From Desulfocurvibacter africanus subsp. africanus DSM 2603 (GTDB lineage: Bacteria > Desulfobacterota > Desulfovibrionia > Desulfovibrionales > Desulfovibrionaceae), in contig NZ_AULZ01000014.1 of the NCBI RefSeq assembly GCF_000422545.1, forward strand, positions 1 to 64,000: a stretch of DNA of 64,000 bases. Reading direction: 5' to 3'. The notes under the pieces are model-generated. The model ran no database searches. It was not told the DNA's origin and saw nothing but the letters and a program-made list of their open reading frames with translations. Positions 1-64,000 of the stretch are shown here, piece after piece; the stretch's first letter is position 1, and every line of letters starts with the position of its first letter. The translations under genes and the position numbers were made by a program.

Positions 1-95
1 GTGTATACCTTGCCCAGGGAGCAGGCGAATACCTCGGCCGAAAGCTGGCCCGAAACGGTAAGATGCGCTCCACGCCCGAAAAAATCGCCTTCGAA
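1..95 (-). repeat. 95-bp exact duplicate of an asnS internal segment
   Basis: Bases 1-95 are identical to bases 837-931, inside asnS, in the same orientation. They correspond to about residues 191-222 of the protein. The identity stops at 95/931 and begins at the first base of the window, so the copy may extend further left and include more of the 3' part of asnS. Only 23 bases separate the copy from the asnS stop codon. It could be the start of a truncated second asnS fragment, the scar of a duplication or integration event, or an assembly artefact at a contig edge. Confidence 0.9.
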
Positions 96-118
96 AGGCA
101 GTCGCTCTATTTTGTTGG

Positions 119-1501
<1,383 letters not shown>

Positions 1502-1728
1502 GTCTTTCTCCTTGGCTGATGACTGCGGTCCCGACGGGATTTAGTTGAAGCCGGGGGAAATGGGAAGAGGATCGCGCAGGAGGCCAAACGGGCGAAAACG
1601 AGGCGATGATGACCCCTTCCAGGCTCAGCATAGGGTTTTTCTTGACGAATGGTTGCTTCTGGGCCACTTGCGATAACGACGCTGACATTTCCCCACCATA
1701 TATCAATAATAATGTGGAGCGCATAGTA

Positions 1729-2589
1729 ATGAGCCTTGAGACCACCGCCCGGCTGCTCATCACCTGCCCGGATAAGCCCGGCATCGTGGCCGCAGTGACC
1801 GGTTTCCTCTATTCCCATAACGTGAACATCAATACGCTGGACCAGCACTCCAGCGATCCCGAGGGCGGCAACTTTTTTATGCGCCTGGAGTTCCAGACCC
1901 CACACCTGGACATCTCCAAACCCGCGCTGGAAAAAGCCTTCGGCGAGGTTGTCGCCCCACGCTTCGATATGCACTGGCGCATTCATTACGCCTGGGAACG
2001 CAAGAAGATGGCCATCCTGGTCTCGCGTTGGGACCACTGCTTGCTGGAGCTCTTGTGGCGCTGGTCGCGCGGCGAATTGCACTGTGACATCAGCATGGTC
2101 ATCAGCAACCATCCGGATCTGCGCGAGGCTGTGGAGTCCTTCGGCGTGCCTTTCCATCATATTCCTATTATAAAAGAGAACAGACACGAAGCCGATCAGG
2201 CCATGCTCAAGCTGCTGGACGGCCAGGCTGATTTCGTGGTGCTGGCCAGGTACATGCAGATTCTGCCTAAAGAGTTCGTGGCGCCCTACTCCCGGCGCAT
2301 CATCAACATCCACCACTCCTTCCTACCGGCCTTCATCGGCGCCGACCCATACCGCCAGGCCTACGAGCGCGGAGTGAAGATCATCGGAGCCACAGCGCAC
2401 TATGTCACCGAGGAGCTGGACGCCGGCCCCATCATCGAGCAGGACGTGGCGCGCGTCTCCCACCGTTACAACATCGAGGCCCTCAAGGACCTGGGCCGCG
2501 ACCTGGAACGCCAGGTGCTAGCCCGCGCGGTGCGCTGCCATGTGGACGACAGGATCATAGTGGACGGTAACAAGACCGTGGTTTTCTAA
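1729..2589 (+). CDS. purU: Formyltetrahydrofolate deformylase
   Basis: Hydrolyses 10-formyl-THF to formate and THF, balancing the one-carbon pool and supplying formate for purine synthesis. The 286-residue protein has an N-terminal ACT domain ([16 protein letters not shown], about residues 9-24) and a C-terminal formyltransferase-fold domain with the catalytic signature [14 protein letters not shown] (about 195-208). The reading frame is open further upstream, but the ATG at 1729 has a GGAG about ten bases upstream and starts exactly where the family starts, so the upstream 41 codons are not counted. It is divergent from asnS and followed by ftsY 85 bases later. Confidence 0.95.
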
Positions 2590-2674
2590 GCTAAAAGGGC
2601 GGGCGGTTGCATGACAGCCGTCATATGATTAATCTGGGTCGATTGCCAACTGCCATAGCGATAAGGATTGTTCC

Positions 2675-4105
2675 ATGGGATTTTTCTCCAAGATCAAGAA
2701 GTTCTGGGACGTGGACCAGCGGCTGGACAAAGCCGTAGAGGAATACAAGACCGAACGCGGCATGCCGGAGGAAACTCCGGCTGGCGAAGCTACGGTCAAA
2801 GCCCCTCCTGCGCAAGTCAAGCCAGTTCTCCCGGCCGTGGCTGCGCCAACCGCGCCCAAACCGGCGGATGTCGGCGCGCCTTCCGCGAAGGTTCCCCCCA
2901 AGGCCGAGGCTTGGCAGAATGATCTGCTGCTTTCCCTGCGCAAGGCCGAGCCGCGCCTGTCGATCTGGTTGAGTATCGTGCTCGAAGGCGTGGACAAGGC
3001 TGGGCCTCAGCTTTGGGAAAGGCTCCTTTTTCTGTTCAAGGCCCTGGAGGCACCCGAAGCCGAGGCCAAGGACTTCGTGGAGCGTTTCCGCAAGTGGCTC
3101 GACGACATGGAATATGTGCGCGTGCCGGAATTCCGCTCCGAGTTGCAATTCCGCCTGGCCCTGGCCCTGGAGCTGGAGGACGAGGAAGACGAGCGCAACC
3201 GGCTGCTACTTAAGCTCTCCGAAGGGCTTGAAAAGACAAAGGAGCAGATATCCAAGCGCATCGAAGGGCTCATGGCCAGCCACTCCAAGATCGACGAGTC
3301 GTTCTGGGAAGAGCTGGAGGAGATCCTCATCATGGCCGACGTGGGCTTCGAGCCGAGCATGAAGCTTATCGAGCGCCTGCGGGATCGTGTGCGCAAGGCC
3401 GGCACAGACGATCCGGCGCGCTTCAAGGAATTCCTGCGCGAGGAGCTGGAGACCATTTTCAAGGCCCCCAAGCGCATCACAGCGATCAATCCGCCCGAAG
3501 TGGTCATGATGATCGGCGTCAATGGCGTGGGCAAGACCACGACCATCGCCAAGCTTGCATATCGCGCCCAAATGCAGGGTCGCCGGGTGCTCATCGCTGC
3601 GGGTGACACCTTCCGCGCCGCGGCCATCGAGCAGCTCGAAATCTGGGCCAAGCGCGTGGGCGCGGGTTTCTACTCCAAGGGCGCTGGTGCCGACCCGGCA
3701 GCCGTGGCCTTTGAGGCCGTGGACAAGGCTGTGAGCGAGGGCTACGACCTGTTGCTGCTGGATACTGCTGGCCGGTTGCATACCAAGATAAACCTTATGG
3801 AAGAACTTAAGAAAATTCAGCGCGTGTGCGGCAAAAAGCATCCAGGCTCGCCGCACCGCTCCATCCTCGTGGTGGATGCCACCACGGGCCAGAACGCTCT
3901 GCAACAGGCCAAGCTGTTCGGTGAAGCCGTGGGCGTGGACGAGATCATCTTGACCAAGCTCGACGGCACAGCCAAGGGTGGCATCGTTGTGGCCATCGCC
4001 CTAGAGCACGCCCTGCCCATCACTTTCGTGGGCCTGGGCGAGAAGATGGAGGACCTGCGACCCTTCAACGGTAAGGACTTCGCCCAGGCGCTTCTGGGTA
4101 CCTAA
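2675..4105 (+). CDS. ftsY: Signal recognition particle receptor FtsY
   Basis: GTPase receptor that docks SRP-ribosome complexes at the inner membrane for co-translational insertion. The 476-residue protein has a variable acidic/Ala-Pro-rich N-terminal A domain (about residues 1-180), a helical N domain (about 180-260) and a GTPase G domain with G1 GVNGVGKTTT (about 278-287), DTAGRL (about 362) and the TKLDGTAKGG motif (about 426). An AAGGA lies seven bases before the ATG. A strong rho-independent terminator follows, so transcription ends here. Confidence 0.96.
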   Translation: MGFFSKIKKFWDVDQRLDKAVEEYKTERGMPEETPAGEATVKAPPAQVKPVLPAVAAPTAPKPADVGAPSAKVPPKAEAWQNDLLLSLRKAEPRLSIWLSIVLEGVDKAGPQLWERLLFLFKALEAPEAEAKDFVERFRKWLDDMEYVRVPEFRSELQFRLALALELEDEEDERNRLLLKLSEGLEKTKEQISKRIEGLMASHSKIDESFWEELEEILIMADVGFEPSMKLIERLRDRVRKAGTDDPARFKEFLREELETIFKAPKRITAINPPEVVMMIGVNGVGKTTTIAKLAYRAQMQGRRVLIAAGDTFRAAAIEQLEIWAKRVGAGFYSKGAGADPAAVAFEAVDKAVSEGYDLLLLDTAGRLHTKINLMEELKKIQRVCGKKHPGSPHRSILVVDATTGQNALQQAKLFGEAVGVDEIILTKLDGTAKGGIVVAIALEHALPITFVGLGEKMEDLRPFNGKDFAQALLGT

Positions 4106-4164
4106 AGGCCCACATTGTGGATGGAATGCAGGCGCATTCCTTACGGTCAGTACGAGTCCATATT

Positions 4165-4198
4165 AAAAGGCCTGGCAGAATCCTCTGCCAGGCCTTTT
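4165..4198 (+). terminator. Rho-independent terminator of ftsY
   Basis: A near-perfect inverted repeat reads AAAAGGCCTGGCAG, then ATCCT, then CTGCCAGGCCTTTT. The run of T at its right edge makes it a terminator for rightward transcription from ftsY; the A run on the left would let it work in both directions. Confidence 0.85.
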
Positions 4199-4588
4199 GC
4201 TTACCAAGGCTTCAGCCACTCCCTTCAGAGAGTACACGGCAGCTTTAAAGTACTTTCAATAAGCTGAGAAATAGCTGCTGCCGTATTAGGCCTAGGTTTG
4301 TAGAAAGGTTTTACTAATGGCCCTAAGGGCGCATGGCCTATGGCCACTGGCCTTAGCCCAATTTATCCGGATTTATTTTGCAAGATTAAGCGATAAATAG
4401 AGCACCCTGCTCTGGTTTCCGGATGCTAGCCAGCTCGATAAGCGGTCAGCGCTCACCGCCTGACATCTTTTGATGCTATTGCCATACGACGAGCTGGTCA
4501 CGATCATGCTATTTGCAGCTTGCTTTAAACTCAGAAAGGGAAAAGAGAGCCTTAAATACAAGCTGGCCAGATTCACTGCTCAGCAATT
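4199..4588. other. Intergenic region without recognised gene
   Basis: About 390 bases between the ftsY terminator and the first structured repeat. Only short, low-quality reading frames occur on both strands and none has a convincing ribosome binding site. I see no tRNA, known riboswitch or insertion-sequence end here. A GC-rich palindromic patch around 4320-4355 (repeated GGCC and ATGGCC words) is the only notable structure. Confidence 0.5.
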
Positions 4589-4715
4589 AGAGCAGATTGC
4601 TTTTAAGACGCCCGCTCCGGCGTTGACGGCGCAAGTGAATTGCGCCTACGCCGAAGCTAGCGGCAAGCCATGCCGACGCATGGCTTACAGAGCATTTTCA
4701 AAAGCAAAATGCTCT
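4589..4715 (+). repeat. Structured interspersed repeat, copy 1 (MITE-like)
   Basis: One of four ~125-bp related copies in the window. Ends are imperfect inverted repeats: AGAGCAGATTGCTTTT on the left and the reverse complement of AGAGCATTTTGCTTTT on the right. Inside are three hairpins: GGCGCAA/TTGCGCC, AAGCCATGC/GCATGGCTT and AGAGCATTTT/AAAATGCTCT. TA lies at each boundary, as if duplicated on insertion. This copy differs from copies 2 and 3 in the stretch between the first two hairpins. Short reading frames across it are by-products of the repeat and not genes. Confidence 0.85.
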
Positions 4716-4846
4716 AAATACAAGCGAGGAGTATAAAGATGAGTAAATAGATAAGGGCGGGAGAGATTGCTGGAAGCAAGATACTCTGCTGGATAAATAG
4801 GACCGTGGAATGAACGAACAATGCAAATGCATTCTGGTAAAAAAAA

Positions 4847-4931
4847 TGGTGCGGAAGGGGGGACTCGAACCCCCACGGCAATTGCCACTACCCCCTCAAG
4901 ATAGCGTGTCTACCAATTCCACCACTTCCGC
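4847..4931 (-). tRNA. tRNA-Leu (GAG)
   Basis: The 85-base leftward sequence folds as a type II tRNA with a long variable arm, begins GCGGAAG and ends CTTCCGC plus discriminator A and encoded CCA. The anticodon stem CTATC/GGTAG encloses loop TTGAGGG, giving anticodon GAG, which reads CUC and CUU leucine codons. The T arm is GGGGGTTCGAGTCCCCC. An identical gene lies 106 bases upstream. Confidence 0.96.
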
Positions 4932-5002
4932 GAGCGGAGCACTTTGAAAGAACTTTTGATCAACGCCCTGCAGCACGAGGAGATTGCAGGGGCTTCAATA
5001 AA

Positions 5003-5026
5003 CATGGCGACCCGCAGGTCGCCATG
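5003..5026 (-). other. Hairpin between the two tRNA-Leu genes
   Basis: A perfect 10-bp stem, CATGGCGACC/GGTCGCCATG, with a CGCA loop sits between the tandem tRNAs. On the leftward strand it is followed by TTTATTG, a weak T-rich tract. It may be a processing signal or an inefficient terminator for the upstream tRNA. Confidence 0.5.
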
Positions 5027-5037
5027 CAGATACTATG

Positions 5038-5122
5038 TGGTGCGGAAGGGGGGACTCGAACCCCCACGGCAATTGCCACTACCCCCTCAAGATAGCGTGT
5101 CTACCAATTCCACCACTTCCGC
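5038..5122 (-). tRNA. tRNA-Leu (GAG), second identical copy
   Basis: Sequence identical over all 85 bases, including encoded CCA, to the tRNA at 4847-4931, with the same GAG anticodon. It follows secG by 19 bases in the same direction and could be transcribed from the secG operon or from its own promoter. Confidence 0.96.
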
Positions 5123-5141
5123 TTGCCATCGAACTATAAAA

Positions 5142-5540
5142 CTACTGTGCCTGCTGTCCTTCCGGGGCGGGTTTCGCTTCCGGAGCTTGTTGAGCGCCCT
5201 GCGTCGTCGGGGAGCTGCTCGGCTCTTCAAAGGTCACAGCCGGCTTCTCTTGTTCGGGAGCAGCCGTCGGCTGCTCGGTGGTCACACCGCGCATGAGGGA
5301 ATCTCCCTCCCGGACACGCTCCTTGAGCAACAGATTGTAGCCCAAGGATGTGAGCAAAAAAATGGCGGCGCACACAGCAGTGATTTTGGCCAGTAAGCTG
5401 CCTGCGCCAGAGCTTCCGAAAAAGGACTGGCTGCCGCCACCAAAAATCACGCCCATGCCTTCCTTGCCGGACTGGAGAAGCACCATCAAAATAAGGATGA
5501 TGCATACCAGGATATGGAGAGTCAGAACCAGAGCCGTCAA
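5142..5540 (-). CDS. secG: Preprotein translocase subunit SecG
   Basis: Small inner-membrane subunit of the SecYEG channel. The 132-residue protein has two membrane segments (about residues 2-20 and 52-70) separated by a Gly/Ser-rich loop with the family motif LQSGKEGMGVIFGGGSQS (about 22-39). A long Pro/Ala/Glu/Gln-rich tail after residue 85 is typical of the deltaproteobacterial form. The start is TTG, preceded by AAGGAACG at suitable distance; no better start exists. It is last in the rimI-pgk-tpiA-secG series, the same pairing with tpiA seen in many bacteria. Confidence 0.93.
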   Translation of the reverse strand: MTALVLTLHILVCIILILMVLLQSGKEGMGVIFGGGSQSFFGSSGAGSLLAKITAVCAAIFLLTSLGYNLLLKERVREGDSLMRGVTTEQPTAAPEQEKPAVTFEEPSSSPTTQGAQQAPEAKPAPEGQQAQ

Positions 5541-5577
5541 GTTCGTTCCTTGTCTTGCACTTGCGTGAAAGGTTCAA

Positions 5578-6333
5578 TTAGGCCAGGACGATGCGGCTGA
5601 AGCTGTCGGCCTTCAGGCTCGCGCCTCCTACCAGTACTCCATCCACATTGTCAAGGCCGAGGATTTCAGAGGCATTGTCTGGCTTGACGCTACCTCCGTA
5701 GAGGATACGCATCTCTTGTCCTCTTTCACCAAAGGCCTTTCCGAGCTGTTGCCGGATGAAGCTGTGGGCCTGGACAATGTCATCAAGCCTTGCCACTTCT
5801 CCGGTGCCGATGGCCCAAACAGGCTCATAAGCAATGGAGAGCCGCTCGGGGGAGAGGGATTTATCCACGCCTGACAGACCTTTGTCAAGTTGGTTCTTGA
5901 GAATCTCTTCGACTTTGCCGCCCCGTCGCTCCTCAATGGTCTCACCAATGCACATAACCACCCTGAAGCCTTGGGCAAGACCCAAGGTGGTCTTATCCGC
6001 CACCAAGCCATCGCCTTCCCCAAAAACATGCCTGCGCTCGGAATGTCCGGTCAGGAGATACGTGCAGCCAAGTTCGGCAAGCATACGCGGTGAGATCTCG
6101 CCCGTGTAGGCACCCTCCTCCTTGGGATAGAAATTCTGTGCGCCCCAGGAGAAGTTCTTGCGCCCTTTGAAAGCCTCGCCCACGGCATAAAGCGCAGTGA
6201 AGGGAGGGAAAACGAGAACTTCACGATCGTCCGGCAGCATGGCTTCCAGACTTTTAACCAGATCCCTGGCGGTATCTGAGGCTTCTGGCCTAGTCTTGTA
6301 CATCTTCCAGTTGGCAGCCATCAGTTTTATCAT
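5578..6333 (-). CDS. tpiA: Triosephosphate isomerase
   Basis: Interconverts dihydroxyacetone phosphate and glyceraldehyde 3-phosphate in glycolysis and gluconeogenesis. The 251-residue TIM-barrel protein keeps the substrate-binding NWK near the N-terminus, the catalytic His in LTGHSERR (about residue 97) and the catalytic Glu in AYEPVWAIGTG (about 168). The ATG at 6333 overlaps the pgk stop as ATGA, so translation is probably coupled; an ATG three codons earlier in frame is less likely. Confidence 0.96.
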   Translation of the reverse strand: MIKLMAANWKMYKTRPEASDTARDLVKSLEAMLPDDREVLVFPPFTALYAVGEAFKGRKNFSWGAQNFYPKEEGAYTGEISPRMLAELGCTYLLTGHSERRHVFGEGDGLVADKTTLGLAQGFRVVMCIGETIEERRGGKVEEILKNQLDKGLSGVDKSLSPERLSIAYEPVWAIGTGEVARLDDIVQAHSFIRQQLGKAFGERGQEMRILYGGSVKPDNASEILGLDNVDGVLVGGASLKADSFSRIVLA

Positions 6334-7523
6334 CGGCCACACTCCTGCAAGGCCGCAAAGGCCGGGAGTTCCTTGCCTTCCAGAAATTCCATGAAGGAGC
6401 CGCCGCCAGTAGAGATGAAGCTGAACTTATCGGCCATACCAGTCTTGTGCACCAAAGCATCGGTGTCGCCCCCACCCACAACGGTCAGGGCATCCGTGAG
6501 ACCGGCAACCGCCTTGGCCAGGGCTATGGAACCCTCGGCGAAGGCGGGATTCTCGAAGGCTCCCATGGGGCCATTCCACATGACCGTCTTAGCTTTGGCT
6601 ACTGCCTTGGCATACTGCTCGCGAGTCTTGGGTCCGATGTCCAATACCATGGCGTCTCCAGGAATTGAGTTGACATCTGCCGTCCCCGTGGAATGCTTGT
6701 CATCAAGACCATGTCCCAGCACGACATCCGTAGGCAGATGCAGCTCAACTCCGCGCGTTTTGGCTTCATTCATGATCTTCCTGGCTTCATCCAGCAGATC
6801 CGATTCAACCAGGGACTTGCCCACGGAATAGCCCTGAGCCAAGAGGAAGGTATTGGCCATGGCCCCGCCGATAACGAGGGCGTCAACCTGGGACAGCAAT
6901 CGGTACAGGACAGCCAACTTGGAGGAAACTTTTGCGCCGCCAGAGATGGCAACATATGGCCGTTGGGGCTCGCCAAGGTTTTCGCCAATGTACTCCCATT
7001 CTTTTTTGAGCAGGAAGCCTGCGCAGCACTGGGAAATGTGCTTTGTCACGCCGACCATGGAAGCGTGTGCACGATGGGCAGTGCCAAAAGCATCATTGAC
7101 GAATATTTCGCCCATCTTTGCAAGAGCGGCGCTGAACTGCGGATCATTTTTGGTTTCGCCTTCATGGAACCGCAAATTCTCAAGCAGAAGCACATCGCCC
7201 GGCTTGAGGGCTTGAACCATCTTCTCGACTTCAGGACCAACGCAGTCTGGAGCCATTTGAACCTTGCGGCCGATGAGCTCCGACAAGCGCTGGGCTGCCG
7301 GTTTCAACGAAAAGGCCTGGTCCGGTTTGCCCTTGGGCTTGCCAAGGTGGGAGCACAAGACAAGTACCGCTCCCTTGTCCAGGCAATATTGGATTGTTTC
7401 CAGACTGCCTTTGATGCGGGTATCGTCCTGAACCGTTCCGTTTTTGATGGGCACGTTATAATCCACGCGAATGAGAAGCCGCTTGCCCTTGATATTCATT
7501 TGATCGAGGAAGCGCATGCTCAC
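6330..7523 (-). CDS. pgk: Phosphoglycerate kinase
   Basis: Reversible transfer of phosphate between 1,3-bisphosphoglycerate and ADP. The 397-residue length is standard. Recognisable motifs are the N-terminal RVDYNVP, the substrate-binding LCSHLGKPKG, the hinge VAISGGAKVSSKL and the C-terminal nucleotide loop VVGGGDT. The start is GTG at 7523, five bases after AAAGGAGA; an ATG two codons later is the alternative. The GTG overlaps the rimI stop by four bases, and the tpiA start overlaps its own stop, so these genes form one compact operon. Confidence 0.97.
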   Translation of the reverse strand: MSMRFLDQMNIKGKRLLIRVDYNVPIKNGTVQDDTRIKGSLETIQYCLDKGAVLVLCSHLGKPKGKPDQAFSLKPAAQRLSELIGRKVQMAPDCVGPEVEKMVQALKPGDVLLLENLRFHEGETKNDPQFSAALAKMGEIFVNDAFGTAHRAHASMVGVTKHISQCCAGFLLKKEWEYIGENLGEPQRPYVAISGGAKVSSKLAVLYRLLSQVDALVIGGAMANTFLLAQGYSVGKSLVESDLLDEARKIMNEAKTRGVELHLPTDVVLGHGLDDKHSTGTADVNSIPGDAMVLDIGPKTREQYAKAVAKAKTVMWNGPMGAFENPAFAEGSIALAKAVAGLTDALTVVGGGDTDALVHKTGMADKFSFISTGGGSFMEFLEGKELPAFAALQECGR

Positions 7524-8065
7524 GGGTATCTCCTTTCAGTTCGCTCTACCGGACCGGGCAGGTCCGCAAGGGTCAACTTTAAAAGCAGAGCATCCTCGCC
7601 GGTTTCCGGATAGTAGCCTCTCCGCACTCCCATCTGGCGAAAACCGCACGAAGTATAGAGGTGAATGGCAGCCTCATTGGAGGCACGCACCTCCAGGAAC
7701 CCAACACGTATGCCTTCTTCGCGCCATTTTTGCAATACATGGCCCAAAAGCGCTCGACCCTTGCCTTGTCTGCGCCAAACCGAACCAACGGCAAAATTGA
7801 CCACTTCGGCTTCATCGCCGACGGCATAATAGGAAAGGTATCCCAATAGCTTTCCTGCAGCTAAGACTCCGTACACTCTGATGCTGCCTTGCTCCATGCC
7901 TTGGCGCAACTGCTCCGCGTTCCAGGGCGTTGGAAAACAAAGCCGTTCCAGATCTGCCACCAGACCTGAGTGTTCCGGCCCAAGTCTACGCAGGTCCATG
8001 GCTTCGGCCAGCGCAGCTCTCGTCTTGGCGGGTGCGGTCTTCGCTTGACCTTCATGCCTAGGCAT
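7520..8065 (-). CDS. rimI: Ribosomal protein S18 alanine N-acetyltransferase (RimI-like GNAT)
   Basis: A GNAT-fold acetyltransferase of RimI type. Motif A for acetyl-CoA binding is seen as VGSVWRRQGKGRALL, followed by ASNEAAIHLYTSCGF typical of RimI. The ATG at 8065 is chosen (181 residues): it has GAGG eight bases upstream, whereas the longer frame would start at 8101, exactly on the start codon of the divergent Nudix gene. The gene overlaps pgk by four bases. RimI is the most probable assignment, but other protein N-acetyltransferases share the fold. Confidence 0.82.
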   Translation of the reverse strand: MPRHEGQAKTAPAKTRAALAEAMDLRRLGPEHSGLVADLERLCFPTPWNAEQLRQGMEQGSIRVYGVLAAGKLLGYLSYYAVGDEAEVVNFAVGSVWRRQGKGRALLGHVLQKWREEGIRVGFLEVRASNEAAIHLYTSCGFRQMGVRRGYYPETGEDALLLKLTLADLPGPVERTERRYP

Positions 8066-8099
8066 GCTTCCATCCTCAACGGTACTGAGCGAATTGATC

Positions 8100-8663
8100 A
8101 TGACTGTCCCAAAATCATTAAAAAGAAATTTGAAGTCTTTTCACTCCCCTGCTTCCGAACTCGTGGAAGTGGTGGACGAAAAGGACCGGCCCATAGCTGT
8201 GATGCCTCTCCAGGAAGTGCACAAACAATGTTTGCGGCATCGCTCAGTGATGGTCCTGCTCTACAATCTTCAGGGCAAGATTTTTCTTCAAAAACGCGGC
8301 CAAGCCAAAGCACTCTACCCTGGACGCTGGGATATATCAGCCTCTGGTCATGTCCAGGCCGGCGAATCCTGCGAAGATGCAGCCCTGCGCGAACTTCAGG
8401 AAGAGCTTGGCATCCAATTGGATTCATTGAAACTCAAGCAGCGTGTGGGAGCTGGCCCCAACACAGGCTGGGAATTTGTCTCGCTCTACTCAGCGGGCAA
8501 AATTAATCAGCATCCCGCTCCCGCGCCCCTGGAACTGGCCGGTGGTTACTTCGTGGATGAGCAAGAACTTGAGAGCTTGGTAGTCAATTTTCGCGACCTA
8601 CTGACTCCTGGGCTGGCATACTTTTGGGAAAACGGGCTCATTTTTCCCTTTCGTACCTTTTAG
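8100..8663 (+). CDS. Nudix hydrolase
   Basis: A 187-residue Nudix protein similar in layout to the YfcD/isopentenyl-diphosphate-isomerase-like branch. The Nudix box is complete: G-x5-E-x7-REL-x-EE-x-G, in GHVQAGESCEDAALRELQEE (about residues 80-99), giving metal-dependent cleavage of a nucleoside diphosphate linked to another moiety; the substrate cannot be told from sequence. The ATG at 8100 lacks a strong ribosome binding site; an in-frame ATG at 8064 is possible. It is convergent with the phosphatase gene at 8718 and divergent from rimI with almost no intergenic space. Confidence 0.85.
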   Translation: MTVPKSLKRNLKSFHSPASELVEVVDEKDRPIAVMPLQEVHKQCLRHRSVMVLLYNLQGKIFLQKRGQAKALYPGRWDISASGHVQAGESCEDAALRELQEELGIQLDSLKLKQRVGAGPNTGWEFVSLYSAGKINQHPAPAPLELAGGYFVDEQELESLVVNFRDLLTPGLAYFWENGLIFPFRTF

Positions 8664-8717
8664 CAGTCGCCAAAACTTCGGACCAATCTGACCAGACAGA
8701 TGCAATCATCTGATTCA

Positions 8718-9506
8718 TCAGTCCTTGAGCAGATCACTCATAGCCTCATGGATTCGTCCGTTGCTGGCCAGGATAGTCGGAGCGCCCAGTGTATATGCAA
8801 CCTTGCTGTCATAGGTGGAAACCTGACCACCAGCTTCTTTGACCAGTAGCCAACCAGCGGCAGTATCCCAAGGTTTTAAGTCCGACTCATAGAATCCATC
8901 GAAACGACCGCAGGCCGTAAAGGCCAAATCGAGGGCTGCTGACCCTGCTCTGCGCACACCCTGCGTCTGCAAGAGCATACGCTCCAAGTTAGTCATGACG
9001 GAGTTAATCTTCTCTTTAATGCCATAGGGAAAACCAGTAGCGATAAGCGACAACTCCAAATCATCTTGACATGAGACGGAGAATGGTTGTCCATTGAGAC
9101 AAGCGCCCTCCTCCTCCACGGCTGTGAAGCACTCTCCGAGCAACGGCGCATTAACAATGCCGAGCACGACGCGGCCGTTGCACCATAAGGCCACGGAGGT
9201 CGCGACAAAAGGAAAGCCGTGAGCGAAATTGGTGGTTCCATCCACGGGATCGATAATCCAGGTCAACTCGCCCGGTACGGTGGTATTGGCTGTTTCTTCG
9301 GCCAGAATATTCGCCTCTGGAAGCACACGCTGCAGGTGTTCCTTGAGGAATGCCTCCACAGCCATATCGGTGCGTGTAAGAAGGTCGATGCGCCCCTTAT
9401 GGTACACTTCCTTAGGCTTGCGCCAATCCGCGGTAATGATGGCACCGGCGTCTCGAACAACCGCCTCAGCTTGACGCAACAGGTTGCTTCGAGAACTAGA
9501 TGTCAT
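8718..9506 (-). CDS. Inositol monophosphatase family protein (SuhB-like)
   Basis: Mg-dependent phosphatase of the IMPase/SuhB family, 262 residues. Metal-binding signatures are EE at about residues 70-71 in LAEETANT, WIIDPVDGTTNFAHGFP (about 84-100) and the C-terminal motif KPWDTAAGWLLVKEAGG (about 211-227). Likely activity is on inositol phosphate or a related sugar phosphate; members also act on NADP or as transcription antitermination factors. GGAG lies eight bases before the ATG. It follows mreB in the same direction after 62 bases. Confidence 0.9.
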   Translation of the reverse strand: MTSSSRSNLLRQAEAVVRDAGAIITADWRKPKEVYHKGRIDLLTRTDMAVEAFLKEHLQRVLPEANILAEETANTTVPGELTWIIDPVDGTTNFAHGFPFVATSVALWCNGRVVLGIVNAPLLGECFTAVEEEGACLNGQPFSVSCQDDLELSLIATGFPYGIKEKINSVMTNLERMLLQTQGVRRAGSAALDLAFTACGRFDGFYESDLKPWDTAAGWLLVKEAGGQVSTYDSKVAYTLGAPTILASNGRIHEAMSDLLKD

Positions 9507-9568
9507 GCCGGGTCTCCGTGCACAGGACCTGTGGAATCTTTAGGTAGGCGTGTGTGAATTCTGCCAGA

Positions 9569-10594
9569 CTAATTAATGAAAACAGCCTTGTAAGCTTTCA
9601 TCTGCTCCATTGTCCTACCGGTTCCCCGGACAACGGTTGTCAAGGGATCGGTATCCAGACGGACGTTGAGATCGGTTGCCTCGGCAATACGTCGATCCAA
9701 CCCTTTGAGTAACGCTCCCCCACCAGCCAGCAGAAGGCCATTATCGGCAATGTCGGCGACCAGTTCTGCCGGCGTCTTCTCCAGAGCCTTGCGCACGGAA
9801 GAGACGATAGTATTAACCGGATCGGCAATGGCCTCTCGGATGTGCTCATCAGTAACGGTGATCGTTGTCGGCGTACCATTGACCACGTTTTTGCCGGAAA
9901 TACTCATGCTGAGCGGCTCCGGCAGCGGCATGGCCGAACCGATCTGCATTTTAATCCTTTCAGACATATTTTCACCGATGAGCAGCTTGAAACGGTCTTG
10001 AATATAGCGCTGAATCGATTCGTTGAGCTCATCACCTGCCACACGCACCGATTCAGAGTAAGCAACGGCCGACAGACTGATGACTGCGACCTCAGTAGTA
10101 CCGCCACCGATATCCACGACCATGTTGCCAATAGCCTTATCAATAGGCAGTCCGGCACCAATGGCTGCAGCCATTGGCTCCTCGATTAGGCGCACCTCAC
10201 GCACACCGGCAAGCTGGGCCGATTCGATGACCGCTCGCTTCTCGACTTGGGTAATGCCTGTCGGCACGGCAATAATAATACGAGGCTTGATAGCTTGATA
10301 GCCACGCGTGACCTTGCGGATGAAATAGGAAATCATCTGCCTTGTGACTTCAAAATCCGCGATAACGCCATCCTTGAGAGGACGTATGGCCCGGATGCGC
10401 TCTGGCGTTCGCCCAAGATAATCCTTGGCTTCACGGCCTACGGCGATGATTTTGCCCTCGCGCTTGTCTATGGCCACTACCGACGGCTCATTGAGCACTA
10501 TGCCCTCACTCGGGAGATAGATGAGCGAATTGGCAGTCCCCAGGTCCATGGCCAAGTCTTTGCCGAATAAACCAAAAAGCCTACCGAAGAGCAT
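9569..10594 (-). CDS. mreB: Rod-shape-determining actin homologue MreB
   Basis: Bacterial actin that forms membrane-associated filaments guiding lateral wall synthesis. The 341-residue protein has the amphipathic N-terminus MLFGRLFGLF, phosphate-1 motif DLGTANSLIYL (about residues 17-27), phosphate-2 VVDIGGGTTEVAV (about 160-172) and the adenosine motif LLLAGGGALLKGLD (about 288-301). mreC and mreD are not adjacent; the downstream gene is the IMPase-like phosphatase. The segment between it and the GAF gene holds a short GC-rich hairpin (10622-10637) with no T run. Confidence 0.96.
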   Translation of the reverse strand: MLFGRLFGLFGKDLAMDLGTANSLIYLPSEGIVLNEPSVVAIDKREGKIIAVGREAKDYLGRTPERIRAIRPLKDGVIADFEVTRQMISYFIRKVTRGYQAIKPRIIIAVPTGITQVEKRAVIESAQLAGVREVRLIEEPMAAAIGAGLPIDKAIGNMVVDIGGGTTEVAVISLSAVAYSESVRVAGDELNESIQRYIQDRFKLLIGENMSERIKMQIGSAMPLPEPLSMSISGKNVVNGTPTTITVTDEHIREAIADPVNTIVSSVRKALEKTPAELVADIADNGLLLAGGGALLKGLDRRIAEATDLNVRLDTDPLTTVVRGTGRTMEQMKAYKAVFIN

Positions 10595-10680
10595 ATCACT
10601 GATTCCGCTGGCTAGAGTGTGACCCCGATGGCGGGGTTTCGCAGGGAGGCGCTAGGTTGTAAGACCGCTATTTCCTATCG

Positions 10681-11667
10681 TTAGCCGCCAGAACAGGTCA
10701 ATCGGTTTCTCAAGTATAGGTTCTCAAGAAATATAGATAAATTAGACGCAACAATCTTTAGAAATGCTCGCAGTTCCCTGCCAGTCGATTGGGGAGTGAC
10801 ACTGGCGAGCACGATGACGCCTCTAGTGCGTTTATGGATTGCCACCGGCACGCAGGCAACGCTAGCGAAGTCCGGGAGCGGGACACCTGGGCCGAGCAAG
10901 GATGCCGAAGGTGAGGACAGATCCTTCTTACTGGCGAAGATTGGTGCGCCATTTCGAAAAACCCAACCTATCAGACCGTTCTCCATTGTGAACTGCTGAT
11001 TCAATTCGTCGACTCCGAGCACGAGTTCCTTATTGCTGCTCTCCACGGAAAAAAATTTTCCCTGCGCATCACAGACTGCAAGGAAGCAATGGGAAAAACC
11101 GGTGACGCCTGAAAGAAGACTTAAAAAATTGGTCAGGTAAGCCAGCCAACTCGAAAATTTATCGTGAAGTTCGCACAAGAGCTTCAACCCTTGATAGAAA
11201 CGCTGCTCGGTACATTCAGCAGTCAAATGCTTGAATTCGGCAATAAGTGTATCCACTAGCCTGACGAACTGATGCAATATCTTTTGATCCTTGTCGCTGA
11301 ACGAGTAGGTCCTCTTACTGTCGAGACACAGCACGCCCAGTCCTTGATCTAATGGACAACCCATAAAAGCTCTGATCTCGGATTCCTCACCTGCTGCATA
11401 GTACCCGAGATGCCCCTTAGCCCGGTCGAAGTTGTTAATGAGCAAGGGCTTGTTATTACGTATGATCCAGCCTGTCAGACCTGTGCCGGTTGTAAGGATG
11501 ACATCATGGCGAATGGAGTCGCTCAGGCTGAAAAAAGAATTAATGCGATATTGATCTTCGCCAACTTGCAGGAACAATACAGCTGAATGTGCATCGAAGA
11601 CATTGCATACAATGCGTAGTATCTGATCGAGATAAGTTTGCTTGTCCAGTGAAATAAGAGTTGTCAT
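10681..11667 (-). CDS. Protein with two GAF domains
   Basis: A 328-residue soluble protein with an N-terminal GAF domain (about residues 15-145, including LTTGTGLTGWIIRNNKPLLI and the later MGCPLD) and a C-terminal GAF-like domain (about 175-318, including MENGLIGWVFRNGAPIF and VACVPVAIHKRTRGVIVLAS). No output domain (kinase, cyclase, HTH) is present, so it probably binds a ligand and acts through a partner. No strong ribosome binding site precedes the ATG; it lies five bases after the stop of a possible 41-codon frame, so coupling is possible. Confidence 0.8.
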   Translation of the reverse strand: MTTLISLDKQTYLDQILRIVCNVFDAHSAVLFLQVGEDQYRINSFFSLSDSIRHDVILTTGTGLTGWIIRNNKPLLINNFDRAKGHLGYYAAGEESEIRAFMGCPLDQGLGVLCLDSKRTYSFSDKDQKILHQFVRLVDTLIAEFKHLTAECTEQRFYQGLKLLCELHDKFSSWLAYLTNFLSLLSGVTGFSHCFLAVCDAQGKFFSVESSNKELVLGVDELNQQFTMENGLIGWVFRNGAPIFASKKDLSSPSASLLGPGVPLPDFASVACVPVAIHKRTRGVIVLASVTPQSTGRELRAFLKIVASNLSIFLENLYLRNRLTCSGG

Positions 11668-11672
11668 TTTAG

Positions 11673-11798
11673 CTATTCTAGCTTTACTAGCACACCCAGG
11701 ACGATGTGCTCGGGGGTATATAGTGCCTGCTTACGTTTCAAAGGAATAGGTAACCAGGTAGCATTACCAACACCCCAATACAGAAACATAAGTGCCAT
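11673..11798 (-). CDS. Possible 41-residue protein upstream of the GAF gene
   Basis: A short leftward frame starts with MALMFLYWGVGNATWLPIPL and ends five bases before the GAF-protein ATG. The hydrophobic N-terminus and the tight spacing suggest a real small gene. Against this, it has no good ribosome binding site: an AGGAGG lies about 24 bases upstream, serving instead a short in-frame segment that is closed by TGA just before this ATG. I do not recognise a family. Confidence 0.3.
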   Translation of the reverse strand: MALMFLYWGVGNATWLPIPLKRKQALYTPEHIVLGVLVKLE

Positions 11799-12148
11799 AT
11801 ATCAAATTCGAGTTTTGATCAGCACCTCCTGATTCATGCCATGTTTTCTGGTTTGCTGGAAGAGCTTTTTTCCAATGGCTTACCAAACCTACTCATGGAA
11901 CAGCATTACCATCGTGCGCCATGGGAGATGCAAATACGCAAGACATCACGCGGCATAAAGGGATTAACTTGTTCTTGGATATGGATCGAGGATAGTATTG
12001 TCATTTGCTGCCTTCGATGACTAGAATACGGGCCTTGGAGGCGAACGCGCGAAGCGGGACCCACGGGGGCACGACAGGAACTTATCACGACAACACGCAG
12101 GCCACGGTAGTCGAAGCGGGCACGCACATTGGAGGAGAGAATACTCTC
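11799..12148. other. Divergent intergenic region
   Basis: About 350 bases between the leftward GAF gene and the rightward gene at 12149. It should contain both promoters. The rightward frame is open from 12005, but the translated sequence of 12005-12148 has no protein-like character. No hairpin with a T run, tRNA or known regulatory motif was recognised. Confidence 0.4.
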
Positions 12149-13900
12149 ATGGCCATGATCTGGGAAGAGGCTTTCACCAGAAGCGCCGGTATTGCCTGGA
12201 AGGACAATGGCAAGGCCATTGAGGGGATTTTGCATATCAATACCCTTGATGCTTTGAAGCGCTTCCTGGATGTCGTGCATATCAAATATTGCCTTCTGAA
12301 ACCTTATTTTGAGCACGAGAATTATCCTCTGGTCGAGTCCCGTGAGCTTTTGCCTTCCTTCGAAGTGGACCTCTTCGAATTCAAGGAGCTTCCAGGCTTT
12401 AGTATGGTGGCGTTTGAACGCCCTATCGATTCATTGCATGAGATTTTCCAGTTTGATCGCGTCCACAATATCCTCGACTTGCCAGAGACAAGTGGTGGCG
12501 TAGCTTGCCCATTGTTGAACACGGTTGGTGCGCAAAATCTGCAAACTTTTCGTAGCCGCCTTCCCCGAAAAAGCCACGAAAAGTTTATGCAGCAATTTGG
12601 CGGCAAGGACATTTCATACCTGGAGCACTATCCAGTGCTTCTCGAGTATCTGCTGCAGTTGGAGCGCGGCCAGGTCATGTCTACAGACCGCAATGGCGAG
12701 TTCTACCTTTCAGGCGTTTATGCTTCTTTCCCATCAGATCTGGATTCCGAGATCAAACGCTTTGGCTTCAAGATCAAGAAATTTCGACCAGGCGACAACT
12801 GCCTTTATGAACGCAACCGGCTGTTCGTTTACCAGTTCTTGATGGAACTCTACGGCTTCCCTATCGTGTCCGAACGGCGTACTTCCTCCGCCCTTTTTTC
12901 TCGCAGGCTCTTCCGGATGGGTGAACGGTTCCTAATCAGAGTCCTAGGTCAGTCGGATAGAACCATCACCACACTTTACAGCCATCCGCGAGCCAAACAC
13001 TATCCTCGCGCAGAAAAGGTCGCCTTGGTATCCGTGGATAAGGAACAAAAGGAAGCTCTGGCCATACTCAAGCGAGACGGGTTCTTCGTGGACGAGGAGA
13101 AGCGGGTCATCATTCTGCGCATCCTTTATAAGCAGCACCGCTTCAACCCCTTCAACGTGCGGGAAGACAGGGCATTGTCAGTGCTGCGCCAGGAAGTTAT
13201 CCATCCCCTCACGGGCGAGGTGCTCAGCGATTTAAATATAATAAAAGACACCTACAATATGATATTGCGCCTGACAGACATTGTCCGAGGCGAATACATG
13301 GGGATCATCACGTTCAAACGCCAGGAGATTGTCAAGGATACTGATACACATGACAAGCGCCTAAAATTCCTATATTCTTGGCTTTCCAAGCACCAAAGGC
13401 GCATCATAGGCTATTCGGACGAGTTCTATGCCGGAGTGGTGAAAGCCCTGGACAGCTACCTCCTAAATCCAGATAATTATGACACTTTTAATGATCTACA
13501 TGACCTCTACCAAGAGGTCTGGGCTAAATACAGCTATATCCAGCAGGCGAGAAAGGTGAAGCTGCTGGAAGATCTCCTTGATCGAGAATACAAAGGCAAG
13601 AAGGTTTCTTATCTTGAGATGCTTCAGGTCATGACTGATGTGCTCAACGACCTTAAATTCGAAATCGTAAACTATTTTGATGAATTAGTTGGGAACGTAC
13701 TGGCCATCGGCGAACAAATACTCAGCGACCGCTATCTGCTAAGAAATTATTTTGAAAAAGAAGATGATGAGTTGACCGAGTACGGCAAAAAAACCAAGAA
13801 ACTATACAGTCGCTTGGTTTCTTTGCTGGACGAGTTTCGCTCCATCCGTAAATCCCGTCGGGAACGCAACCCCGCCCCCGCATTGACTACGGCCATGTGA
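12149..13900 (+). CDS. Unrecognised conserved-looking protein, 583 residues
   Basis: I do not recognise the family. The protein is soluble, rich in charged residues, and has no membrane segment or signal peptide. Its N-terminal part (about 1-120) is mixed alpha/beta; the C-terminal half (about 380-560) is strongly helical with many Lys/Glu/Asp and Tyr residues and may be coiled coil. The ATG at 12149 is chosen because a GGAGGAGAG lies at 12131-12139; the frame is open back to 12005 but without support. It is 48 bases upstream of gcvT in the same direction. The codon use is typical for a real gene, so it is expressed protein rather than chance. Confidence 0.7.
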   Translation: MAMIWEEAFTRSAGIAWKDNGKAIEGILHINTLDALKRFLDVVHIKYCLLKPYFEHENYPLVESRELLPSFEVDLFEFKELPGFSMVAFERPIDSLHEIFQFDRVHNILDLPETSGGVACPLLNTVGAQNLQTFRSRLPRKSHEKFMQQFGGKDISYLEHYPVLLEYLLQLERGQVMSTDRNGEFYLSGVYASFPSDLDSEIKRFGFKIKKFRPGDNCLYERNRLFVYQFLMELYGFPIVSERRTSSALFSRRLFRMGERFLIRVLGQSDRTITTLYSHPRAKHYPRAEKVALVSVDKEQKEALAILKRDGFFVDEEKRVIILRILYKQHRFNPFNVREDRALSVLRQEVIHPLTGEVLSDLNIIKDTYNMILRLTDIVRGEYMGIITFKRQEIVKDTDTHDKRLKFLYSWLSKHQRRIIGYSDEFYAGVVKALDSYLLNPDNYDTFNDLHDLYQEVWAKYSYIQQARKVKLLEDLLDREYKGKKVSYLEMLQVMTDVLNDLKFEIVNYFDELVGNVLAIGEQILSDRYLLRNYFEKEDDELTEYGKKTKKLYSRLVSLLDEFRSIRKSRRERNPAPALTTAM

Positions 13901-13948
13901 ACACGCCCGAGCCGGAAGCTCGATTAAAATTGATACGGGAGGATTACT

Positions 13949-15034
13949 TTGGACACGCTTAAGATCACGCCGCTCAACTCCTGGCATAAGGCGCATGGCG
14001 CCAAAATGGTGGATTTCGCCGGTTGGGAAATGCCCGTGCAGTATGCAGGCATTCTCGCGGAGCACCAGCATACTCGGCAGCAGGTTTCGATTTTTGACAT
14101 ATGCCACATGGGCGAGTTTTATTTGCGTGGACAGGGCGCAGCCAAAGCCCTGAGCCAGGTCGTAACCCACAACCTTGATACGCTGCAGCCCGGCAAATGC
14201 CGCTACGGCTTTATGCTCAATGAGCACGGGGGCGTTCTGGATGATCTCATCATCTATTGTCTTGCTCAAGATGAATACATGCTCGTGGTCAACGGCGCCT
14301 GCGAACGTTCGGACTTCGAATGGATCAAATCACATCTTCCTGCAGGTCTTTCCCTAGAGAATGCGTCGGCTAATGTGGCTAAAATCGATGTGCAAGGTCC
14401 GTTATCCATCCATGCCATTGAGGCTCTTCTTGGCAAGAAATGCAGTCACTTAAAATACTTCAGCTTTGAGCGCACCACCTACTCCGGCACATCCGTGCTC
14501 GTCAGCCGCACTGGTTATACGGGAGAGCTTGGCTTTGAGCTCTATCTGGACGTCAGCAAGGCCTTGGAGGCCTGGGACAAGCTGGCAAGTCTGCCCGAAG
14601 TCAAAGCTGCAGGCCTTGGCGCCCGAGATACCTTACGACTTGAGTTGGGCTATCCTCTATACGGGCAGGACCTGGACATCATGCATACTCCAGTAGAGGC
14701 CGGCTATGGGTTCCTTATGAATTCTCCCGCGGAATTCATCGGCAAGGGCAAGCTGGATGTAGTGCGCGAGAAGCTCATACCTCTGGAAATACCTGGTCGC
14801 CGTAGCGCGCGCCACGGCGACAAAGTCGCCCTCCGCGACGGCACAGTCGTTGGCGTGGTCACGAGTGGCTCATTCTCGCCATCTCTAGGCCACTGCATTG
14901 CTTTGGCTTATGTGGATGCATCTGCTGCCGACAATAAAGAATATCTTGTGCAGGCCCAGCGCAGCGAGTTATGCGCCACGAGGGTCGAGCTGCCTTTCTA
15001 TAAGAACGGCACAGCTCGCATGAAAATCGATTAG
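13949..15034 (+). CDS. gcvT: Aminomethyltransferase, glycine cleavage T protein
   Basis: T protein transfers the methylene group from aminomethylated H protein to THF, giving methylene-THF and ammonia. The 361-residue protein starts HSWHKAHGAKMVDFAGWEMP-like (about residues 11-30) and carries the folate-binding SRTGYTGELGFELY (about 184-197) and GLGARDTLRLE (about 228-238). Start is TTG at 13949, placed seven bases after GGGAGG; there is no ATG in position. gcvH, gcvP and lpd are not nearby, so the rest of the system must be elsewhere. Confidence 0.93.
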   Translation: MDTLKITPLNSWHKAHGAKMVDFAGWEMPVQYAGILAEHQHTRQQVSIFDICHMGEFYLRGQGAAKALSQVVTHNLDTLQPGKCRYGFMLNEHGGVLDDLIIYCLAQDEYMLVVNGACERSDFEWIKSHLPAGLSLENASANVAKIDVQGPLSIHAIEALLGKKCSHLKYFSFERTTYSGTSVLVSRTGYTGELGFELYLDVSKALEAWDKLASLPEVKAAGLGARDTLRLELGYPLYGQDLDIMHTPVEAGYGFLMNSPAEFIGKGKLDVVREKLIPLEIPGRRSARHGDKVALRDGTVVGVVTSGSFSPSLGHCIALAYVDASAADNKEYLVQAQRSELCATRVELPFYKNGTARMKID

Positions 15035-15042
15035 TAAAAGAC

Positions 15043-15789
15043 ATGGGTCGAATCAATTCCTTCTACTGCCCTCCCGAGCGTTGGAATGAACCGTTTGTTC
15101 TCGACAGCGGCGAAACGCAGCACCTGATTAAGGTGCTGCGTACTCCTCTCGGGGCAACTGTCCGACTCTTCGACGGTCAAGGTCGAGATGGCTTGTTTCG
15201 GCTTATATCTGCGGATCGAAAAGGCGCGCTGTTAGAATTAAAATCCGTAACAGTTCACGACCGACTCCAAACCGAGCTTGTCGTGGCTCTGGGTTGGAAT
15301 AAAGCCGGCCGTCGTGACTGGCTGCTGGAAAAGGCCGTCGAGTTGGAAGTAGCCGGTCTTTGGTTCTGGCAGGCTGGTCGGAGTCAAGGCCATGTGCCTG
15401 AGCAGCCCAAGGATAGCTGGCAGCCCAAGCTCGTGGCGGCTGCCAAGCAATGCGCGAATCCTTGGCTGCCGGAATTGGCCACGTTAAGTGATCTGAAATC
15501 TCTTGTTGATGCATCCAAACGCTATCCTCGACGCTTTTTGCTCTGGGAAGCTCCAGGAGAGAAACTCATCGACCCTGTTCTTGATCTGGGTGGAAAGGGC
15601 AATGTGCTCATGGTCTTGGGACCGGAAGGCGGCCTGGAGAGGGCCGAGGCCGAAACGCTCATATCGGCGGGATTCATGACGCGCAGCTTGGGTAGCCGTG
15701 TATTGCGCTGGGAGACGGCGGCACTGTTGGGCATGGGATTAGCTTTCTGGGCCAAGCAACAGTTGCCAGACAAGCTGGCCCAGCCGTGA
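15043..15789 (+). CDS. rsmE: 16S rRNA (uracil-1498-N3)-methyltransferase
   Basis: SPOUT-family enzyme that methylates U1498 of 16S rRNA with S-adenosylmethionine. The 248-residue protein has the N-terminal PUA-like domain (about 1-70, with HLIKVLR) and the C-terminal trefoil-knot domain with MVLGPEGGLERAEAE (about residues 190-204) and LGSRVLRWETAAL (about 215-227), both diagnostic. It starts eight bases after gcvT and overlaps rarA by four bases. Confidence 0.93.
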   Translation: MGRINSFYCPPERWNEPFVLDSGETQHLIKVLRTPLGATVRLFDGQGRDGLFRLISADRKGALLELKSVTVHDRLQTELVVALGWNKAGRRDWLLEKAVELEVAGLWFWQAGRSQGHVPEQPKDSWQPKLVAAAKQCANPWLPELATLSDLKSLVDASKRYPRRFLLWEAPGEKLIDPVLDLGGKGNVLMVLGPEGGLERAEAETLISAGFMTRSLGSRVLRWETAALLGMGLAFWAKQQLPDKLAQP

Positions 15790-17066
15790 AGAAACAGGTA
15801 CTGGACAGCAGCACTGGCCGCACACCGCTGGCCGAGCGCATCAGGCCGGCTGATCTTGACGAATTCGTTGGCCAGCGCCACCTCAAGAGCAAACTGGAAG
15901 CGCTGCTTCGGGCGAAACGCCTGCCCAGCCTGCTCCTTTTCGGTCCACCAGGCAGTGGAAAGTCCACACTGGCTCTGCTTCTGGCCCGTTCCACGGGTAG
16001 GCCATATCGCCGGGTCAGCGCCCCCGAGACCGGCTTGGCCGAACTGCGCAAGCAACTTTCAGGCGTGGACCTCCTGATTCTTGACGAGGTGCACCGCTAC
16101 AGCAAGGCCCAACAAGATTTCTTTCTGCCTCAACTAGAAAATGGCGAAGTCACACTCATCGCCACGACCACTGAAAACCCGTCATTCTCGGTTACGCGTC
16201 AGCTCCTTTCAAGATTACACGTACTGCGACTCATGCCTCTGGCTGATCCAGATTTGCTGGAGATTACAAATCGAGGTCTTAGGGCCTTGAATTTGGAGAT
16301 ACCAGAGGAAAGCCGACGGCTGGTGGCGGGAGTCTCCGGTGGGGATGCTCGTACGCTGCTCAATCTTTTGGAATACGTAGCTGAGTTGCCGCCCGAAAAG
16401 CGTGAGCCACAGGCATTGCGGCCGGCTCTGCCCGAGGTGATTCAACGCGGTGATCGCGGTGGCGATAGCCATTACGAGCTCGCTTCCGCCATGATCAAGT
16501 CCATCCGGGGATCTGATCCGGACGCCGCGCTATACTACATGGCCTGCCTGCTAGAGAGCGGAGAGGACCCGCGCTTCATCTGCCGCAGGCTTATACTTTC
16601 GGCATCCGAGGACGTTGGATTGGCCGATCCTCAGGCGCTGTCTTTGGCCGTAGCCTGCCAACAGGCCGTGGAAATGGTCGGCATGCCCGAGGGCTTCATT
16701 CCTATGGCCGAAGCTGCCGTATACTTGGCCTTGGCTCCCAAGAGCAATTCCTCATACGCGGCCTATCTCGCAGCCCAGTCTGAAATTCGTGAAAACGGCT
16801 TGCAACCCGTGCCATTGCATTTGCGCAATGCCACTACTCGCTTGCAACGTGAATGGGGCTACGGCAAGGATTACAAGTACCCCCACAATTTTCCAGAGGG
16901 CTGGGCAGAGCAGATTTATTTGCCCGAAACCCTTACTGGCAGACGCTTCTATCAGCCCAAAGAACACGGTGTTGAACGCTCTCTTTTGCAGCAGCATGCC
17001 CAACGATTGCGGCGGGCAGCAAACAAACAATCTGCCAGACCTTTCCCTGGAGGCACCGGCAAGTAA
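15786..17066 (+). CDS. rarA: Replication-associated recombination protein A (RarA/MgsA)
   Basis: AAA+ ATPase related to clamp loaders that acts at stalled replication forks. The 426-residue protein has the N-terminal motif PLAERIRPADLDEFVGQRHL (about 14-33), Walker A FGPPGSGKST (about 51-60), Walker B LLILDEVHRY (about 94-103), sensor 1 IATTTENPSFSV (about 121-132) and the family C-terminal domain with DPRFICRRLI and SASEDVGLADP (about 260-285). The GTG start overlaps the rsmE stop, implying coupling. Confidence 0.93.
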   Translation: MKKQVLDSSTGRTPLAERIRPADLDEFVGQRHLKSKLEALLRAKRLPSLLLFGPPGSGKSTLALLLARSTGRPYRRVSAPETGLAELRKQLSGVDLLILDEVHRYSKAQQDFFLPQLENGEVTLIATTTENPSFSVTRQLLSRLHVLRLMPLADPDLLEITNRGLRALNLEIPEESRRLVAGVSGGDARTLLNLLEYVAELPPEKREPQALRPALPEVIQRGDRGGDSHYELASAMIKSIRGSDPDAALYYMACLLESGEDPRFICRRLILSASEDVGLADPQALSLAVACQQAVEMVGMPEGFIPMAEAAVYLALAPKSNSSYAAYLAAQSEIRENGLQPVPLHLRNATTRLQREWGYGKDYKYPHNFPEGWAEQIYLPETLTGRRFYQPKEHGVERSLLQQHAQRLRRAANKQSARPFPGGTGK

Positions 17067-17362
17067 TCATTAACCTTCCTCTTTGCTCGATCCTCTTCGA
17101 TTATTACCAACAAGTCCTGTCCACAATAACTGCTCTTTGTGCTATCTCAAAGTCTATTGACTCATTTACATGTCGTGAAAGTAACGATATGCCTCCATCT
17201 ACCGAAATAACTTCAGATCCAATGCATGTTCGCGCTCGCGCTGTCCGGCTCCAATTATCCGAAAGCGATTGGTGCGCTAATCGAATGGGCTGACGTCTGC
17301 TGATTTCAAGGCTATCCTGCTAAGTAGGTAGCATGGTGTTTCGCGCTGATAGGGATCCTTAC
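17067..17362. other. Intergenic region
   Basis: About 300 bases between rarA and the TPR gene. Only very short frames are present, with no convincing start signals. No T-run hairpin is seen for rarA. A promoter for the TPR gene is expected here but not clearly identifiable. Confidence 0.4.
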
Positions 17363-18097
17363 ATGGATGACAAGAAGGCGGAATTCGTACAGGGGATTTT
17401 TTCCACGGCGTCTCGTACGTCCATCGGCTTTGGCCCTGCAAAAGGTAAAACCGAAAATAAATGCTACTGGGTTGCCGATGATACACGCGATGGCTGCGTT
17501 AGTTTGCGATTGCTCGGCTCAGATCTACGTCCCATGGGCAGTCCCAAAAACGTCAGCATGGCAATTTTTTACGAGAAATTTACCCCAGAGGTAGAACTCT
17601 GGGATTTTCTGGTGCTAAAGAAAGTTGAAGAAGGAGACCGACACCGTGATAGCGGTGAGTACGATCTCGCAGAAACATGCTATGCAAAGGCCTTGGCTGT
17701 AGATGAGCGGAATGTTCGAGCGGCCTTCGGGCTTGGCATAACGTATCTCTCCGTAGGACGCGCCGAAGAGTCCAATTTGATCTTCAACAAGCTTTCAAAA
17801 CTTAAACGCGGCTTGACTCAGGAGCATAAGCACCTTTTCAATGAGTTTGGAATGGCGTTGCGAAGGAAAAACATGTTGGATGAAGCAGTCAAATACTACG
17901 AGAAGGCCTTGGAATTAGCAGAAAATGATGAAAACCTTTTTCTGAATGTAGCGAGAGCCTACCTTGAGAAAGGCCAATTAGAAAAAGCCGCCGAGTACGT
18001 TAAAAAGGCACTCGCTTTGAAGCCAGATTTTGCTGAAGCAATAGCCTTTAAAAAGTACCTGGAAAAGAAAGGCTGCATGGATTTTACATTCAGCTAA
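17363..18097 (+). CDS. Tetratricopeptide-repeat protein
   Basis: A 244-residue protein with a short N-terminal segment beginning MDDKKAEFVQGIFSTASRTS, of a kind I recall from Desulfovibrio TPR proteins, then tandem TPR units from about residue 90 to the end (for example AETCYAKALAVDERNVRAAF, AVKYYEKALELAEND and AAEYVKKALALKPDFAEA). It probably serves as a protein-protein scaffold in the cytoplasm. The ATG at 17363 has AGGG eight bases upstream; an in-frame ATG at 17333 would add ten residues. Confidence 0.8.
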   Translation: MDDKKAEFVQGIFSTASRTSIGFGPAKGKTENKCYWVADDTRDGCVSLRLLGSDLRPMGSPKNVSMAIFYEKFTPEVELWDFLVLKKVEEGDRHRDSGEYDLAETCYAKALAVDERNVRAAFGLGITYLSVGRAEESNLIFNKLSKLKRGLTQEHKHLFNEFGMALRRKNMLDEAVKYYEKALELAENDENLFLNVARAYLEKGQLEKAAEYVKKALALKPDFAEAIAFKKYLEKKGCMDFTFS

Positions 18098-18296
18098 TGC
18101 ATGTCATCAACAACATTGCAAGAAGCTAAAGCCGAATGAGATCCTTGTTAGTCTGCGAATAGTTGATTTTCGCTTGGACGCTAGGTTTCTTGCCTGACCG
18201 TAACCGCGTGACCAGACAAAAATCATCAGCGGCAGACTCTTAGTCTTTGTCACCAGCCTTGGCAGCTACCGGACAACCGCTAACTCAACAAAGCGC
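18098..18296. other. Convergent intergenic region
   Basis: About 200 bases between the TPR gene and the convergent secreted-protein gene. I see no clear hairpin with a T run and no gene. It marks the left edge of a block that looks richer in GC. Confidence 0.4.
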
Positions 18297-18782
18297 TCAT
18301 CCGTCCCTCTCGCCATCCTCCGCCAATGGCAGAAAAATATATACTGCATTGCCGTACCCGGTTCCCATATTCCATGTCAGGCGCACCTGCACATCTTCCC
18401 AGCGCCATATGTAGTGCTTTGCATAGTTATCCTCATCGTCGGCGCTGCCGTGCATGGTCTCCAGGGCAAAACGCAGCCGGCGGTATTGGGTAAAGCCCCG
18501 AAAGGTCAGCACTGCAGCGTAGAACTTATTGTCGCGGAAGCCGTACAGCGCGTCCATGATATCCGCCTCGCCGATGCGTATCTGCCGATTGGGCAAGCGC
18601 AGGAACAGGGTGCGGCCGTCGCTCTCCACGACTTCCACATCGCGGCCTGAGGGGATGGGCTGCCCCCAGCCAAAGGGAGTGAACCCCTGCGGCTGCGGCC
18701 CCTTGGGATGGACGCCTGCGGCTTGAGCGGCCAAAACCGACGCAAGCAGTGCCAGAGCAACCAGGACGAGTTTGCGGGCCAT
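18297..18782 (-). CDS. Secreted protein of unknown function
   Basis: A 161-residue protein with a clear Sec signal peptide: MARKLVLVALALLASVLAAQ with likely cleavage after AQA near residue 21. The mature part is rich in aromatic residues and Arg (IYIWRWEDVQVRLTW-like), suggesting a small beta-rich periplasmic protein. No family recognised. A much longer upstream frame exists, but the signal peptide fixes the start at 18782. It is divergent from the hydrolase at 18875 with about 90 bases between, enough for two promoters. Confidence 0.7.
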   Translation of the reverse strand: MARKLVLVALALLASVLAAQAAGVHPKGPQPQGFTPFGWGQPIPSGRDVEVVESDGRTLFLRLPNRQIRIGEADIMDALYGFRDNKFYAAVLTFRGFTQYRRLRFALETMHGSADDEDNYAKHYIWRWEDVQVRLTWNMGTGYGNAVYIFLPLAEDGERDG

Positions 18783-18874
18783 GCCAGCCTCCGCGCATGC
18801 GCCGGGTCTTGCCCGGCCCTGCATTTTAGTCCATATGGTAGGCGGCTCTTGACCAGCATCAAGGAAAAACATGT

Positions 18875-20812
18875 ATGTCGAGCATGGAAATATCAAGGCG
18901 GGCCAGGGCCGGCTTGCGGATCTGGCTTGCGCTGCTCCTGATGTCGCTGTCTTCGGCCTGCGGTGACGACACCCGCCCCACCGAGCAGGATTACCAACAT
19001 ATGGTAGAGGTTTTCGGCGGACGGGCCCAGACAAACGAACAGGAGCCGGACTACGGCCCACCAATCACGAACTCTTTCTACCTTATCATGCGCGACGGCG
19101 TGCGCATTGCCGTGGACGTGCATCTGCCCCAAAAGATCGCCTTAGGCCAAGTTCAGGAGCTTGCGCCAGCCATCCTGCGGCCTACCCGCTACTGGCGGGC
19201 CGTGGACCTGCGTGGTCCTTTAAATCGGTTGCGCGGACCAAGCCTGTTCCGAGAGTTTTTTTGCGGCAGCGGATACGCAGTGGTGGACGTCGACGTGCGC
19301 GGTTCGGGCGCGTCCTTTGGTCTACAGCTGCATCCGTGGTCTTCCGATGAGGTGCTCGACTATGGCGAAGTCATGGACTGGATCGTGGCACAGCCCTGGT
19401 CCAATGGCCGCATTGCGGCCAGCGGCGCATCCTATGTGGGCACGGCGGCGGAATTCTGTTCCATCCTGGGCCACCCCGCGCTCAAGGCCGTGCTTCCGCG
19501 CTTCAGCCTGTACGATGTGTACACGGATATTGCCTTTCCGGGCGGGGTGTTCAACGAGTGGTTCGTCCGGCGCTGGGGCGAGCTCAACAACGATCTGGAT
19601 GCCAATCGTCTGCCCGAGGAATCAAGCTTTCTGGCCCGTCTGGCTGCGCTCGGCGTGGCGCCGGTGGAGCCCGACGGGGACGGGCCGTCCGGTCGCGAGT
19701 TGCTTGCCCAGGCCGTGGCCGGACACGCCGACAACCTGGACATCTACGCCGCGTCCCGAGGCGTGACGTATCGTGACGACGTGGCGGACGAGGCCGGCAC
19801 GGATGTGGATGGTTTCAGCCCTCACACATTCCTTGGCGAGACGCAGCGCAACGATGTGGCCGTATACGCCTGGGGTGGCTGGTTCGACGGAGCCTACGCG
19901 GCCTCGCTTCTGCATCGCTTCGCCAGCCTGGATAGCCCTAGGCGCGCTGTCATTGGACCATGGAATCACGGCGGCGGCAAACATGTCAGCCCCTACCAGG
20001 ACCAGAATAAGGAAACGGACCCAAGCCCACTGGTTCAGCTCATGGAACAACGCCGTTTCCTGGACTACTGGCTCAAGGGCCACGGCGACATGCCGGCACA
20101 GGAAATCGTTTACTACACCATGGGCGAGGAAACCTGGAAACGCAGCCCGGTCTGGCCGCCGGAAGGCGCGGTCATGCGCGCGCTCCGCCTGAGTCCGGGC
20201 CATAGCCTCGCCTGGAATGATACGAATCACGTCGGGGTCGACGAATACGTGGTGGACTTCACGGCTGGCAGCGGCCCGCTCAATCGCTGGCGCACGCAGC
20301 TTTCACGTAGCGACGTGGCCTATCCCGACCGGGCCGAGGCCGACCGCAAGCTGCTGGTCTACGAGAGTGCCCCGCTGCCCGCCGACCTGGAGATCACGGG
20401 CACTCCCGTGGCGGATCTGTGGATCACGAGCACGGCCACGGACGGCCACTTCTTCGCCTACCTGGAGGACGTGGCGCCCGACGAAACCGTGCGCTACCTG
20501 TCCGAGGGCATGCTGCGCGCCCTGCACCGCAAGATTTCGGACGACGTGCCGCCCTATGTCCTGAACGGGCCGTACCACACCTTTCTGCGTGCCGACGGCG
20601 AACAGCTCACGCCCGGCAAGCCGGCCAGGCTGCGCTTCGCTATGTTGCCTCTCTCGGCCCTGGTGCGCCAGGGCCACCGCATCCGTCTGGCCATCGCCGG
20701 CCACGATGCGGACCAATTTGCGCGCCTGCCCGATGCCGAGGCGCCGATCATCCGCGTGCTTTGGGGCGGCGAGCACGCCTCAAGACTTGAATTGCCCATC
20801 ATACCACGCTAG
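18875..20812 (+). CDS. CocE/NonD-family hydrolase, predicted lipoprotein
   Basis: A 645-residue alpha/beta hydrolase of the X-Pro dipeptidyl-peptidase S15/CocE type. The N-terminus has a signal with lipobox LSSAC (Cys about residue 29), so it is probably membrane-anchored and faces the periplasm. The hydrolase domain follows: MRDGVRIAVDVHLP (about 72-85), the nucleophile motif ASGASYVGTAAE (about 174-185) and the catalytic His in IGPWNHGGG (about 361-369). A C-terminal jelly-roll domain (about 430-645) completes the family architecture. Substrate (ester, amide or peptide) cannot be predicted. The ATG follows AAGGA by about ten bases; an ATG three codons later is an alternative. Confidence 0.87.
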   Translation: MSSMEISRRARAGLRIWLALLLMSLSSACGDDTRPTEQDYQHMVEVFGGRAQTNEQEPDYGPPITNSFYLIMRDGVRIAVDVHLPQKIALGQVQELAPAILRPTRYWRAVDLRGPLNRLRGPSLFREFFCGSGYAVVDVDVRGSGASFGLQLHPWSSDEVLDYGEVMDWIVAQPWSNGRIAASGASYVGTAAEFCSILGHPALKAVLPRFSLYDVYTDIAFPGGVFNEWFVRRWGELNNDLDANRLPEESSFLARLAALGVAPVEPDGDGPSGRELLAQAVAGHADNLDIYAASRGVTYRDDVADEAGTDVDGFSPHTFLGETQRNDVAVYAWGGWFDGAYAASLLHRFASLDSPRRAVIGPWNHGGGKHVSPYQDQNKETDPSPLVQLMEQRRFLDYWLKGHGDMPAQEIVYYTMGEETWKRSPVWPPEGAVMRALRLSPGHSLAWNDTNHVGVDEYVVDFTAGSGPLNRWRTQLSRSDVAYPDRAEADRKLLVYESAPLPADLEITGTPVADLWITSTATDGHFFAYLEDVAPDETVRYLSEGMLRALHRKISDDVPPYVLNGPYHTFLRADGEQLTPGKPARLRFAMLPLSALVRQGHRIRLAIAGHDADQFARLPDAEAPIIRVLWGGEHASRLELPIIPR

Positions 20813-20863
20813 TTTGAAAAAATACCGGTCCTTTGCCGGTTCACTTGTATCACGGAGGCGATC

Positions 20864-21178
20864 ATGGAACAGCTGCCCAAGAATTTCCAACGCATCAAGG
20901 ACCGTTACGGCAAAGTCATCGCCCTCCTCGACCAGGCTCGGGACGAGGCCCTCAAGGCCGGCCCCCTGGACGAGAAGACAGGGCATCTCGTGCAACTCAC
21001 GGCCTGCGCGGCCATCCGCTCCGAAGGCGGAGTGCACAGCCACGCACGCCGGGCCATGGCCGCGGGCGCGACACTCGATGAAATCCGCCATGCCGTGCTG
21101 CTGACCATCCCGACCATAGGTTTCCCCAACGTAGCCGCGGTGCTCAGCTGGCTCGAAGACATGGAGGAGGGCAAATAG
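20864..21178 (+). CDS. Carboxymuconolactone decarboxylase (CMD) family protein
   Basis: A 104-residue all-alpha protein of the CMD/AhpD family: TACAAIRSEGGVHSHARRAM (about 47-66), then GATLDEIRHAVLLTIPTIGFP (about 68-88). The catalytic CxxC of AhpD-type peroxidase partners is absent: the second position region reads SEGGVHSH. It is therefore probably not a thiol reductase. It starts about 50 bases after the hydrolase gene, with GGAGG at correct distance, and ends three bases before the M32 peptidase start, so the three form an operon. Confidence 0.82.
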   Translation: MEQLPKNFQRIKDRYGKVIALLDQARDEALKAGPLDEKTGHLVQLTACAAIRSEGGVHSHARRAMAAGATLDEIRHAVLLTIPTIGFPNVAAVLSWLEDMEEGK

Positions 21179-21181
21179 CCC

Positions 21182-22687
21182 ATGCAGTCGCGCGAAGCCT
21201 ATGGCAAGCTGCTGGCCTGGAGCCGCGAACTAGCCCACTTGGGCACGACCATGGGGCTTTTGCACTGGGATCAGCGCACGCACATCCCGCCCAAGGGTCA
21301 CGACAACCGCGCCGAGCAGATCGCGACTCTGGCGCGCATCCACCATCAGCGCGAGACCGATCCGCGCGCAGGCGAATGGCTGGCGGCCGTGGAAGGCACG
21401 GATCTTGTGACCGAACCCGAATCGGCCGAAGCGGTCAACGTGCGTGAATGGAGGCGTTCCTACGATAAGGCCGTCAAGATCCCCGAGAGCCTGGCCGTGG
21501 CTTTGGCCAAGGCCCAGGCTCACGGCCAGTCGGCCTGGGAAAAGGCCAAACCCCAGAGTGATTGGGCCGCGTTCCAGCCGAGCCTCGTGGAACTGGTGGG
21601 CTTGCGCAAGGAGCAAGCCGAGGTTCTGGGATACGAGCACGAAGCCTATGACGCCCTGCTTGACGATTACGAGCCGGGCGCCAAGGCCGCCGAAATCGAG
21701 CCCGTTTTTCGCGCCCTGCGCGTAGCCACGGTGAAGCTTCTTGATCGCCTGCGCGACCTGGAGCAGCCTAAAACCGTAGTGGTCGGCAAGGACTATCCCC
21801 TTATCGACCAGGAACGCGCCTGCATGGCCGTGGCCGCCAGGCTGGGCTACGATCTCGACGCCGGCAGACTGGACACCACCATGCACCCCTTCTCCACGTG
21901 CATCGGCCCAGGCGACGCGCGCATTACCACCAGCTACGATCCACAAGACTTCACCGACGCCCTATTCTCGGTCGTACATGAGGCCGGTCACGCCATGTAC
22001 AGTCAGGGTCAGCCCAAGGAGCATCACGGAACGCCGCGCGGGGAATATGCCTCTCTGAGCGTCCATGAATCCCAGTCGCGCATGTGGGAAAACTTCGTGG
22101 GCCGCTCACCTGGTTTCTGGGCTTTTTTCCAGCCGTACTTTCAGATGATATTTCCCGCCCTGCGCGATGTTTCCGCTCATGACGCCCAGCGCTGGGTCAG
22201 CCGTGTGCAGCCCGGCTACATCCGCGTGCAGGCCGACGAACTGACCTACAACCTGCACGTCATGCTGCGCTTCGATCTGGAGCTGGCGGTCATGCGCGGC
22301 AAGCTCGTCGTGGCCGACCTGCCCGAGGCCTGGGACGGAAAAATGCAGGACTACCTCGGCCTCAAGCCGCCCTGCCACGCCAAGGGCGTCATGCAGGACG
22401 TGCACTGGTCCGGCGGCCTGTTCGGCTACTTTCCGACTTATACACTTGGCAACATCTACGCAGCCCAGTTCTTCGCCGCCGCGCAGCAAGAGCTGGGCGA
22501 CATGGGAGATATGTTCGCGCGAGGCGAGTTCGCGCCGTTGCTGGGCTGGCTGCGCCGGGAGATCCATTCCCGCGGCAAGACCCTGCTCGCCCGCGACCTC
22601 GTGCAGCGCGTCACCGGCCAGGAGCCAGATGCGCGCTACCTGGTTGAGCACCTCACGGCCAGATGCGAGCGAGCGTATTATTTATAG
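21182..22687 (+). CDS. Carboxypeptidase Taq, M32 family metallopeptidase
   Basis: Zinc-dependent carboxypeptidase that removes C-terminal residues from peptides in the cytoplasm. The 501-residue length is normal for M32. The zinc-binding HEAGH is in FSVVHEAGHAMYSQG (about residues 263-277), followed by the family motifs HESQSRMWENFVGRS (about 296-310) and RVQADELTYNLHVMLRFDLE (about 348-367). The start lies three bases after the stop of the CMD gene. A strong terminator follows. Confidence 0.94.
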   Translation: MQSREAYGKLLAWSRELAHLGTTMGLLHWDQRTHIPPKGHDNRAEQIATLARIHHQRETDPRAGEWLAAVEGTDLVTEPESAEAVNVREWRRSYDKAVKIPESLAVALAKAQAHGQSAWEKAKPQSDWAAFQPSLVELVGLRKEQAEVLGYEHEAYDALLDDYEPGAKAAEIEPVFRALRVATVKLLDRLRDLEQPKTVVVGKDYPLIDQERACMAVAARLGYDLDAGRLDTTMHPFSTCIGPGDARITTSYDPQDFTDALFSVVHEAGHAMYSQGQPKEHHGTPRGEYASLSVHESQSRMWENFVGRSPGFWAFFQPYFQMIFPALRDVSAHDAQRWVSRVQPGYIRVQADELTYNLHVMLRFDLELAVMRGKLVVADLPEAWDGKMQDYLGLKPPCHAKGVMQDVHWSGGLFGYFPTYTLGNIYAAQFFAAAQQELGDMGDMFARGEFAPLLGWLRREIHSRGKTLLARDLVQRVTGQEPDARYLVEHLTARCERAYYL

Positions 22688-22732
22688 AATTGCCAAGCCA
22701 TGCAGCGGATCACGCTATTACGCGAGGCTTAG

Positions 22733-22768
22733 GAAAGCACCCGAAGGTAATCACCTTCGGGTGCTTTC
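22733..22768 (+). terminator. Rho-independent terminator of the M32 operon
   Basis: A perfect 16-bp stem, GAAAGCACCCGAAGGT with its reverse complement, around the loop AATC, followed by ATTATTTTC. It lies 45 bases after the M32 stop and closes the operon from 18875. Confidence 0.9.
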
Positions 22769-22875
22769 ATTATTTTCAAAGCAGCTTGCAAATGGACCAA
22801 ACGGAGTATCGGGCGCAAGGCTGCAATATTTGGCTTGATTTCTAGGGAGCACTACAGCCGGGCTCTCCTCTCTTT

Positions 22876-23001
22876 AGAGCATTTTGCTTTTGAAAATGCT
22901 CTGCAAGCCATGCGTCGGCATGGCTTGCCGCCGCGTAGGCGTAGGCGCAATTCACTTGCGCCGTCAACGCCGGAGCGGGCGTCATAAAAGCAATCTGCTC
23001 T
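22876..23001 (-). repeat. Structured interspersed repeat, copy 2 (MITE-like)
   Basis: Same element as at 4589-4715 but inverted relative to it. The reading in its own orientation begins AGAGCAGATTGCTTTT and ends in AAAATGCTCT, with TA at both edges. The internal hairpins are perfect, including an 11-bp stem GCAAGCCATGC/GCATGGCTTGC with a CGAC loop. It lies between the M32 terminator and the rpoD terminator, a position between two convergent transcription units. A further GCAATTTGC-like word next to it (about 23004-23013) resembles part of the element's end. Confidence 0.87.
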
Positions 23002-23124
23002 AAAGCAATTTGCATAAGAAATGGGATTTGCCTGACCAACGCTTCATGAGGAGCGGCATATCCCTGGACGACTCAGTTCACTGGCAATTTGCTATAGACT
23101 TACGAATGATGCTGTAATTCAATA

Positions 23125-23154
23125 AGAGAAAGGCGGCCAAAGCCGCCTTTCTCT
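23125..23154 (-). terminator. Hairpin downstream of rpoD
   Basis: A 13-bp perfect stem AGAGAAAGGCGGC/GCCGCCTTTCTCT with loop CAAA lies 36 bases after the rpoD stop. On the leftward strand it is followed by TATTGAATT, so it probably ends transcription of the rpsU-to-rpoD cluster; the T tract is weak. Confidence 0.7.
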
Positions 23155-23190
23155 GCTAGACTCAAAAATAAGACCAGAAGGATCTACATG

Positions 23191-24961
<1,771 letters not shown>

Positions 24962-24975
<14 letters not shown>

Positions 24976-26749
24976 CGATCCTCCCTAAAAAGAGCTCCCG
25001 GAAGATATGGAATAGCCGGTCGGCTTCTGCAGTGTCACCACGTTTGCGGGCATCATTCATCGCCGCAACCATACTGGCTCGTCTCTCGTTCCAGTTTGCG
25101 CCTTCAAGGAAGCGGCACACTTCCTTGAATTCCCCTTCAGCTTCTTCAGGTTTTATCTTTGAAGTTGCTGCCAAGCGGGCCCAGATTTGCCGCTCGTTTT
25201 CATCTAGTACGGAATACAGGTATGCATCATCCTGATCAGAGTGGCTGGCGATTGTGCCCCAAAGCCGGCGTGACCACTCATTCGTCAAACCAAGATGCAT
25301 TTCTTTCTCAATCAGAAGCTGCCGATAGCGAGGAAAGCAGATCGCGAACTGCAATATCTGCTCGTCTCGTTGTTCCTCGACACTTCTAGCCTGCCCCACT
25401 GGGCGTTTTATCGGCAGTCCCGGCAGATTCTTAACCTGTGTCTTGACCCCCACAGGATTATTGCCGCTCGGGCGCTCCTCTCTCTCGCTGGCGATCGCCT
25501 GCCGCAACTCACTCTCCGCAAGCGCCAGATTCTCGGCCAACTTCGGCAGATAGAAAGCCTTCCAGGCTGGATCACGCAACCCGCGCAAAAAACGCCTCGC
25601 AAAGTCCATGACCTCGCGAGCCGATCCAGTGGCACGCACGCATTCCGCGCAGTAGGTGAAACCATCCCCTGCCTGCCCAAGAAGCTTTGCAAACGCCTCG
25701 GCTCCGGACTGGCGCAACAGATCATCGGCATCCTGCCCTTCAGGTAGGAGCACCACACGACAGGTCAACCCTTGCGCCAAAATCATCTCGGCGCTACGCA
25801 AAGCTGCCTTGCGTCCAGCGTTATCGCCATCAAAAACAAGCACAACTTCTCTGCATAACGAACCCAGACGTTTGACCTGATCAGCGGTCAGCGCTGTACC
25901 AAGAACGCCCACGGCTTCACGGAAGCCGTATTGGTGCAGAGAGAGCACATCCACGTAACCTTCGGTAAGAAGCACCCGACGACTCTTGGAAATGGCGGGC
26001 CTCGCCTGATATAATCCATACAGATGCTCGCCCTTGGTGTAGATGGGCGAGTCGCTGGAGTTCAGGTACTTAGGCTCGCCATCTTTGATGATACGGCCGC
26101 CAAAAGCGATGATCCTGCCGGCAAGATCGTGGATGGGAAAGATCAAACGACCACGAAAACGATCATAGGTGCGGCCTGCGTCATTTCGCGAAAGCAGGCC
26201 GGCTTCCACAGCCTGGGCGGGCGAAAAGCCCTTTTTCTGCAGAAAGTTCTGCAGTCCTTGCCAATCCTCGTCTGAACAGCCCAAACTGAACCCATCGACC
26301 ATTTCGGCGGCAAGCGTGCGCCGGGCCAAATACTCGCGAGCGTCCTTGCCTGCGGGCGATCCAAGCATGCCTCGGAAGTAGTCGCAAGCCAGGGCATGCA
26401 TGTCTAGGCATGTCTTCTTGAGCTGTTTCTTGCGCCCTGCCAGCGGGTCGGGCTTTTCATCGCGCAGGGAAACGCCAGCTTCCTCCGCCAGTGCTTCCAG
26501 CGCCTCACGGAACTCCAGGCCATTCATGCGGGCGTAGAAGTCGAAAACATCGCCCGAGGCTTGGCAACCGAAGCAATAGTAAAACCCAAGCTCTGGATTG
26601 ACTGAGAAAGACGGCTTGGTTTCCTGATGAAATGGGCATGGAGCCACAAACCGGCCCGACATGGGCTTCAGGTCAACGTAACGCCTGACGATCTCTACCA
26701 TGTCCAAGCGCGACTTGATATTTTGTATAATCCCCTGATCTATGCCCAT
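24962..26749 (-). CDS. dnaG: DNA primase
   Basis: Makes RNA primers at the replication fork. The 595-residue protein has the N-terminal zinc-binding domain (CPFH at about 38-41 and CFGC at about 59-62), the TOPRIM domain with [14 protein letters not shown] (about 259-272) and [14 protein letters not shown] (about 303-316), and a helicase-binding C-terminal domain. The ATG at 26749 (MGIDQGI) has GAGG five bases upstream and matches the family start; the frame is open nine codons further. It overlaps rpoD and follows mutS2 by about 90 bases. Confidence 0.96.
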
Positions 26750-26838
26750 ACTCGCCTCTGCTTTCGCACGATGCAAAAACTAAGCATGGTCCCGGGGTTG
26801 GCAAGGTCGGCCTCACGGTCATGCCGGGGATAGTCTCT

Positions 26839-29142
26839 TTATTTTATCTCCACCAGGGTCTTGCCGTCGCCGCCTTCTTCTTCCGAGGCCAGCCTGAAGG
26901 ACTGCACCACGGGAAAACGACGCAGAAATTCGTGCACTTCTTTGCGCAGGGCTCCCGTTCCGCGACCGTGGATGACCTCCACGCCCTTGGCTCCACGCAG
27001 GATGGCCTGATCCAGGAAGCGCGACAACTCGCCAATGGCAACATCACTGCGTTGTCCCCGCAGATCAAGGCTCAAGGTAAAGCCAGGCTCGGCAGCGAGC
27101 TCGGAGGGCGTTTGACGGACAGGCGAAGATGTGCCGCGGCCAGCCTGTGCGGCTACCGATATATCCTTGGCATCCGCCCATAAGGAGACACCACTCAAGT
27201 CTATTTTGACCTGACGACGACGCGTATCTTTTTCCAGGACCGTGCCGCGCTTGTTCCAAACGGCATAATGCACGCTCATGCCCGGCTGAATATCTTCAAA
27301 AGTCAATTCGCGCTCTTCTAGCCCTGTTTCAGGCGCGGCCAGTTGCCTGCGCAGTTCCGTAAGGTCCTGCTGGACCTTCTTGCGACTTACCTTACCTTCC
27401 TGCCATTCACGAACAATGCGCTGTGACTCGGTTTGCACGTTCTGCAGGAGCTTGCGGCGTTCCTGCTCGAAGCGCTCCTTGAGCCGGGATTCCTTCTCGA
27501 CCAAACTGCGTCTCTCACGCCGGAGCGCCTCAAGCTCTTTTTCCTTCTCCACGGCCACGGTGTTCAGACGATCCATGAGCCGCGAAGTGTCCTGCCCTTC
27601 CAAGAGCAGATATTGCTCCGCCCTGCTCACGATCTCGGCAGGCAAGCCATGCTCGCGAGCCACATCCAGCGCCAGGGAGGTACCCACCTGGTCGTATGCA
27701 AGTTTGTAGAGAGGCTTTTTGGATTTGGGATCAAAAAGTACGCTGGCGGAGCGCACACCTTCGCGGCTCATGCCATAAATCTTGAGGGCAGGAAAGTGCG
27801 TCGCCACGGCAACACGCGCCTTGCGCTCCATGAGGCTGTCCACCACGGCCTGGGCCAGCGCCGCTCCTTGTGCCGGATCAGTGCCGGCACCGAACTCGTC
27901 GAGGATGATCAGCGTGCACTCGTCGATGCGCTCCCAGATCGAAGCCAGGGAACGGATCTGGGCAGTGAAGGTGCTCAAATGGGCCTCAATGCTCTGTTCG
28001 TCGCCCAGAAAAGCAAAAATTTTCTCCCAAAAGGGCATGACGCTGCCTTCATCGACCGAAACTGGCAGGCCGGCCAAAACCATGGCTGAGAGAAGGCCCA
28101 AGGTTTTAAGACAGACTGTTTTGCCGCCGGCGTTTCCGCCGCTGACGATAAGCGCGTACTCGTCCCCGGTCAGACCAATATCAATGGGCACCACAGGATC
28201 TCCGCCTAGGACAAGCAGCGGATGGCGCGCATTGCGCAGATGCAATCCCTTCCCCTGATCCGCGCGCAAAGGTCTGCCGCCCAAGGCCTCGGCCAAGGCA
28301 TATTTGGCCTGCAGAACGTCAAACTGAACAAGGAAACGGAACACGCCCTGCACGGCATCCATCTCCCGACGCACCAAATCGGTGAGCATTCGAAGCACGG
28401 CCCGCTCGGCCTCTCGTTCCTCGCGGCGCAGTCCCTGAAGTTCATTGTTCAGGTCCACAAGAAACATGGGCTCGAAGTAGCAGGTTTCACCTGTCTGGGA
28501 ATAGTCGTGAATGATGCCTTGCAGTCGGCCCTTGAAGTTCGTCTTGAGCGGAAGAACGTAGCGATCGGAGGATACAGTCATGAAGTCGTCCTGCAAAAAT
28601 GCGGAGAGATTCTCCTTCTGCAGGAAGTCCTTGACTTTTTTGGTACAGGTCTGATTGATGCGCCGGATTTCCTGACGCACGGTGAACAGTTCGGGAGAAC
28701 TTTCGTCTTTAAGGCGGCCGTCCGCCCCCATGCAACGCTTGAGGCCTGCCCAGGTCAACTCAGGCCAGGGACATCCTAGGGCAAGCCCCAGAAGCTGCGC
28801 CCAAGGGCGTTCGGAGTAACCCCGCACGGCTTCGCGCGCAGAACGAGCTAACCCTAAAGTTTCGGCCAGAGCGAAGCAGGCGTCGAGATCAAGGATGCTC
28901 TCGGCCCCCTTGGCAAAGGCCAACAGCCCCCCCAAATCCTCGAAACCTGCTAGTGCGAAGCCGCTCTCACGCCGGAATGCAATAAATTGATCCAGCAGTT
29001 CGGCAAGCTCTGCCTGGCTCTGCGCGTCAGCAACCGGACCAATCGCCAAACAGGCATTTTGGCCAGGCACCGAATGTGCAAAGCGGGCAAGATGGTCGAG
29101 GACCTTGGGGAACTCCAGCAACTGGAGGGTTCTGGATTCCAT
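26839..29142 (-). CDS. mutS2: Endonuclease MutS2
   Basis: MutS-like ATPase with a C-terminal Smr nuclease domain; implicated in suppression of recombination and in ribosome-collision rescue in other bacteria. The protein is about 767 residues. It has the core and clamp domains, Walker A VSGGNAGGKTVCLK (about 330-343), Walker B LIILDEFGAGTDPAQG (about 408-423), a long helical arm (about 520-620) and the Smr domain beginning LDLRGQRSDVAI (about 690) with HGRGTGALR (about 727-735). No good ribosome binding site is visible; an in-frame TTG two codons earlier is possible. Confidence 0.94.
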   Translation of the reverse strand: MESRTLQLLEFPKVLDHLARFAHSVPGQNACLAIGPVADAQSQAELAELLDQFIAFRRESGFALAGFEDLGGLLAFAKGAESILDLDACFALAETLGLARSAREAVRGYSERPWAQLLGLALGCPWPELTWAGLKRCMGADGRLKDESSPELFTVRQEIRRINQTCTKKVKDFLQKENLSAFLQDDFMTVSSDRYVLPLKTNFKGRLQGIIHDYSQTGETCYFEPMFLVDLNNELQGLRREEREAERAVLRMLTDLVRREMDAVQGVFRFLVQFDVLQAKYALAEALGGRPLRADQGKGLHLRNARHPLLVLGGDPVVPIDIGLTGDEYALIVSGGNAGGKTVCLKTLGLLSAMVLAGLPVSVDEGSVMPFWEKIFAFLGDEQSIEAHLSTFTAQIRSLASIWERIDECTLIILDEFGAGTDPAQGAALAQAVVDSLMERKARVAVATHFPALKIYGMSREGVRSASVLFDPKSKKPLYKLAYDQVGTSLALDVAREHGLPAEIVSRAEQYLLLEGQDTSRLMDRLNTVAVEKEKELEALRRERRSLVEKESRLKERFEQERRKLLQNVQTESQRIVREWQEGKVSRKKVQQDLTELRRQLAAPETGLEERELTFEDIQPGMSVHYAVWNKRGTVLEKDTRRRQVKIDLSGVSLWADAKDISVAAQAGRGTSSPVRQTPSELAAEPGFTLSLDLRGQRSDVAIGELSRFLDQAILRGAKGVEVIHGRGTGALRKEVHEFLRRFPVVQSFRLASEEEGGDGKTLVEIK

Positions 29143-29165
29143 GGGCAACGCTTGTGTTGCGGTGA

Positions 29166-29609
29166 TCAGGAAAGACGAGCCTTGACCAGCTCGCTGACGG
29201 CCTTGCCGTCCACTCTGCCTTTGTGACTGTCCATGATCGCCTTCATGACTCGGCCCATATCCTTCAAGCCGGAGGCACCAAGGTCAATGACGATCTTATC
29301 CACAAGGGCTGCCAATTCTTCCCTGGAGAGTTGTGCGGGGAGATACGACCTGAGGATGTCAGCCTCAGCCGACTCCTTATCGGCGAGTTCGGCACGGTTC
29401 GCGGCTCTGAACTGCTCTTCCGCTTCCTGGCGCTGCTTAACCTGTTTGATGATGACATCGAGAATCTCATCATCAGACAACTCTCGCATTAGCTCCACAT
29501 GGCGATTCTTAATGGCTGTCTTGAGCATTCTCAAGACAGCCACCCTGAGCTGTTCTTTAGCCTTGTAGGCCGTAACGAAGTCCTGTTCTATCTGTTTTGC
29601 AATAGACAT
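29166..29609 (-). CDS. GatB/YqeY domain-containing protein
   Basis: A 147-residue YqeY-like helical protein, homologous to the tRNA-binding tail of GatB. Family features are the N-terminal DFVTAYKAKEQLRVAVLRML (about 10-29), YLPAQLSREEL (about 89-99) and DMGRVMKAIMDSHKGRVDGK (about 115-134). Its role is not established; it commonly sits between rpsU and dnaG, as here. The ATG overlaps the last base of the rpsU stop (TAATG), so translation is probably coupled. Confidence 0.92.
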   Translation of the reverse strand: MSIAKQIEQDFVTAYKAKEQLRVAVLRMLKTAIKNRHVELMRELSDDEILDVIIKQVKQRQEAEEQFRAANRAELADKESAEADILRSYLPAQLSREELAALVDKIVIDLGASGLKDMGRVMKAIMDSHKGRVDGKAVSELVKARLS

Positions 29610-29809
29610 TAGGACATATTCATCTTTCTGAGTTTTTTCAGCAGGCGCTTTCTCGCGGCCGCCTTCTTCTTCTTGAGCTGCACGCTGGGCTTCTCAAAAT
29701 GCTGGCGCTTCTTGAGCTCCGAGAGCACGCCGGCCTTTTCTACCTGCTTCTTGAAGCGACGCAGGGAAATATCGAAGTTATCACCATCTTCAAGGATGAC
29801 TCCGGGCAA
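29609..29809 (-). CDS. rpsU: 30S ribosomal protein S21
   Basis: Small basic ribosomal protein that contacts the anti-Shine-Dalgarno region of 16S rRNA. The sequence NFDISLRRFKKQVEKAGVLS followed by the Lys/Arg tail KKKKAAARKRLLKKLRKM is diagnostic. I choose a TTG at 29809 (66 residues, starting M-P-G-V as in the family), because AAGGGGG lies eight bases upstream. An in-frame ATG two codons earlier (29815) is only two bases from that site; a still longer frame back to 29914 has no support. First gene of the rpsU-yqeY-mutS2-dnaG-rpoD series. Confidence 0.9.
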   Translation of the reverse strand: MPGVILEDGDNFDISLRRFKKQVEKAGVLSELKKRQHFEKPSVQLKKKKAAARKRLLKKLRKMNMS

Positions 29810-29925
29810 AAACATCACCCCCTTCTCATATAACTCCAAGCTACAGTCGCACCGCAACTTGGCAAGACAGGCAATATAAGTAGAGATGAAATGAAAGGCA
29901 AGTTCTTTTTCCAAAAGGGAAAAAG

Positions 29926-29975
29926 ACCCATTGCTTAGATGGGTGGGCGGACCCTCATATCGAGAGTCCGCCCAC
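29926..29975 (-). promoter_or_regulatory. Two leader hairpins upstream of rpsU
   Basis: On the leftward strand, a 10-bp GC-rich stem GTGGGCGGAC/GTCCGCCCAC (29943-29975) is followed at once by a small 6-bp hairpin ACCCAT/ATGGGT and then CTTTTT (29920-29944). The second hairpin with its T run resembles a weak intrinsic terminator or attenuator about 115 bases before the rpsU start. It might instead end transcription arriving from the HU gene. Confidence 0.5.
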
Positions 29976-29991
29976 GACTGACCAGCCTAAA

Positions 29992-29997
29992 ATTATA
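29992..29997 (-). promoter_or_regulatory. rpsU: Candidate -10 box for rpsU operon
   Basis: A perfect TATAAT on the leftward strand about 15 bases before the leader hairpins. The -35 region at 17-base spacing is poor (near TGTCGG), so the assignment rests mainly on the -10 match and position. Confidence 0.4.
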
Positions 29998-30184
29998 GGC
30001 GACTATCACTATACCCGACAGCCGTGCAGACAAAATCTGCTTTCCAATGCTTGACGGGCACGCTTGTATCACCGGGATGAATCCACGCCCGAAACTGAAC
30101 CGCTTTCATAATTGCTGCCAGGCGCAGTTCACTTTAAAGGACAGGTCTGATGCTTCCCCCGTGAACAAGCACGCGATGTCTTAT

Positions 30185-30361
30185 CTAGTGCCTGGGGTGG
30201 AGCGTATCCCACCAAGATTTGAAAATGGCGACGGCCATGCCAGTGCCGATCACGCCTAAGACAGCGTAAAGCACACCAAAGAAAATGGCATGGTCCGGCT
30301 GCCACCAGGGAAGATCCTGAGGAAGCGAACTCTGAACAGTCTCACCATGTATCATCCACAT
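30185..30361 (-). CDS. Small single-span membrane protein downstream of HU
   Basis: A 58-residue frame not captured by usual length cut-offs. It begins MWMIHGETVQSSLPQDLPWW and has one clear membrane helix (about residues 26-47, FFGVLYAVLGVIGTGMAVAI), then SWWDTLHPRH. The ATG at 30361 has GGAG seven bases upstream; a second in-frame ATG lies two codons later. It starts 14 bases after the HU stop on the same strand, so it is co-transcribed with HU. Trp-rich borders of the helix are typical of a real membrane protein. Function unknown. Confidence 0.72.
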   Translation of the reverse strand: MWMIHGETVQSSLPQDLPWWQPDHAIFFGVLYAVLGVIGTGMAVAIFKSWWDTLHPRH

Positions 30362-30375
30362 AGAAACGCTCCGAT

Positions 30376-30648
30376 TTACTTGACGGCGTCTTTAAGCAGT
30401 TTCCCGGGACGGAACTTAACAACCTTTGTCGCGGGAATCTTGATTTCTTCGCCAGTGCGCGGATTGCGACCAGTGCGCTCCTTGCGTTCTTCCACCGCGA
30501 AGGTGCCAAAGCCGGTCAGCGTCAATTTGCCTTCGCCTACAAGAGTGCTCCCCACGGCATCAAGAAATGCATTCAGAGCTCGCTCAGCTTCGGCCTTGGA
30601 AATTGCAGCCTTTTCAGAAATCTTGGCAACCAGATCAGCCTTGGTCAT
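30376..30648 (-). CDS. HU-family DNA-binding protein
   Basis: Small dimeric nucleoid protein that bends DNA. The 90-residue protein starts MTKADLVAKISEKAAISKAE and contains the HU/IHF signature GFGTFAVEERKERTGRNPRTGE (about 48-69, split here by the DNA-contact arm) and ends in VVKFRPGKLLKDAV. The ATG at 30648 is preceded by AGGAGGAGAGGACTC, an excellent site, so the upstream 13 codons in frame are not coding. Confidence 0.94.
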   Translation of the reverse strand: MTKADLVAKISEKAAISKAEAERALNAFLDAVGSTLVGEGKLTLTGFGTFAVEERKERTGRNPRTGEEIKIPATKVVKFRPGKLLKDAVK

Positions 30649-30941
30649 GAGTCCTCTCCTCCTCTTTTGCTTAGCACAACGGACCATCCATATTCCGGTC
30701 CAAATTCCACAATCGTTACAACCTTGCGTATAGAATTCATTCTTGGGCCAAAGCCCTTCAGCATGATTGTCGATACTTGAGCAGCGTCAATTTGGAGAGG
30801 GCAAAATCACCAATCCTAACCTGCGACCCACAAAGCATTAAATTAATGCTTTTCCCCTGTCCAGCCGAAATGCCCATAAATTAAGGCTTCTAACAGATCA
30901 ATCTTTTTTTGGGGAGAATGGATATGTCTACAACAAATAGA
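30649..30941. other. Intergenic region between rsmA and HU
   Basis: About 290 bases. It must carry the HU promoter and the end of the rsmA transcript. A 10-bp inverted repeat TTTGGGGAGA/TCTCCCCAAA with a ~30-base spacer (about 30906-30957) spans the end of rsmA, but lacks a T run on the leftward side. No gene is seen. Confidence 0.45.
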
Positions 30942-31739
30942 TCACTCGTCTCCCCAAATAAGTAGAGCTAGTCGCTGAAATTCCTTCGGAGTCAACTCCT
31001 CGGGCCTGGCTTCGGCCAACTTTATAAACTCGCCCGCACTAGTCCCTACCCTTTCGCCCCACCAATCCCGCAGAATGTTGCGCAATTGCTTACGCCGTTT
31101 TTGAAAGCAAATATGCAATAATTTAGCCAGCAATGCTGGGTGCGTAGGCCGAATTTCCTTCGTCAAAGGCTCAAAGCATAAAACAGCCGAATCCACCTTG
31201 GGCTTGGGACGGAAGACTTGCGGCGGCACACGAAAAAGATAGCGCACATTAGCAAAACTCTGGATCCAGGCGCTCAAGGCTCCGTAACTTTTGTTTCCCG
31301 GGCATGCAGTTAACCGGAGCCCGACTTCGTGCTGGACCATGAAAACCGCTCTTGAGTAACGTGGTGACCGGCTCACGATCTCCCACATCAAAGGTGATGC
31401 AATATTATACGGCAAATTTCCGATATACTTTAGGGACTCAAAGCCAGCCAACTCCTCCCAGGAGTAGCGCAAAGCGTCCGTAACTACTATTTCCACTCGA
31501 GGATGAACCATGCCAAGCTGCTGCGCCAAGTCCTTGTCCTTTTCAAGGGCCAATACCCTCTGAGCCGGAGACTCATCCAGCCAGCGCGTGAGGGCTCCGC
31601 GCCCTGGGCCGATCTCCACTACGGTATCGCCTTCCTGCAACTCCAGGGCGGCGACTATCTTACGGGCGATGTTCTCATCCTGCAAAAAATTCTGCCCAAG
31701 GCTACGCTTGGCAAAAGGCTTGCCATCTGCTGCTCGCAT
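30942..31739 (-). CDS. rsmA: 16S rRNA (adenine-1518/1519-N6)-dimethyltransferase
   Basis: KsgA/RsmA dimethylates two adjacent adenines in helix 45 of 16S rRNA during 30S maturation. The 265-residue protein begins with KRSLGQNFLQDENIARKIV (about 8-26), has the SAM-binding VVEIGPGRGALT (about 40-51) and the catalytic NLPYNIASPL (about 107-116), and a C-terminal helical domain. It is followed after a gap by HU and preceded closely by otsA. Confidence 0.95.
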   Translation of the reverse strand: MRAADGKPFAKRSLGQNFLQDENIARKIVAALELQEGDTVVEIGPGRGALTRWLDESPAQRVLALEKDKDLAQQLGMVHPRVEIVVTDALRYSWEELAGFESLKYIGNLPYNIASPLMWEIVSRSPRYSRAVFMVQHEVGLRLTACPGNKSYGALSAWIQSFANVRYLFRVPPQVFRPKPKVDSAVLCFEPLTKEIRPTHPALLAKLLHICFQKRRKQLRNILRDWWGERVGTSAGEFIKLAEARPEELTPKEFQRLALLIWGDE

Positions 31740-31751
31740 TCAATTACGCCT

Positions 31752-33224
31752 TTAAGAGTGGAAGCTTACGCCTTCCAGAGGTGGAAAATCGTTGAGATGA
31801 CGGGAAAAAGCATTCTGAAGGAAAGAATCTACCCACCAGAAGATGTCTGCCTTGCGGATCGAATCGCGCAATCGGTGCATATTCCTTCGGTGATCGGCAA
31901 TATCCGTATGGAATGCTTTGTGGATGACCTTGGCCACGCCTTCTACATCATGCGGGTTGACCAGTTTTGCCCCGTTTTTTTGAAGTTGACCTGCGGCGCC
32001 GGCGAACTCACTTAGTATGAGTACGCCAGTCTCCGAGACATTGCTTGCGCAATACTCTTTGGCCACCAAGTTCATTCCATCACGCAAAGGTGTAACCAAG
32101 GCTATATCCGCCGCCCGGTAATATGCTACCAAGTCTGCGCGCGGCAAGGATCGGTATAAATACTGAATAGGAACCCATCCAGGTTGAGCGAACTGTCCGT
32201 TAACCTCACCCACTAGGCGTTCGATCTCTATTTTCAGGGCATTATATTCTGGGATCTCTTCACGGCTGGGCACAGCTAGTTGAACGAACGAAAACCTTTC
32301 CCGTAGATCCGGAAACTTGATGAGCAGTTGTCGTATGGCCTCAATACGTTGGGGAATGCCCTTGGTATAGTCAAGCCTGTCTACGCCTAAAAGAATCTTG
32401 CGTTGGCGCAAAGCGTCACGAAAGTCCTTGGTTTTCTGGGCTACCTCGCCTGACGAAGCCATGTTCGCAAAGGCATTGAAATCGATACTGATGGGAAAGG
32501 CCCCTAGCCTTGACGTACGGCCCAAAAGCGTAACCCGCACCTCGTTGCCTCGCCCGCTAATGCTTGCTTCAGGCAATAAGGCCCTCAAGCAACTGATGAA
32601 GTTGCTACGATCGCGCCCGGTCTGGAATCCCACTAAATCATACTCCAGAAGCGAGCGCACGATTTTGGCCCGCCACGGCAGCTTAAGGAAGATATCCGGA
32701 GGTGGGAAAGGAATGTGAAGGAAAAACCCACAACTTCGCGGTACTCCCATATTGCGCAGCATGAAAGCCAAATGCATCAGGTGATAATCATGGACCCATA
32801 TGTAGTCGGAGTCACGGCTGAAGCGGACAACAACTTCAGCAAACTTTAGATTTGCATCAAGATAGCTGCGCCAATATGTAGGATTGAAATTGCACCGCGA
32901 TTGAAAGTCATGAAAAAGAGGCCAGATGACCTCGTTGGAAAAGCCATGATAATAGCCGGCGACCTCTTCTTCCGTAAGGTATACGGGATGCAACGAATAA
33001 CCGGCCTCGCGGGAAAATTCTGCCAGAGGGTCAACAATGTCCACCTCACCCTTGGCGCCGGACCAGCCGATCCATAGTCCGCCTCGATTCTTGAGCACTG
33101 GAGCCAGAGCCGTGACCAAGCCGCCCCCACCAGGCTTAATGACCCACCGTCCGCCTTCATTGCTCAGGGCCACGGGCAATCGGTTGGACACCACCACTAA
33201 TCGCTTGGAGCCGCCTTCCATCAT
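31752..33224 (-). CDS. otsA: Alpha,alpha-trehalose-phosphate synthase (GT20)
   Basis: Makes trehalose 6-phosphate from UDP-glucose and glucose 6-phosphate for osmoprotection. The 490-residue protein has the GT20 hallmarks [10 protein letters not shown] (about 10-19), the glycine-rich [10 protein letters not shown] (about 31-40), IGWSGA (about 52-57), WVHDYHLM (about 144-151), [11 protein letters not shown] (about 168-178), [15 protein letters not shown] (about 274-288) and the late [10 protein letters not shown] (about 373-382). The matching phosphatase otsB is not adjacent. Start could be either of two consecutive ATG codons. Confidence 0.94.
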
Positions 33225-33333
33225 GCCTCCTGCTGCAAGCTGAAAAACCTTCCGTCATGTTTACGGATTGTGAGGGCTTAGCGCAAGGAACGCATGTGGG
33301 TAGAGGTTGGCTCGGACCAGCTCGCAGCGTTAG
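33225..33333. other. Short intergenic region
   Basis: About 110 bases between the DUF2062 gene and otsA on the same strand. No hairpin or gene was recognised; it probably holds the otsA promoter. Confidence 0.35.
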
Positions 33334-33828
33334 TTAGGATAGACTTGTCCGCTTACGCAACAGTCGCAAGGCTCGGCGCCTGCGATAGTTGCGGATGAGA
33401 GGCAGGGAAACAATATAAGTCAGCAGCCCCAGCGGGAGACCAAGAATGGCCCCTCCAATCAACAGGACCAGGACGCCTTTCATGCCAACGGAGACAAAAT
33501 CCTGAATGTTCATCGACAGGGGATCGATCCTTATATTCACGGGAATGATCAGACGACCGATCTTATACTCAGCCCAATAAAAAACAAACCAATTTAAAGG
33601 GTTAGATATCCAAGTTCCCACCAGTGCAGCGATTTTGCTGGCCCGAAAAATGAACGCGAGCAGCAAGCCAATGATGCTCTGCAGCGGTAGACCGGGCAGA
33701 GCAGGCAAGCACCCGCCATATACACCTAGCGCCAAGCCCAGGGCTATGCTGTGTGAGGATGTCTTGAGCCTAAGTACTTTAAGATAATTATATCTTACTA
33801 GGCGCTTAAGATTAAAAATTACGTTCAT
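33334..33828 (-). CDS. DUF2062 membrane protein
   Basis: A 164-residue protein with the DUF2062 layout: SSHSIALGLALGVYGGCLPA (about 24-43), a hydrophobic segment, IAALVGTWISNPLNWFVFYW (about 66-85, with the conserved NP), then another membrane span (about 119-145) and a basic tail. It is an inner-membrane protein; family function is not known. The ATG at 33828 gives MNVIFNLKRL; the frame opens five codons earlier from a TTG. It lies 20 bases downstream of fusA on the same strand. Confidence 0.83.
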   Translation of the reverse strand: MNVIFNLKRLVRYNYLKVLRLKTSSHSIALGLALGVYGGCLPALPGLPLQSIIGLLLAFIFRASKIAALVGTWISNPLNWFVFYWAEYKIGRLIIPVNIRIDPLSMNIQDFVSVGMKGVLVLLIGGAILGLPLGLLTYIVSLPLIRNYRRRRALRLLRKRTSLS

Positions 33829-33847
33829 GGGACGTCCGGCCAAGCTA

Positions 33848-35899
33848 TCAGGTCAACACGTCAAAGCGCGAGAATTTCATCATGAGACCGGCTCGGCCCT
33901 GGGTGGCCGAGCGCAAGTCCGTGGAGAAGCCAAAAAGCTTGCGCAATGGGGCTAGCGCCTTGACCGTCTTCTGTCCGGCCCGGTCAAAAAGGTTTTCGAT
34001 TCGTGCGTTCTTAGCACCGAGCAGGCCCATAACATCACCTACAAAGTCGCCGGGCACAGTGATCTCGATATCCATGATGGGCTCCAGCAACATAGGCTTG
34101 GCCATTTGCATGGCCTTGCGTAAGGCCATGGAGGCAGCCATCCGGAAACCTACCGGCGTGGATTCCCCTTCCCGCTTTCGTAACTCAAGTACCCTGATCT
34201 TTACGTTTTGTACGGGATGACCCTTGAGCACACCGCTTTGTAGACCATCAGCGACACCTCCATACACAGATTCCGCGACAGTTTGGTGCCATTGAGCGGT
34301 ATCAAAGGCTAAAAAAACTTCGTTGGTCTTGTCTCGCGGCAAGGGCTCGATCTCCAAACGCACAAAACCGTGGTGAATGATATCGCCGAGTTCACGCCGG
34401 AATTCTGCTTCAGTTTCGACGTGCATCGTAACTGTCTCTTGGTAGACCACTTGCGGCTTGCCGCTGCGCGGCTGTAGACTATACTCTCGGCGCAAGCGAT
34501 CCAGCACGACCTCCAGATGAAGCTCTCCCATACCCGAAAGGACAAGTTGCTCCGTGGCCTCATCCTTCTCGAGGTGGAGCGTGGGATCCTCCTGCAAATA
34601 ATGGTCTAGGGCCAGTTCAAGCCGCTCGGCCTCTTCTGCATTACGCGGCTCAATGGCTAGGGAAATAACAGGCTTGTACTCGCCGATGCTTTCCAAAATC
34701 AGCGGAGCATCCTTGGTGCATAGCGTATCTCCGGTCTTAGTCAGACGCAGTCCTGCTGCGGCAACGATATCTCCGGCAGTAGCCCTCTCAAGCTTCTCTT
34801 TGCGGCCAGCATGAAGATGGAATAGGCGCGCAACGCGCTCAACTTGGCCTTGAGTGGCGTTCCAGACCTCTTGCCCCTCATTTAGCACGCCCGAGTAGAT
34901 GCGCATGAGCACAAGCTTGCGGCCGCTCTCCATGCTTACCTTGAAAGCCAACGCAGAGAGCGGCTCTGATGCGGAAGTCTGGAAATACTTCTTAGCCTTA
35001 GTTTGGGGATCCACACCTATGGCTGGCGGAACATCCAAAGGTGACGGCAGGAAGGCTAATATACCATCCAGCAATGGTTGCACGCCAATATTCTTCAACG
35101 CCGAACCAGCATAGACTGGCACGATCCGCAAGCTCAGTGTGGCAGCGCGAATTGCCGCCTCCAGTCGCTCCTCGGATAGATCCTCGCCTGAGAGGTAGCT
35201 CTGTAGGATGTCATCGTCCTCATCAGCGACAGCCTCGATCAAGCGCTCTCGCCAAGGTTGAACGCGAGCGATCTGTTCCGCATCTAATTCCTGGACTTCG
35301 TAATGCTCGCCCTGACTTTGATTTTCAAAGCGCAGCAGTTTCATATGCAGCACATCGAACAAAGCCTTGAAATCTTCGCCTCCATCGTCAGGTATAACTA
35401 GGGGTAAGGGCTTGGCTCCGAGCTTTTGCCGCATCTGATCGAGCACGCCCTGAAAATCCGCACCTAAGCGATCCATCTTGTTTATGAAGGCCAGCTTGGG
35501 TACACCATAGCGTTCGGACTGGCGCCAGACCGTTTCGGACTGGGGCTCGACTCCGCCTACGCCGCAGAACACGCCGACAGCACCATCCAACACACGTAGC
35601 GACCGCTCTACTTCAATAGTGAAGTCCACATGTCCCGGCGTGTCGATAATGTTGATACGTTTACCCTTCCACAAGCATGTTGTGCACGCAGAAGTTATTG
35701 TTATGCCGCGTTCCTGCTCCTCGGGCATGTAATCCATGGTCGCTGTGCCGTCATGGACCTCGCCCATGCGATGTATTCTATGCGTGTAAAAAAGAATACG
35801 CTCCGTGAGAGTCGTCTTGCCCGCATCTATATGGGCGATAATGCCAATATTCCGCAGCGATTCCAATTCGCTCTTTCCGCTGGGAATCTTTTTACTCAT
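33848..35899 (-). CDS. fusA: Elongation factor G (EF-G paralogue outside the str operon)
   Basis: GTPase that drives ribosome translocation and recycling. The 683-residue protein has G1 AHIDAGKTT (about 22-30), G3 DTPGHVDF (about 87-94), G4 NKMDRLGA (about 141-148) and domains II-V, including the domain IV segment that mimics tRNA. Its neighbours are not rpsL, rpsG or tufA, so this is probably a second EF-G; such paralogues may specialise in recycling or be a stress form. Whether it is the only EF-G cannot be seen here. Confidence 0.9.
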
Positions 35900-35936
35900 G
35901 ATACTTCCTGGCTAATGCAATGAATGCGAAATAGAC

Positions 35937-36821
35937 TCAAAACATGGCCGAATGGCGCAGACGGAAGTGGTCATCTGTCAAACCAGGCCAGAGCCAATGT
36001 CCAGCGCGGTCAAGGCCGAGCACAACCGGAAAGGTCTCCAGCGCCAGACGACAGAAGCGCTGCGGAACCAGCACGGCGTCAAAGCAATTTTTTCCAAAAC
36101 AGGGGAAATCCCCTGCCCGACGCTGAGCTTTGCTTGGACCAAGCTTGCCCGAGGGACTCCACCACTCGATCGCCACTCCCGGCAGTAGATAGTCGATATC
36201 GAGCTTAAATTGTTTAGTATACTCTTGCTCTTCCTCCAGAAATACCCCAAGCGAGAAACCTGACGGGCAATCTTGTCCATCAGCCCTGGGTTTGGGGCTC
36301 CACATAGGCAATCGTGCATTCGCGAAGGCAGCTTGCGCGTCATGTCCCAGGCACATGATAATCCCGGAGTGCGCAGGAGCTACACTCCTGGCCAACAAGG
36401 TCGCTTCGGGTGCCTGCAGCTCGAATACCCGCTCCTGACCAGCCAATTCCAAGGCGGTCAATACAGGGTGCGTGAGTGCGCCAATGCCTATGCCGATCAC
36501 CGCGATTTCCGATACGCCCGAGGTGAGGGCGGGCATGAGCGCGGACAGAACCAATCCCGGCGATGCTGTCGAGGCATCGACGCAAAGAATGGTCCATGAA
36601 AGCGGCCGGGTTAGGAGCAATACCCCTCCCCCCTGCTCCCAGCCTAACTCATGCATTTCCGAACGCACGCGCTTGGGAGCATGCAAATGCCATAGGGCTG
36701 CGATAAGAGATTTGAGCACGGAACGTTGTCTGTCGCCTGCAGCCTCGTATGCCTGGGCAAATCGCTCATCGTCGATCGCATGCGCTTCGAGCTCTTCAGG
36801 CAGGCAGCTCTTATGATCCAT
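35937..36821 (-). CDS. Unrecognised protein, 294 residues
   Basis: I do not recognise the family with confidence. The protein is mixed alpha/beta; the central stretch TASPGLVLSALMPALTSGVS followed by EIAVIGIGIG looks like a Rossmann-type segment and faintly resembles the NAD-binding part of histidinol dehydrogenase or aldehyde dehydrogenases. The C-terminal part ends FPVVLGLDRAGHWLWPGLTD. No signal peptide. It is upstream of fusA by 37 bases on the same strand. GGGAA lies about seven bases before the ATG. Confidence 0.65.
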   Translation of the reverse strand: MDHKSCLPEELEAHAIDDERFAQAYEAAGDRQRSVLKSLIAALWHLHAPKRVRSEMHELGWEQGGGVLLLTRPLSWTILCVDASTASPGLVLSALMPALTSGVSEIAVIGIGIGALTHPVLTALELAGQERVFELQAPEATLLARSVAPAHSGIIMCLGHDAQAAFANARLPMWSPKPRADGQDCPSGFSLGVFLEEEQEYTKQFKLDIDYLLPGVAIEWWSPSGKLGPSKAQRRAGDFPCFGKNCFDAVLVPQRFCRLALETFPVVLGLDRAGHWLWPGLTDDHFRLRHSAMF

Positions 36822-36855
36822 AGCTGTTCCCGATGAATGGCCTAACGGACATGTT

Positions 36856-36880
36856 AAAAAAGCGGCCCGCAGGCCGCCTC
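36856..36880 (-). terminator. Rho-independent terminator of trxA-trxB-bamD
   Basis: On the leftward strand GCGGCC, loop TGCG, GGCCGC is followed by TTTTTT. It lies about 20 bases after the bamD stop and is a strong intrinsic terminator. Confidence 0.88.
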
Positions 36881-36899
36881 GTTTACATCACTCCGATCA

Positions 36900-37631
36900 T
36901 CAGAGCCAATTAAACCAATCTTTCCAACTTCCGTGCTTCTCAGTACGAGCCTGTTCGGCTGACCTTTGCTGGCGTTCGAGGAAGGCCAACTGCGAGCGCT
37001 TCTCAGCATAGGCCGCCACATCGGCAATATCCTTGTATTGCTCGACTACAAAAGAATAACGCTCCCAGGCAGAGCCAAATCTCTCAGCGCGCCAATAGAA
37101 ATCGGCAACGAACAGCTCATGCTCGGCAAGCCGACGCCTGGCTAGCAACAGATGATCTTTGGCCTTAGGCGCAAACTCGGAATCGGGATAGCTTTGGATG
37201 AGTCGCCTAAAAAACTCGACTGCTTCGGCTGCCTGGTGCTGTGGCTTGTCGATGGAGCCCATGCTTTTGTAGTTGGCCATGCCGATTTGGAAGAGCACAT
37301 ACGGTATACGAGGATCACTGGGGTGCAGAGACTCGAATTCCTTGTAGGCTTGTAGGGCCTCGGCATACTTGCCGTCATTGAAATGCGAGTTGGCCAGGAG
37401 CAGCTCGGCCTGCACGGTATAAGGGCTAAATGGGAACCGGTCCCGTAATTTAGTAAAATACTCCACAGCGTCAGCCCAATCCTCCTGGGCCATTTCTTCC
37501 TGGCCGGCCTGGAAGAGTTCAAGGGCCGTTTCCTCAGGAGTGGGTATAAAAAAATAATCGATGACACCACAACCGGAGGATGCCGCAATAAGTGCGCAAG
37601 CAGTAAAGATAAAAAAGTACCTACGAAGCAT
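36900..37631 (-). CDS. bamD: Outer-membrane assembly lipoprotein BamD
   Basis: TPR lipoprotein of the BAM complex that inserts beta-barrel proteins in the outer membrane. The 243-residue protein starts with a lipoprotein signal ending in ASSGC (Cys about residue 21), then tandem TPRs with family motifs ELFQAGQEEMAQEDWADAVE (about 39-58) and KLRDRFPFSPY (about 62-72). The ATG at 37631 lies inside the end of trxB, 11 bases overlapping, with GAAGG in front. A longer frame back to 37916 runs through trxB and is not coding. Confidence 0.92.
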   Translation of the reverse strand: MLRRYFFIFTACALIAASSGCGVIDYFFIPTPEETALELFQAGQEEMAQEDWADAVEYFTKLRDRFPFSPYTVQAELLLANSHFNDGKYAEALQAYKEFESLHPSDPRIPYVLFQIGMANYKSMGSIDKPQHQAAEAVEFFRRLIQSYPDSEFAPKAKDHLLLARRRLAEHELFVADFYWRAERFGSAWERYSFVVEQYKDIADVAAYAEKRSQLAFLERQQRSAEQARTEKHGSWKDWFNWL

Positions 37632-38556
37632 GCTCGCCTTCCAGATAGGACATGGCTGCCGTAGCAGCCGTGGCACCGTCTCCGACGGCTGTGGCCACCT
37701 GCCGGCAAAGTTTGGAGCGCACATCGCCCGCAGCGAAGATTCCAGGAATGCTGGTCCGGCATTCCTGATCGGTAACGATGAATTCCGCCCTGTCCAGTTC
37801 CATACTTTGGGGCAGGAAACCATGCACAGGTTCAAAACCAACGAACACGAACACTCCATCCACATTGATGGTTCGCGTCTGACCTTTCTTGAGATCGCGA
37901 ATCCGTATGCCATCAACCCGGTCTTCGCCGAGTATCTCTTCGACCACGGAGCTACGCAGGATTTCGATTTTGGGATTGATAACGCACTTGTCTTGGTAGC
38001 ATTTGGCCCCGCGGAAATCTTCGCGGCGGTGAAGAAGATATAGTTTCTTCACCAAACGAGTGAGATATAATGCTTCTTCAAGTGCGGAATTGCCGCCGCC
38101 AATGACTGCCACAACCTGATCGCGAAAGAAGTTGCCGTCACAAAGAGCGCAATAAGACACACCACGGCCCATGAGCCGTTTCTCACTCGGCAAGCCTAAT
38201 TTCTTATAACGCGCACCGGTGCAGATGACCACGCTACGCGCGGCTATCCATTCCTCTCCCACGAGAACGCGATGCTCGCCTTGTCCCGGCTCAATAGCCC
38301 TTACTTCATCATTGAGGTACGCATACGTGCCGTTTGCATATTCTTTAAGCTGCTCCAACATGCGGTCGGCCAACTCGAAAGAGAACGCCCCGCCTGGGAA
38401 GGCTGGGTAGTTGTCGATCCGCTCGGTCAGGAGCATTTGGCCGCCATGAGAGAGTTTCTCTACGAAGGCCACCTGAATTCCCGAGCGCAAAAAATATAGG
38501 GCGGCCGTCATTCCCGCCGGTCCGCCCCCAATGACAACGGCATCAAACCTCTTCAT
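37621..38556 (-). CDS. trxB: Thioredoxin reductase
   Basis: FAD enzyme that reduces thioredoxin with NADPH. The 311-residue protein has FAD motif GGGPAGMTAALY (about 10-21), NAD(P) motif AVIGGGNSALEEALYL (about 151-166), and redox centre SYCALCDG (about 133-140). The middle residues of the active site are Ala-Leu rather than the usual Ala-Thr. It starts directly on the trxA stop (TAA then ATG) and overlaps bamD. Confidence 0.94.
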   Translation of the reverse strand: MKRFDAVVIGGGPAGMTAALYFLRSGIQVAFVEKLSHGGQMLLTERIDNYPAFPGGAFSFELADRMLEQLKEYANGTYAYLNDEVRAIEPGQGEHRVLVGEEWIAARSVVICTGARYKKLGLPSEKRLMGRGVSYCALCDGNFFRDQVVAVIGGGNSALEEALYLTRLVKKLYLLHRREDFRGAKCYQDKCVINPKIEILRSSVVEEILGEDRVDGIRIRDLKKGQTRTINVDGVFVFVGFEPVHGFLPQSMELDRAEFIVTDQECRTSIPGIFAAGDVRSKLCRQVATAVGDGATAATAAMSYLEGEHAS

Positions 38557-38880
38557 TTACTTGGAGACCTTCTTGCTGATCATATCCTTGATGCTGCTCT
38601 TGGATACGGCTCCAGTAACCTGATCGAGCACTTCTCCATTCTTGAAAAGAATAAGAGTCGGGATGGCGCGGATGCCAAATTTCCCAGGTGTATTGGGGTT
38701 CTCGTCCACGTTCATCTTTACGATCTTGACCTGGCCTGTATACTCGTTGGCCAGTTCCTCAATAACGGGTCCAAGAGCACGACACGGACCACACCAAGGG
38801 GCCCAAAAATCTACGAGGACTGGTAAATCGCACTTGAGAACCTCAGACTCGAAGTTGCTGTCCATAACCTGACCAGCCAT
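38557..38880 (-). CDS. trxA: Thioredoxin
   Basis: Small disulfide reductase. The 107-residue protein has the canonical active site WAPWCGPC (about 28-35), the cis-Pro IPTLILF (about 75-81) and a Gly-rich turn later. AAGGAG precedes the ATG at proper distance. First gene of trxA-trxB-bamD, with a candidate promoter about 55 bases upstream. Confidence 0.96.
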   Translation of the reverse strand: MAGQVMDSNFESEVLKCDLPVLVDFWAPWCGPCRALGPVIEELANEYTGQVKIVKMNVDENPNTPGKFGIRAIPTLILFKNGEVLDQVTGAVSKSSIKDMISKKVSK

Positions 38881-38932
38881 ATCTCACTCCTTTTTAGTTG
38901 GACGTATCGCAACTAATGGCATTCACTCAATC

Positions 38933-38961
38933 ACTATACCGAAGCGGCCATCTTCAAGCAA
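38933..38961 (-). promoter_or_regulatory. trxA: Candidate sigma-70 promoter of trxA
   Basis: On the leftward strand TTGCTT (38956-38961) and TATAGT (38933-38938) are separated by 17 bases. The -10 is a five of six match; the -35 keeps only TTG. Location about 50 bases before the trxA ATG fits. Confidence 0.45.
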
Positions 38962-39078
38962 TTGATGGCATCCACCGGAAAAAAGGACCAAGCTACACGA
39001 CTTTTACCCAATAAGACGTTATTATCACAACTTATTCCTGTCAACCCGACGATCAAAAAAACGCTATTCTCGGCAGCA

Positions 39079-40167
39079 TCAAATCATCGGACCGCTCTCG
39101 CACAGGGACCTGGATAACTGTATATAATCCCGGGGCACGGCCTTTCCGCGCGGCACGGCTTCCAAACGCTGATCATGGACAAAGCCTCGGCAATAAATCT
39201 GTAGACCAGCAGAAGCCACCATGGCCGCATTATCCGTGCATAGCCATGGGCTAGGCATCCGTAAGTTCACCCCATTCGCCAGGGCCATTTCGGTCATGAA
39301 CTGCCTGACCAGAGTGTTGGCCGCTACTCCACCAGCCACGATGACCGACCGCACCTTGCCGACACTGTTCAAAGCACGTTGGAGCTTAATACGTAGCGTC
39401 TCGGCAACTGCCAAGTTGAAGGAAGCCAGCATAACCGCCAGCTCAGCATTAGCCTCTATCTGACTGGTGCCTGACATGCGGTCGAGGCGCAAATGCGGAT
39501 TGGCTGCTACTCGGGTCGCCACGGCCGTCTTCAAACCGCTGAAGCTGAAATCGAGATTCTGATTATCCAGATAAGGCTTGGGAAACAATTTTGGGTCAGG
39601 CTCGGCCGACATGGCGAGGCGGTCTATGTACTGCCCACCGGGATATGGCAAGTTGACCAGCTTAGCCACTTTATCGAAAGCCTCGCCTGCAGCATCGTCC
39701 AAGGTCCGACCTAAGATTTCGAAATCCACAGGAGAACGCAGAATATATATTTGGGTGTGCCCGCCCGAAACCAGTAGGCCCAAGGCTGGAAACTCCAAGT
39801 CGGTCTCCAGGCTTGCAGCCAGAAGATGTGCAAGGCAGTGGTCCACGCCAACCAAAGGCTTGCCCGCAGCGAGGCTGAAGCCCTTTGCATAGCCCAGCCC
39901 TACCAATAAGCTACCCAACAAGCCTGGGCCTCTGGACACGGCTACCACGTCAATATCAGCTGCGGTAAGCCCCGTCTCCTTGAACAATGCCTGAGTCAAA
40001 GGATGGATGAGCCGCAGGTGCTCGCGCGAAGCGATCTCCGGCACCACTCCGCCGAACAAAGCATGCAAGTCTGCCTGGGAAGCGAGTTTCTGGCCGAGCA
40101 GACGGGTACCGTGCACCACAGCCACAGCCGTCTCGTCGCAGGATGTCTCGATGCCTAAACAGCGCAT
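39079..40167 (-). CDS. tsaD: tRNA N6-adenosine threonylcarbamoyltransferase TsaD
   Basis: Transfers threonylcarbamoyl to A37 of ANN-reading tRNAs, as part of the TsaBDE complex. The 362-residue ASKHA-fold protein starts [14 protein letters not shown] (about 5-18), has the metal-binding HCLAHLLAA (His about 110 and 114), VSGGHTQIY (about 133-141) and [14 protein letters not shown] (about 269-282). It starts inside the end of fbp, overlapping by 13 bases. Confidence 0.95.
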
Positions 40168-41177
40168 CCAGCGTACTTGGAGTAGGTTTCCTGAATTTTC
40201 TGCACCTCGTCGCGCGAGCCAATAAACAGGGGCACGCGCTGATGCAGGTCCTCGGGTACGATGTCGAGAATGCGCCTCTTGCCAGTGGAAGCCATGCCTC
40301 CAGCTTGCTCCGCGAGCATTGCCAGAGGAGAAGCCTCATACATGAGACGCAGTTTGCCTTTGGACTTGGCCGGATCCCTGTTGTCAGCCGGATACATGAA
40401 GATGCCACCATAGATGAGCGTGCGGTGAAAATCCGCCACAAGTGAGCCAATGTATCGCAGACTATAGGGTGCCCCTCGTTTGCCGTCAGGGTCCTTGAAC
40501 CAGGAGACGATCTCTTGTGTAGGCTTGTCCCAATAGTTCCAGTACCCCTCATTGACCGAGTAAATTTTGCCCTTCTCGGGAATGGTCAGATTCGGGTGTG
40601 AGAGAAGGAACTCGCCCACGCTGGGGTCCAGAGTGAAGCCATGCACGCCGTTGCCTGTAGTGTAAACCAGGATTGTCGAAGAGCCGTACATGATATAGCC
40701 GGCGGCTACCTGCTCCACGCCCGGTCGAAGCATATCGCTAAGGGAAGCGCCAGAGCCATCAAAATTCTTGTTACGCAGAATGGAGAAAATGGTGCCAACG
40801 TTGATGTTCACATCGATGTTGGTCGAGCCGTCCAAGGGATCGAAAAGAAGCATATAGTCGCCCTTGGGGAATTTATCACGGATGGGGATAAGGTCAGCGT
40901 TTTCCTCGGAAGCCATGCCGCAAAGCACGCCAGCCCGCTCCATCCTGTGGATGAGCACCTCATTTGCGAACCGGTCCAGCTTTTTGACCTTCTCACCCTG
41001 TATGTTCTCAGTGCCGGTGAAGCCCACGATGTCCACGAGCCCGGCTTTGTTCACATCACGAGAAATGATCTTCCCGGCGAGAATAAGCTCGTTGAGCAAC
41101 ATGGTGAATCGTCCGGTAGCCGACGGAGATTGCTTTTGATGCAGGAGCAGATGCTCTGTAACCGTTACCTGTGGCAT
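40155..41177 (-). CDS. fbp: Fructose-1,6-bisphosphatase class I
   Basis: Gluconeogenic enzyme that hydrolyses fructose 1,6-bisphosphate. The 340-residue protein keeps GMASEE (about 92-97), the metal-site [20 protein letters not shown] (about 114-133), and the C-terminal substrate motifs [16 protein letters not shown] (about 276-291). The ATG at 41177 follows AAGGAGGGGGCGCCT, a very strong site, so the 19 upstream codons are not used. It overlaps tsaD by 13 bases. Confidence 0.95.
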
Positions 41178-41205
41178 AGGCGCCCCCTCCTTATCCGCAG
41201 TCAAT

Positions 41206-41958
41206 TTAGCCATCATCACGGTTTCGAACCGCATAAATTAAGTAGGTATCACCAATATAGCGTGCCAGCCAAGTATAGGATCGACCTTCCTTCTCCAGTG
41301 TGCCTGACACCCTGTCACGAAGAGTCGTCTCCCAGTCCACTCCGACCAGGATTTCCGCCTCGTTGGCTGGTGTGGAGGGCCAAAGGAGCGTACCGGCATG
41401 CAGCAAAGTCAAGTCATCGGGAACTGGGCTGAATTGCCGCAAGGTTCGCGGGTCAAACTGTGCGATTATTAGGCCCACCCACTTGTTGCGCAGAAACATA
41501 GGCTGTACGAGGCAGACTTCCGGTCCTAAATCGGTTTGAAAAAAGAACGACTTGAACGTCGCGCGTTCCCAATCCGCTTTGAACTCCAGGAATTGTCCTG
41601 CATCGAGCGGAATAATGGCCGCTTCGGGCAGTCTGCCCAGCACCTGTCCTTGGGCATCCACCGCCGCGATGCTTGTGAGCCATGGGTTGCGGGCCAAAAG
41701 CCGTTCATACCATTCGGGAGCCGGGAAGCTCTCGATCGTGGAAAGTTCGCGGGTCAAAGCCTGGATGCGTTGATCCACGGGCGCAAAAAGATTCGCCAAA
41801 CGCCATTTATCTCCAGAGGGTGCGTATCCCTGGTACTCCAACTTCGGATTGACCAAAGAGGAGGCCCCTTCAGTCAGTGAGTACCACCAGCCGCAGCCCG
41901 AGAGTGCCAGAGTGAGGCATATTAGGCTTGCGGCGAATGCCAAACGTATGCTGGTCAT
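41206..41958 (-). CDS. Predicted lipoprotein with sensor-like domain, unknown function
   Basis: A 250-residue protein with a lipoprotein signal [20 protein letters not shown] and lipobox Cys near residue 22. The mature part (about 65-240), with [18 protein letters not shown] and [20 protein letters not shown], looks like a PAS/Cache-type extracellular sensing fold without an attached output domain. It lies 28 bases upstream of the fbp start on the same strand and may be in that operon. No specific family recognised. Confidence 0.7.
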
Positions 41959-42117
41959 GGCCTATCCACAGGATATCGCCAAGCCGATCAGCCGGCCTTG
42001 GCGCAAAGATTGAAACAGAACCGGGGTATGTCACGTTTCTGTCTGCCGTGCAATGCTAAGCCGGCAAGGGAAGAGTGCAGCGACTCACACGGCTTCAGGG
42101 CGGGTCAAGGAAAGGCA

Positions 42118-43095
42118 TCAAGACTGCGCGCGTCCCTCCAGACCTTGAGCCAACTTTTCCAGCAGGGCTATGAGCTTGTCATTAGCTTGAGGGCGCTCGG
42201 ATGAATCCAGCACGTTTTTTAAGGAAGTATCATGAACCTGTCCGTCCATGCTTCGGCTACTGACAAAAGGTGCCTGGCCCTTCTTTTGAGCTGCTTCGGC
42301 TCGGACACGAGCGATAGTCTCAACGAGCATCTGCTTTTGCCGCTCGTCATCGACATCCCGCACAAGCTCCTCGTAAATCTCGGCGGCTCCATCGAAATCA
42401 CCCTGCGCGGCCAGCAAATCAGCCATGGTTCTGGTGCGGAGAGAGCCACCAAACCTGCGTTCTGGCTTTCGCTGATTGCCTGAGGCGTTCTCGCCAGGAT
42501 GGCCAAACTGTTCCATGATTCGGCGGGACGTGTCAGCCAAAGAAGGACCGACGCTAATCCTCTGCTGAACGTATGCCTGAAGTGGTTCTTCGACCTTTTG
42601 GGGCTGGACTTCAGCTTCCGTCCGAATACTCTCCTTGGCAGCTGTGGCCAAGTTGCCATGAGTTTTTTCCAAATTACCAGAAGGACCTTGAGTTTGAGAG
42701 AGAACTTCAAAAGCCGACTGTATGAGTTCCGCCCAAGACAGGGTTTGACCTTTGAAATGATTAGCCAAGAAATTCAACGCCAAGGCAAGGTCCTTTGAAC
42801 CTTTGCCGGCCTGGGAAGCCCAAATACGCCAAAATGCGGGGAATCTGGAAAGAATGCTGATAGCCTTGTCCGCTTCGGCAGCGGCTTCGGTATTCAGTCC
42901 AAGCTGTTCCAATGTTTCTACCAGCAGGAGTCTCGCCTCCAGGTGATCCCCATGTGCTGTCAGTCCCTGGCGAAGAATTTTAGCAGCCTCATCCAAATGG
43001 CGAGCCTCGAAGAGAAGCACTGCCAATGGATAGAAGACCTTGGATGAAGAGTCGATCCGCAATAACTCGCGATAGAACTCACTTTTCTCTGTCAT
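42118..43095 (-). CDS. Tetratricopeptide-repeat protein
   Basis: A 325-residue soluble protein. N-terminal TPR units (about 5-95, for example LAVLLFEARHLDEAAKILRQ) are followed by a charged low-complexity linker (about 140-210) and a single C-terminal TPR, ADLLAAQGDFDGAAEIYEEL (about 227-246). The ATG overlaps the stop of the FtsB-like gene as ATGA. Role unknown; the company of an FtsB-like protein hints at the cell envelope. Confidence 0.78.
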   Translation of the reverse strand: MTEKSEFYRELLRIDSSSKVFYPLAVLLFEARHLDEAAKILRQGLTAHGDHLEARLLLVETLEQLGLNTEAAAEADKAISILSRFPAFWRIWASQAGKGSKDLALALNFLANHFKGQTLSWAELIQSAFEVLSQTQGPSGNLEKTHGNLATAAKESIRTEAEVQPQKVEEPLQAYVQQRISVGPSLADTSRRIMEQFGHPGENASGNQRKPERRFGGSLRTRTMADLLAAQGDFDGAAEIYEELVRDVDDERQKQMLVETIARVRAEAAQKKGQAPFVSSRSMDGQVHDTSLKNVLDSSERPQANDKLIALLEKLAQGLEGRAQS

Positions 43096-43421
43096 TGCCC
43101 ACCAATTCCTCGCTCGATCTGTCCAGGTGCGGCAACTGTCTTGCCTCCACTACCGATAATATAGACCACTTCATCATCCTTGATGAAATTGGTTTTGTCT
43201 CGGATGATCCGCTCCGTGTACTCGCCGCCTTTCTTGAACAAGAGAATCTCCTGGCTCAGATCCTGGCTGCTCTCCTTGAGCACATCGGTAACGGCCGCCA
43301 ATTCATCCCGCTCCACACGCATCCGGCGCAGAGAGAAAAGGCCCTTATCACTAAGCACAACGCCATAGAACAGCAGACAATTGACCAGCAAGAGGATGCC
43401 GATAAGCAACTTGCGAACCAT
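43092..43421 (-). CDS. FtsB/DivIC-like septum formation initiator
   Basis: A 109-residue single-pass membrane protein: short cytoplasmic N-terminus, membrane helix (about 4-22, LLIGILLLVNCLLFYGVVL), then a coiled coil (about 32-70, RRMRVERDELAAVTDVLKES), a charged NFIKDDEVVYII-like end. This is the FtsB/DivIC layout; it probably takes part in the FtsQLB-type division complex. It overlaps the TPR gene by four bases and follows the gene at 43437 by 15 bases. Confidence 0.8.
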   Translation of the reverse strand: MVRKLLIGILLLVNCLLFYGVVLSDKGLFSLRRMRVERDELAAVTDVLKESSQDLSQEILLFKKGGEYTERIIRDKTNFIKDDEVVYIIGSGGKTVAAPGQIERGIGGQ

Positions 43422-43436
43422 CAGCGACCCATGTAG

Positions 43437-43718
43437 TTATTGGACAAGACGGGAAGTGGAGCGATCTTCAATCTGCTCCTCCAGCGGCACACGTAACTCA
43501 TCAAGAAAGCTAGCTGTGGCATTCTCGATACGCTGCACGTCCGCCTCCTCAAGATCAAACTTATCCACCTTAAGCAAGAAGGCCTTGAGTATGCCGAACT
43601 CCTTGAGCAGCATGTGACCAAGCTCCAGCCGCTTGAGTTCCGGCTCGAGCTCGAGGATAGTTTGCAGGCAGTTGGTGATCCTAAACATGAGGTTCTGAGG
43701 TTTGCCGCTGTCGATCAT
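43437..43718 (-). CDS. Small helical protein of unknown function
   Basis: A 93-residue acidic, Leu-rich helical protein (MIDSGKPQNLMFRITNCLQT at the start, LELEPELKRLELGHMLLKEF following). No domain recognised. The ATG at 43718 is preceded by GAGAGGAGCACTC; the frame open further upstream overlaps pgsA and lacks support. It lies between pgsA and the FtsB-like gene and is probably co-transcribed. Confidence 0.65.
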   Translation of the reverse strand: MIDSGKPQNLMFRITNCLQTILELEPELKRLELGHMLLKEFGILKAFLLKVDKFDLEEADVQRIENATASFLDELRVPLEEQIEDRSTSRLVQ

Positions 43719-43755
43719 GAGTGCTCCTCTCGTTCCCGTGCCATGAATCCGCCGC

Positions 43756-44307
43756 TCAAGCTGTTTCCTTGCTAATCCAATTTCGTGAGAAGCCATAAAA
43801 ATACTTACCGCCGGAAAACACTGTTAAAACCAGTGCCGCATACAGGCAGACCATACCGATTGGCTTCGGGTCCAGACCGAACCATGGATAATGCAGTGTA
43901 AGCGGGCAAAGCGCCGCAATCTGCAATATCGTTTTAAGCTTGCCGAAGCTATCAGCTGCAATGATCATTCCATAATCCGCAGCAATGGCGCGCAGGCCAG
44001 TAACTGCCAATTCTCTGCTAATGATGATTATGCATATCCAGGCCTCGATCCAACCCAGATGGACCAACATTATCAGAATAGCGCCAATGAGCAGCTTGTC
44101 CGCTAGTGGATCAAGAAACTTGCCCACTGTAGTTACGATGTTCCAGCGGCGGGCGATGAAACCATCCACCAAGTCCGTCAGAGAGGCCAACATGAATACG
44201 AGCATGGCTAACAGACAAGTGATTCTGGACGGATAATACAGCAGGACAACTATAAAAGGTATCGTGGCGATACGCGCCAGACTCAGTGAATTCGGTAAGT
44301 TGAACAT
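43756..44307 (-). CDS. pgsA: CDP-diacylglycerol-glycerol-3-phosphate 3-phosphatidyltransferase
   Basis: Makes phosphatidylglycerol phosphate, the committed step to PG and cardiolipin. The 183-residue integral membrane protein has several hydrophobic spans and the CDP-alcohol phosphatidyltransferase motif DG-x2-AR-x8-G-x3-D-x3-D, seen from DGFIARRW to FLDPLADK (about 48-70). First of the leftward pgsA/unknown/FtsB-like/TPR series. Confidence 0.94.
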   Translation of the reverse strand: MFNLPNSLSLARIATIPFIVVLLYYPSRITCLLAMLVFMLASLTDLVDGFIARRWNIVTTVGKFLDPLADKLLIGAILIMLVHLGWIEAWICIIIISRELAVTGLRAIAADYGMIIAADSFGKLKTILQIAALCPLTLHYPWFGLDPKPIGMVCLYAALVLTVFSGGKYFYGFSRNWISKETA

Positions 44308-44359
44308 AGATTATGATTGTAGACGTCGCGGGAGATATCCTCGCCCGGAGTATATTGGT

Positions 44360-45247
44360 TCAGACAGATGGCGCCATAGCCGCAGCCTCAAGGCTCCTTT
44401 CGGCTTCCAGAGCAATACGCTCGCCCAGTTCCAACAAAGCCTGCTTGGCCGGAGTGTCCTCCCTAAGCAGGACAACGGGTTTGCCCAAGTCACCAGCAAC
44501 AACGGTGGCAGGATCCAGCGGCACTGATCCGAGGAACGGTAACCCATAGCTCTCGGCAAGCTCCCGACCGCCACCTTTTTTAAACAGATCAATCACCTGG
44601 TTGCAGTGCGGGCAAATAAGCCCGCTCATATTTTCCACGACCCCCAAAATATTGGCCTGGGCATATTGTAAAAAGTTGATTGCCTTACGCACATCCGCCA
44701 AAGATATCTCCTGGGGAGTGGTCACGATGAGGCACAGCGCATTAGGGATAAGCTTCAGGATGGTCATATGCTCGTCACCCGTGCCGGGGGGAGAATCCAC
44801 CACCAAGAAATCCAGATGCCCCCAATCCACGTCGGCAATGAACTGCCTGATGGCCGAGGTCTTCATGGGACCGCGCCAAAGAACAGCTTGATCCGGATCG
44901 CGCAAAAGTGAGGCCATGGAAACAACGTGCAAATTGTCATTATACCGCTTGGGCTTTATGACGGAGCCATGCTCAACTTCCAACTGCCCCTTAAGGGCCA
45001 GGAGATTAGGCACGCTGGGGCCATGGATATCCACATCCAGAAGCCCGACTCGATATCCCATGGCAGCAAGCGCCGCGGCAATATTAACGGAAATGGAACT
45101 CTTACCCACTCCGCCTTTGCCGCTCATGACAAAAATCGTGTAACGGATATTCTCCAGGACGCTGCTGATGCGCTGATCCTGCAGGGTAAGCCTGGGATGG
45201 GGCTTTCCCTCCTCGTTGCCTTGAGGCCAGCCAATACACTGCCCCAT
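44360..45247 (-). CDS. Mrp/NBP35-family iron-sulfur carrier ATPase
   Basis: P-loop ATPase of the ApbC/Mrp type that transfers Fe-S clusters to target proteins. The 295-residue protein has the deviant Walker A SGKGGVGKSS (about 42-51), Walker B-like DFLVVDSPPGTGDEH (about 146-160) and the cluster-binding CPHC (about 213-216). A Cys in the short N-terminal MGQCIGWPQG is also noted. It likely assists assembly of Fe-S enzymes, abundant in this organism. Confidence 0.9.
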   Translation of the reverse strand: MGQCIGWPQGNEEGKPHPRLTLQDQRISSVLENIRYTIFVMSGKGGVGKSSISVNIAAALAAMGYRVGLLDVDIHGPSVPNLLALKGQLEVEHGSVIKPKRYNDNLHVVSMASLLRDPDQAVLWRGPMKTSAIRQFIADVDWGHLDFLVVDSPPGTGDEHMTILKLIPNALCLIVTTPQEISLADVRKAINFLQYAQANILGVVENMSGLICPHCNQVIDLFKKGGGRELAESYGLPFLGSVPLDPATVVAGDLGKPVVLLREDTPAKQALLELGERIALEAERSLEAAAMAPSV

Positions 45248-45369
45248 ACAAACTCCTCGGTTAACCCAAGCGTAGGAGGCTTGACAGGTCTTCCTAAGCA
45301 GGGAAACTCATATCGCACTCGCGCTTACGTGGCAATGCTGCCCAGACCAGCGGTCGTGATATGCGATTT

Positions 45370-45516
45370 CTAGGCCCCCGCGCCCATGAACATTACGGTG
45401 ATTAAGTCGATAATCATGAGCAGCAGAGCTTCACGGATACGGTCGGTCCCGGTCGAGTCAGTAAAGCCAAACGTCGGTTTATACCACGATTCGATCCGAC
45501 AATGGTGCCGCCGCAT
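45370..45516 (-). CDS. Possible 48-residue protein downstream of pcm
   Basis: A short frame begins MRRHHCRIESWYKPTFGFTD nine bases after the pcm stop on the same strand and ends with a hydrophobic stretch ALLLMIIDLITVMFMGAGA. The composition looks protein-like and could be a membrane anchor. The ribosome binding site is weak. No family recognised. Confidence 0.4.
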   Translation of the reverse strand: MRRHHCRIESWYKPTFGFTDSTGTDRIREALLLMIIDLITVMFMGAGA

Positions 45517-45525
45517 GTCCAGGCA

Positions 45526-46170
45526 TTACCATCCGTATTGTCCCACGAGATCCACGAACAGCACTCCGCCCTTGCGTTCCTCGCGCAACTCACCCTTCTC
45601 CTTGGTGATCAAGACCAACTCCTGATTACGACGACGCTCGCCCACGGGGATAAGCAGGCGGCCTCCTTCGGCCAGCTGCTCGGTAAGCGGCTTAGGAACC
45701 TCGGGACCGCCAGCTGTTACCAAAATGCGGTCAAAAGGCGCATCCTGCGGCCAGCCAAGTGTACCATCATCCAGTCTCAACTTAATACGACCATACTTGA
45801 GGTCCTGGAGAAGAAGCTTGCGGGCGGCATCATATAGTTCGCGCACCCGCTCTATGGTATGAACGGTGGCACCCATCTCAGACAGTACAGCGGCCTGATA
45901 TCCCGATCCTGTGCCGATCTCCAGCACCTTCATGCCTGGTTTGACTTGGAGGAGTTCGGTCATGAAGGCCACAATGTACGGCTGGGAGATGGTCTGCCCA
46001 TGCCCAATGGGTTGTGGGCGGTCATCATAGGCCTGGGAGGCCAAGGCTTCCTGAACGAAGAGGTGCCGGGGCACGGTGCGCATGGCGCGCAGGACGTCCT
46101 GATCCCGAATTCCTCTGGCCTCTAGCTGTTCCCGGACCATGCGCTCACGCCGATATTTCGGGTCGATCAT
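45526..46170 (-). CDS. pcm: Protein-L-isoaspartate O-methyltransferase
   Basis: Repairs isoaspartyl residues in aged proteins with S-adenosylmethionine. The 214-residue protein has the N-terminal [20 protein letters not shown] (about 11-30), VPRHLFV (about 33-39), [16 protein letters not shown] (about 53-68) and SAM motif [18 protein letters not shown] (about 81-98). The ATG at 46170 (MIDPKYR) matches the usual start; the frame extends to a TTG at 46212 without support. Confidence 0.92.
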
Positions 46171-46366
46171 GCGCCGCTCGATGTTCGAATGCTCATCCAA
46201 CTCATCCCCCAAACCGTTATTGGAAGCTCGCGAATGTCGCAGCTTTCATCGCCAATGGCGAAGGAGCAAATTTTTACCCTGAAGTCAACCTGTACTCCGC
46301 AAGGCCTCAGCTTGACAACGCTCAGGTAAAATCCCAAAAATAAACTAGAATACGGAGGAGGGATCA

Positions 46367-46795
46367 ATGCAGGTTGTCGACTTGATGGCCAAAAGCGTGA
46401 CCACATTAAAAGCAACTGACTCCGCACTCCAGGCCAAGGAACTCATGATGCGCCAGAGGATACGACATATCCCTATAGTATCCTCCGAAAACGACCTTGA
46501 GGGATTGGTTACTCAAAGGGACATTCTTGCCGCAGCCCTTTCTCGTTTCGCGGATGTTGATATGACAATTCAGGAGGAGATTGACGCAGGCATACCGCTG
46601 GCGAGCATAATGATCACCGACGTGGTCGTTGTTTCGCCTGGTTGCCCGATACGCAAGGCCGCAGATGTCATGCTCACACGCAAGCTCGGCTGCCTGCCGG
46701 TAGTCGAAGGGCAAAAGCTGGTGGGCATCCTCACTGAGGCAGATTTCCTAAAGCTTGTCGTTGAACTGCTGGACGCCCTGGACAACTCGGCTTGA
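46367..46795 (+). CDS. Two-CBS-domain protein
   Basis: A 142-residue protein made only of two CBS motifs (about 5-60 and 80-135), a module that binds adenosyl ligands and signals energy or redox state. Typical words are MRQRIRHIPIVSSENDLEGL and RKLGCLPVVEGQKLVGILTE. A GGAGGAGGG precedes the ATG. It is divergent from pcm and convergent with hypC. Confidence 0.9.
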   Translation: MQVVDLMAKSVTTLKATDSALQAKELMMRQRIRHIPIVSSENDLEGLVTQRDILAAALSRFADVDMTIQEEIDAGIPLASIMITDVVVVSPGCPIRKAADVMLTRKLGCLPVVEGQKLVGILTEADFLKLVVELLDALDNSA

Positions 46796-46828
46796 GATGC
46801 GGCCTGCCGTTTGTCACAGCGAAACTCC

Positions 46829-47086
46829 CTATCCCGACAAGCCGGACGGATCAACAGGCTCCATTAGCTGGACTATGTCGCGCAGGATGCGCAATGTTTC
46901 CTCCGCCTCATTCGCATCGAGACGGCGTAGAGCAAAGCCCGCATGCACTATGAGGTAGTCGCCCACGGCCACTTCCTCGGCTAATAGCGTCAGCGAAGCC
47001 TTTATAAAGGTTTCACCCTCGCCCACGCGGCATTTGGCAATCTCGTGCTCGATCTCCTCAATCCTTGCTGGAATAGCCAGGCACAT
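46829..47086 (-). CDS. hypC: Hydrogenase assembly chaperone HypC/HupF
   Basis: Chaperone that, with HypD, carries the Fe(CN)2CO group to the hydrogenase large subunit. The 85-residue protein starts MCLAIPARIEEIE with the essential Cys2, and has VAVGDYLIVHAGFALRRLD (about 40-58), both characteristic. It follows the protease gene by seven bases and closes the hyn operon. The other hyp genes are not in the window. Confidence 0.94.
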   Translation of the reverse strand: MCLAIPARIEEIEHEIAKCRVGEGETFIKASLTLLAEEVAVGDYLIVHAGFALRRLDANEAEETLRILRDIVQLMEPVDPSGLSG

Positions 47087-47093
47087 TTACGCC

Positions 47094-47594
47094 TTACTCC
47101 TTCATCTTAAGGGTGCAGCTCCCGCCCGCTTTAGCCACTTCGGCCAGCACAGCCGCCATGAGGTCTGGCATGCGGGCCTGGATAGTGTCCGAGAGGTCCA
47201 CGGCCATGGTTTTATAATCATGCGGCTCGATTCCGACAATCACCGCCTCAGGCCTATTACCCAGAATATCGCAATAGATGAGCGTGTCCACCAGATCGGT
47301 CTGGTGCAAAGAGTTTTTGAAAGCCAAACTCTTGCGCAAGTCGTCGCCAGTGAGCCGGTATATGCTGCCCGGAGCACCGTCCCCAAGAACTGCATCCACG
47401 ACGACGAGATACTTACAGGCCATGATGGGATCCATGAGCCGCGTGCCAAGTGTTCCGCCATCCATGAGCGTGACATTCTCCGAAAAGTCGTATTTAGCTT
47501 GCAGCCGCTCTACCAGCCGCACGCCGACACCCTCGTCGGTAAAAAGAATATTGCCCACACCAAGGACAAGAATATTTCTATCTATCTCAACCAT
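47094..47594 (-). CDS. hynC: Hydrogenase maturation protease for HynA
   Basis: HyaD/HybD-type endopeptidase that trims the C-terminus of the nickel-loaded large subunit. The 166-residue protein has LGVGNILFTDEGVGVRLVE (about 11-29; Glu is a nickel-sensing ligand), MDGGTLG (about 44-50) and VDAVLG (about 64-69). An AAAGGAA precedes the ATG. It is downstream of hynA, separated by a hairpin, and upstream of hypC. Symbol given by analogy with Desulfovibrio hyn clusters. Confidence 0.9.
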   Translation of the reverse strand: MVEIDRNILVLGVGNILFTDEGVGVRLVERLQAKYDFSENVTLMDGGTLGTRLMDPIMACKYLVVVDAVLGDGAPGSIYRLTGDDLRKSLAFKNSLHQTDLVDTLIYCDILGNRPEAVIVGIEPHDYKTMAVDLSDTIQARMPDLMAAVLAEVAKAGGSCTLKMKE

Positions 47595-47623
47595 GTTTAT
47601 TCCTTTCGAGCAATCACAAATAA

Positions 47624-47659
47624 AGACAGGAACCCTGCCTTACAACAAGGTTCCTGTCT
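47624..47659 (-). terminator. Hairpin between hynA and its protease gene
   Basis: A perfect 11-bp stem AGACAGGAACC/GGTTCCTGTCT around a 14-base loop lies about 20 bases after the hynA stop, followed on the leftward strand by TTATTTG. It may be a partial terminator that lowers protease and hypC expression, or a 3' stabiliser of hynBA mRNA. Confidence 0.7.
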
Positions 47660-47680
47660 ACTATTCAGCTCCAAAATCTC

Positions 47681-49390
47681 CTAGAGAACCTTGAATTTGT
47701 GCACTTCATTCGTTTTGGAATCGATCACGTGCACGCCGCAAGCAATGCACGGGTCAAATGCGTGCACAGTGCGCAGAAGCTCCACCGGTCGCTTGGGATC
47801 GGCCACGGGCGTACCGATGAGGGCCTCTTCCACTGGACCCAGCTTGCCTCCGGCGCAACGCGGGCCAAGGTTCCAGGTGGAGGGCACTACCAGCTGGAAG
47901 TTCTTGATCTTGCCGTCCTCTATGACAATCCAATGGCTCAGTGCTCCGCGAGGGGCATTGACGTAGCCTACGCCCTGCGCGCTCTTGGGCATCTTCCATT
48001 CCTGGGCGATCTTGGTATCGCCCTTGCTTACATTTTCCTGCAACTGGTTAACCCAGTTCTCCATCTCCGCGGCGATAACAGCTGTTTCTATGCCGCGGGC
48101 AGCCGTGCGGCCCAGAGTCGAGAACAGGGCTTCGGGGCCGACGCCCAGCCGCTCCAGAACCATATCCACGGTTTTCTTCACTTCGGGCTGACCCTTGCCG
48201 TAAGCCACGAGCATCTGGGCCAGAGGACCGACCTCCATGGATTCGCCCATATAGCGCGGAGCCTTCATCCATGAGTAACGATCCTTGTCCTCCAGGCTGG
48301 TGTACTTGGGCTCGGTCTTGCCTTTGTAGGGGTGCAAAGCCTCGTTGCCCTGATACCAGCTGTGGCTGACGTGCTCCATGATCTCCTTGGGCTCGAAGTT
48401 CTTCACGTTGGCGAGATCGCGCTTGAGGATAACGCCCGGCGGCAGATAGCGGCTGCTCAGGTCGAACTCCCCGCCAGGCTTTGGGAACTCGCCAAAGGCC
48501 AGGAAGTTTGTGGTACCGCCAATGCCGGCCCAATCCTTGTAGTAGCTGGCTACGGCCAGCAGGTCCGGGATATAGACCTCATCCACGAACTGCTTGGTCT
48601 CACGCCACAGGTCGATGAAGGCCTGGACGTTCTCCGGCTTGAGGCTGTCATAGCAGGTAACGCCACCCACAATGGTGAATTGCGTGTGCGGGTTCTTGGC
48701 ACCGAAGATGGCCATCGCCCGAGCGGCCTTGACTTGCAGGTGTAGAGCCTCGAGGTAATGGGCCGTGGCGATAAGGTTGACCTCGGGCGGCAGATAGTAT
48801 GCATCGTGGCCGCCCAGGAAGTAGGCGTTGGTGAAGATGCCAAGCTGGCCGCTGTCCACGAATGATTTAAGCTTCTTCTGTACTGCTTCGAGATCCCCGG
48901 CCTTCGTTTTTCTCGGCGAGATGTCGTTGGCGATTTTGGCCGCCTTCTTGGGATCGGCCTTGAGCGCACTGGTTACGTCCACCCAGTCCAGTGCGTGCAG
49001 ATGGTAGAAGTGCACGATATGATCGTGCAGGAACTGGGACCCCATTACAAGGTTGCGGATAATGGTAGCATTATGCGGAATGTTCACCTTGACGGCATGG
49101 TCGACACAGCGCGTGGAAGCCAACGCATGCACGTAGGTGCATACGCCGCAGGCGCGTTGGGTGAAATGCTGGGCGTCGCGCGGGTCACGGCCCTTGAGGA
49201 TAATTTCTAGGCCGCGGAAAAGCTGACCGCTCGACCAGGCATTTTTGACCTTGCCGTTCTCCACTTCGCATTCGATGCGCAGATGGCCCTCGATACGCGT
49301 CACGGGGTCCACGACCACCCTGCCGCTATAGTTGCTCTGCGGAGTCTTCATGACCGCCGCGGGAGTTTCTTTTGCTTTGGAACCAGACAT
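47681..49390 (-). CDS. hynA: Periplasmic [NiFe] hydrogenase large subunit
   Basis: Carries the Ni-Fe active site of a periplasmic uptake hydrogenase. The 569-residue protein has the L1 motif RACGVCTYVHA (about 80-90) and the L2 motif DPCIACGVH near residue 550, giving four Cys ligands, all cysteine here. About 15 residues after the final His are expected to be removed by the maturation protease. The ATG at 49390 is preceded by AAGGAGGAGAGCAC; an upstream 17-codon extension is not used. No own signal peptide: it is exported with HynB. Confidence 0.95.
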   Translation of the reverse strand: MSGSKAKETPAAVMKTPQSNYSGRVVVDPVTRIEGHLRIECEVENGKVKNAWSSGQLFRGLEIILKGRDPRDAQHFTQRACGVCTYVHALASTRCVDHAVKVNIPHNATIIRNLVMGSQFLHDHIVHFYHLHALDWVDVTSALKADPKKAAKIANDISPRKTKAGDLEAVQKKLKSFVDSGQLGIFTNAYFLGGHDAYYLPPEVNLIATAHYLEALHLQVKAARAMAIFGAKNPHTQFTIVGGVTCYDSLKPENVQAFIDLWRETKQFVDEVYIPDLLAVASYYKDWAGIGGTTNFLAFGEFPKPGGEFDLSSRYLPPGVILKRDLANVKNFEPKEIMEHVSHSWYQGNEALHPYKGKTEPKYTSLEDKDRYSWMKAPRYMGESMEVGPLAQMLVAYGKGQPEVKKTVDMVLERLGVGPEALFSTLGRTAARGIETAVIAAEMENWVNQLQENVSKGDTKIAQEWKMPKSAQGVGYVNAPRGALSHWIVIEDGKIKNFQLVVPSTWNLGPRCAGGKLGPVEEALIGTPVADPKRPVELLRTVHAFDPCIACGVHVIDSKTNEVHKFKVL

Positions 49391-49454
49391 GTGCTCTCCT
49401 CCTTGGGAAGACTGTGTTCGCATACGACCTATTCCGGACAACCGATCCTAAATC

Positions 49455-50408
49455 CTACATGGATTCGTAGAAGGGACTCAGTTCATCCCAAAAGGCCGGC
49501 TCACTGCAGCCGATACATGGATGGCCTGCCTGCACTGGCCAGTTGACCTGATTGAACTTGGCCGTCGGGCAATTATTGTAGGTGTAGGGTCCCTTGCAGC
49601 CCAACTGGTACAGACAGTAACCCTGGCGAGCTTCCTCGGAATCGAAGGAGGGAGCGAACTTATCTTCTTCAAAAAACTTGAGCCGCGGACATTGCTCATG
49701 CACGGTCTTGCCGTAGAACATGAGCGGGCGGTTCAGCTCGTCCAATTCCGGCATCCCCTTCTGAAGCAGATGTACCACGGTGCCTACGAAGTTGATCGGG
49801 TTCGGCGGGCAGCCGGCGATATTGATCGCCTTGACGCCCAGGTTGCCAAGCGCTTCGTTGACGCCTTGGGCGCCGGTGGGGTTCGGCTTAGCGGCCTGGA
49901 TGTTACCGAAGGTGGCACAGTTGCCGATGGCAATAACGGCCTTGGCCTTGGGTGCGATGCCTTTGCAGATGTCGTACATGGTACGACCGGCGATCTTGCC
50001 GTAGATACCGTTTTGGGCCATTGGAATGGCCCCTTCGATCACGCAGATATACTCGCCGTTTTTGACAGCATCATGCAGCGCTTCCTCGGCGCGCTCCCCT
50101 GCCGCGGCCATGAGCGTTTCATGATAGTCCAGGGAGATGATATCCAAAATTAGCTCGTCAATGTACGGTTCCACCGTGCGGAGCACAGCCTCGGAGCAGC
50201 CCGTGCATTCGGCATTGTGAAGATAGACAACAGACGGCCGCTTCTTGTCGGTCAAGGCAGCGGCGATTGCTTCGGGGCTCATGATGGTCCCTGCGCCCAT
50301 AGCTGCGGATACTGCGGCGCAGAACTTCATGAAGTCGCGGCGACTAATGCCTCCGGCCGCTTGACGCTCCATGGCCCTGAGCTTTCCGTGTCCAATAGAG
50401 TCTCGCAT
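49455..50408 (-). CDS. hynB: Periplasmic [NiFe] hydrogenase small subunit
   Basis: Electron-transfer subunit with three Fe-S clusters. The 317-residue precursor has a Tat signal with twin arginines in ISRRDFMKF (about 22-30) and a hydrophobic core, cleaved near AIAAA. Proximal-cluster residues lie in NAECTGCSE (about 64-72), GNCATFG and GCPPNP; medial and distal ligands lie in the C-terminal Cys-rich region ending [12 protein letters not shown]. The ATG at 50408 has GGAGG seven bases upstream; the longer frame is not coding. First gene of hynB-hynA-protease-hypC. Confidence 0.94.
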
Positions 50409-50827
50409 ACGATACCTCCAGCTTGTAGGACGATCAGAAGACGACCGGTAACCCTTGCCAATGACGGACCCCCCGCCCCGGCAGCCGACGGCTTCTGTCT
50501 TCTCTCTGACCTTGCGTGCCCGGCGGCACATGTCTTTTCGGTTCTTCGTTCCTTGATATCACCTCTTGCTAATTCTACTACGTTCTTGAGCACTTTTCAG
50601 GGCTTACGTCAATACCCTTTCAGGATAATTAGGATTAGTCTCACCACAAATACTATCGCATACATAATTCTGATAACAAGCTGCATGCTGAGTTCATAGA
50701 AAAGGCGTTGTCCTCAATCCTTAAAAACCTGAATGCTCCTTCACAAGGTGCATCAAAGAGTTACTGCTTCTCGGTATTCCAACTCTTGCAAATTCCAATT
50801 TATACCTACACGAGCCACACACCGACT
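50409..50827. other. Upstream region of the hyn operon
   Basis: About 420 bases between hynB and repeat copy 3. It should hold the hyn promoter. A TTGACG on the leftward strand (near 50612) is a possible -35, but no good -10 sits at the right distance. No gene is seen. Confidence 0.4.
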
Positions 50828-50953
50828 AGAGCAGATTGCTTTTAAGACGTCCGCTCCGGCGTTGACGGCGCAAGTGAATTGCGCCTACGCCTACGCGGCG
50901 GCAAGCCATGCCGACGCATGGCTTGCAGAGCATTTTCAAAAGTAAAATGCTCT
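50828..50953 (+). repeat. Structured interspersed repeat, copy 3 (MITE-like)
   Basis: Same element and orientation as copy 1, nearly identical to copy 2. It begins AGAGCAGATTGCTTTT, contains the GGCGCAA/TTGCGCC and 11-bp GCAAGCCATGC/GCATGGCTTGC hairpins, and ends AAAATGCTCT, with TA at both edges. It lies between the hys protease terminator and the hyn promoter region. Confidence 0.87.
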
Positions 50954-50963
50954 ATAAACGACA

Positions 50964-50993
50964 AAGGCGGAACTCCAACTGGAGCTCCGCCCT
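50964..50993 (-). terminator. Terminator after the hys protease gene
   Basis: On the leftward strand GGGCGGAGCTCC, loop AGTT, GGAGTTCCGCC is followed by TTTGTCG. One mismatch in the stem. It lies about 20 bases after the stop of the protease gene. Confidence 0.75.
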
Positions 50994-51015
50994 TGCACTT
51001 TAACCCGAGTGGACT

Positions 51016-51495
51016 TTACGACCGCAAGGCGAGAATCCTGACGATCTCTTGTCTAGCCAGATCCTTGAATTTGGGAAATATTGCCTTAAGCTGATCGGTC
51101 ATATCCATGGACCATGTTGTCATATCCTTGGGCTGAATGCCCACAATACGCAACAAGGGGCGCTTGCCGGTCAAGTCGGCCATTTTCAACGAATCCAGCA
51201 GATCAATGTCATGTAGCGACAAACGCTGCTTCTCATTCTGAATAAGATCTTGCTCATCCAGCAGAAAGAGCGTCCCCGGCTCCTTTCCACCATGAACTAC
51301 GTCCAGGACGAGTAAATGCTCGTAACCATTGAAGAGATAATACATGTCCTGAGTGCAGGTGCCACCGTCTAAGAAGTCAACGCCTTCGGGCCAGTCTTCC
51401 TTGCTCAGGTCATTAACGGCATGCACGCCGATGCCCTCATCGGTGAGCAATATGTTCCCGACACCGAGCACCAGGAGGTATTTCCCAGTCTCCAT
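51016..51495 (-). CDS. hysD: Hydrogenase maturation protease for HysA
   Basis: A 159-residue HyaD/HycI-type protease: LGVGNILLTDEGIGVHAVND (about 9-28), FLDGGTCTQDMYYL (about 40-53) and VLDVVHGG (about 62-69). It follows hysA on the same strand, so it most probably processes the selenoprotein large subunit. ATG at 51495 has AAGGAGG in front. It is clearly divergent from the protease at 47094, implying one protease per hydrogenase. Confidence 0.88.
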   Translation of the reverse strand: METGKYLLVLGVGNILLTDEGIGVHAVNDLSKEDWPEGVDFLDGGTCTQDMYYLFNGYEHLLVLDVVHGGKEPGTLFLLDEQDLIQNEKQRLSLHDIDLLDSLKMADLTGKRPLLRIVGIQPKDMTTWSMDMTDQLKAIFPKFKDLARQEIVRILALRS

Positions 51496-51581
51496 TTGAC
51501 CTCCTTGCAATTTGCGCTGGCAACAAGCGCATTGCTTAAGTAGCAGAGCGAACTGCCATTTTGAAGTCCGCTCGAAAAGAA

Positions 51582-51607
51582 GAAGCCGGGCCTTGCGGCC
51601 CGGCTTC
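51582..51607 (-). terminator. Hairpin between hysA and its protease gene
   Basis: A perfect 11-bp stem GAAGCCGGGCC/GGCCCGGCTTC with a four-base loop, followed on the leftward strand by TTCTTTTCG. It lies about 25 bases after the hysA stop; a second small stem CGGGCG/CGCCCG lies between it and the stop. It mirrors the arrangement after hynA. Confidence 0.8.
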
Positions 51608-51631
51608 GGCTAGCGGGCGAAACGCCCGGAA

Positions 51632-53131
51632 CTACTCGACAGTGACAACGGTCTTTTCGCCAGTCTCAGCGTGCAACACGTGCACGGCGCAGCCCAGTCA
51701 CGGATCGTAGGCGCGTATGACGCGCCCAACGTTCACGGGATTCTTGGCGTCAGGCACCGGTGTTCCAATAAGCGCCTGCTCCATCGGACCGCGCTTGCCC
51801 ATATCGTCGCGCGGATTGGCGTTCCAGAGAGTCGCGGAGACAATCTGGTAATTCGCGATCTTCTTGTCCTTAATATTGACGTAGTGCAGCAAGGAGCCAC
51901 GCGGAGCCTCGGTGAAGCCAATGCCCTCAGCGCTGTCGGGAATGGACGCGGCCACGAAGGTTTCCTTGCCGGGCTTGACTTCCTTAAGCCAACGTTCCTC
52001 GATAGCCTTGGCCACGAGGTAAGTCTCCTCAGCGCGAGCCACATGCCTGCCCATAATGGAGAAGGCCAGGTCGCCCAGGTCGCGGAAACGGTTGGCATTT
52101 ATGCCGAAGAGATCCTTCAGCTGCTTCTTGCCCATGGGGCTGAGCTCGGGATTGGACACCCACATGCGCGCCAACGGGCCGACTTCAACGGGATGGCCGT
52201 CGTAACGCGGTGCCTTGATGAAGCTGTATGCGCCGGGTTTGCCCAATTTGGGCAGGGTCTTGCCCTGGCTGGGATGCAGGTTGCTACAGGAGTCCTCGAA
52301 CCACGAGTATTTGGCATACTCCTTGATCTTGGCGGGATCGAAGGCCACATCCTTGCCATTGATGTAGACGCCGGGCTTGAGCAGGGTCTCCTTGCCACTG
52401 TCGTCCATAGGAAAGACACCGAAGCTGATGACGTTCTTGTAGCCGTCGCCAACCTTGAGCAGATCGGCGTAAGCCTTGCCGATCACGTAGACCGTCGGGA
52501 CGTAGGTTTCCTCAATGAATTTGCGCACCAACTTGAAGCGCTTGGTATACTCGTCCAGCTTTTGCTGGCTAGGAATTTCGGTGGTGCCGCCAACGACCTG
52601 ACCGGAGACGTGCGGCATTTTGCCGCCGAACAGCGCGACCATCTCATGCGCTACCAGGCGAACATTGAGCGCCTCAAGGTATTGATCCACGGCAACCTTG
52701 TTCAACTCGGGAGTCAACCGCAGATCGGACTTCTCGTAGCGCGGAACAAACGGAGCCACATCGGGACCGGCTACATAGTCCAGGGCCGCCAAATGGTAGA
52801 AGTGCAGGATATGCGACTGCAGATAGTTGGCGCCGAAGATAAGGTTGCGGGTCACACGACCGTTGGTGGTCAGTTTGACGCCGAAGGCATCATCCAGGGC
52901 CAAGCAGGAAGCCGTGGAATGCGCCGTGGGGCACACGCCGCAGATGCGTTGCACGATCTGGGTGGCGTCACGAGGATCCCGGCCGATGAGGATGTTTTCG
53001 AAGCCGCGGAACATGCCGCCGCTCATCCAGGCGTCAGTAACAACGCCGTTCTCGACCTTCACTTCCGCCTTAAGGTGACCTTCGATTCTGGTCACCGGAT
53101 CAATGGATATTTTGACATTCTTCTCGGACAT
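51632..53131 (-). CDS. hysA: [NiFeSe] hydrogenase large subunit, selenoprotein
   Basis: Catalytic subunit of the periplasmic [NiFeSe] hydrogenase, 499 residues including selenocysteine 478. L1 motif is RICGVCPTAHS (about 61-71). At the L2 motif the frame meets TGA at 51698-51700 and continues in phase: AYDP-Sec-LGCAVH, then a short tail, ending TAG at 51632. The Sec replaces the first Cys of the usual DPCxxC, and the continued frame keeps the downstream Cys and His, proving readthrough. Software that stops at TGA would truncate it by 22 residues. The tail after the His is the expected protease substrate. Confidence 0.96.
51665..51700 (-). promoter_or_regulatory. Bacterial SECIS element with UGA codon of hysA
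   Basis: Starting 11 bases after the UGA, the mRNA forms CGUGCA, loop CGUGU, UGCACG (51670-51686), with possible weaker pairing below. Bacterial SECIS hairpins lie within the coding sequence just 3' of UGA and show GU in the apical loop, as here. It should recruit SelB with Sec-tRNA. Confidence 0.8.
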
Positions 53132-53164
53132 ACTTCCTCCAAGGTAATGGCGGCGTTGGATCTA

Positions 53165-54088
53165 CTACATGGACTCGTAGAACGGCGAGAAATTATCAGG
53201 CCAGCCCGGCTCTGCGCAGCCGGTGCACACCGCGTTCTCTACACACCAGTTCATGCCCGAGTTCCACTTGCGCTTGAAGCAATCGGAATTGCAGGCAGGG
53301 CCCTTGCAGCCCAGGTTGTACTTACAGCCGGCCTGAGTGAAGGTAGCCGCGAAGTTGTCGTTCTCGAAGTGTTCCAGATAAGGACAGTTGTCGTGGATGT
53401 TCTCACCGAAGAACACGCTGGGACGGCCCTCTGCATCCAGAATTTTGGCCGTAGCTTCCACGCCGTGCTCCAGGGCGAAAGCCAGGGAGCCAATTATCCA
53501 GTCAGGATGCGGCGGGCAGCCCGGGATATTGACCACGGGGGTGGAAATATTCTTTGATTGATAGAAGTCGCGCAGGCCCACGCAGCCGGTCAGGTTGCCC
53601 TTGGCTGCCGGGATGCCGCCGTAGGCGCCGCAGGAACCCAGCGCGATGCAAGCCGCGGCGTCCTTGCCCAACTCCAGCATAGCCTGGTTGATCGAAATTT
53701 CTTTATGATGCACATCGCCGATGATGCAATAGCGCTCGTCGGCGGTGGGAATAGCGCCTTCGAGGACAACGAAATACTGGCCCTTCTTGGCTTTGGCCAC
53801 CTCGAACATGTGCTCCATAGCCATCTCGCCTTCGGCGCCCATGAGTGTCGGGTGGAAATCCATGCTGATAACTTTGAGCAGTACGTCGGCGATTGTGGGA
53901 TGCACCGAATTCAGAATGGATACTGAGCAGCCGGTGCAGCCGCAGCCCTGTAACCAGAACACCGGGGCCTTGCCAGAGGTCGCCTTTTCCAGTGCCCGGA
54001 CAATAGCCGGGTGGACCATCTGGGAAACCCCAAGGCCCGCGACCGTGCCTGTGCACAGCTTGAGGAAATCGCGTCTGTCTAAGCTCAT
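53165..54088 (-). CDS. hysB: [NiFeSe] hydrogenase small subunit
   Basis: Electron-transfer subunit, 307-residue precursor. The Tat signal is LDRRDFLKLCTGTVAGLG (about 3-20). Proximal cluster residues are in GCGCTGCSV (about 48-56), ALGSCGAYGG and NIPGCPPHPDW; further Cys residues in the C-terminal region (FTQAGCKYNLGCKGPAC, VCTGCAEPGW) hold the other clusters. GGAG precedes the ATG at 54088; a 16-codon upstream extension is not used. It lies 33 bases before hysA. Confidence 0.94.
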   Translation of the reverse strand: MSLDRRDFLKLCTGTVAGLGVSQMVHPAIVRALEKATSGKAPVFWLQGCGCTGCSVSILNSVHPTIADVLLKVISMDFHPTLMGAEGEMAMEHMFEVAKAKKGQYFVVLEGAIPTADERYCIIGDVHHKEISINQAMLELGKDAAACIALGSCGAYGGIPAAKGNLTGCVGLRDFYQSKNISTPVVNIPGCPPHPDWIIGSLAFALEHGVEATAKILDAEGRPSVFFGENIHDNCPYLEHFENDNFAATFTQAGCKYNLGCKGPACNSDCFKRKWNSGMNWCVENAVCTGCAEPGWPDNFSPFYESM

Positions 54089-54157
54089 CCCGCTCTCCTT
54101 GATGAGTAATAAAACCTGCCCGGAGCTGGGCCACAATCAAGAATTGTTTGACTTTGT

Positions 54158-54186
54158 GCAATAATCCGCTTGACTAATATTGTCAA
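54158..54186 (-). promoter_or_regulatory. hysB: Candidate sigma-70 promoter of hysBA
   Basis: On the leftward strand a perfect TTGACA (54181-54186) is separated by 17 bases from TATTGC (54158-54163). The -10 is imperfect. It lies about 70 bases before the hysB ATG in an AT-rich region. Confidence 0.5.
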
Positions 54187-54633
54187 CAAAATCGACATAA
54201 AAGCCTATTTATCATAGGAAATATCAATAATGGCCATTAAAACTAAGTTACTGATTTAACATTATATTTTTATAGTGAACAATGTTCTTGCCGCTAGTCT
54301 AACCGCCTTGCTTTCACTTCGGCACTGCCAACACCCAAGATTTTGAAATATCTTAACACCTGCGGAGCGCCTGCCGCATACGATGGTATGCCGCTCCCCC
54401 GGCAATTGAAGCCACAAACAAATCCAACAATTCCAACTGAACAAGATTGCCACAAGTGGTCCTCTGTTTCGCGAACATGTATCGTGGCCAGCAGTTACGT
54501 AGCTTCCGTTTACCTGATTCAGTCAATCCACATGTCTGGTTATGGTTGGCAAGTCTTACTCACTGAAGTACAGTGCTCGCGGCGGTTCCGACCTTTCAGC
54601 CTTACCCCTAAGCAAAACCCAATTTGAGGATTT
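54187..54633. other. AT-rich divergent intergenic region
   Basis: About 450 bases between the hysB promoter and the M23 peptidase gene. It is clearly AT-richer than the flanking genes near 54190-54300. No convincing gene, tRNA or repeat was found; it likely holds regulatory sites for hys and the promoter of the peptidase gene. Confidence 0.4.
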
Positions 54634-55959
54634 ATGAGCCAGGAGACCAAGAAGATTTCGTTTGTCTTGCCTGTCATCGTCATTGCTGCCCTGGCATTGG
54701 CGGTTGGAGGCTTTTTTTTGTTCCACGACAAAATGCCCCCTGAGGTCATCGTTTCTCCTGACCATGGGCCTGTAGGTGCGGCGACAACTTTTACCCTGAA
54801 GATGTCCGATCCCGGTTCCGGTTTAAAAAGCGCCGAAGCCGTCCTCAGGCAGAATCAGAAGAGCATCGTCCTTTTCAGCGAGCAGTTTGCCGGCGCGCCC
54901 GGGAACATTGAAAAGCAATTTTCAATCCCAGAGAAAGGCATGCAAGACGGACCATTCACCCTGGAGATCACCGTTCGCGATGCCTCTTTCAGTAATCTCG
55001 GCAAAGGCGGCATGAGTGTTTTTTCGCGCGATTTTCTTAAGGATTCGGAACCGCCCAGAGTCATGGTTCAAAGCTTGGCCCACAATATCAATCAGGGCGG
55101 CATCACAGCCATTGTCTATCGACTGAGCGAAGAGGTGTCCCGCACGGGCGTCATGGTCAAGGACATCCTTTTCCCAGCCCATCTGCAGCCGGATGGTCGC
55201 TGGCTTTGCCTGTTCGCCTTTCCTTACTTCATGGAAAAGGATGAGTTTCGTCCGACTATCGAGGCCGTGGATATCGCTGGCAACTCTGCACGGCAAAGTT
55301 TTTCATTCTTTGCCAATCCCCGTCGATATCGACAGGATACCATCAACATTTCCGACAACTTCTTGAGCCTTAAGGTGCCTGAGTTCCAGCGCTTTTTTCC
55401 TGAAGAAAGCGACAATCTCAAAGTCTTTCTGCGAGTTAACTCCGAGCTGCGCAAACAAAATCTGGATGAGTTGCGAGTAATCGGCTCCCAAACAGCCTCC
55501 ACGGCCCTTTGGAGTGGCGAGTTTCTGCGTATGCAGAATGCGGCGCCCATGGCCGGTTTTGGAGACCAGCGCAGCTATGTTTATCAAGGCAAGAAAATTG
55601 ACGAACAACGCCACTTGGGTATCGACTTGGCTTCGGTACAGCATGCCAATGTGCCGGCCGCCAACAACGGCACCGTCGTTTACGCCGGGTATCTGGGCAT
55701 TTATGGAAACTGCGTAATTGTCGACCACGGGCTCGGTTTGCAGAGCATCTATGCCCATCTGAACACTATCAATGCCGCCAAGGGCGATCAGGTGAACAAA
55801 GGACAGATACTCGGACAATCGGGGCTTACCGGCATGGCTGGCGGCGACCACCTGCACTATGAAGTCACACTGGCCGGCATCTCCGTGAACCCCATCGAGT
55901 GGTGGGACAAGAGCTGGATCGAAAACAATATCGCCGGGAAGTTTCGGGGCGAAAAATAG
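54634..55959 (+). CDS. M23-family metallopeptidase, membrane-anchored
   Basis: A 441-residue protein with an N-terminal membrane anchor (about 9-29, FVLPVIVIAALALAVGGFF), a long periplasmic beta-rich region (about 40-290), and a C-terminal LytM/M23 domain. The zinc motif HxxxD is seen as RHLGIDLAS (about 328-336) and the second motif as HLHYEV (about 407-412). It probably cuts peptidoglycan cross-links or activates other hydrolases. GAGGA precedes the ATG. A strong terminator follows. Confidence 0.92.
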   Translation: MSQETKKISFVLPVIVIAALALAVGGFFLFHDKMPPEVIVSPDHGPVGAATTFTLKMSDPGSGLKSAEAVLRQNQKSIVLFSEQFAGAPGNIEKQFSIPEKGMQDGPFTLEITVRDASFSNLGKGGMSVFSRDFLKDSEPPRVMVQSLAHNINQGGITAIVYRLSEEVSRTGVMVKDILFPAHLQPDGRWLCLFAFPYFMEKDEFRPTIEAVDIAGNSARQSFSFFANPRRYRQDTINISDNFLSLKVPEFQRFFPEESDNLKVFLRVNSELRKQNLDELRVIGSQTASTALWSGEFLRMQNAAPMAGFGDQRSYVYQGKKIDEQRHLGIDLASVQHANVPAANNGTVVYAGYLGIYGNCVIVDHGLGLQSIYAHLNTINAAKGDQVNKGQILGQSGLTGMAGGDHLHYEVTLAGISVNPIEWWDKSWIENNIAGKFRGEK

Positions 55960-55973
55960 CGTCGTAAAATCAA

Positions 55974-55995
55974 ACCGCCCATTGAAGGGGCGGTC
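55974..55995 (+). other. Hairpin after the M23 gene
   Basis: A 7-bp stem ACCGCCC/GGGCGGT lies 15 bases after the stop, with no T run. It precedes the main terminator by 20 bases and may stabilise the 3' end. Confidence 0.5.
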
Positions 55996-56013
55996 CTGAT
56001 TCGTCTGAAAGAA

Positions 56014-56047
56014 AGAGGCGGTCTCTTGTTAGAGACCGCCTCTTTTT
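56014..56047 (+). terminator. Rho-independent terminator of the M23 gene
   Basis: A 12-bp perfect stem AGAGGCGGTCTC/GAGACCGCCTCT with loop TTGTTA, followed by TTTTC. Strong intrinsic terminator for rightward transcription. Confidence 0.9.
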
Positions 56048-56070
56048 CATTGCCCTGTGGTCAATCCATT

Positions 56071-56197
56071 AAAGCATTTTGCATTTCAGACGCTCCCTTC
56101 GGCGTTGACGGCGGAATTACATTCCGCCTACGCCTGCGTGGCGGCAAGCCATGCCGACGCATGGCTTGCAGAGCATTTTCAAAAGCAAAAGGCTCTA
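56071..56197 (+). repeat. Structured interspersed repeat, copy 4 (divergent, MITE-like)
   Basis: The most divergent copy. Its first hairpin is GGCGGAA/TTCCGCC instead of GGCGCAA/TTGCGCC, a compensatory C-G to G-C change, with a different loop. The 11-bp GCAAGCCATGC/GCATGGCTTGC hairpin is unchanged. Left end AAGCATTTTGC and right end AAAAGGCTC, flanked by TA. The right boundary lies inside the stop codon of the PEP synthase gene read on the other strand. Confidence 0.82.
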
Positions 56198-59100
56198 TTT
56201 CCTGGCGCGCTGGGCCTCCAAGGCCTTGGCCTGCTCTTCGAAATTCTGGAAACCCGCATGGTGCAAGGCATCCTGAACAGTCTCAGACCAGTTCCAGCTG
56301 GCATAGATGACCAGCTTATGGAAGGTCTCGCGGAAGCCTTCCATCTCCTGCCGATAGAAAGACTCTTTAGGGGTGTCCAGGTTTTCACGCAACTGCTCGT
56401 TGAGCCTGGCCAATTCGCCTTCGTACCAGTCCTTGAGATCTGCTGAGCTCTTATACTTCTTGAGGATATGCTCGTAATTCTTCTGAACAAGCGTGCCCTT
56501 GAGCCTTTCCAGGTGCTTGCCGGACAGCCACTCACCCAGTTTGCTGACCGGGATACCCTCACTCTCGACTTTAGCCATTTCCAGCTTGGTCTTATGATAG
56601 GTGTCGGGCACCACTGAGGCACTGACAATTCCTGCAATGCACACCAGACCGCGCAGGATCTCGCTATTGGAAACACCCTGCCCGCAGAAGCCAACCTTCT
56701 TGGCTGCCTTTTGCCCGGCGAAAATGGTCACTAGGATAGCCCAAACGACACCTGGGTCCTCTTCGTCATAGATATGGCGCAAGCGGGAATTATCGCGGTC
56801 CGTGCCGAGCACCATCTGGGTCATGTCATTGGACCCTATGGAGAAACCGTCGAACTCCTCCAAGAACTGCTTAACAAGAATGGCATTGTTTGGGATCTCG
56901 GACATCAGGATGATCTTCAGGCCATCCACGCCCGACTTGAGCTTATGCACTTGCTCAAGATAGCGTTTCATGCTGCGTGCTTCTTCCAGAGTACGCACAA
57001 AGGGCAGCATGATGTTGAGATTCCGTCCGCCAAAGATTCCGCGTGCAAGCTTGAAGGACTCGAGCTCCCAATCGTGTATGTTGCGCGACACACCCCTATA
57101 ACCGAGCATGGGGTTGTCCTCATGAGATTCGAAGAGCAGGCCGCCCACGAGGTTACGGTATTCGTTGGTCTTGAAGTCCGTGGTTCTGTAGATGATTTCG
57201 CGCCCGTAAAAGGCCATGGCAAACAGGGCGAGGCTCTGGGACAAGGTCTGTACATAATATTCCCGTCCCGAACGGAAACCCTTGGAAATGAGCAGCGCGC
57301 GAATACGCTCAGGCAGAGTCCGCACGGTCTCCATCTCAGAGGCCAAGCCGATCTTAACGGCAACATCGCGGCGCATTTCGGCGATTTCGGCCAGTGTCGT
57401 GGTGACCATTGGATCGTCCTTGATGCGATCCTTGACCTTTTGAATCTTTAGTTCCACATCCTGACGCTGTTTGAGGGCGTCCGGATCCCTGGGCAAGGGC
57501 TCGAAGACCTCGGTCCAGCCCATCACCACGGCTATGTGCGCCTCCAAATCCACTGACGTTTTGAGGATGTCGAAACGTTCGGTAGCCAGTTCCACATGGT
57601 GGTCGAGCTTCTTGTCGAGCTCACGCAGACGGCGGTGGATGGCCAGCACCTCGTCGGTGCCGCGAGCGCTTTCCTTGTTGGTCAGCGCCTCCATCTCCTT
57701 ATCCAGGCCGGTGATGAGGCCCACATAGTTGCGCAATTTCAAGTTGAAGGAAATGATGCCTGCATCAAGCTGCTCGCGGAGTACCTTGGTCAGCTTGGCG
57801 TCCAGCTCCTTGATCTTGGACTCGACGAGCTTTTGCAGCCTGCCGTTGTCATAGGCCTCCAGCGCAGCGGGATGCACGCCGATGTTGCCCAACATGAACT
57901 CGGCGCGGAGCAAACCGACCTCGAAATCAGGCACATTGCGCAAGCGTGACAGGAACAGAGACTGGCCCACATCGGCCAAGATGAGACCGACTTTGGTTTT
58001 AGTGGCAGGCAGAGTGGAAACGTCGATTTCTCCACCAACTTCTACGAGTGGATGCTTCCCACGATAGGCCTTGCCGCGCGAACCATCCACTGTGACGTCC
58101 GCGCCATCCAGCGAACGCAGCACTTCCAAGCGCTGAATGCCGATAATCGCCGGGATGCCCAACTCACGGGAAGTAATGGCCGCATGGCTCGTATCGCCAC
58201 CCACATCCGCCAAGATGGCCGAGGCGATGCGCATGCCAGGAACCATGTCCGGGTCCGTACGCTCTGCTGCCAGCACATCGCCTTTATTGATCTTATTGAG
58301 CTCCAGGGCCGAGCGCAGATACTTGACCTTGCCCTGGCCTGCGCCACGGGAAGCGCCATTGCCCTCCAGGACGACTTCGGCGGTAGGCAGTGCCTTGGGA
58401 TCTACTTCCAGGCGACGCATGAAGATCGTATAGGGGTGATGCTCCAGGTCCTCGTTCCAGCGGGTTTCGGGACGAGCCTGCACGAACCAGAGGCGTGAGG
58501 AGCCGTCGATGCAGAACTCCGTATCCATGATCATGCCGCCATAAGCCTTGCTGATGGCGCGCACACCCTTGGCAACCTCCTCGGCCTGAGCCAAAGACAA
58601 AGACCACCGATAGGCCTCCTCTTCTTCGACCTTGACCAACTCGGTCCCGCCCTTCTCGCTGTAGACAATCTTCTTGTCCTTAAAGCCCATGGAACGGATG
58701 ACGACCTCGGCCCCATCGTCACGCTGAAAGACGTAGAATTTGTCCGGAGTGACCATGCCGCCCACCACGGCCTCTCCCAGACCATAACTGGCGTCGATGG
58801 ATACGAGTTCGTTGCGCGAAGTTCCGCGGCAACCCGTAGCTGTATCGGCCGAGAAAGCCGTACCCGAAATGACCGGGTTGATCATGCGCATGATGCACAC
58901 CGAGAGCGAGGTGTTCTCGATGGCCCACTCTTTCTTCGCCTCCTCGGCGATTGTGTTGTCACCCGTCTCTTCGGCCTTGCGCACGGCATCTAGGATGGCT
59001 TCGCGGCGATAGGTCATGGAACGCAGGTTGTAGGCTGAGGAGCAATCCCACAAATAGGCATCAAGCGCCTGTTTTTCGCCGACGATATTCAGATATGTAT

Positions 59101-59791
59101 CCTGCAGGCCCGCAAAGGCTTTCTTTCGACTGTCCTCGCCCGCAGCCGATGAACGCACTGCTACTGGCACGTCCTCCAGCTTGGCTTCGCGGCATATGGA
59201 CAGGTAAGCGCCGCGCACGGCATCTTCCACATCCATCGGCAATTGCACGGACAAAATGGCGACCTGCACGAGCACCGAGCGCTTACGCAGTTGGTCAATA
59301 CCTTCGGGAGAAACGGCGAAGCCCTCAACCACGTTATTGATAAAGGTGCGTAGGCGGATGAGGTTGCCTTTTTGCGCACTCGTCTCGGACTTGACCTTGC
59401 GGGCTATGGAACGCACAAACTTCTTTAGGAATTCCGGATCTTTATTGATCTCGGCATCGTTCCAATCCGTGTTCACGTATTCCGTATCGACTATGGAACG
59501 GACAAGAGAAGCATTGACCTTGGTTTCATCAAGGACTTTGTGAAACGCGATAGAGGAAATGGCCCGGAACTGTGGGGCCCGGATGCCCGAAACCTGGCTG
59601 ATAATGGCCGTGTTATAGTTCTTCCCACCCACGAGAATCTCGGCATCCTCGCCGATCTCGACGATATCGGCTCCATTGAGCACAAGCTTGTCCTTAAGCC
59701 CTGAGACATGCTCCTTGCCCATGGTCTTATCGCCTTTCTCCGCAAGCTTAATCTGTGGGGTATCTTCAGGTTTAGTCACGGCTTTTGCCAT
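56195..59791 (-). CDS. PEP synthase / pyruvate phosphate dikinase-type enzyme, oversized
   Basis: Forms PEP from pyruvate and ATP for gluconeogenesis. The 1198-residue protein has an N-terminal PPDK ATP-grasp domain (about 150-470; AVRSSAAGEDS near 212), a swivelling phosphohistidine domain with GGDTSHAAITSRELGIPAI (about 528-546), and a C-terminal PEP-binding barrel (about 850-1060; EIPNNAIL, GSNDMTQM, GFCGQGVSN). Usual PpsA is about 790 residues; here a helical insert of roughly 200 residues precedes the barrel, and a helical tail of about 110 follows. AAGGAG precedes the ATG. The TAG stop overlaps repeat copy 4. pyc lies just upstream. Confidence 0.88.
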   Translation of the reverse strand: MAKAVTKPEDTPQIKLAEKGDKTMGKEHVSGLKDKLVLNGADIVEIGEDAEILVGGKNYNTAIISQVSGIRAPQFRAISSIAFHKVLDETKVNASLVRSIVDTEYVNTDWNDAEINKDPEFLKKFVRSIARKVKSETSAQKGNLIRLRTFINNVVEGFAVSPEGIDQLRKRSVLVQVAILSVQLPMDVEDAVRGAYLSICREAKLEDVPVAVRSSAAGEDSRKKAFAGLQDTYLNIVGEKQALDAYLWDCSSAYNLRSMTYRREAILDAVRKAEETGDNTIAEEAKKEWAIENTSLSVCIMRMINPVISGTAFSADTATGCRGTSRNELVSIDASYGLGEAVVGGMVTPDKFYVFQRDDGAEVVIRSMGFKDKKIVYSEKGGTELVKVEEEEAYRWSLSLAQAEEVAKGVRAISKAYGGMIMDTEFCIDGSSRLWFVQARPETRWNEDLEHHPYTIFMRRLEVDPKALPTAEVVLEGNGASRGAGQGKVKYLRSALELNKINKGDVLAAERTDPDMVPGMRIASAILADVGGDTSHAAITSRELGIPAIIGIQRLEVLRSLDGADVTVDGSRGKAYRGKHPLVEVGGEIDVSTLPATKTKVGLILADVGQSLFLSRLRNVPDFEVGLLRAEFMLGNIGVHPAALEAYDNGRLQKLVESKIKELDAKLTKVLREQLDAGIISFNLKLRNYVGLITGLDKEMEALTNKESARGTDEVLAIHRRLRELDKKLDHHVELATERFDILKTSVDLEAHIAVVMGWTEVFEPLPRDPDALKQRQDVELKIQKVKDRIKDDPMVTTTLAEIAEMRRDVAVKIGLASEMETVRTLPERIRALLISKGFRSGREYYVQTLSQSLALFAMAFYGREIIYRTTDFKTNEYRNLVGGLLFESHEDNPMLGYRGVSRNIHDWELESFKLARGIFGGRNLNIMLPFVRTLEEARSMKRYLEQVHKLKSGVDGLKIILMSEIPNNAILVKQFLEEFDGFSIGSNDMTQMVLGTDRDNSRLRHIYDEEDPGVVWAILVTIFAGQKAAKKVGFCGQGVSNSEILRGLVCIAGIVSASVVPDTYHKTKLEMAKVESEGIPVSKLGEWLSGKHLERLKGTLVQKNYEHILKKYKSSADLKDWYEGELARLNEQLRENLDTPKESFYRQEMEGFRETFHKLVIYASWNWSETVQDALHHAGFQNFEEQAKALEAQRARK

Positions 59792-59966
59792 TTGCTTCTC
59801 CTTGCACGTCCAGGATTCTCGAAACAAACGATGCTTAAATCAAAACGGCGTCTACTCCAACTTCTCCGCACATACCGGCAGACTTGTTCAGACATCCCGG
59901 AGCGCGCCGCGAAACTCTCAACCTAACGTACCTAGCGCGAGCCAGCGAGCCAAGTCAATGAGTTCC
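59792..59966. other. Intergenic region between pyc and the PEP synthase gene
   Basis: About 175 bases on the leftward strand. It could contain a separate promoter for the PEP synthase gene; no clear terminator hairpin with a T run was seen, so readthrough from pyc is likely. Confidence 0.4.
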
Positions 59967-62900
59967 TCAGTCGTTCGCCACTATATCCTGTCCGCAGTAT
60001 GGACAGAAGTTGTATTCATCGCGTGTTAAAGGCTCCTTGCAATTGGGACAAGAACGCGGAACTGGTCCAAGTTCCACCAGCAGTTCACCTTCTTTGACAG
60101 GCACCATCTTCTTGCTCTGCTGGAAGTCAGCATCTTTGAGCACACGTTTTACCATGCCATCTACGGGCGCAAAGATCGCCTTTTCCTGCTTCATAACAGA
60201 AACATTGAACAACTCCTCCCCAGCCTTGACGAAATCGCCTGGACTCACGTGCATGACCCACAAATCGCCATTGCATGGGGCTGCTACGTGGTAGATATTG
60301 GATGCTTCGGCCAACTCAACACCCACCAGAGCTTTACCCTTGGCTTCAGCCACCTTTACCTGCGAACTTAGAATCTCCGAGTCGAGCACGTAACGCACCA
60401 CGCTCATGCCGCGGTCGTCAACGGCAGATATATCCAGAATATGCATGAGGTGCGGTTTGCCTCGTGTGTCCTCGAAAACCAACTCTTGTCCAGTCTCCAG
60501 CCCTTCGAACCAGACATCCAATGGCAGATTATTCGGATCTCCATATTTGGAACGGAATTCAATGGTCTTGAGCGCGTCACCGGGATGGTTAAGATACATG
60601 ACGTATTCTTCTTCCGTAGGCTGGCGCTGCAAACGCAAACGCAAGGCCTTGTGCTCGGCCTTGATATCCATATCAGGCAGCGCTTCCAAGGGAGATTGCT
60701 CGGTGCGCTCGGTCAGCGCGCGCTTGTACTCAGGCCCAAAAGCGCTCTGATAAACCCATTCGGGAGGGAAGCCCAAGGGCAACTTGCCATATTTTCCCAA
60801 AAGAAGCTGACGAAAAGCGTCATTGGAGTCGCGGTAGAGAAGCAGCCGATCCTCTTTTACCGCCTTGGTCAACTTTTCTTCCGGTGTAGATGCGACATCC
60901 TCCAGGACCTCCAGAAGATGGAGCACCTCGCGCTCTCCACCGCGCTTGTAGGCTCCGGTCACAGCCAGGAAAGCAGCATTCCAGGTGATCTGAGAGCCAG
61001 GCGTCACATCATGATAATGCACTATCTTGCGTGTGCCAGCCAGGAACTGGAGCATGTATGGCAGCAACTGGATGTAGCCCTGCTTGAGGGCGCCTTCTTG
61101 CGAACTGGATGTAGCGCCGCCCGGCATGCCATGCTCTACCACGTCATAGTCAATGCCACGGAAGTACGGTGCCGTGTAGCGGTCGTAATAGGGCATGATT
61201 TGTTTAAGCACGAACCCGGATTGCCGAATCATATCCTTGTTGAGCACATTGGAAAGGCCCAACTCTTCCAAGTAGGCGGCCGTGGACAGCACTTCGCCTT
61301 GGCCGTACCAGCGCACCGTTGCTCCGATGGCCACGTCTGTAATGTGCGCTCCGGCCTCGCAGGCCGCAGCCACGGCAGGAACGAACAGGCCATCCGTGTA
61401 GTGGCGATGGTAATGCAGGATGAGCTCGGGGTAGCGTTTGCGCAGGGTCGTCACCAACTCGCGCATGAAACGCGGAGGGCAAACGCCGGCCATATCCTTG
61501 AGGCCCAAGATGATGCGTTTGGCGATGTTATCGGTTGAGACCCCGGCGACCTTGGCGCACATATCCACGATCTCGTCGGCTACGCCAACGTAATGTTCCA
61601 CCGTGAACAGATGTTGCCGCACAGGAGACCAGGACAGAGAGATAGCCGGCTCGAATATCTTGCCGTCCTTTTCGTGGGCAAGGGCCACTTCGGCGAAGGG
61701 CCGCATGTTTTCCACATGGTTAAGGAAGTCGAAGCAACGGATAATGTCGTAATGCTCGCAGATCATCTCGCCCGTCTTGCGCATGAGATTGCGTGGTTGG
61801 GGCTTGTAGCCGAGCACATTGGTGGAACGGATGAGAACCTGCTTGAGGGTCTTGGGCGCGAAGACATTCCAGTCAGCCGCCTCGGTGAACGGGTAGGTCA
61901 TGTTGGCCAGCATGGCCACGTGGAAGTGTGCGCCGCCGCCGTTTTCCAGCGAGAAAAAGCCGCACTTGTCCAGGTAAGGTCCAACAATACGGTCCTCGGC
62001 AAGGCGGAAGCGGTTGCCGCTGTTGGACTGGGTGATGTCGCGGGTGGTGGTATCCGTGAAGTGCATCACGCCATCGGAGCGAGTGTCGCGCACATAGTCC
62101 AGGATGGCCTTGGCGTCGCCACGTGGGTAGGGTGACGTCCAAGCATCCTTATCCGACTTGGGCAGTACCGGGTTGAAACGGCCTGTGCGCATGTCACCTT
62201 GGCCGCGGTACTTACCTAGCGATACGTAGGGGTTGTAACCCTTGGCCGAAATCTCGGCTACGAACTGCGAGAGTCGGATCTCCTCGGACTCCTCGTCCGT
62301 ATAGCATAAGAGTTCAGGCGTGCAGTCGATGAATTTGGTGTCATACTCGACGTTCTGAAACTTGGGGTGCTGCAATACCTGTAAATGGAAAGGAATGGTC
62401 GTCTTTACGCCGCCGACCATGTATTCGCGCAAAGCGCGCTCCATGATCTTGTAGACTTTGGGCCACTCGTGTCCAAAGGAGATGAGCAACGCTGCGGCCG
62501 AATCATACTGCGAAGGGAAATCGTAGCCAACGGATACGCAGGAATCAAGGCGGATGCCCTGGCCACCAGGCGATACATAACGGGTGATGACGCCGGCATT
62601 CGGCTGGAAATTGTTGCGCGGGTCTTCGCTGTTAATGCGGCACTGCATGGCCTTCACGCTGGGCTTCGTGTTATCCTCGGTGAAGCGCAGCTTGGAGCCC
62701 AGGGCAACAGCGATCTGTTCCTCCACCAAATCGATGCCATAGCGCATTTCGGTGATACCGTGTTCCACCTGCAGGCGCGTATTGACTTCGATGAGGTACG
62801 GCGTGCCCTGACCATCCACAAGAAATTCCACGGTGCACAGGGAATGATATTTTACAGCGCTCACCAGATCGGTGGCGTACTGCTTGAGTTGCGTCCGCAA

Positions 62901-63689
62901 CTCGTCGGTCATGCCTGGCCAGGGCGAGGGTGTGACTTCGATGAGCTTTTGGTGCTTGCGCTGAACCGTGCAGTCGCGCTCGTCAAAAGCGAAAACATTA
63001 CCGTACTTGTCAGCGATGACCTGAATTTCGATATGGCGGATATTGGTGAGCAGCTTCTCCACATAAAGGCGTGGGTTGCCGAAAGATGCCTGAGCCAGTG
63101 CCGAGGCCTTATGGAAAGCGCTCTCCAGTTGCTCGTCGGTATAAATCTCGGAAATACCACGTCCGCCGCCGCCGCCTTCAGCCTTGAGCATGATGGGATA
63201 ACCCATCTCCTTGGCAAGCCGCCTCGCCTCGGGGATGCTCACCGAATTCTCGGAGCCCGGCACCACGGGCACGCCGATCTCCTTGGCAAGCTTACGCACC
63301 TCGACCTTGTTGCCGAGCTTGCGCATTGCCTCGGACGTGGGTCCGATAAAGATAATTCCCGCTTCGTCACATTTCTGAGGGAAAGTATCGTCCTCTGCGG
63401 CAAAGCCCCAGCCGGGGTGAATTGCTACGATGCCACGGCGTTTGGCTTTGCGAATGATAAGATCGATATCGAGGTATGAGCGAGGGTCCTCGCCCAAAAG
63501 CAGTAGTTCGCGAGCTGCGGAAGCCGAGGGAGACGTCTTGTCCACATCGGTCACCGTCAAAACGGAAATGGCTTGAAACTGCTCCCGGAGCGTGCGCACG
63601 ATCCTGCGCGCTGGAATGCCCCGGTTGGCCACCAGGACCGGCTTACCCTTGATTTCGGAAAGGACTTTCTCGAAGGTCTTCGGTGCCAT
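59967..63689 (-). CDS. pyc: Pyruvate carboxylase with C-terminal zinc ribbon
   Basis: Single-chain biotin enzyme converting pyruvate and bicarbonate to oxaloacetate. The 1240-residue protein has the biotin carboxylase domain (about 15-470; AEGGGGGRGI, EVNTRLQVEHGITE), a carboxyltransferase domain (starting TDTTTRDITQS, about 544) and a biotinyl domain with SVMKQEKAIFAP (biotin Lys about 1167). The biotin motif is VMKQ rather than the usual AMKM. After the biotinyl domain a short CxxC-x11-CxxC zinc ribbon (Cys 1214, 1217, 1229, 1232) ends the protein, which canonical pyruvate carboxylase lacks. AAGGATTGAT precedes the ATG. birA is just upstream. Confidence 0.93.
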   Translation of the reverse strand: MAPKTFEKVLSEIKGKPVLVANRGIPARRIVRTLREQFQAISVLTVTDVDKTSPSASAARELLLLGEDPRSYLDIDLIIRKAKRRGIVAIHPGWGFAAEDDTFPQKCDEAGIIFIGPTSEAMRKLGNKVEVRKLAKEIGVPVVPGSENSVSIPEARRLAKEMGYPIMLKAEGGGGGRGISEIYTDEQLESAFHKASALAQASFGNPRLYVEKLLTNIRHIEIQVIADKYGNVFAFDERDCTVQRKHQKLIEVTPSPWPGMTDELRTQLKQYATDLVSAVKYHSLCTVEFLVDGQGTPYLIEVNTRLQVEHGITEMRYGIDLVEEQIAVALGSKLRFTEDNTKPSVKAMQCRINSEDPRNNFQPNAGVITRYVSPGGQGIRLDSCVSVGYDFPSQYDSAAALLISFGHEWPKVYKIMERALREYMVGGVKTTIPFHLQVLQHPKFQNVEYDTKFIDCTPELLCYTDEESEEIRLSQFVAEISAKGYNPYVSLGKYRGQGDMRTGRFNPVLPKSDKDAWTSPYPRGDAKAILDYVRDTRSDGVMHFTDTTTRDITQSNSGNRFRLAEDRIVGPYLDKCGFFSLENGGGAHFHVAMLANMTYPFTEAADWNVFAPKTLKQVLIRSTNVLGYKPQPRNLMRKTGEMICEHYDIIRCFDFLNHVENMRPFAEVALAHEKDGKIFEPAISLSWSPVRQHLFTVEHYVGVADEIVDMCAKVAGVSTDNIAKRIILGLKDMAGVCPPRFMRELVTTLRKRYPELILHYHRHYTDGLFVPAVAAACEAGAHITDVAIGATVRWYGQGEVLSTAAYLEELGLSNVLNKDMIRQSGFVLKQIMPYYDRYTAPYFRGIDYDVVEHGMPGGATSSSQEGALKQGYIQLLPYMLQFLAGTRKIVHYHDVTPGSQITWNAAFLAVTGAYKRGGEREVLHLLEVLEDVASTPEEKLTKAVKEDRLLLYRDSNDAFRQLLLGKYGKLPLGFPPEWVYQSAFGPEYKRALTERTEQSPLEALPDMDIKAEHKALRLRLQRQPTEEEYVMYLNHPGDALKTIEFRSKYGDPNNLPLDVWFEGLETGQELVFEDTRGKPHLMHILDISAVDDRGMSVVRYVLDSEILSSQVKVAEAKGKALVGVELAEASNIYHVAAPCNGDLWVMHVSPGDFVKAGEELFNVSVMKQEKAIFAPVDGMVKRVLKDADFQQSKKMVPVKEGELLVELGPVPRSCPNCKEPLTRDEYNFCPYCGQDIVAND

Positions 63690-63763
63690 ATCAATCCTTC
63701 GTTCGTGATATGCTTGGCGGGAGAGGAAAAGATAACGTATCTGGCTGCTGTGGCGAACAAATC

Positions 63764-64000
63764 CTATAATGGAATAATAGTGCCTGAGTAAAGCACTTGT
63801 TCACCTGCATCCTCGGCCAGCCGAAGACCGCCATCCTCCGACAGCCCGATAAGGGTACCCAGGCGCTCCCCCTCCCCTGTTTCTCGGATTCTGACCCTGG
63901 AGCCTCTCCAGGCCAACAACTCCTCCATGGATCGCACGAATTGGCAGGGCTCGCCTGCCTGTATTCTCTCAAGTTCACGGTAGGCAGGCGTGATCAGTCT
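63764..64000 (-). CDS. birA: Biotin-[carboxylase] ligase, C-terminal part (runs off the window)
   Basis: The leftward frame entering at the right edge ends at TAG 63764-63766. It reads RELERIQAGEPCQFVRSMEE, then LLAWRGSRVRIRETGEGERL, then GTLIGLSEDGGLRLAED, ending in a short tail. This is the end of the catalytic domain and the C-terminal SH3-like domain of BirA/BPL. It would attach biotin to the pyruvate carboxylase encoded 74 bases downstream. The N-terminal part lies beyond the window, so the presence of a DNA-binding domain cannot be judged. Confidence 0.82.
   Translation of the reverse strand, partial: RLITPAYRELERIQAGEPCQFVRSMEELLAWRGSRVRIRETGEGERLGTLIGLSEDGGLRLAEDAGEQVLYSGTIIPL

Follow-up and report, generated by a model that had tools for sequence, protein, structure and literature searches.

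A hairpin with covarying stems forms the core of a short, probably mobile DNA repeat present in about 300 copies in the genome of Desulfocurvibacter africanus

In Desulfocurvibacter africanus subsp. africanus DSM 2603, the hairpin analysed here lies at the core of a short DNA repeat that is probably mobile and of which the source genome carries about 300 copies. From our point of view, the combined reading, namely that a non-autonomous MITE of about 124 bp, present in many copies, has this hairpin as its core and that the core is kept as a structure, holds with a probability of roughly 0.78. The element is probably a non-autonomous IS630-type MITE like the pneumococcal RUP. As such, it belongs to a known kind of element, here with a structurally conserved core, and is itself undescribed in the literature searched (no description of the family was found there, subscription papers lying outside the coverage).

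Within the whole stretch of 64,000 nucleotides that was analysed (hereafter the window), the core pattern GGCGT-TGAC-GGCGnAA-loop-TTnCGCC-T-ACGCC occurs four times, compared with none in 100 shuffles (Table 1). Inner stem and loop read GGCGCAA GTGAA TTGCGCC in copies 1 to 3 and GGCGGAA TTACA TTCCGCC in copy 4, and the exchange of a C-G for a G-C pair that had been noticed in the preliminary description is real; it concerns one pair, 56114/56124, and goes along with a change of the loop. The outer stem, by contrast, had been described as altered in copy 1, which is incorrect, as GGCGT...ACGCC is present in all four window copies. Beyond the hairpin, too, copy 4 departs from copies 1 to 3 at many positions, some of them in the left end, and the flagged pair represents one change fixed in one subfamily, so that by itself it is weak evidence of selection. 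The statement that the four copies directly support structural selection was hence too strong, whereas the selection claim as such gains support from the covariation among relatives described below.

Table 1. Coordinates of the four element copies in the window and of the parts of copy 4.
Feature	Position	Strand	Remark
Copy 1, C-type (GAAGC variant)	4590..4714	+	TA at 4588-4589 and 4715-4716
Core, copy 1	4619-4652	+	Pattern scan of window
Copy 2, C-type	22877..23000	-	TA at 23001-23002 and 22875-22876
Core, copy 2	22938-22971	-	Pattern scan of window
Copy 3, C-type	50829..50952	+	TA at 50827-50828 and 50953-50954
Core, copy 3	50858-50891	+	Pattern scan of window
Left TA of copy 4, presumed target duplication	56070..56071	+	Sequence; TA at 158/171 located left borders
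Copy 4, whole element, G-type subfamily, 124 bp	56072..56195	+	
Core, copy 4	56101-56134	+	Pattern scan of window
Outer stem, 5' arm GGCGT	56101..56105	+	
Asymmetric interior loop TGAC, 5' side	56106..56109	+	
Inner stem, 5' arm GGCGGAA (GGCGCAA in copies 1-3)	56110..56116	+	Changed base 56114
5-nt hairpin loop TTACA (GTGAA in copies 1-3)	56117..56121	+	
Inner stem, 3' arm TTCCGCC	56122..56128	+	Changed base 56124
Single unpaired T opposite the interior loop	56129	+	T in 96% of 67 distinct copies
Outer stem, 3' arm ACGCC	56130..56134	+	
Second hairpin GCAAGCCATGC-CGAC-GCATGGCTTGC, 11-bp stem	56144..56169	+	
Right TA of copy 4	56196..56197	+	With 56195, TAG stop of minus-strand ORF 56195-59827

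With about 124 bp, the element is too short for a transposase gene. Between its left and right ends lie first the core hairpin and then a second one, whose stem has 11 bp. The left border is TA followed by GAGCAGATTGCTTTT in the C-type and by AAGCATTTTGCATTT in the G-type, the right end is AAAAGCAAAATGCTC followed by TA, and the terminal inverted repeats GAGCAGATTGCTTTT and GAGCATTTTGCTTTT pair with each other in the predicted folds. The core hairpin has three tiers (basal, outer and inner stem), an asymmetric interior loop with 4-5 nt on one side and 1 nt on the other, and a loop of 5 nt. Relative to shuffled sequences, folding z-scores lie between -6.6 and -7.4 on both strands and for both the C-type and the G-type.

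Allowing up to three mismatches, 316 core matches (160 forward, 156 reverse) were found in the 4.40 Mb and 40 contigs of the source genome, the first 100 of those listed being perfect cores throughout, and the core pattern read backward as a control gave no match in the same genome. Where the borders could be located, the left one is TA in 158 of 171 copies and the right one TCTA in 157 of 173. Locus L078 has one copy nested in another: judged by eye, an inverted C-type copy is split at a TA by a G-type copy that has TA on either side. Among the 100 places listed of the 149 retrieved by the second of two anchor rules (see below), 33 carry the G core; these copies share the other left end and further changes, so within this genome the compensatory pair behaves as one inherited marker. 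Mosaics of the two types occur as well, one with a C core and the G-type left end (C1:265523) and one with a G core and a C-type right part (C9:133164). A second paired change is seen in the outer stem, which has T-A in 150, T.G in 15, C-G in 7, C.A in 2 and A.A in 2 of 176 copies.

The evidence that carries the structural part of the main reading comes from relatives. A similarity search of 59 genomes gave matches in 8, including the source genome. In other genera of the family the inner stem reads AGCGCAA/TTGCGCT or GGCGGGA/TCCCGCC at the same place, with the fold unchanged, and in one genome (G025), reached via the right end of the element, GGGGAA/TTCCCC lies within AAAGCGCACA/TGTGCGCTTT. 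The second hairpin is still paired in G018 (GGTAAATGC-GTAT-GCATTTACC), although its sequence is unrelated. In an alignment of 17 sequences from six genomes, which were found by similarity and not by structure (the set excludes four G025 rows that were shifted by one base in the alignment, three variants of the source genome, one truncated L098 copy, the L090 match and repeat copies from G008), 6 of 16 pairs are changed on both sides, 93.0% of the cells are paired and the covariation score is 0.232, compared with 0.135 for shuffled and 0.126 for the best slid alignment.

A covariance model then recovered the 56-nt core in 67 of 288 genomes of the family, representing 13 of 44 genera, and in a class-wide set of 348 genomes (60 beyond the family set) the same 67 match, all in the element's own family. 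In an alignment of 67 distinct copies (71 matches), which was collected and fitted with the structure model and hence leans to structure, with controls that keep relatedness, 13 of 16 pairs are changed on both sides (129 cells versus 35.6 in shuffles, a value reached by none of 500) and 94.8% of the cells are paired. The flagged pair is C-G in 42 of these copies, G-C in 17, A-T in 5, T-A in 1 and unpaired in 2. The outer and basal stems, which lie beyond unpaired stretches, covary as well, and the asymmetry of the interior loop is retained across genera. These data, which go beyond the four window copies, support the view that the hairpin is kept as a structure: since the fold is maintained while paired letters change together across 13 genera, the fold itself seems to be preserved.

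Within the source genome, uncompensated mismatches, which the preliminary description had named as speaking against such selection, were counted in 176 copies chosen by two anchor rules that lie outside core and stem (77 of 78 places by the first rule, 99 of 149 by the second). Eight copies have a mismatch in the inner stem and one has a wobble only, a count that may be low because second-rule copies come partly from loci chosen for perfect cores, and no copy has a private compensated change; in the 77 copies of the first set alone (78 genome places) there are two mismatches and one wobble. Departures from the subfamily consensus affect 12 of 2464 sites in the inner stem and 12 of 880 in the loop (p 0.017). 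The p value rises to 0.19 with the first anchor set (3 of 1078 versus 3 of 385) and to 0.20 when separate events are estimated (about 12 versus 8), so protection of the inner stem in resident copies is not established.

As to how the element might move, we suppose that an IS630-family (Tc1/mariner-like) transposase encoded elsewhere would recognise the terminal inverted repeats of about 17 bp, and that cut-and-paste of the element into a TA would duplicate that TA. Four DDE_3 (IS630) matches are present in the source genome. One of them, L079, is an IS about 1 kb long in which two overlapping frames join at a run of eight A. Of 17 bases, its ends share 14 and 15 with the G-type left end and 12 and 13 with the other MITE ends compared, which is similar, not identical, and comes with no chance level. 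The eight-A run is found at the frame overlap in both IS630 copies (L079 366-373, L080 1404-1411) and looks like a programmed frameshift site. The L079 IS, which borders on the contig end to its left, appears to have gone into the left end of a MITE copy. Among relatives, L268, L273, L275, L278 and L279 hold IS630 copies that measure 988-1000 bp and have TAGAGC-type ends, whereas such ends were not found at most of the 33 IS630 loci scanned; the ends of the source-genome IS copies were read by eye, and the right-end range of the scan missed L079. At L268 (in G025) the IS adjoins a related MITE at a shared TA, and at L275 it likewise abuts one at a shared TA.

The side-by-side arrangement of IS and MITE-like ends at L079, L268 and L275 had raised the idea that the core is part of IS630 itself, which was rejected: in 22 of the 33 IS630 loci to which the core model was applied, no core lies inside any IS, and the two cores found near IS630 are situated just beyond the IS end (L079) and about 1.4 kb from the DDE_3 match (L286). 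The interior of the element is a hairpin module with no counterpart inside the examined IS630 copies, followed by the second hairpin. Both TAGAGCA-type ends are present on only 28 of 67 usable core copies (1.85% in shuffles), and some core copies of relatives carry altogether different flanks; this end scan replaced an earlier, weak scan with a 14-nt terminal repeat (at least 11 matches in 10 of 71 versus 29 of 1420 shuffled). Across the 288 genomes, co-occurrence of core and IS630 is modest (23 of 67 versus 15.4 expected, p 0.019, shared ancestry included) and no stronger than that of core and Y1 (39 of 67 versus 28.6 expected, p 0.005, shared ancestry likewise included). Twenty core-bearing genomes have neither an IS630 nor a Y1 match. 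G098, G099, G141 and G309 have at least 19 core matches each, with no DDE_3 or Y1 match; these may be orphaned families or depend on another mobiliser.

The position of the copies relative to genes suggests why insertions might be tolerated. Among 41 sampled copies, 21 lie between convergent ORFs, 14 between tandem ORFs (7 in the same and 7 in the opposite orientation, with no bias), 3 between divergent ORFs and 3 inside an ORF, and the convergent fraction of copies outside ORFs exceeds that of the gaps in the window (21 of 38 versus 3 of 26, p 0.0005), with crude ORF calling, copies taken mostly from loci chosen for perfect cores and background gaps from the window including its four copies. 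Since the element ends start with TAG or TAA, it seems that a neighbouring gene often takes its stop codon from them: of 314 borders in the source genome, 89 have the stop-reading frame open for at least 75 codons, while the other two frames together reach this in 109 of 628 cases (p 0.0001). For copy 4, the end plus TA (56195-56197) is the TAG stop of a 1210-aa minus-strand ORF encoding a PPDK_N/PEP-utilizers protein. Upstream of the element, between it and the end of the Peptidase_M23 ORF 54634-55959, a perfect 15-bp inverted repeat with a terminal run of five T is found at 56012-56045, so that this gene probably has its own terminator. In copy 4, no T run of the kind expected of a Rho-independent terminator directly follows either hairpin on the plus strand. 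The gene content includes NiFe hydrogenase, PPDK-like and biotin carboxylase ORFs. We could imagine that the folded element, placed in either orientation after stop codons or between convergent genes, would provide a stable 3' end and that its insertion would be tolerated for this reason. Selection presumably acts on the lineage of propagating copies and not on each resident copy, with the C-type and the G-type representing two such lineages.

Whether the benefit of the hairpin lies at the RNA level, in such a stable 3' end, is a tentative matter to which we give slightly less than even odds, and a role at the DNA level is almost as likely. The RNA-level guess is not favoured by the wobble counts or by tandem orientation (7 versus 7). 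G.T and A.C cells number 14 and 6 in the 17 sequences and 43 and 24 in the 67 copies, the latter becoming 20 and 24 once the outermost pair is set aside, and there is no clear sign of a strand preference. In the DNA-level explanation, which we regard as possible though rather less than probable, the palindrome would function as a cruciform or, on the lagging strand, in single-stranded form and would be read through its unpaired bases by a mobilising or host protein. This would agree with the strand-neutral wobble counts (11 of those A.C cells come from one pair), the unbiased tandem contexts, the occurrence of one core in two different vehicles (see below) and the strong conservation of some unpaired bases, namely C at column 24 (99%), T at column 44 and A at column 36 (96% each). 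However, the 5' interior loop (0.89 bits of entropy) and the hairpin loop (0.75 bits) are overall not more conserved than the inner stem (0.66 bits), and recognition of the folded form by a partner is therefore only a suggestion. Moreover, the Y1 transposase is a known reader of hairpins and the source genome has no match to it, and IS630-type cut-and-paste transposition is not known to require an internal hairpin.

A further explanation needs no function of the hairpin at all: template switching between the arms of a palindrome, which has been reported to make both paired changes at once (PMC8794818), would rewrite both sides by mutational bias alone. The flagged pair, which takes the forms C-G, G-C, A-T and T-A while intermediates are scarce (unpaired in 2 of 67 copies, never G.U), and the mosaics between C-type and G-type would fit such a process, and the double change may indeed have arisen in one step in this way. 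Template switching should, however, in time even out the asymmetric interior loop; it does not easily explain why this asymmetry persists across genera, even if it is a possible origin of the paired changes. The covariation of outer and basal stems across intervening unpaired stretches, the second hairpin that remains paired in another genus despite its unrelated sequence, and the lack of any private double change in the 176 resident copies also argue against it, and we consider mutational bias alone unlikely.

A REP/REPIN element moved by a RAYT (a Y1 tyrosine transposase) is highly improbable and was rejected as the origin for the source genome: the imperfect GC-rich palindrome, the high copy number, a GTAG on the complementary strand of the main type, reminiscent of the GT(A/G)G head that precedes the palindrome by definition of a REP (PMC2817692), and the Y1 genes in 123 of 288 family genomes, which accompany the core somewhat above expectation, stand against the absence of any Y1_Tnp (PF01797) match in a genome with 316 core copies (control genomes do match), the loss of GTAG in 22 of 148 C-type copies, those with G at core position 30, and ends that are inverted repeats with TA borders. 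A known RNA family was ruled out for the 8 loci searched against Rfam with E up to 1, which gave four weak matches and none above the gathering score. The single match to a Burkholderia plasmid (35% of the element, E 0.008) was taken as chance, and plasmid carriage was discarded.

Among known systems, RUP is the closest by description, and TA duplication is known for it. RUP of Streptococcus pneumoniae (107 bp, attributed to IS630-Spn1) is, like the present element, short and multicopy, has terminal inverted repeats that resemble an IS630-family element of the same genome and pair in the fold, and is enriched between convergent genes, which was read there as insertion tolerance (PMC3049150). 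The present element differs in its GC-rich core hairpin, which is conserved independently and shows covariation across 13 genera; the available text on RUP contains neither 'covariation' nor 'compensat' (PMC3049150). The REPINs of Pseudomonas fluorescens are likewise short mobile palindromes with compensatory changes across a predicted hairpin (PMC3116915), but they are REP doublets tied to RAYTs, in contrast to the inverted-repeat and TA ends and the lack of a Y1 match found here. Correia elements and ERIC are also MITEs, whose transcripts are, according to a review, affected by RNase III and RNase E, respectively (PMC10969869). Their likeness to the element is one of description. Stem-loop repeats also occur in Borrelia, which belongs to another phylum than the source organism. 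These repeats show numerous compensatory base-pair changes, as does the hairpin described here, but are plasmid-borne, and the abstract makes no mention of IS630-type ends (PMC2674063).

The same core is found in relatives in a second vehicle, in which TGATGACAAA and a hairpin precede the core and a large hairpin and TTTGTCAACGGCCTC follow it (L222, L094, L112, L223, L227, L247, L260 and L242, with L224 assigned by eye). One terminator-like palindrome often recurs in the flanks of these loci: for 8 of 13 such copies, the right flank most similar to the left one is the copy's own (at L242 only marginally), three are ties and two (L088, L241) do not match in this way, as if a whole terminator hairpin were duplicated upon insertion. 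One could speculate that the 56-nt core is an undescribed, family-restricted module carried by two or more unrelated vehicles, one of them an IS630-type MITE and another a palindrome-bracketed element, and that a dedicated partner would recognise its unpaired bases whichever way round it lies, an idea that we find conceivable but would not bet on.

The bacterial MITE families used for comparison are, as far as their descriptions were covered, known from one or a few species. A core whose pairing is kept across 13 genera and in two kinds of vehicle would hence allow a direct test of whether mobile elements are selected for nucleic-acid structure. With its hundreds of decaying copies and many lineages, the system is also well suited to telling selection and template switching apart as sources of compensatory change.
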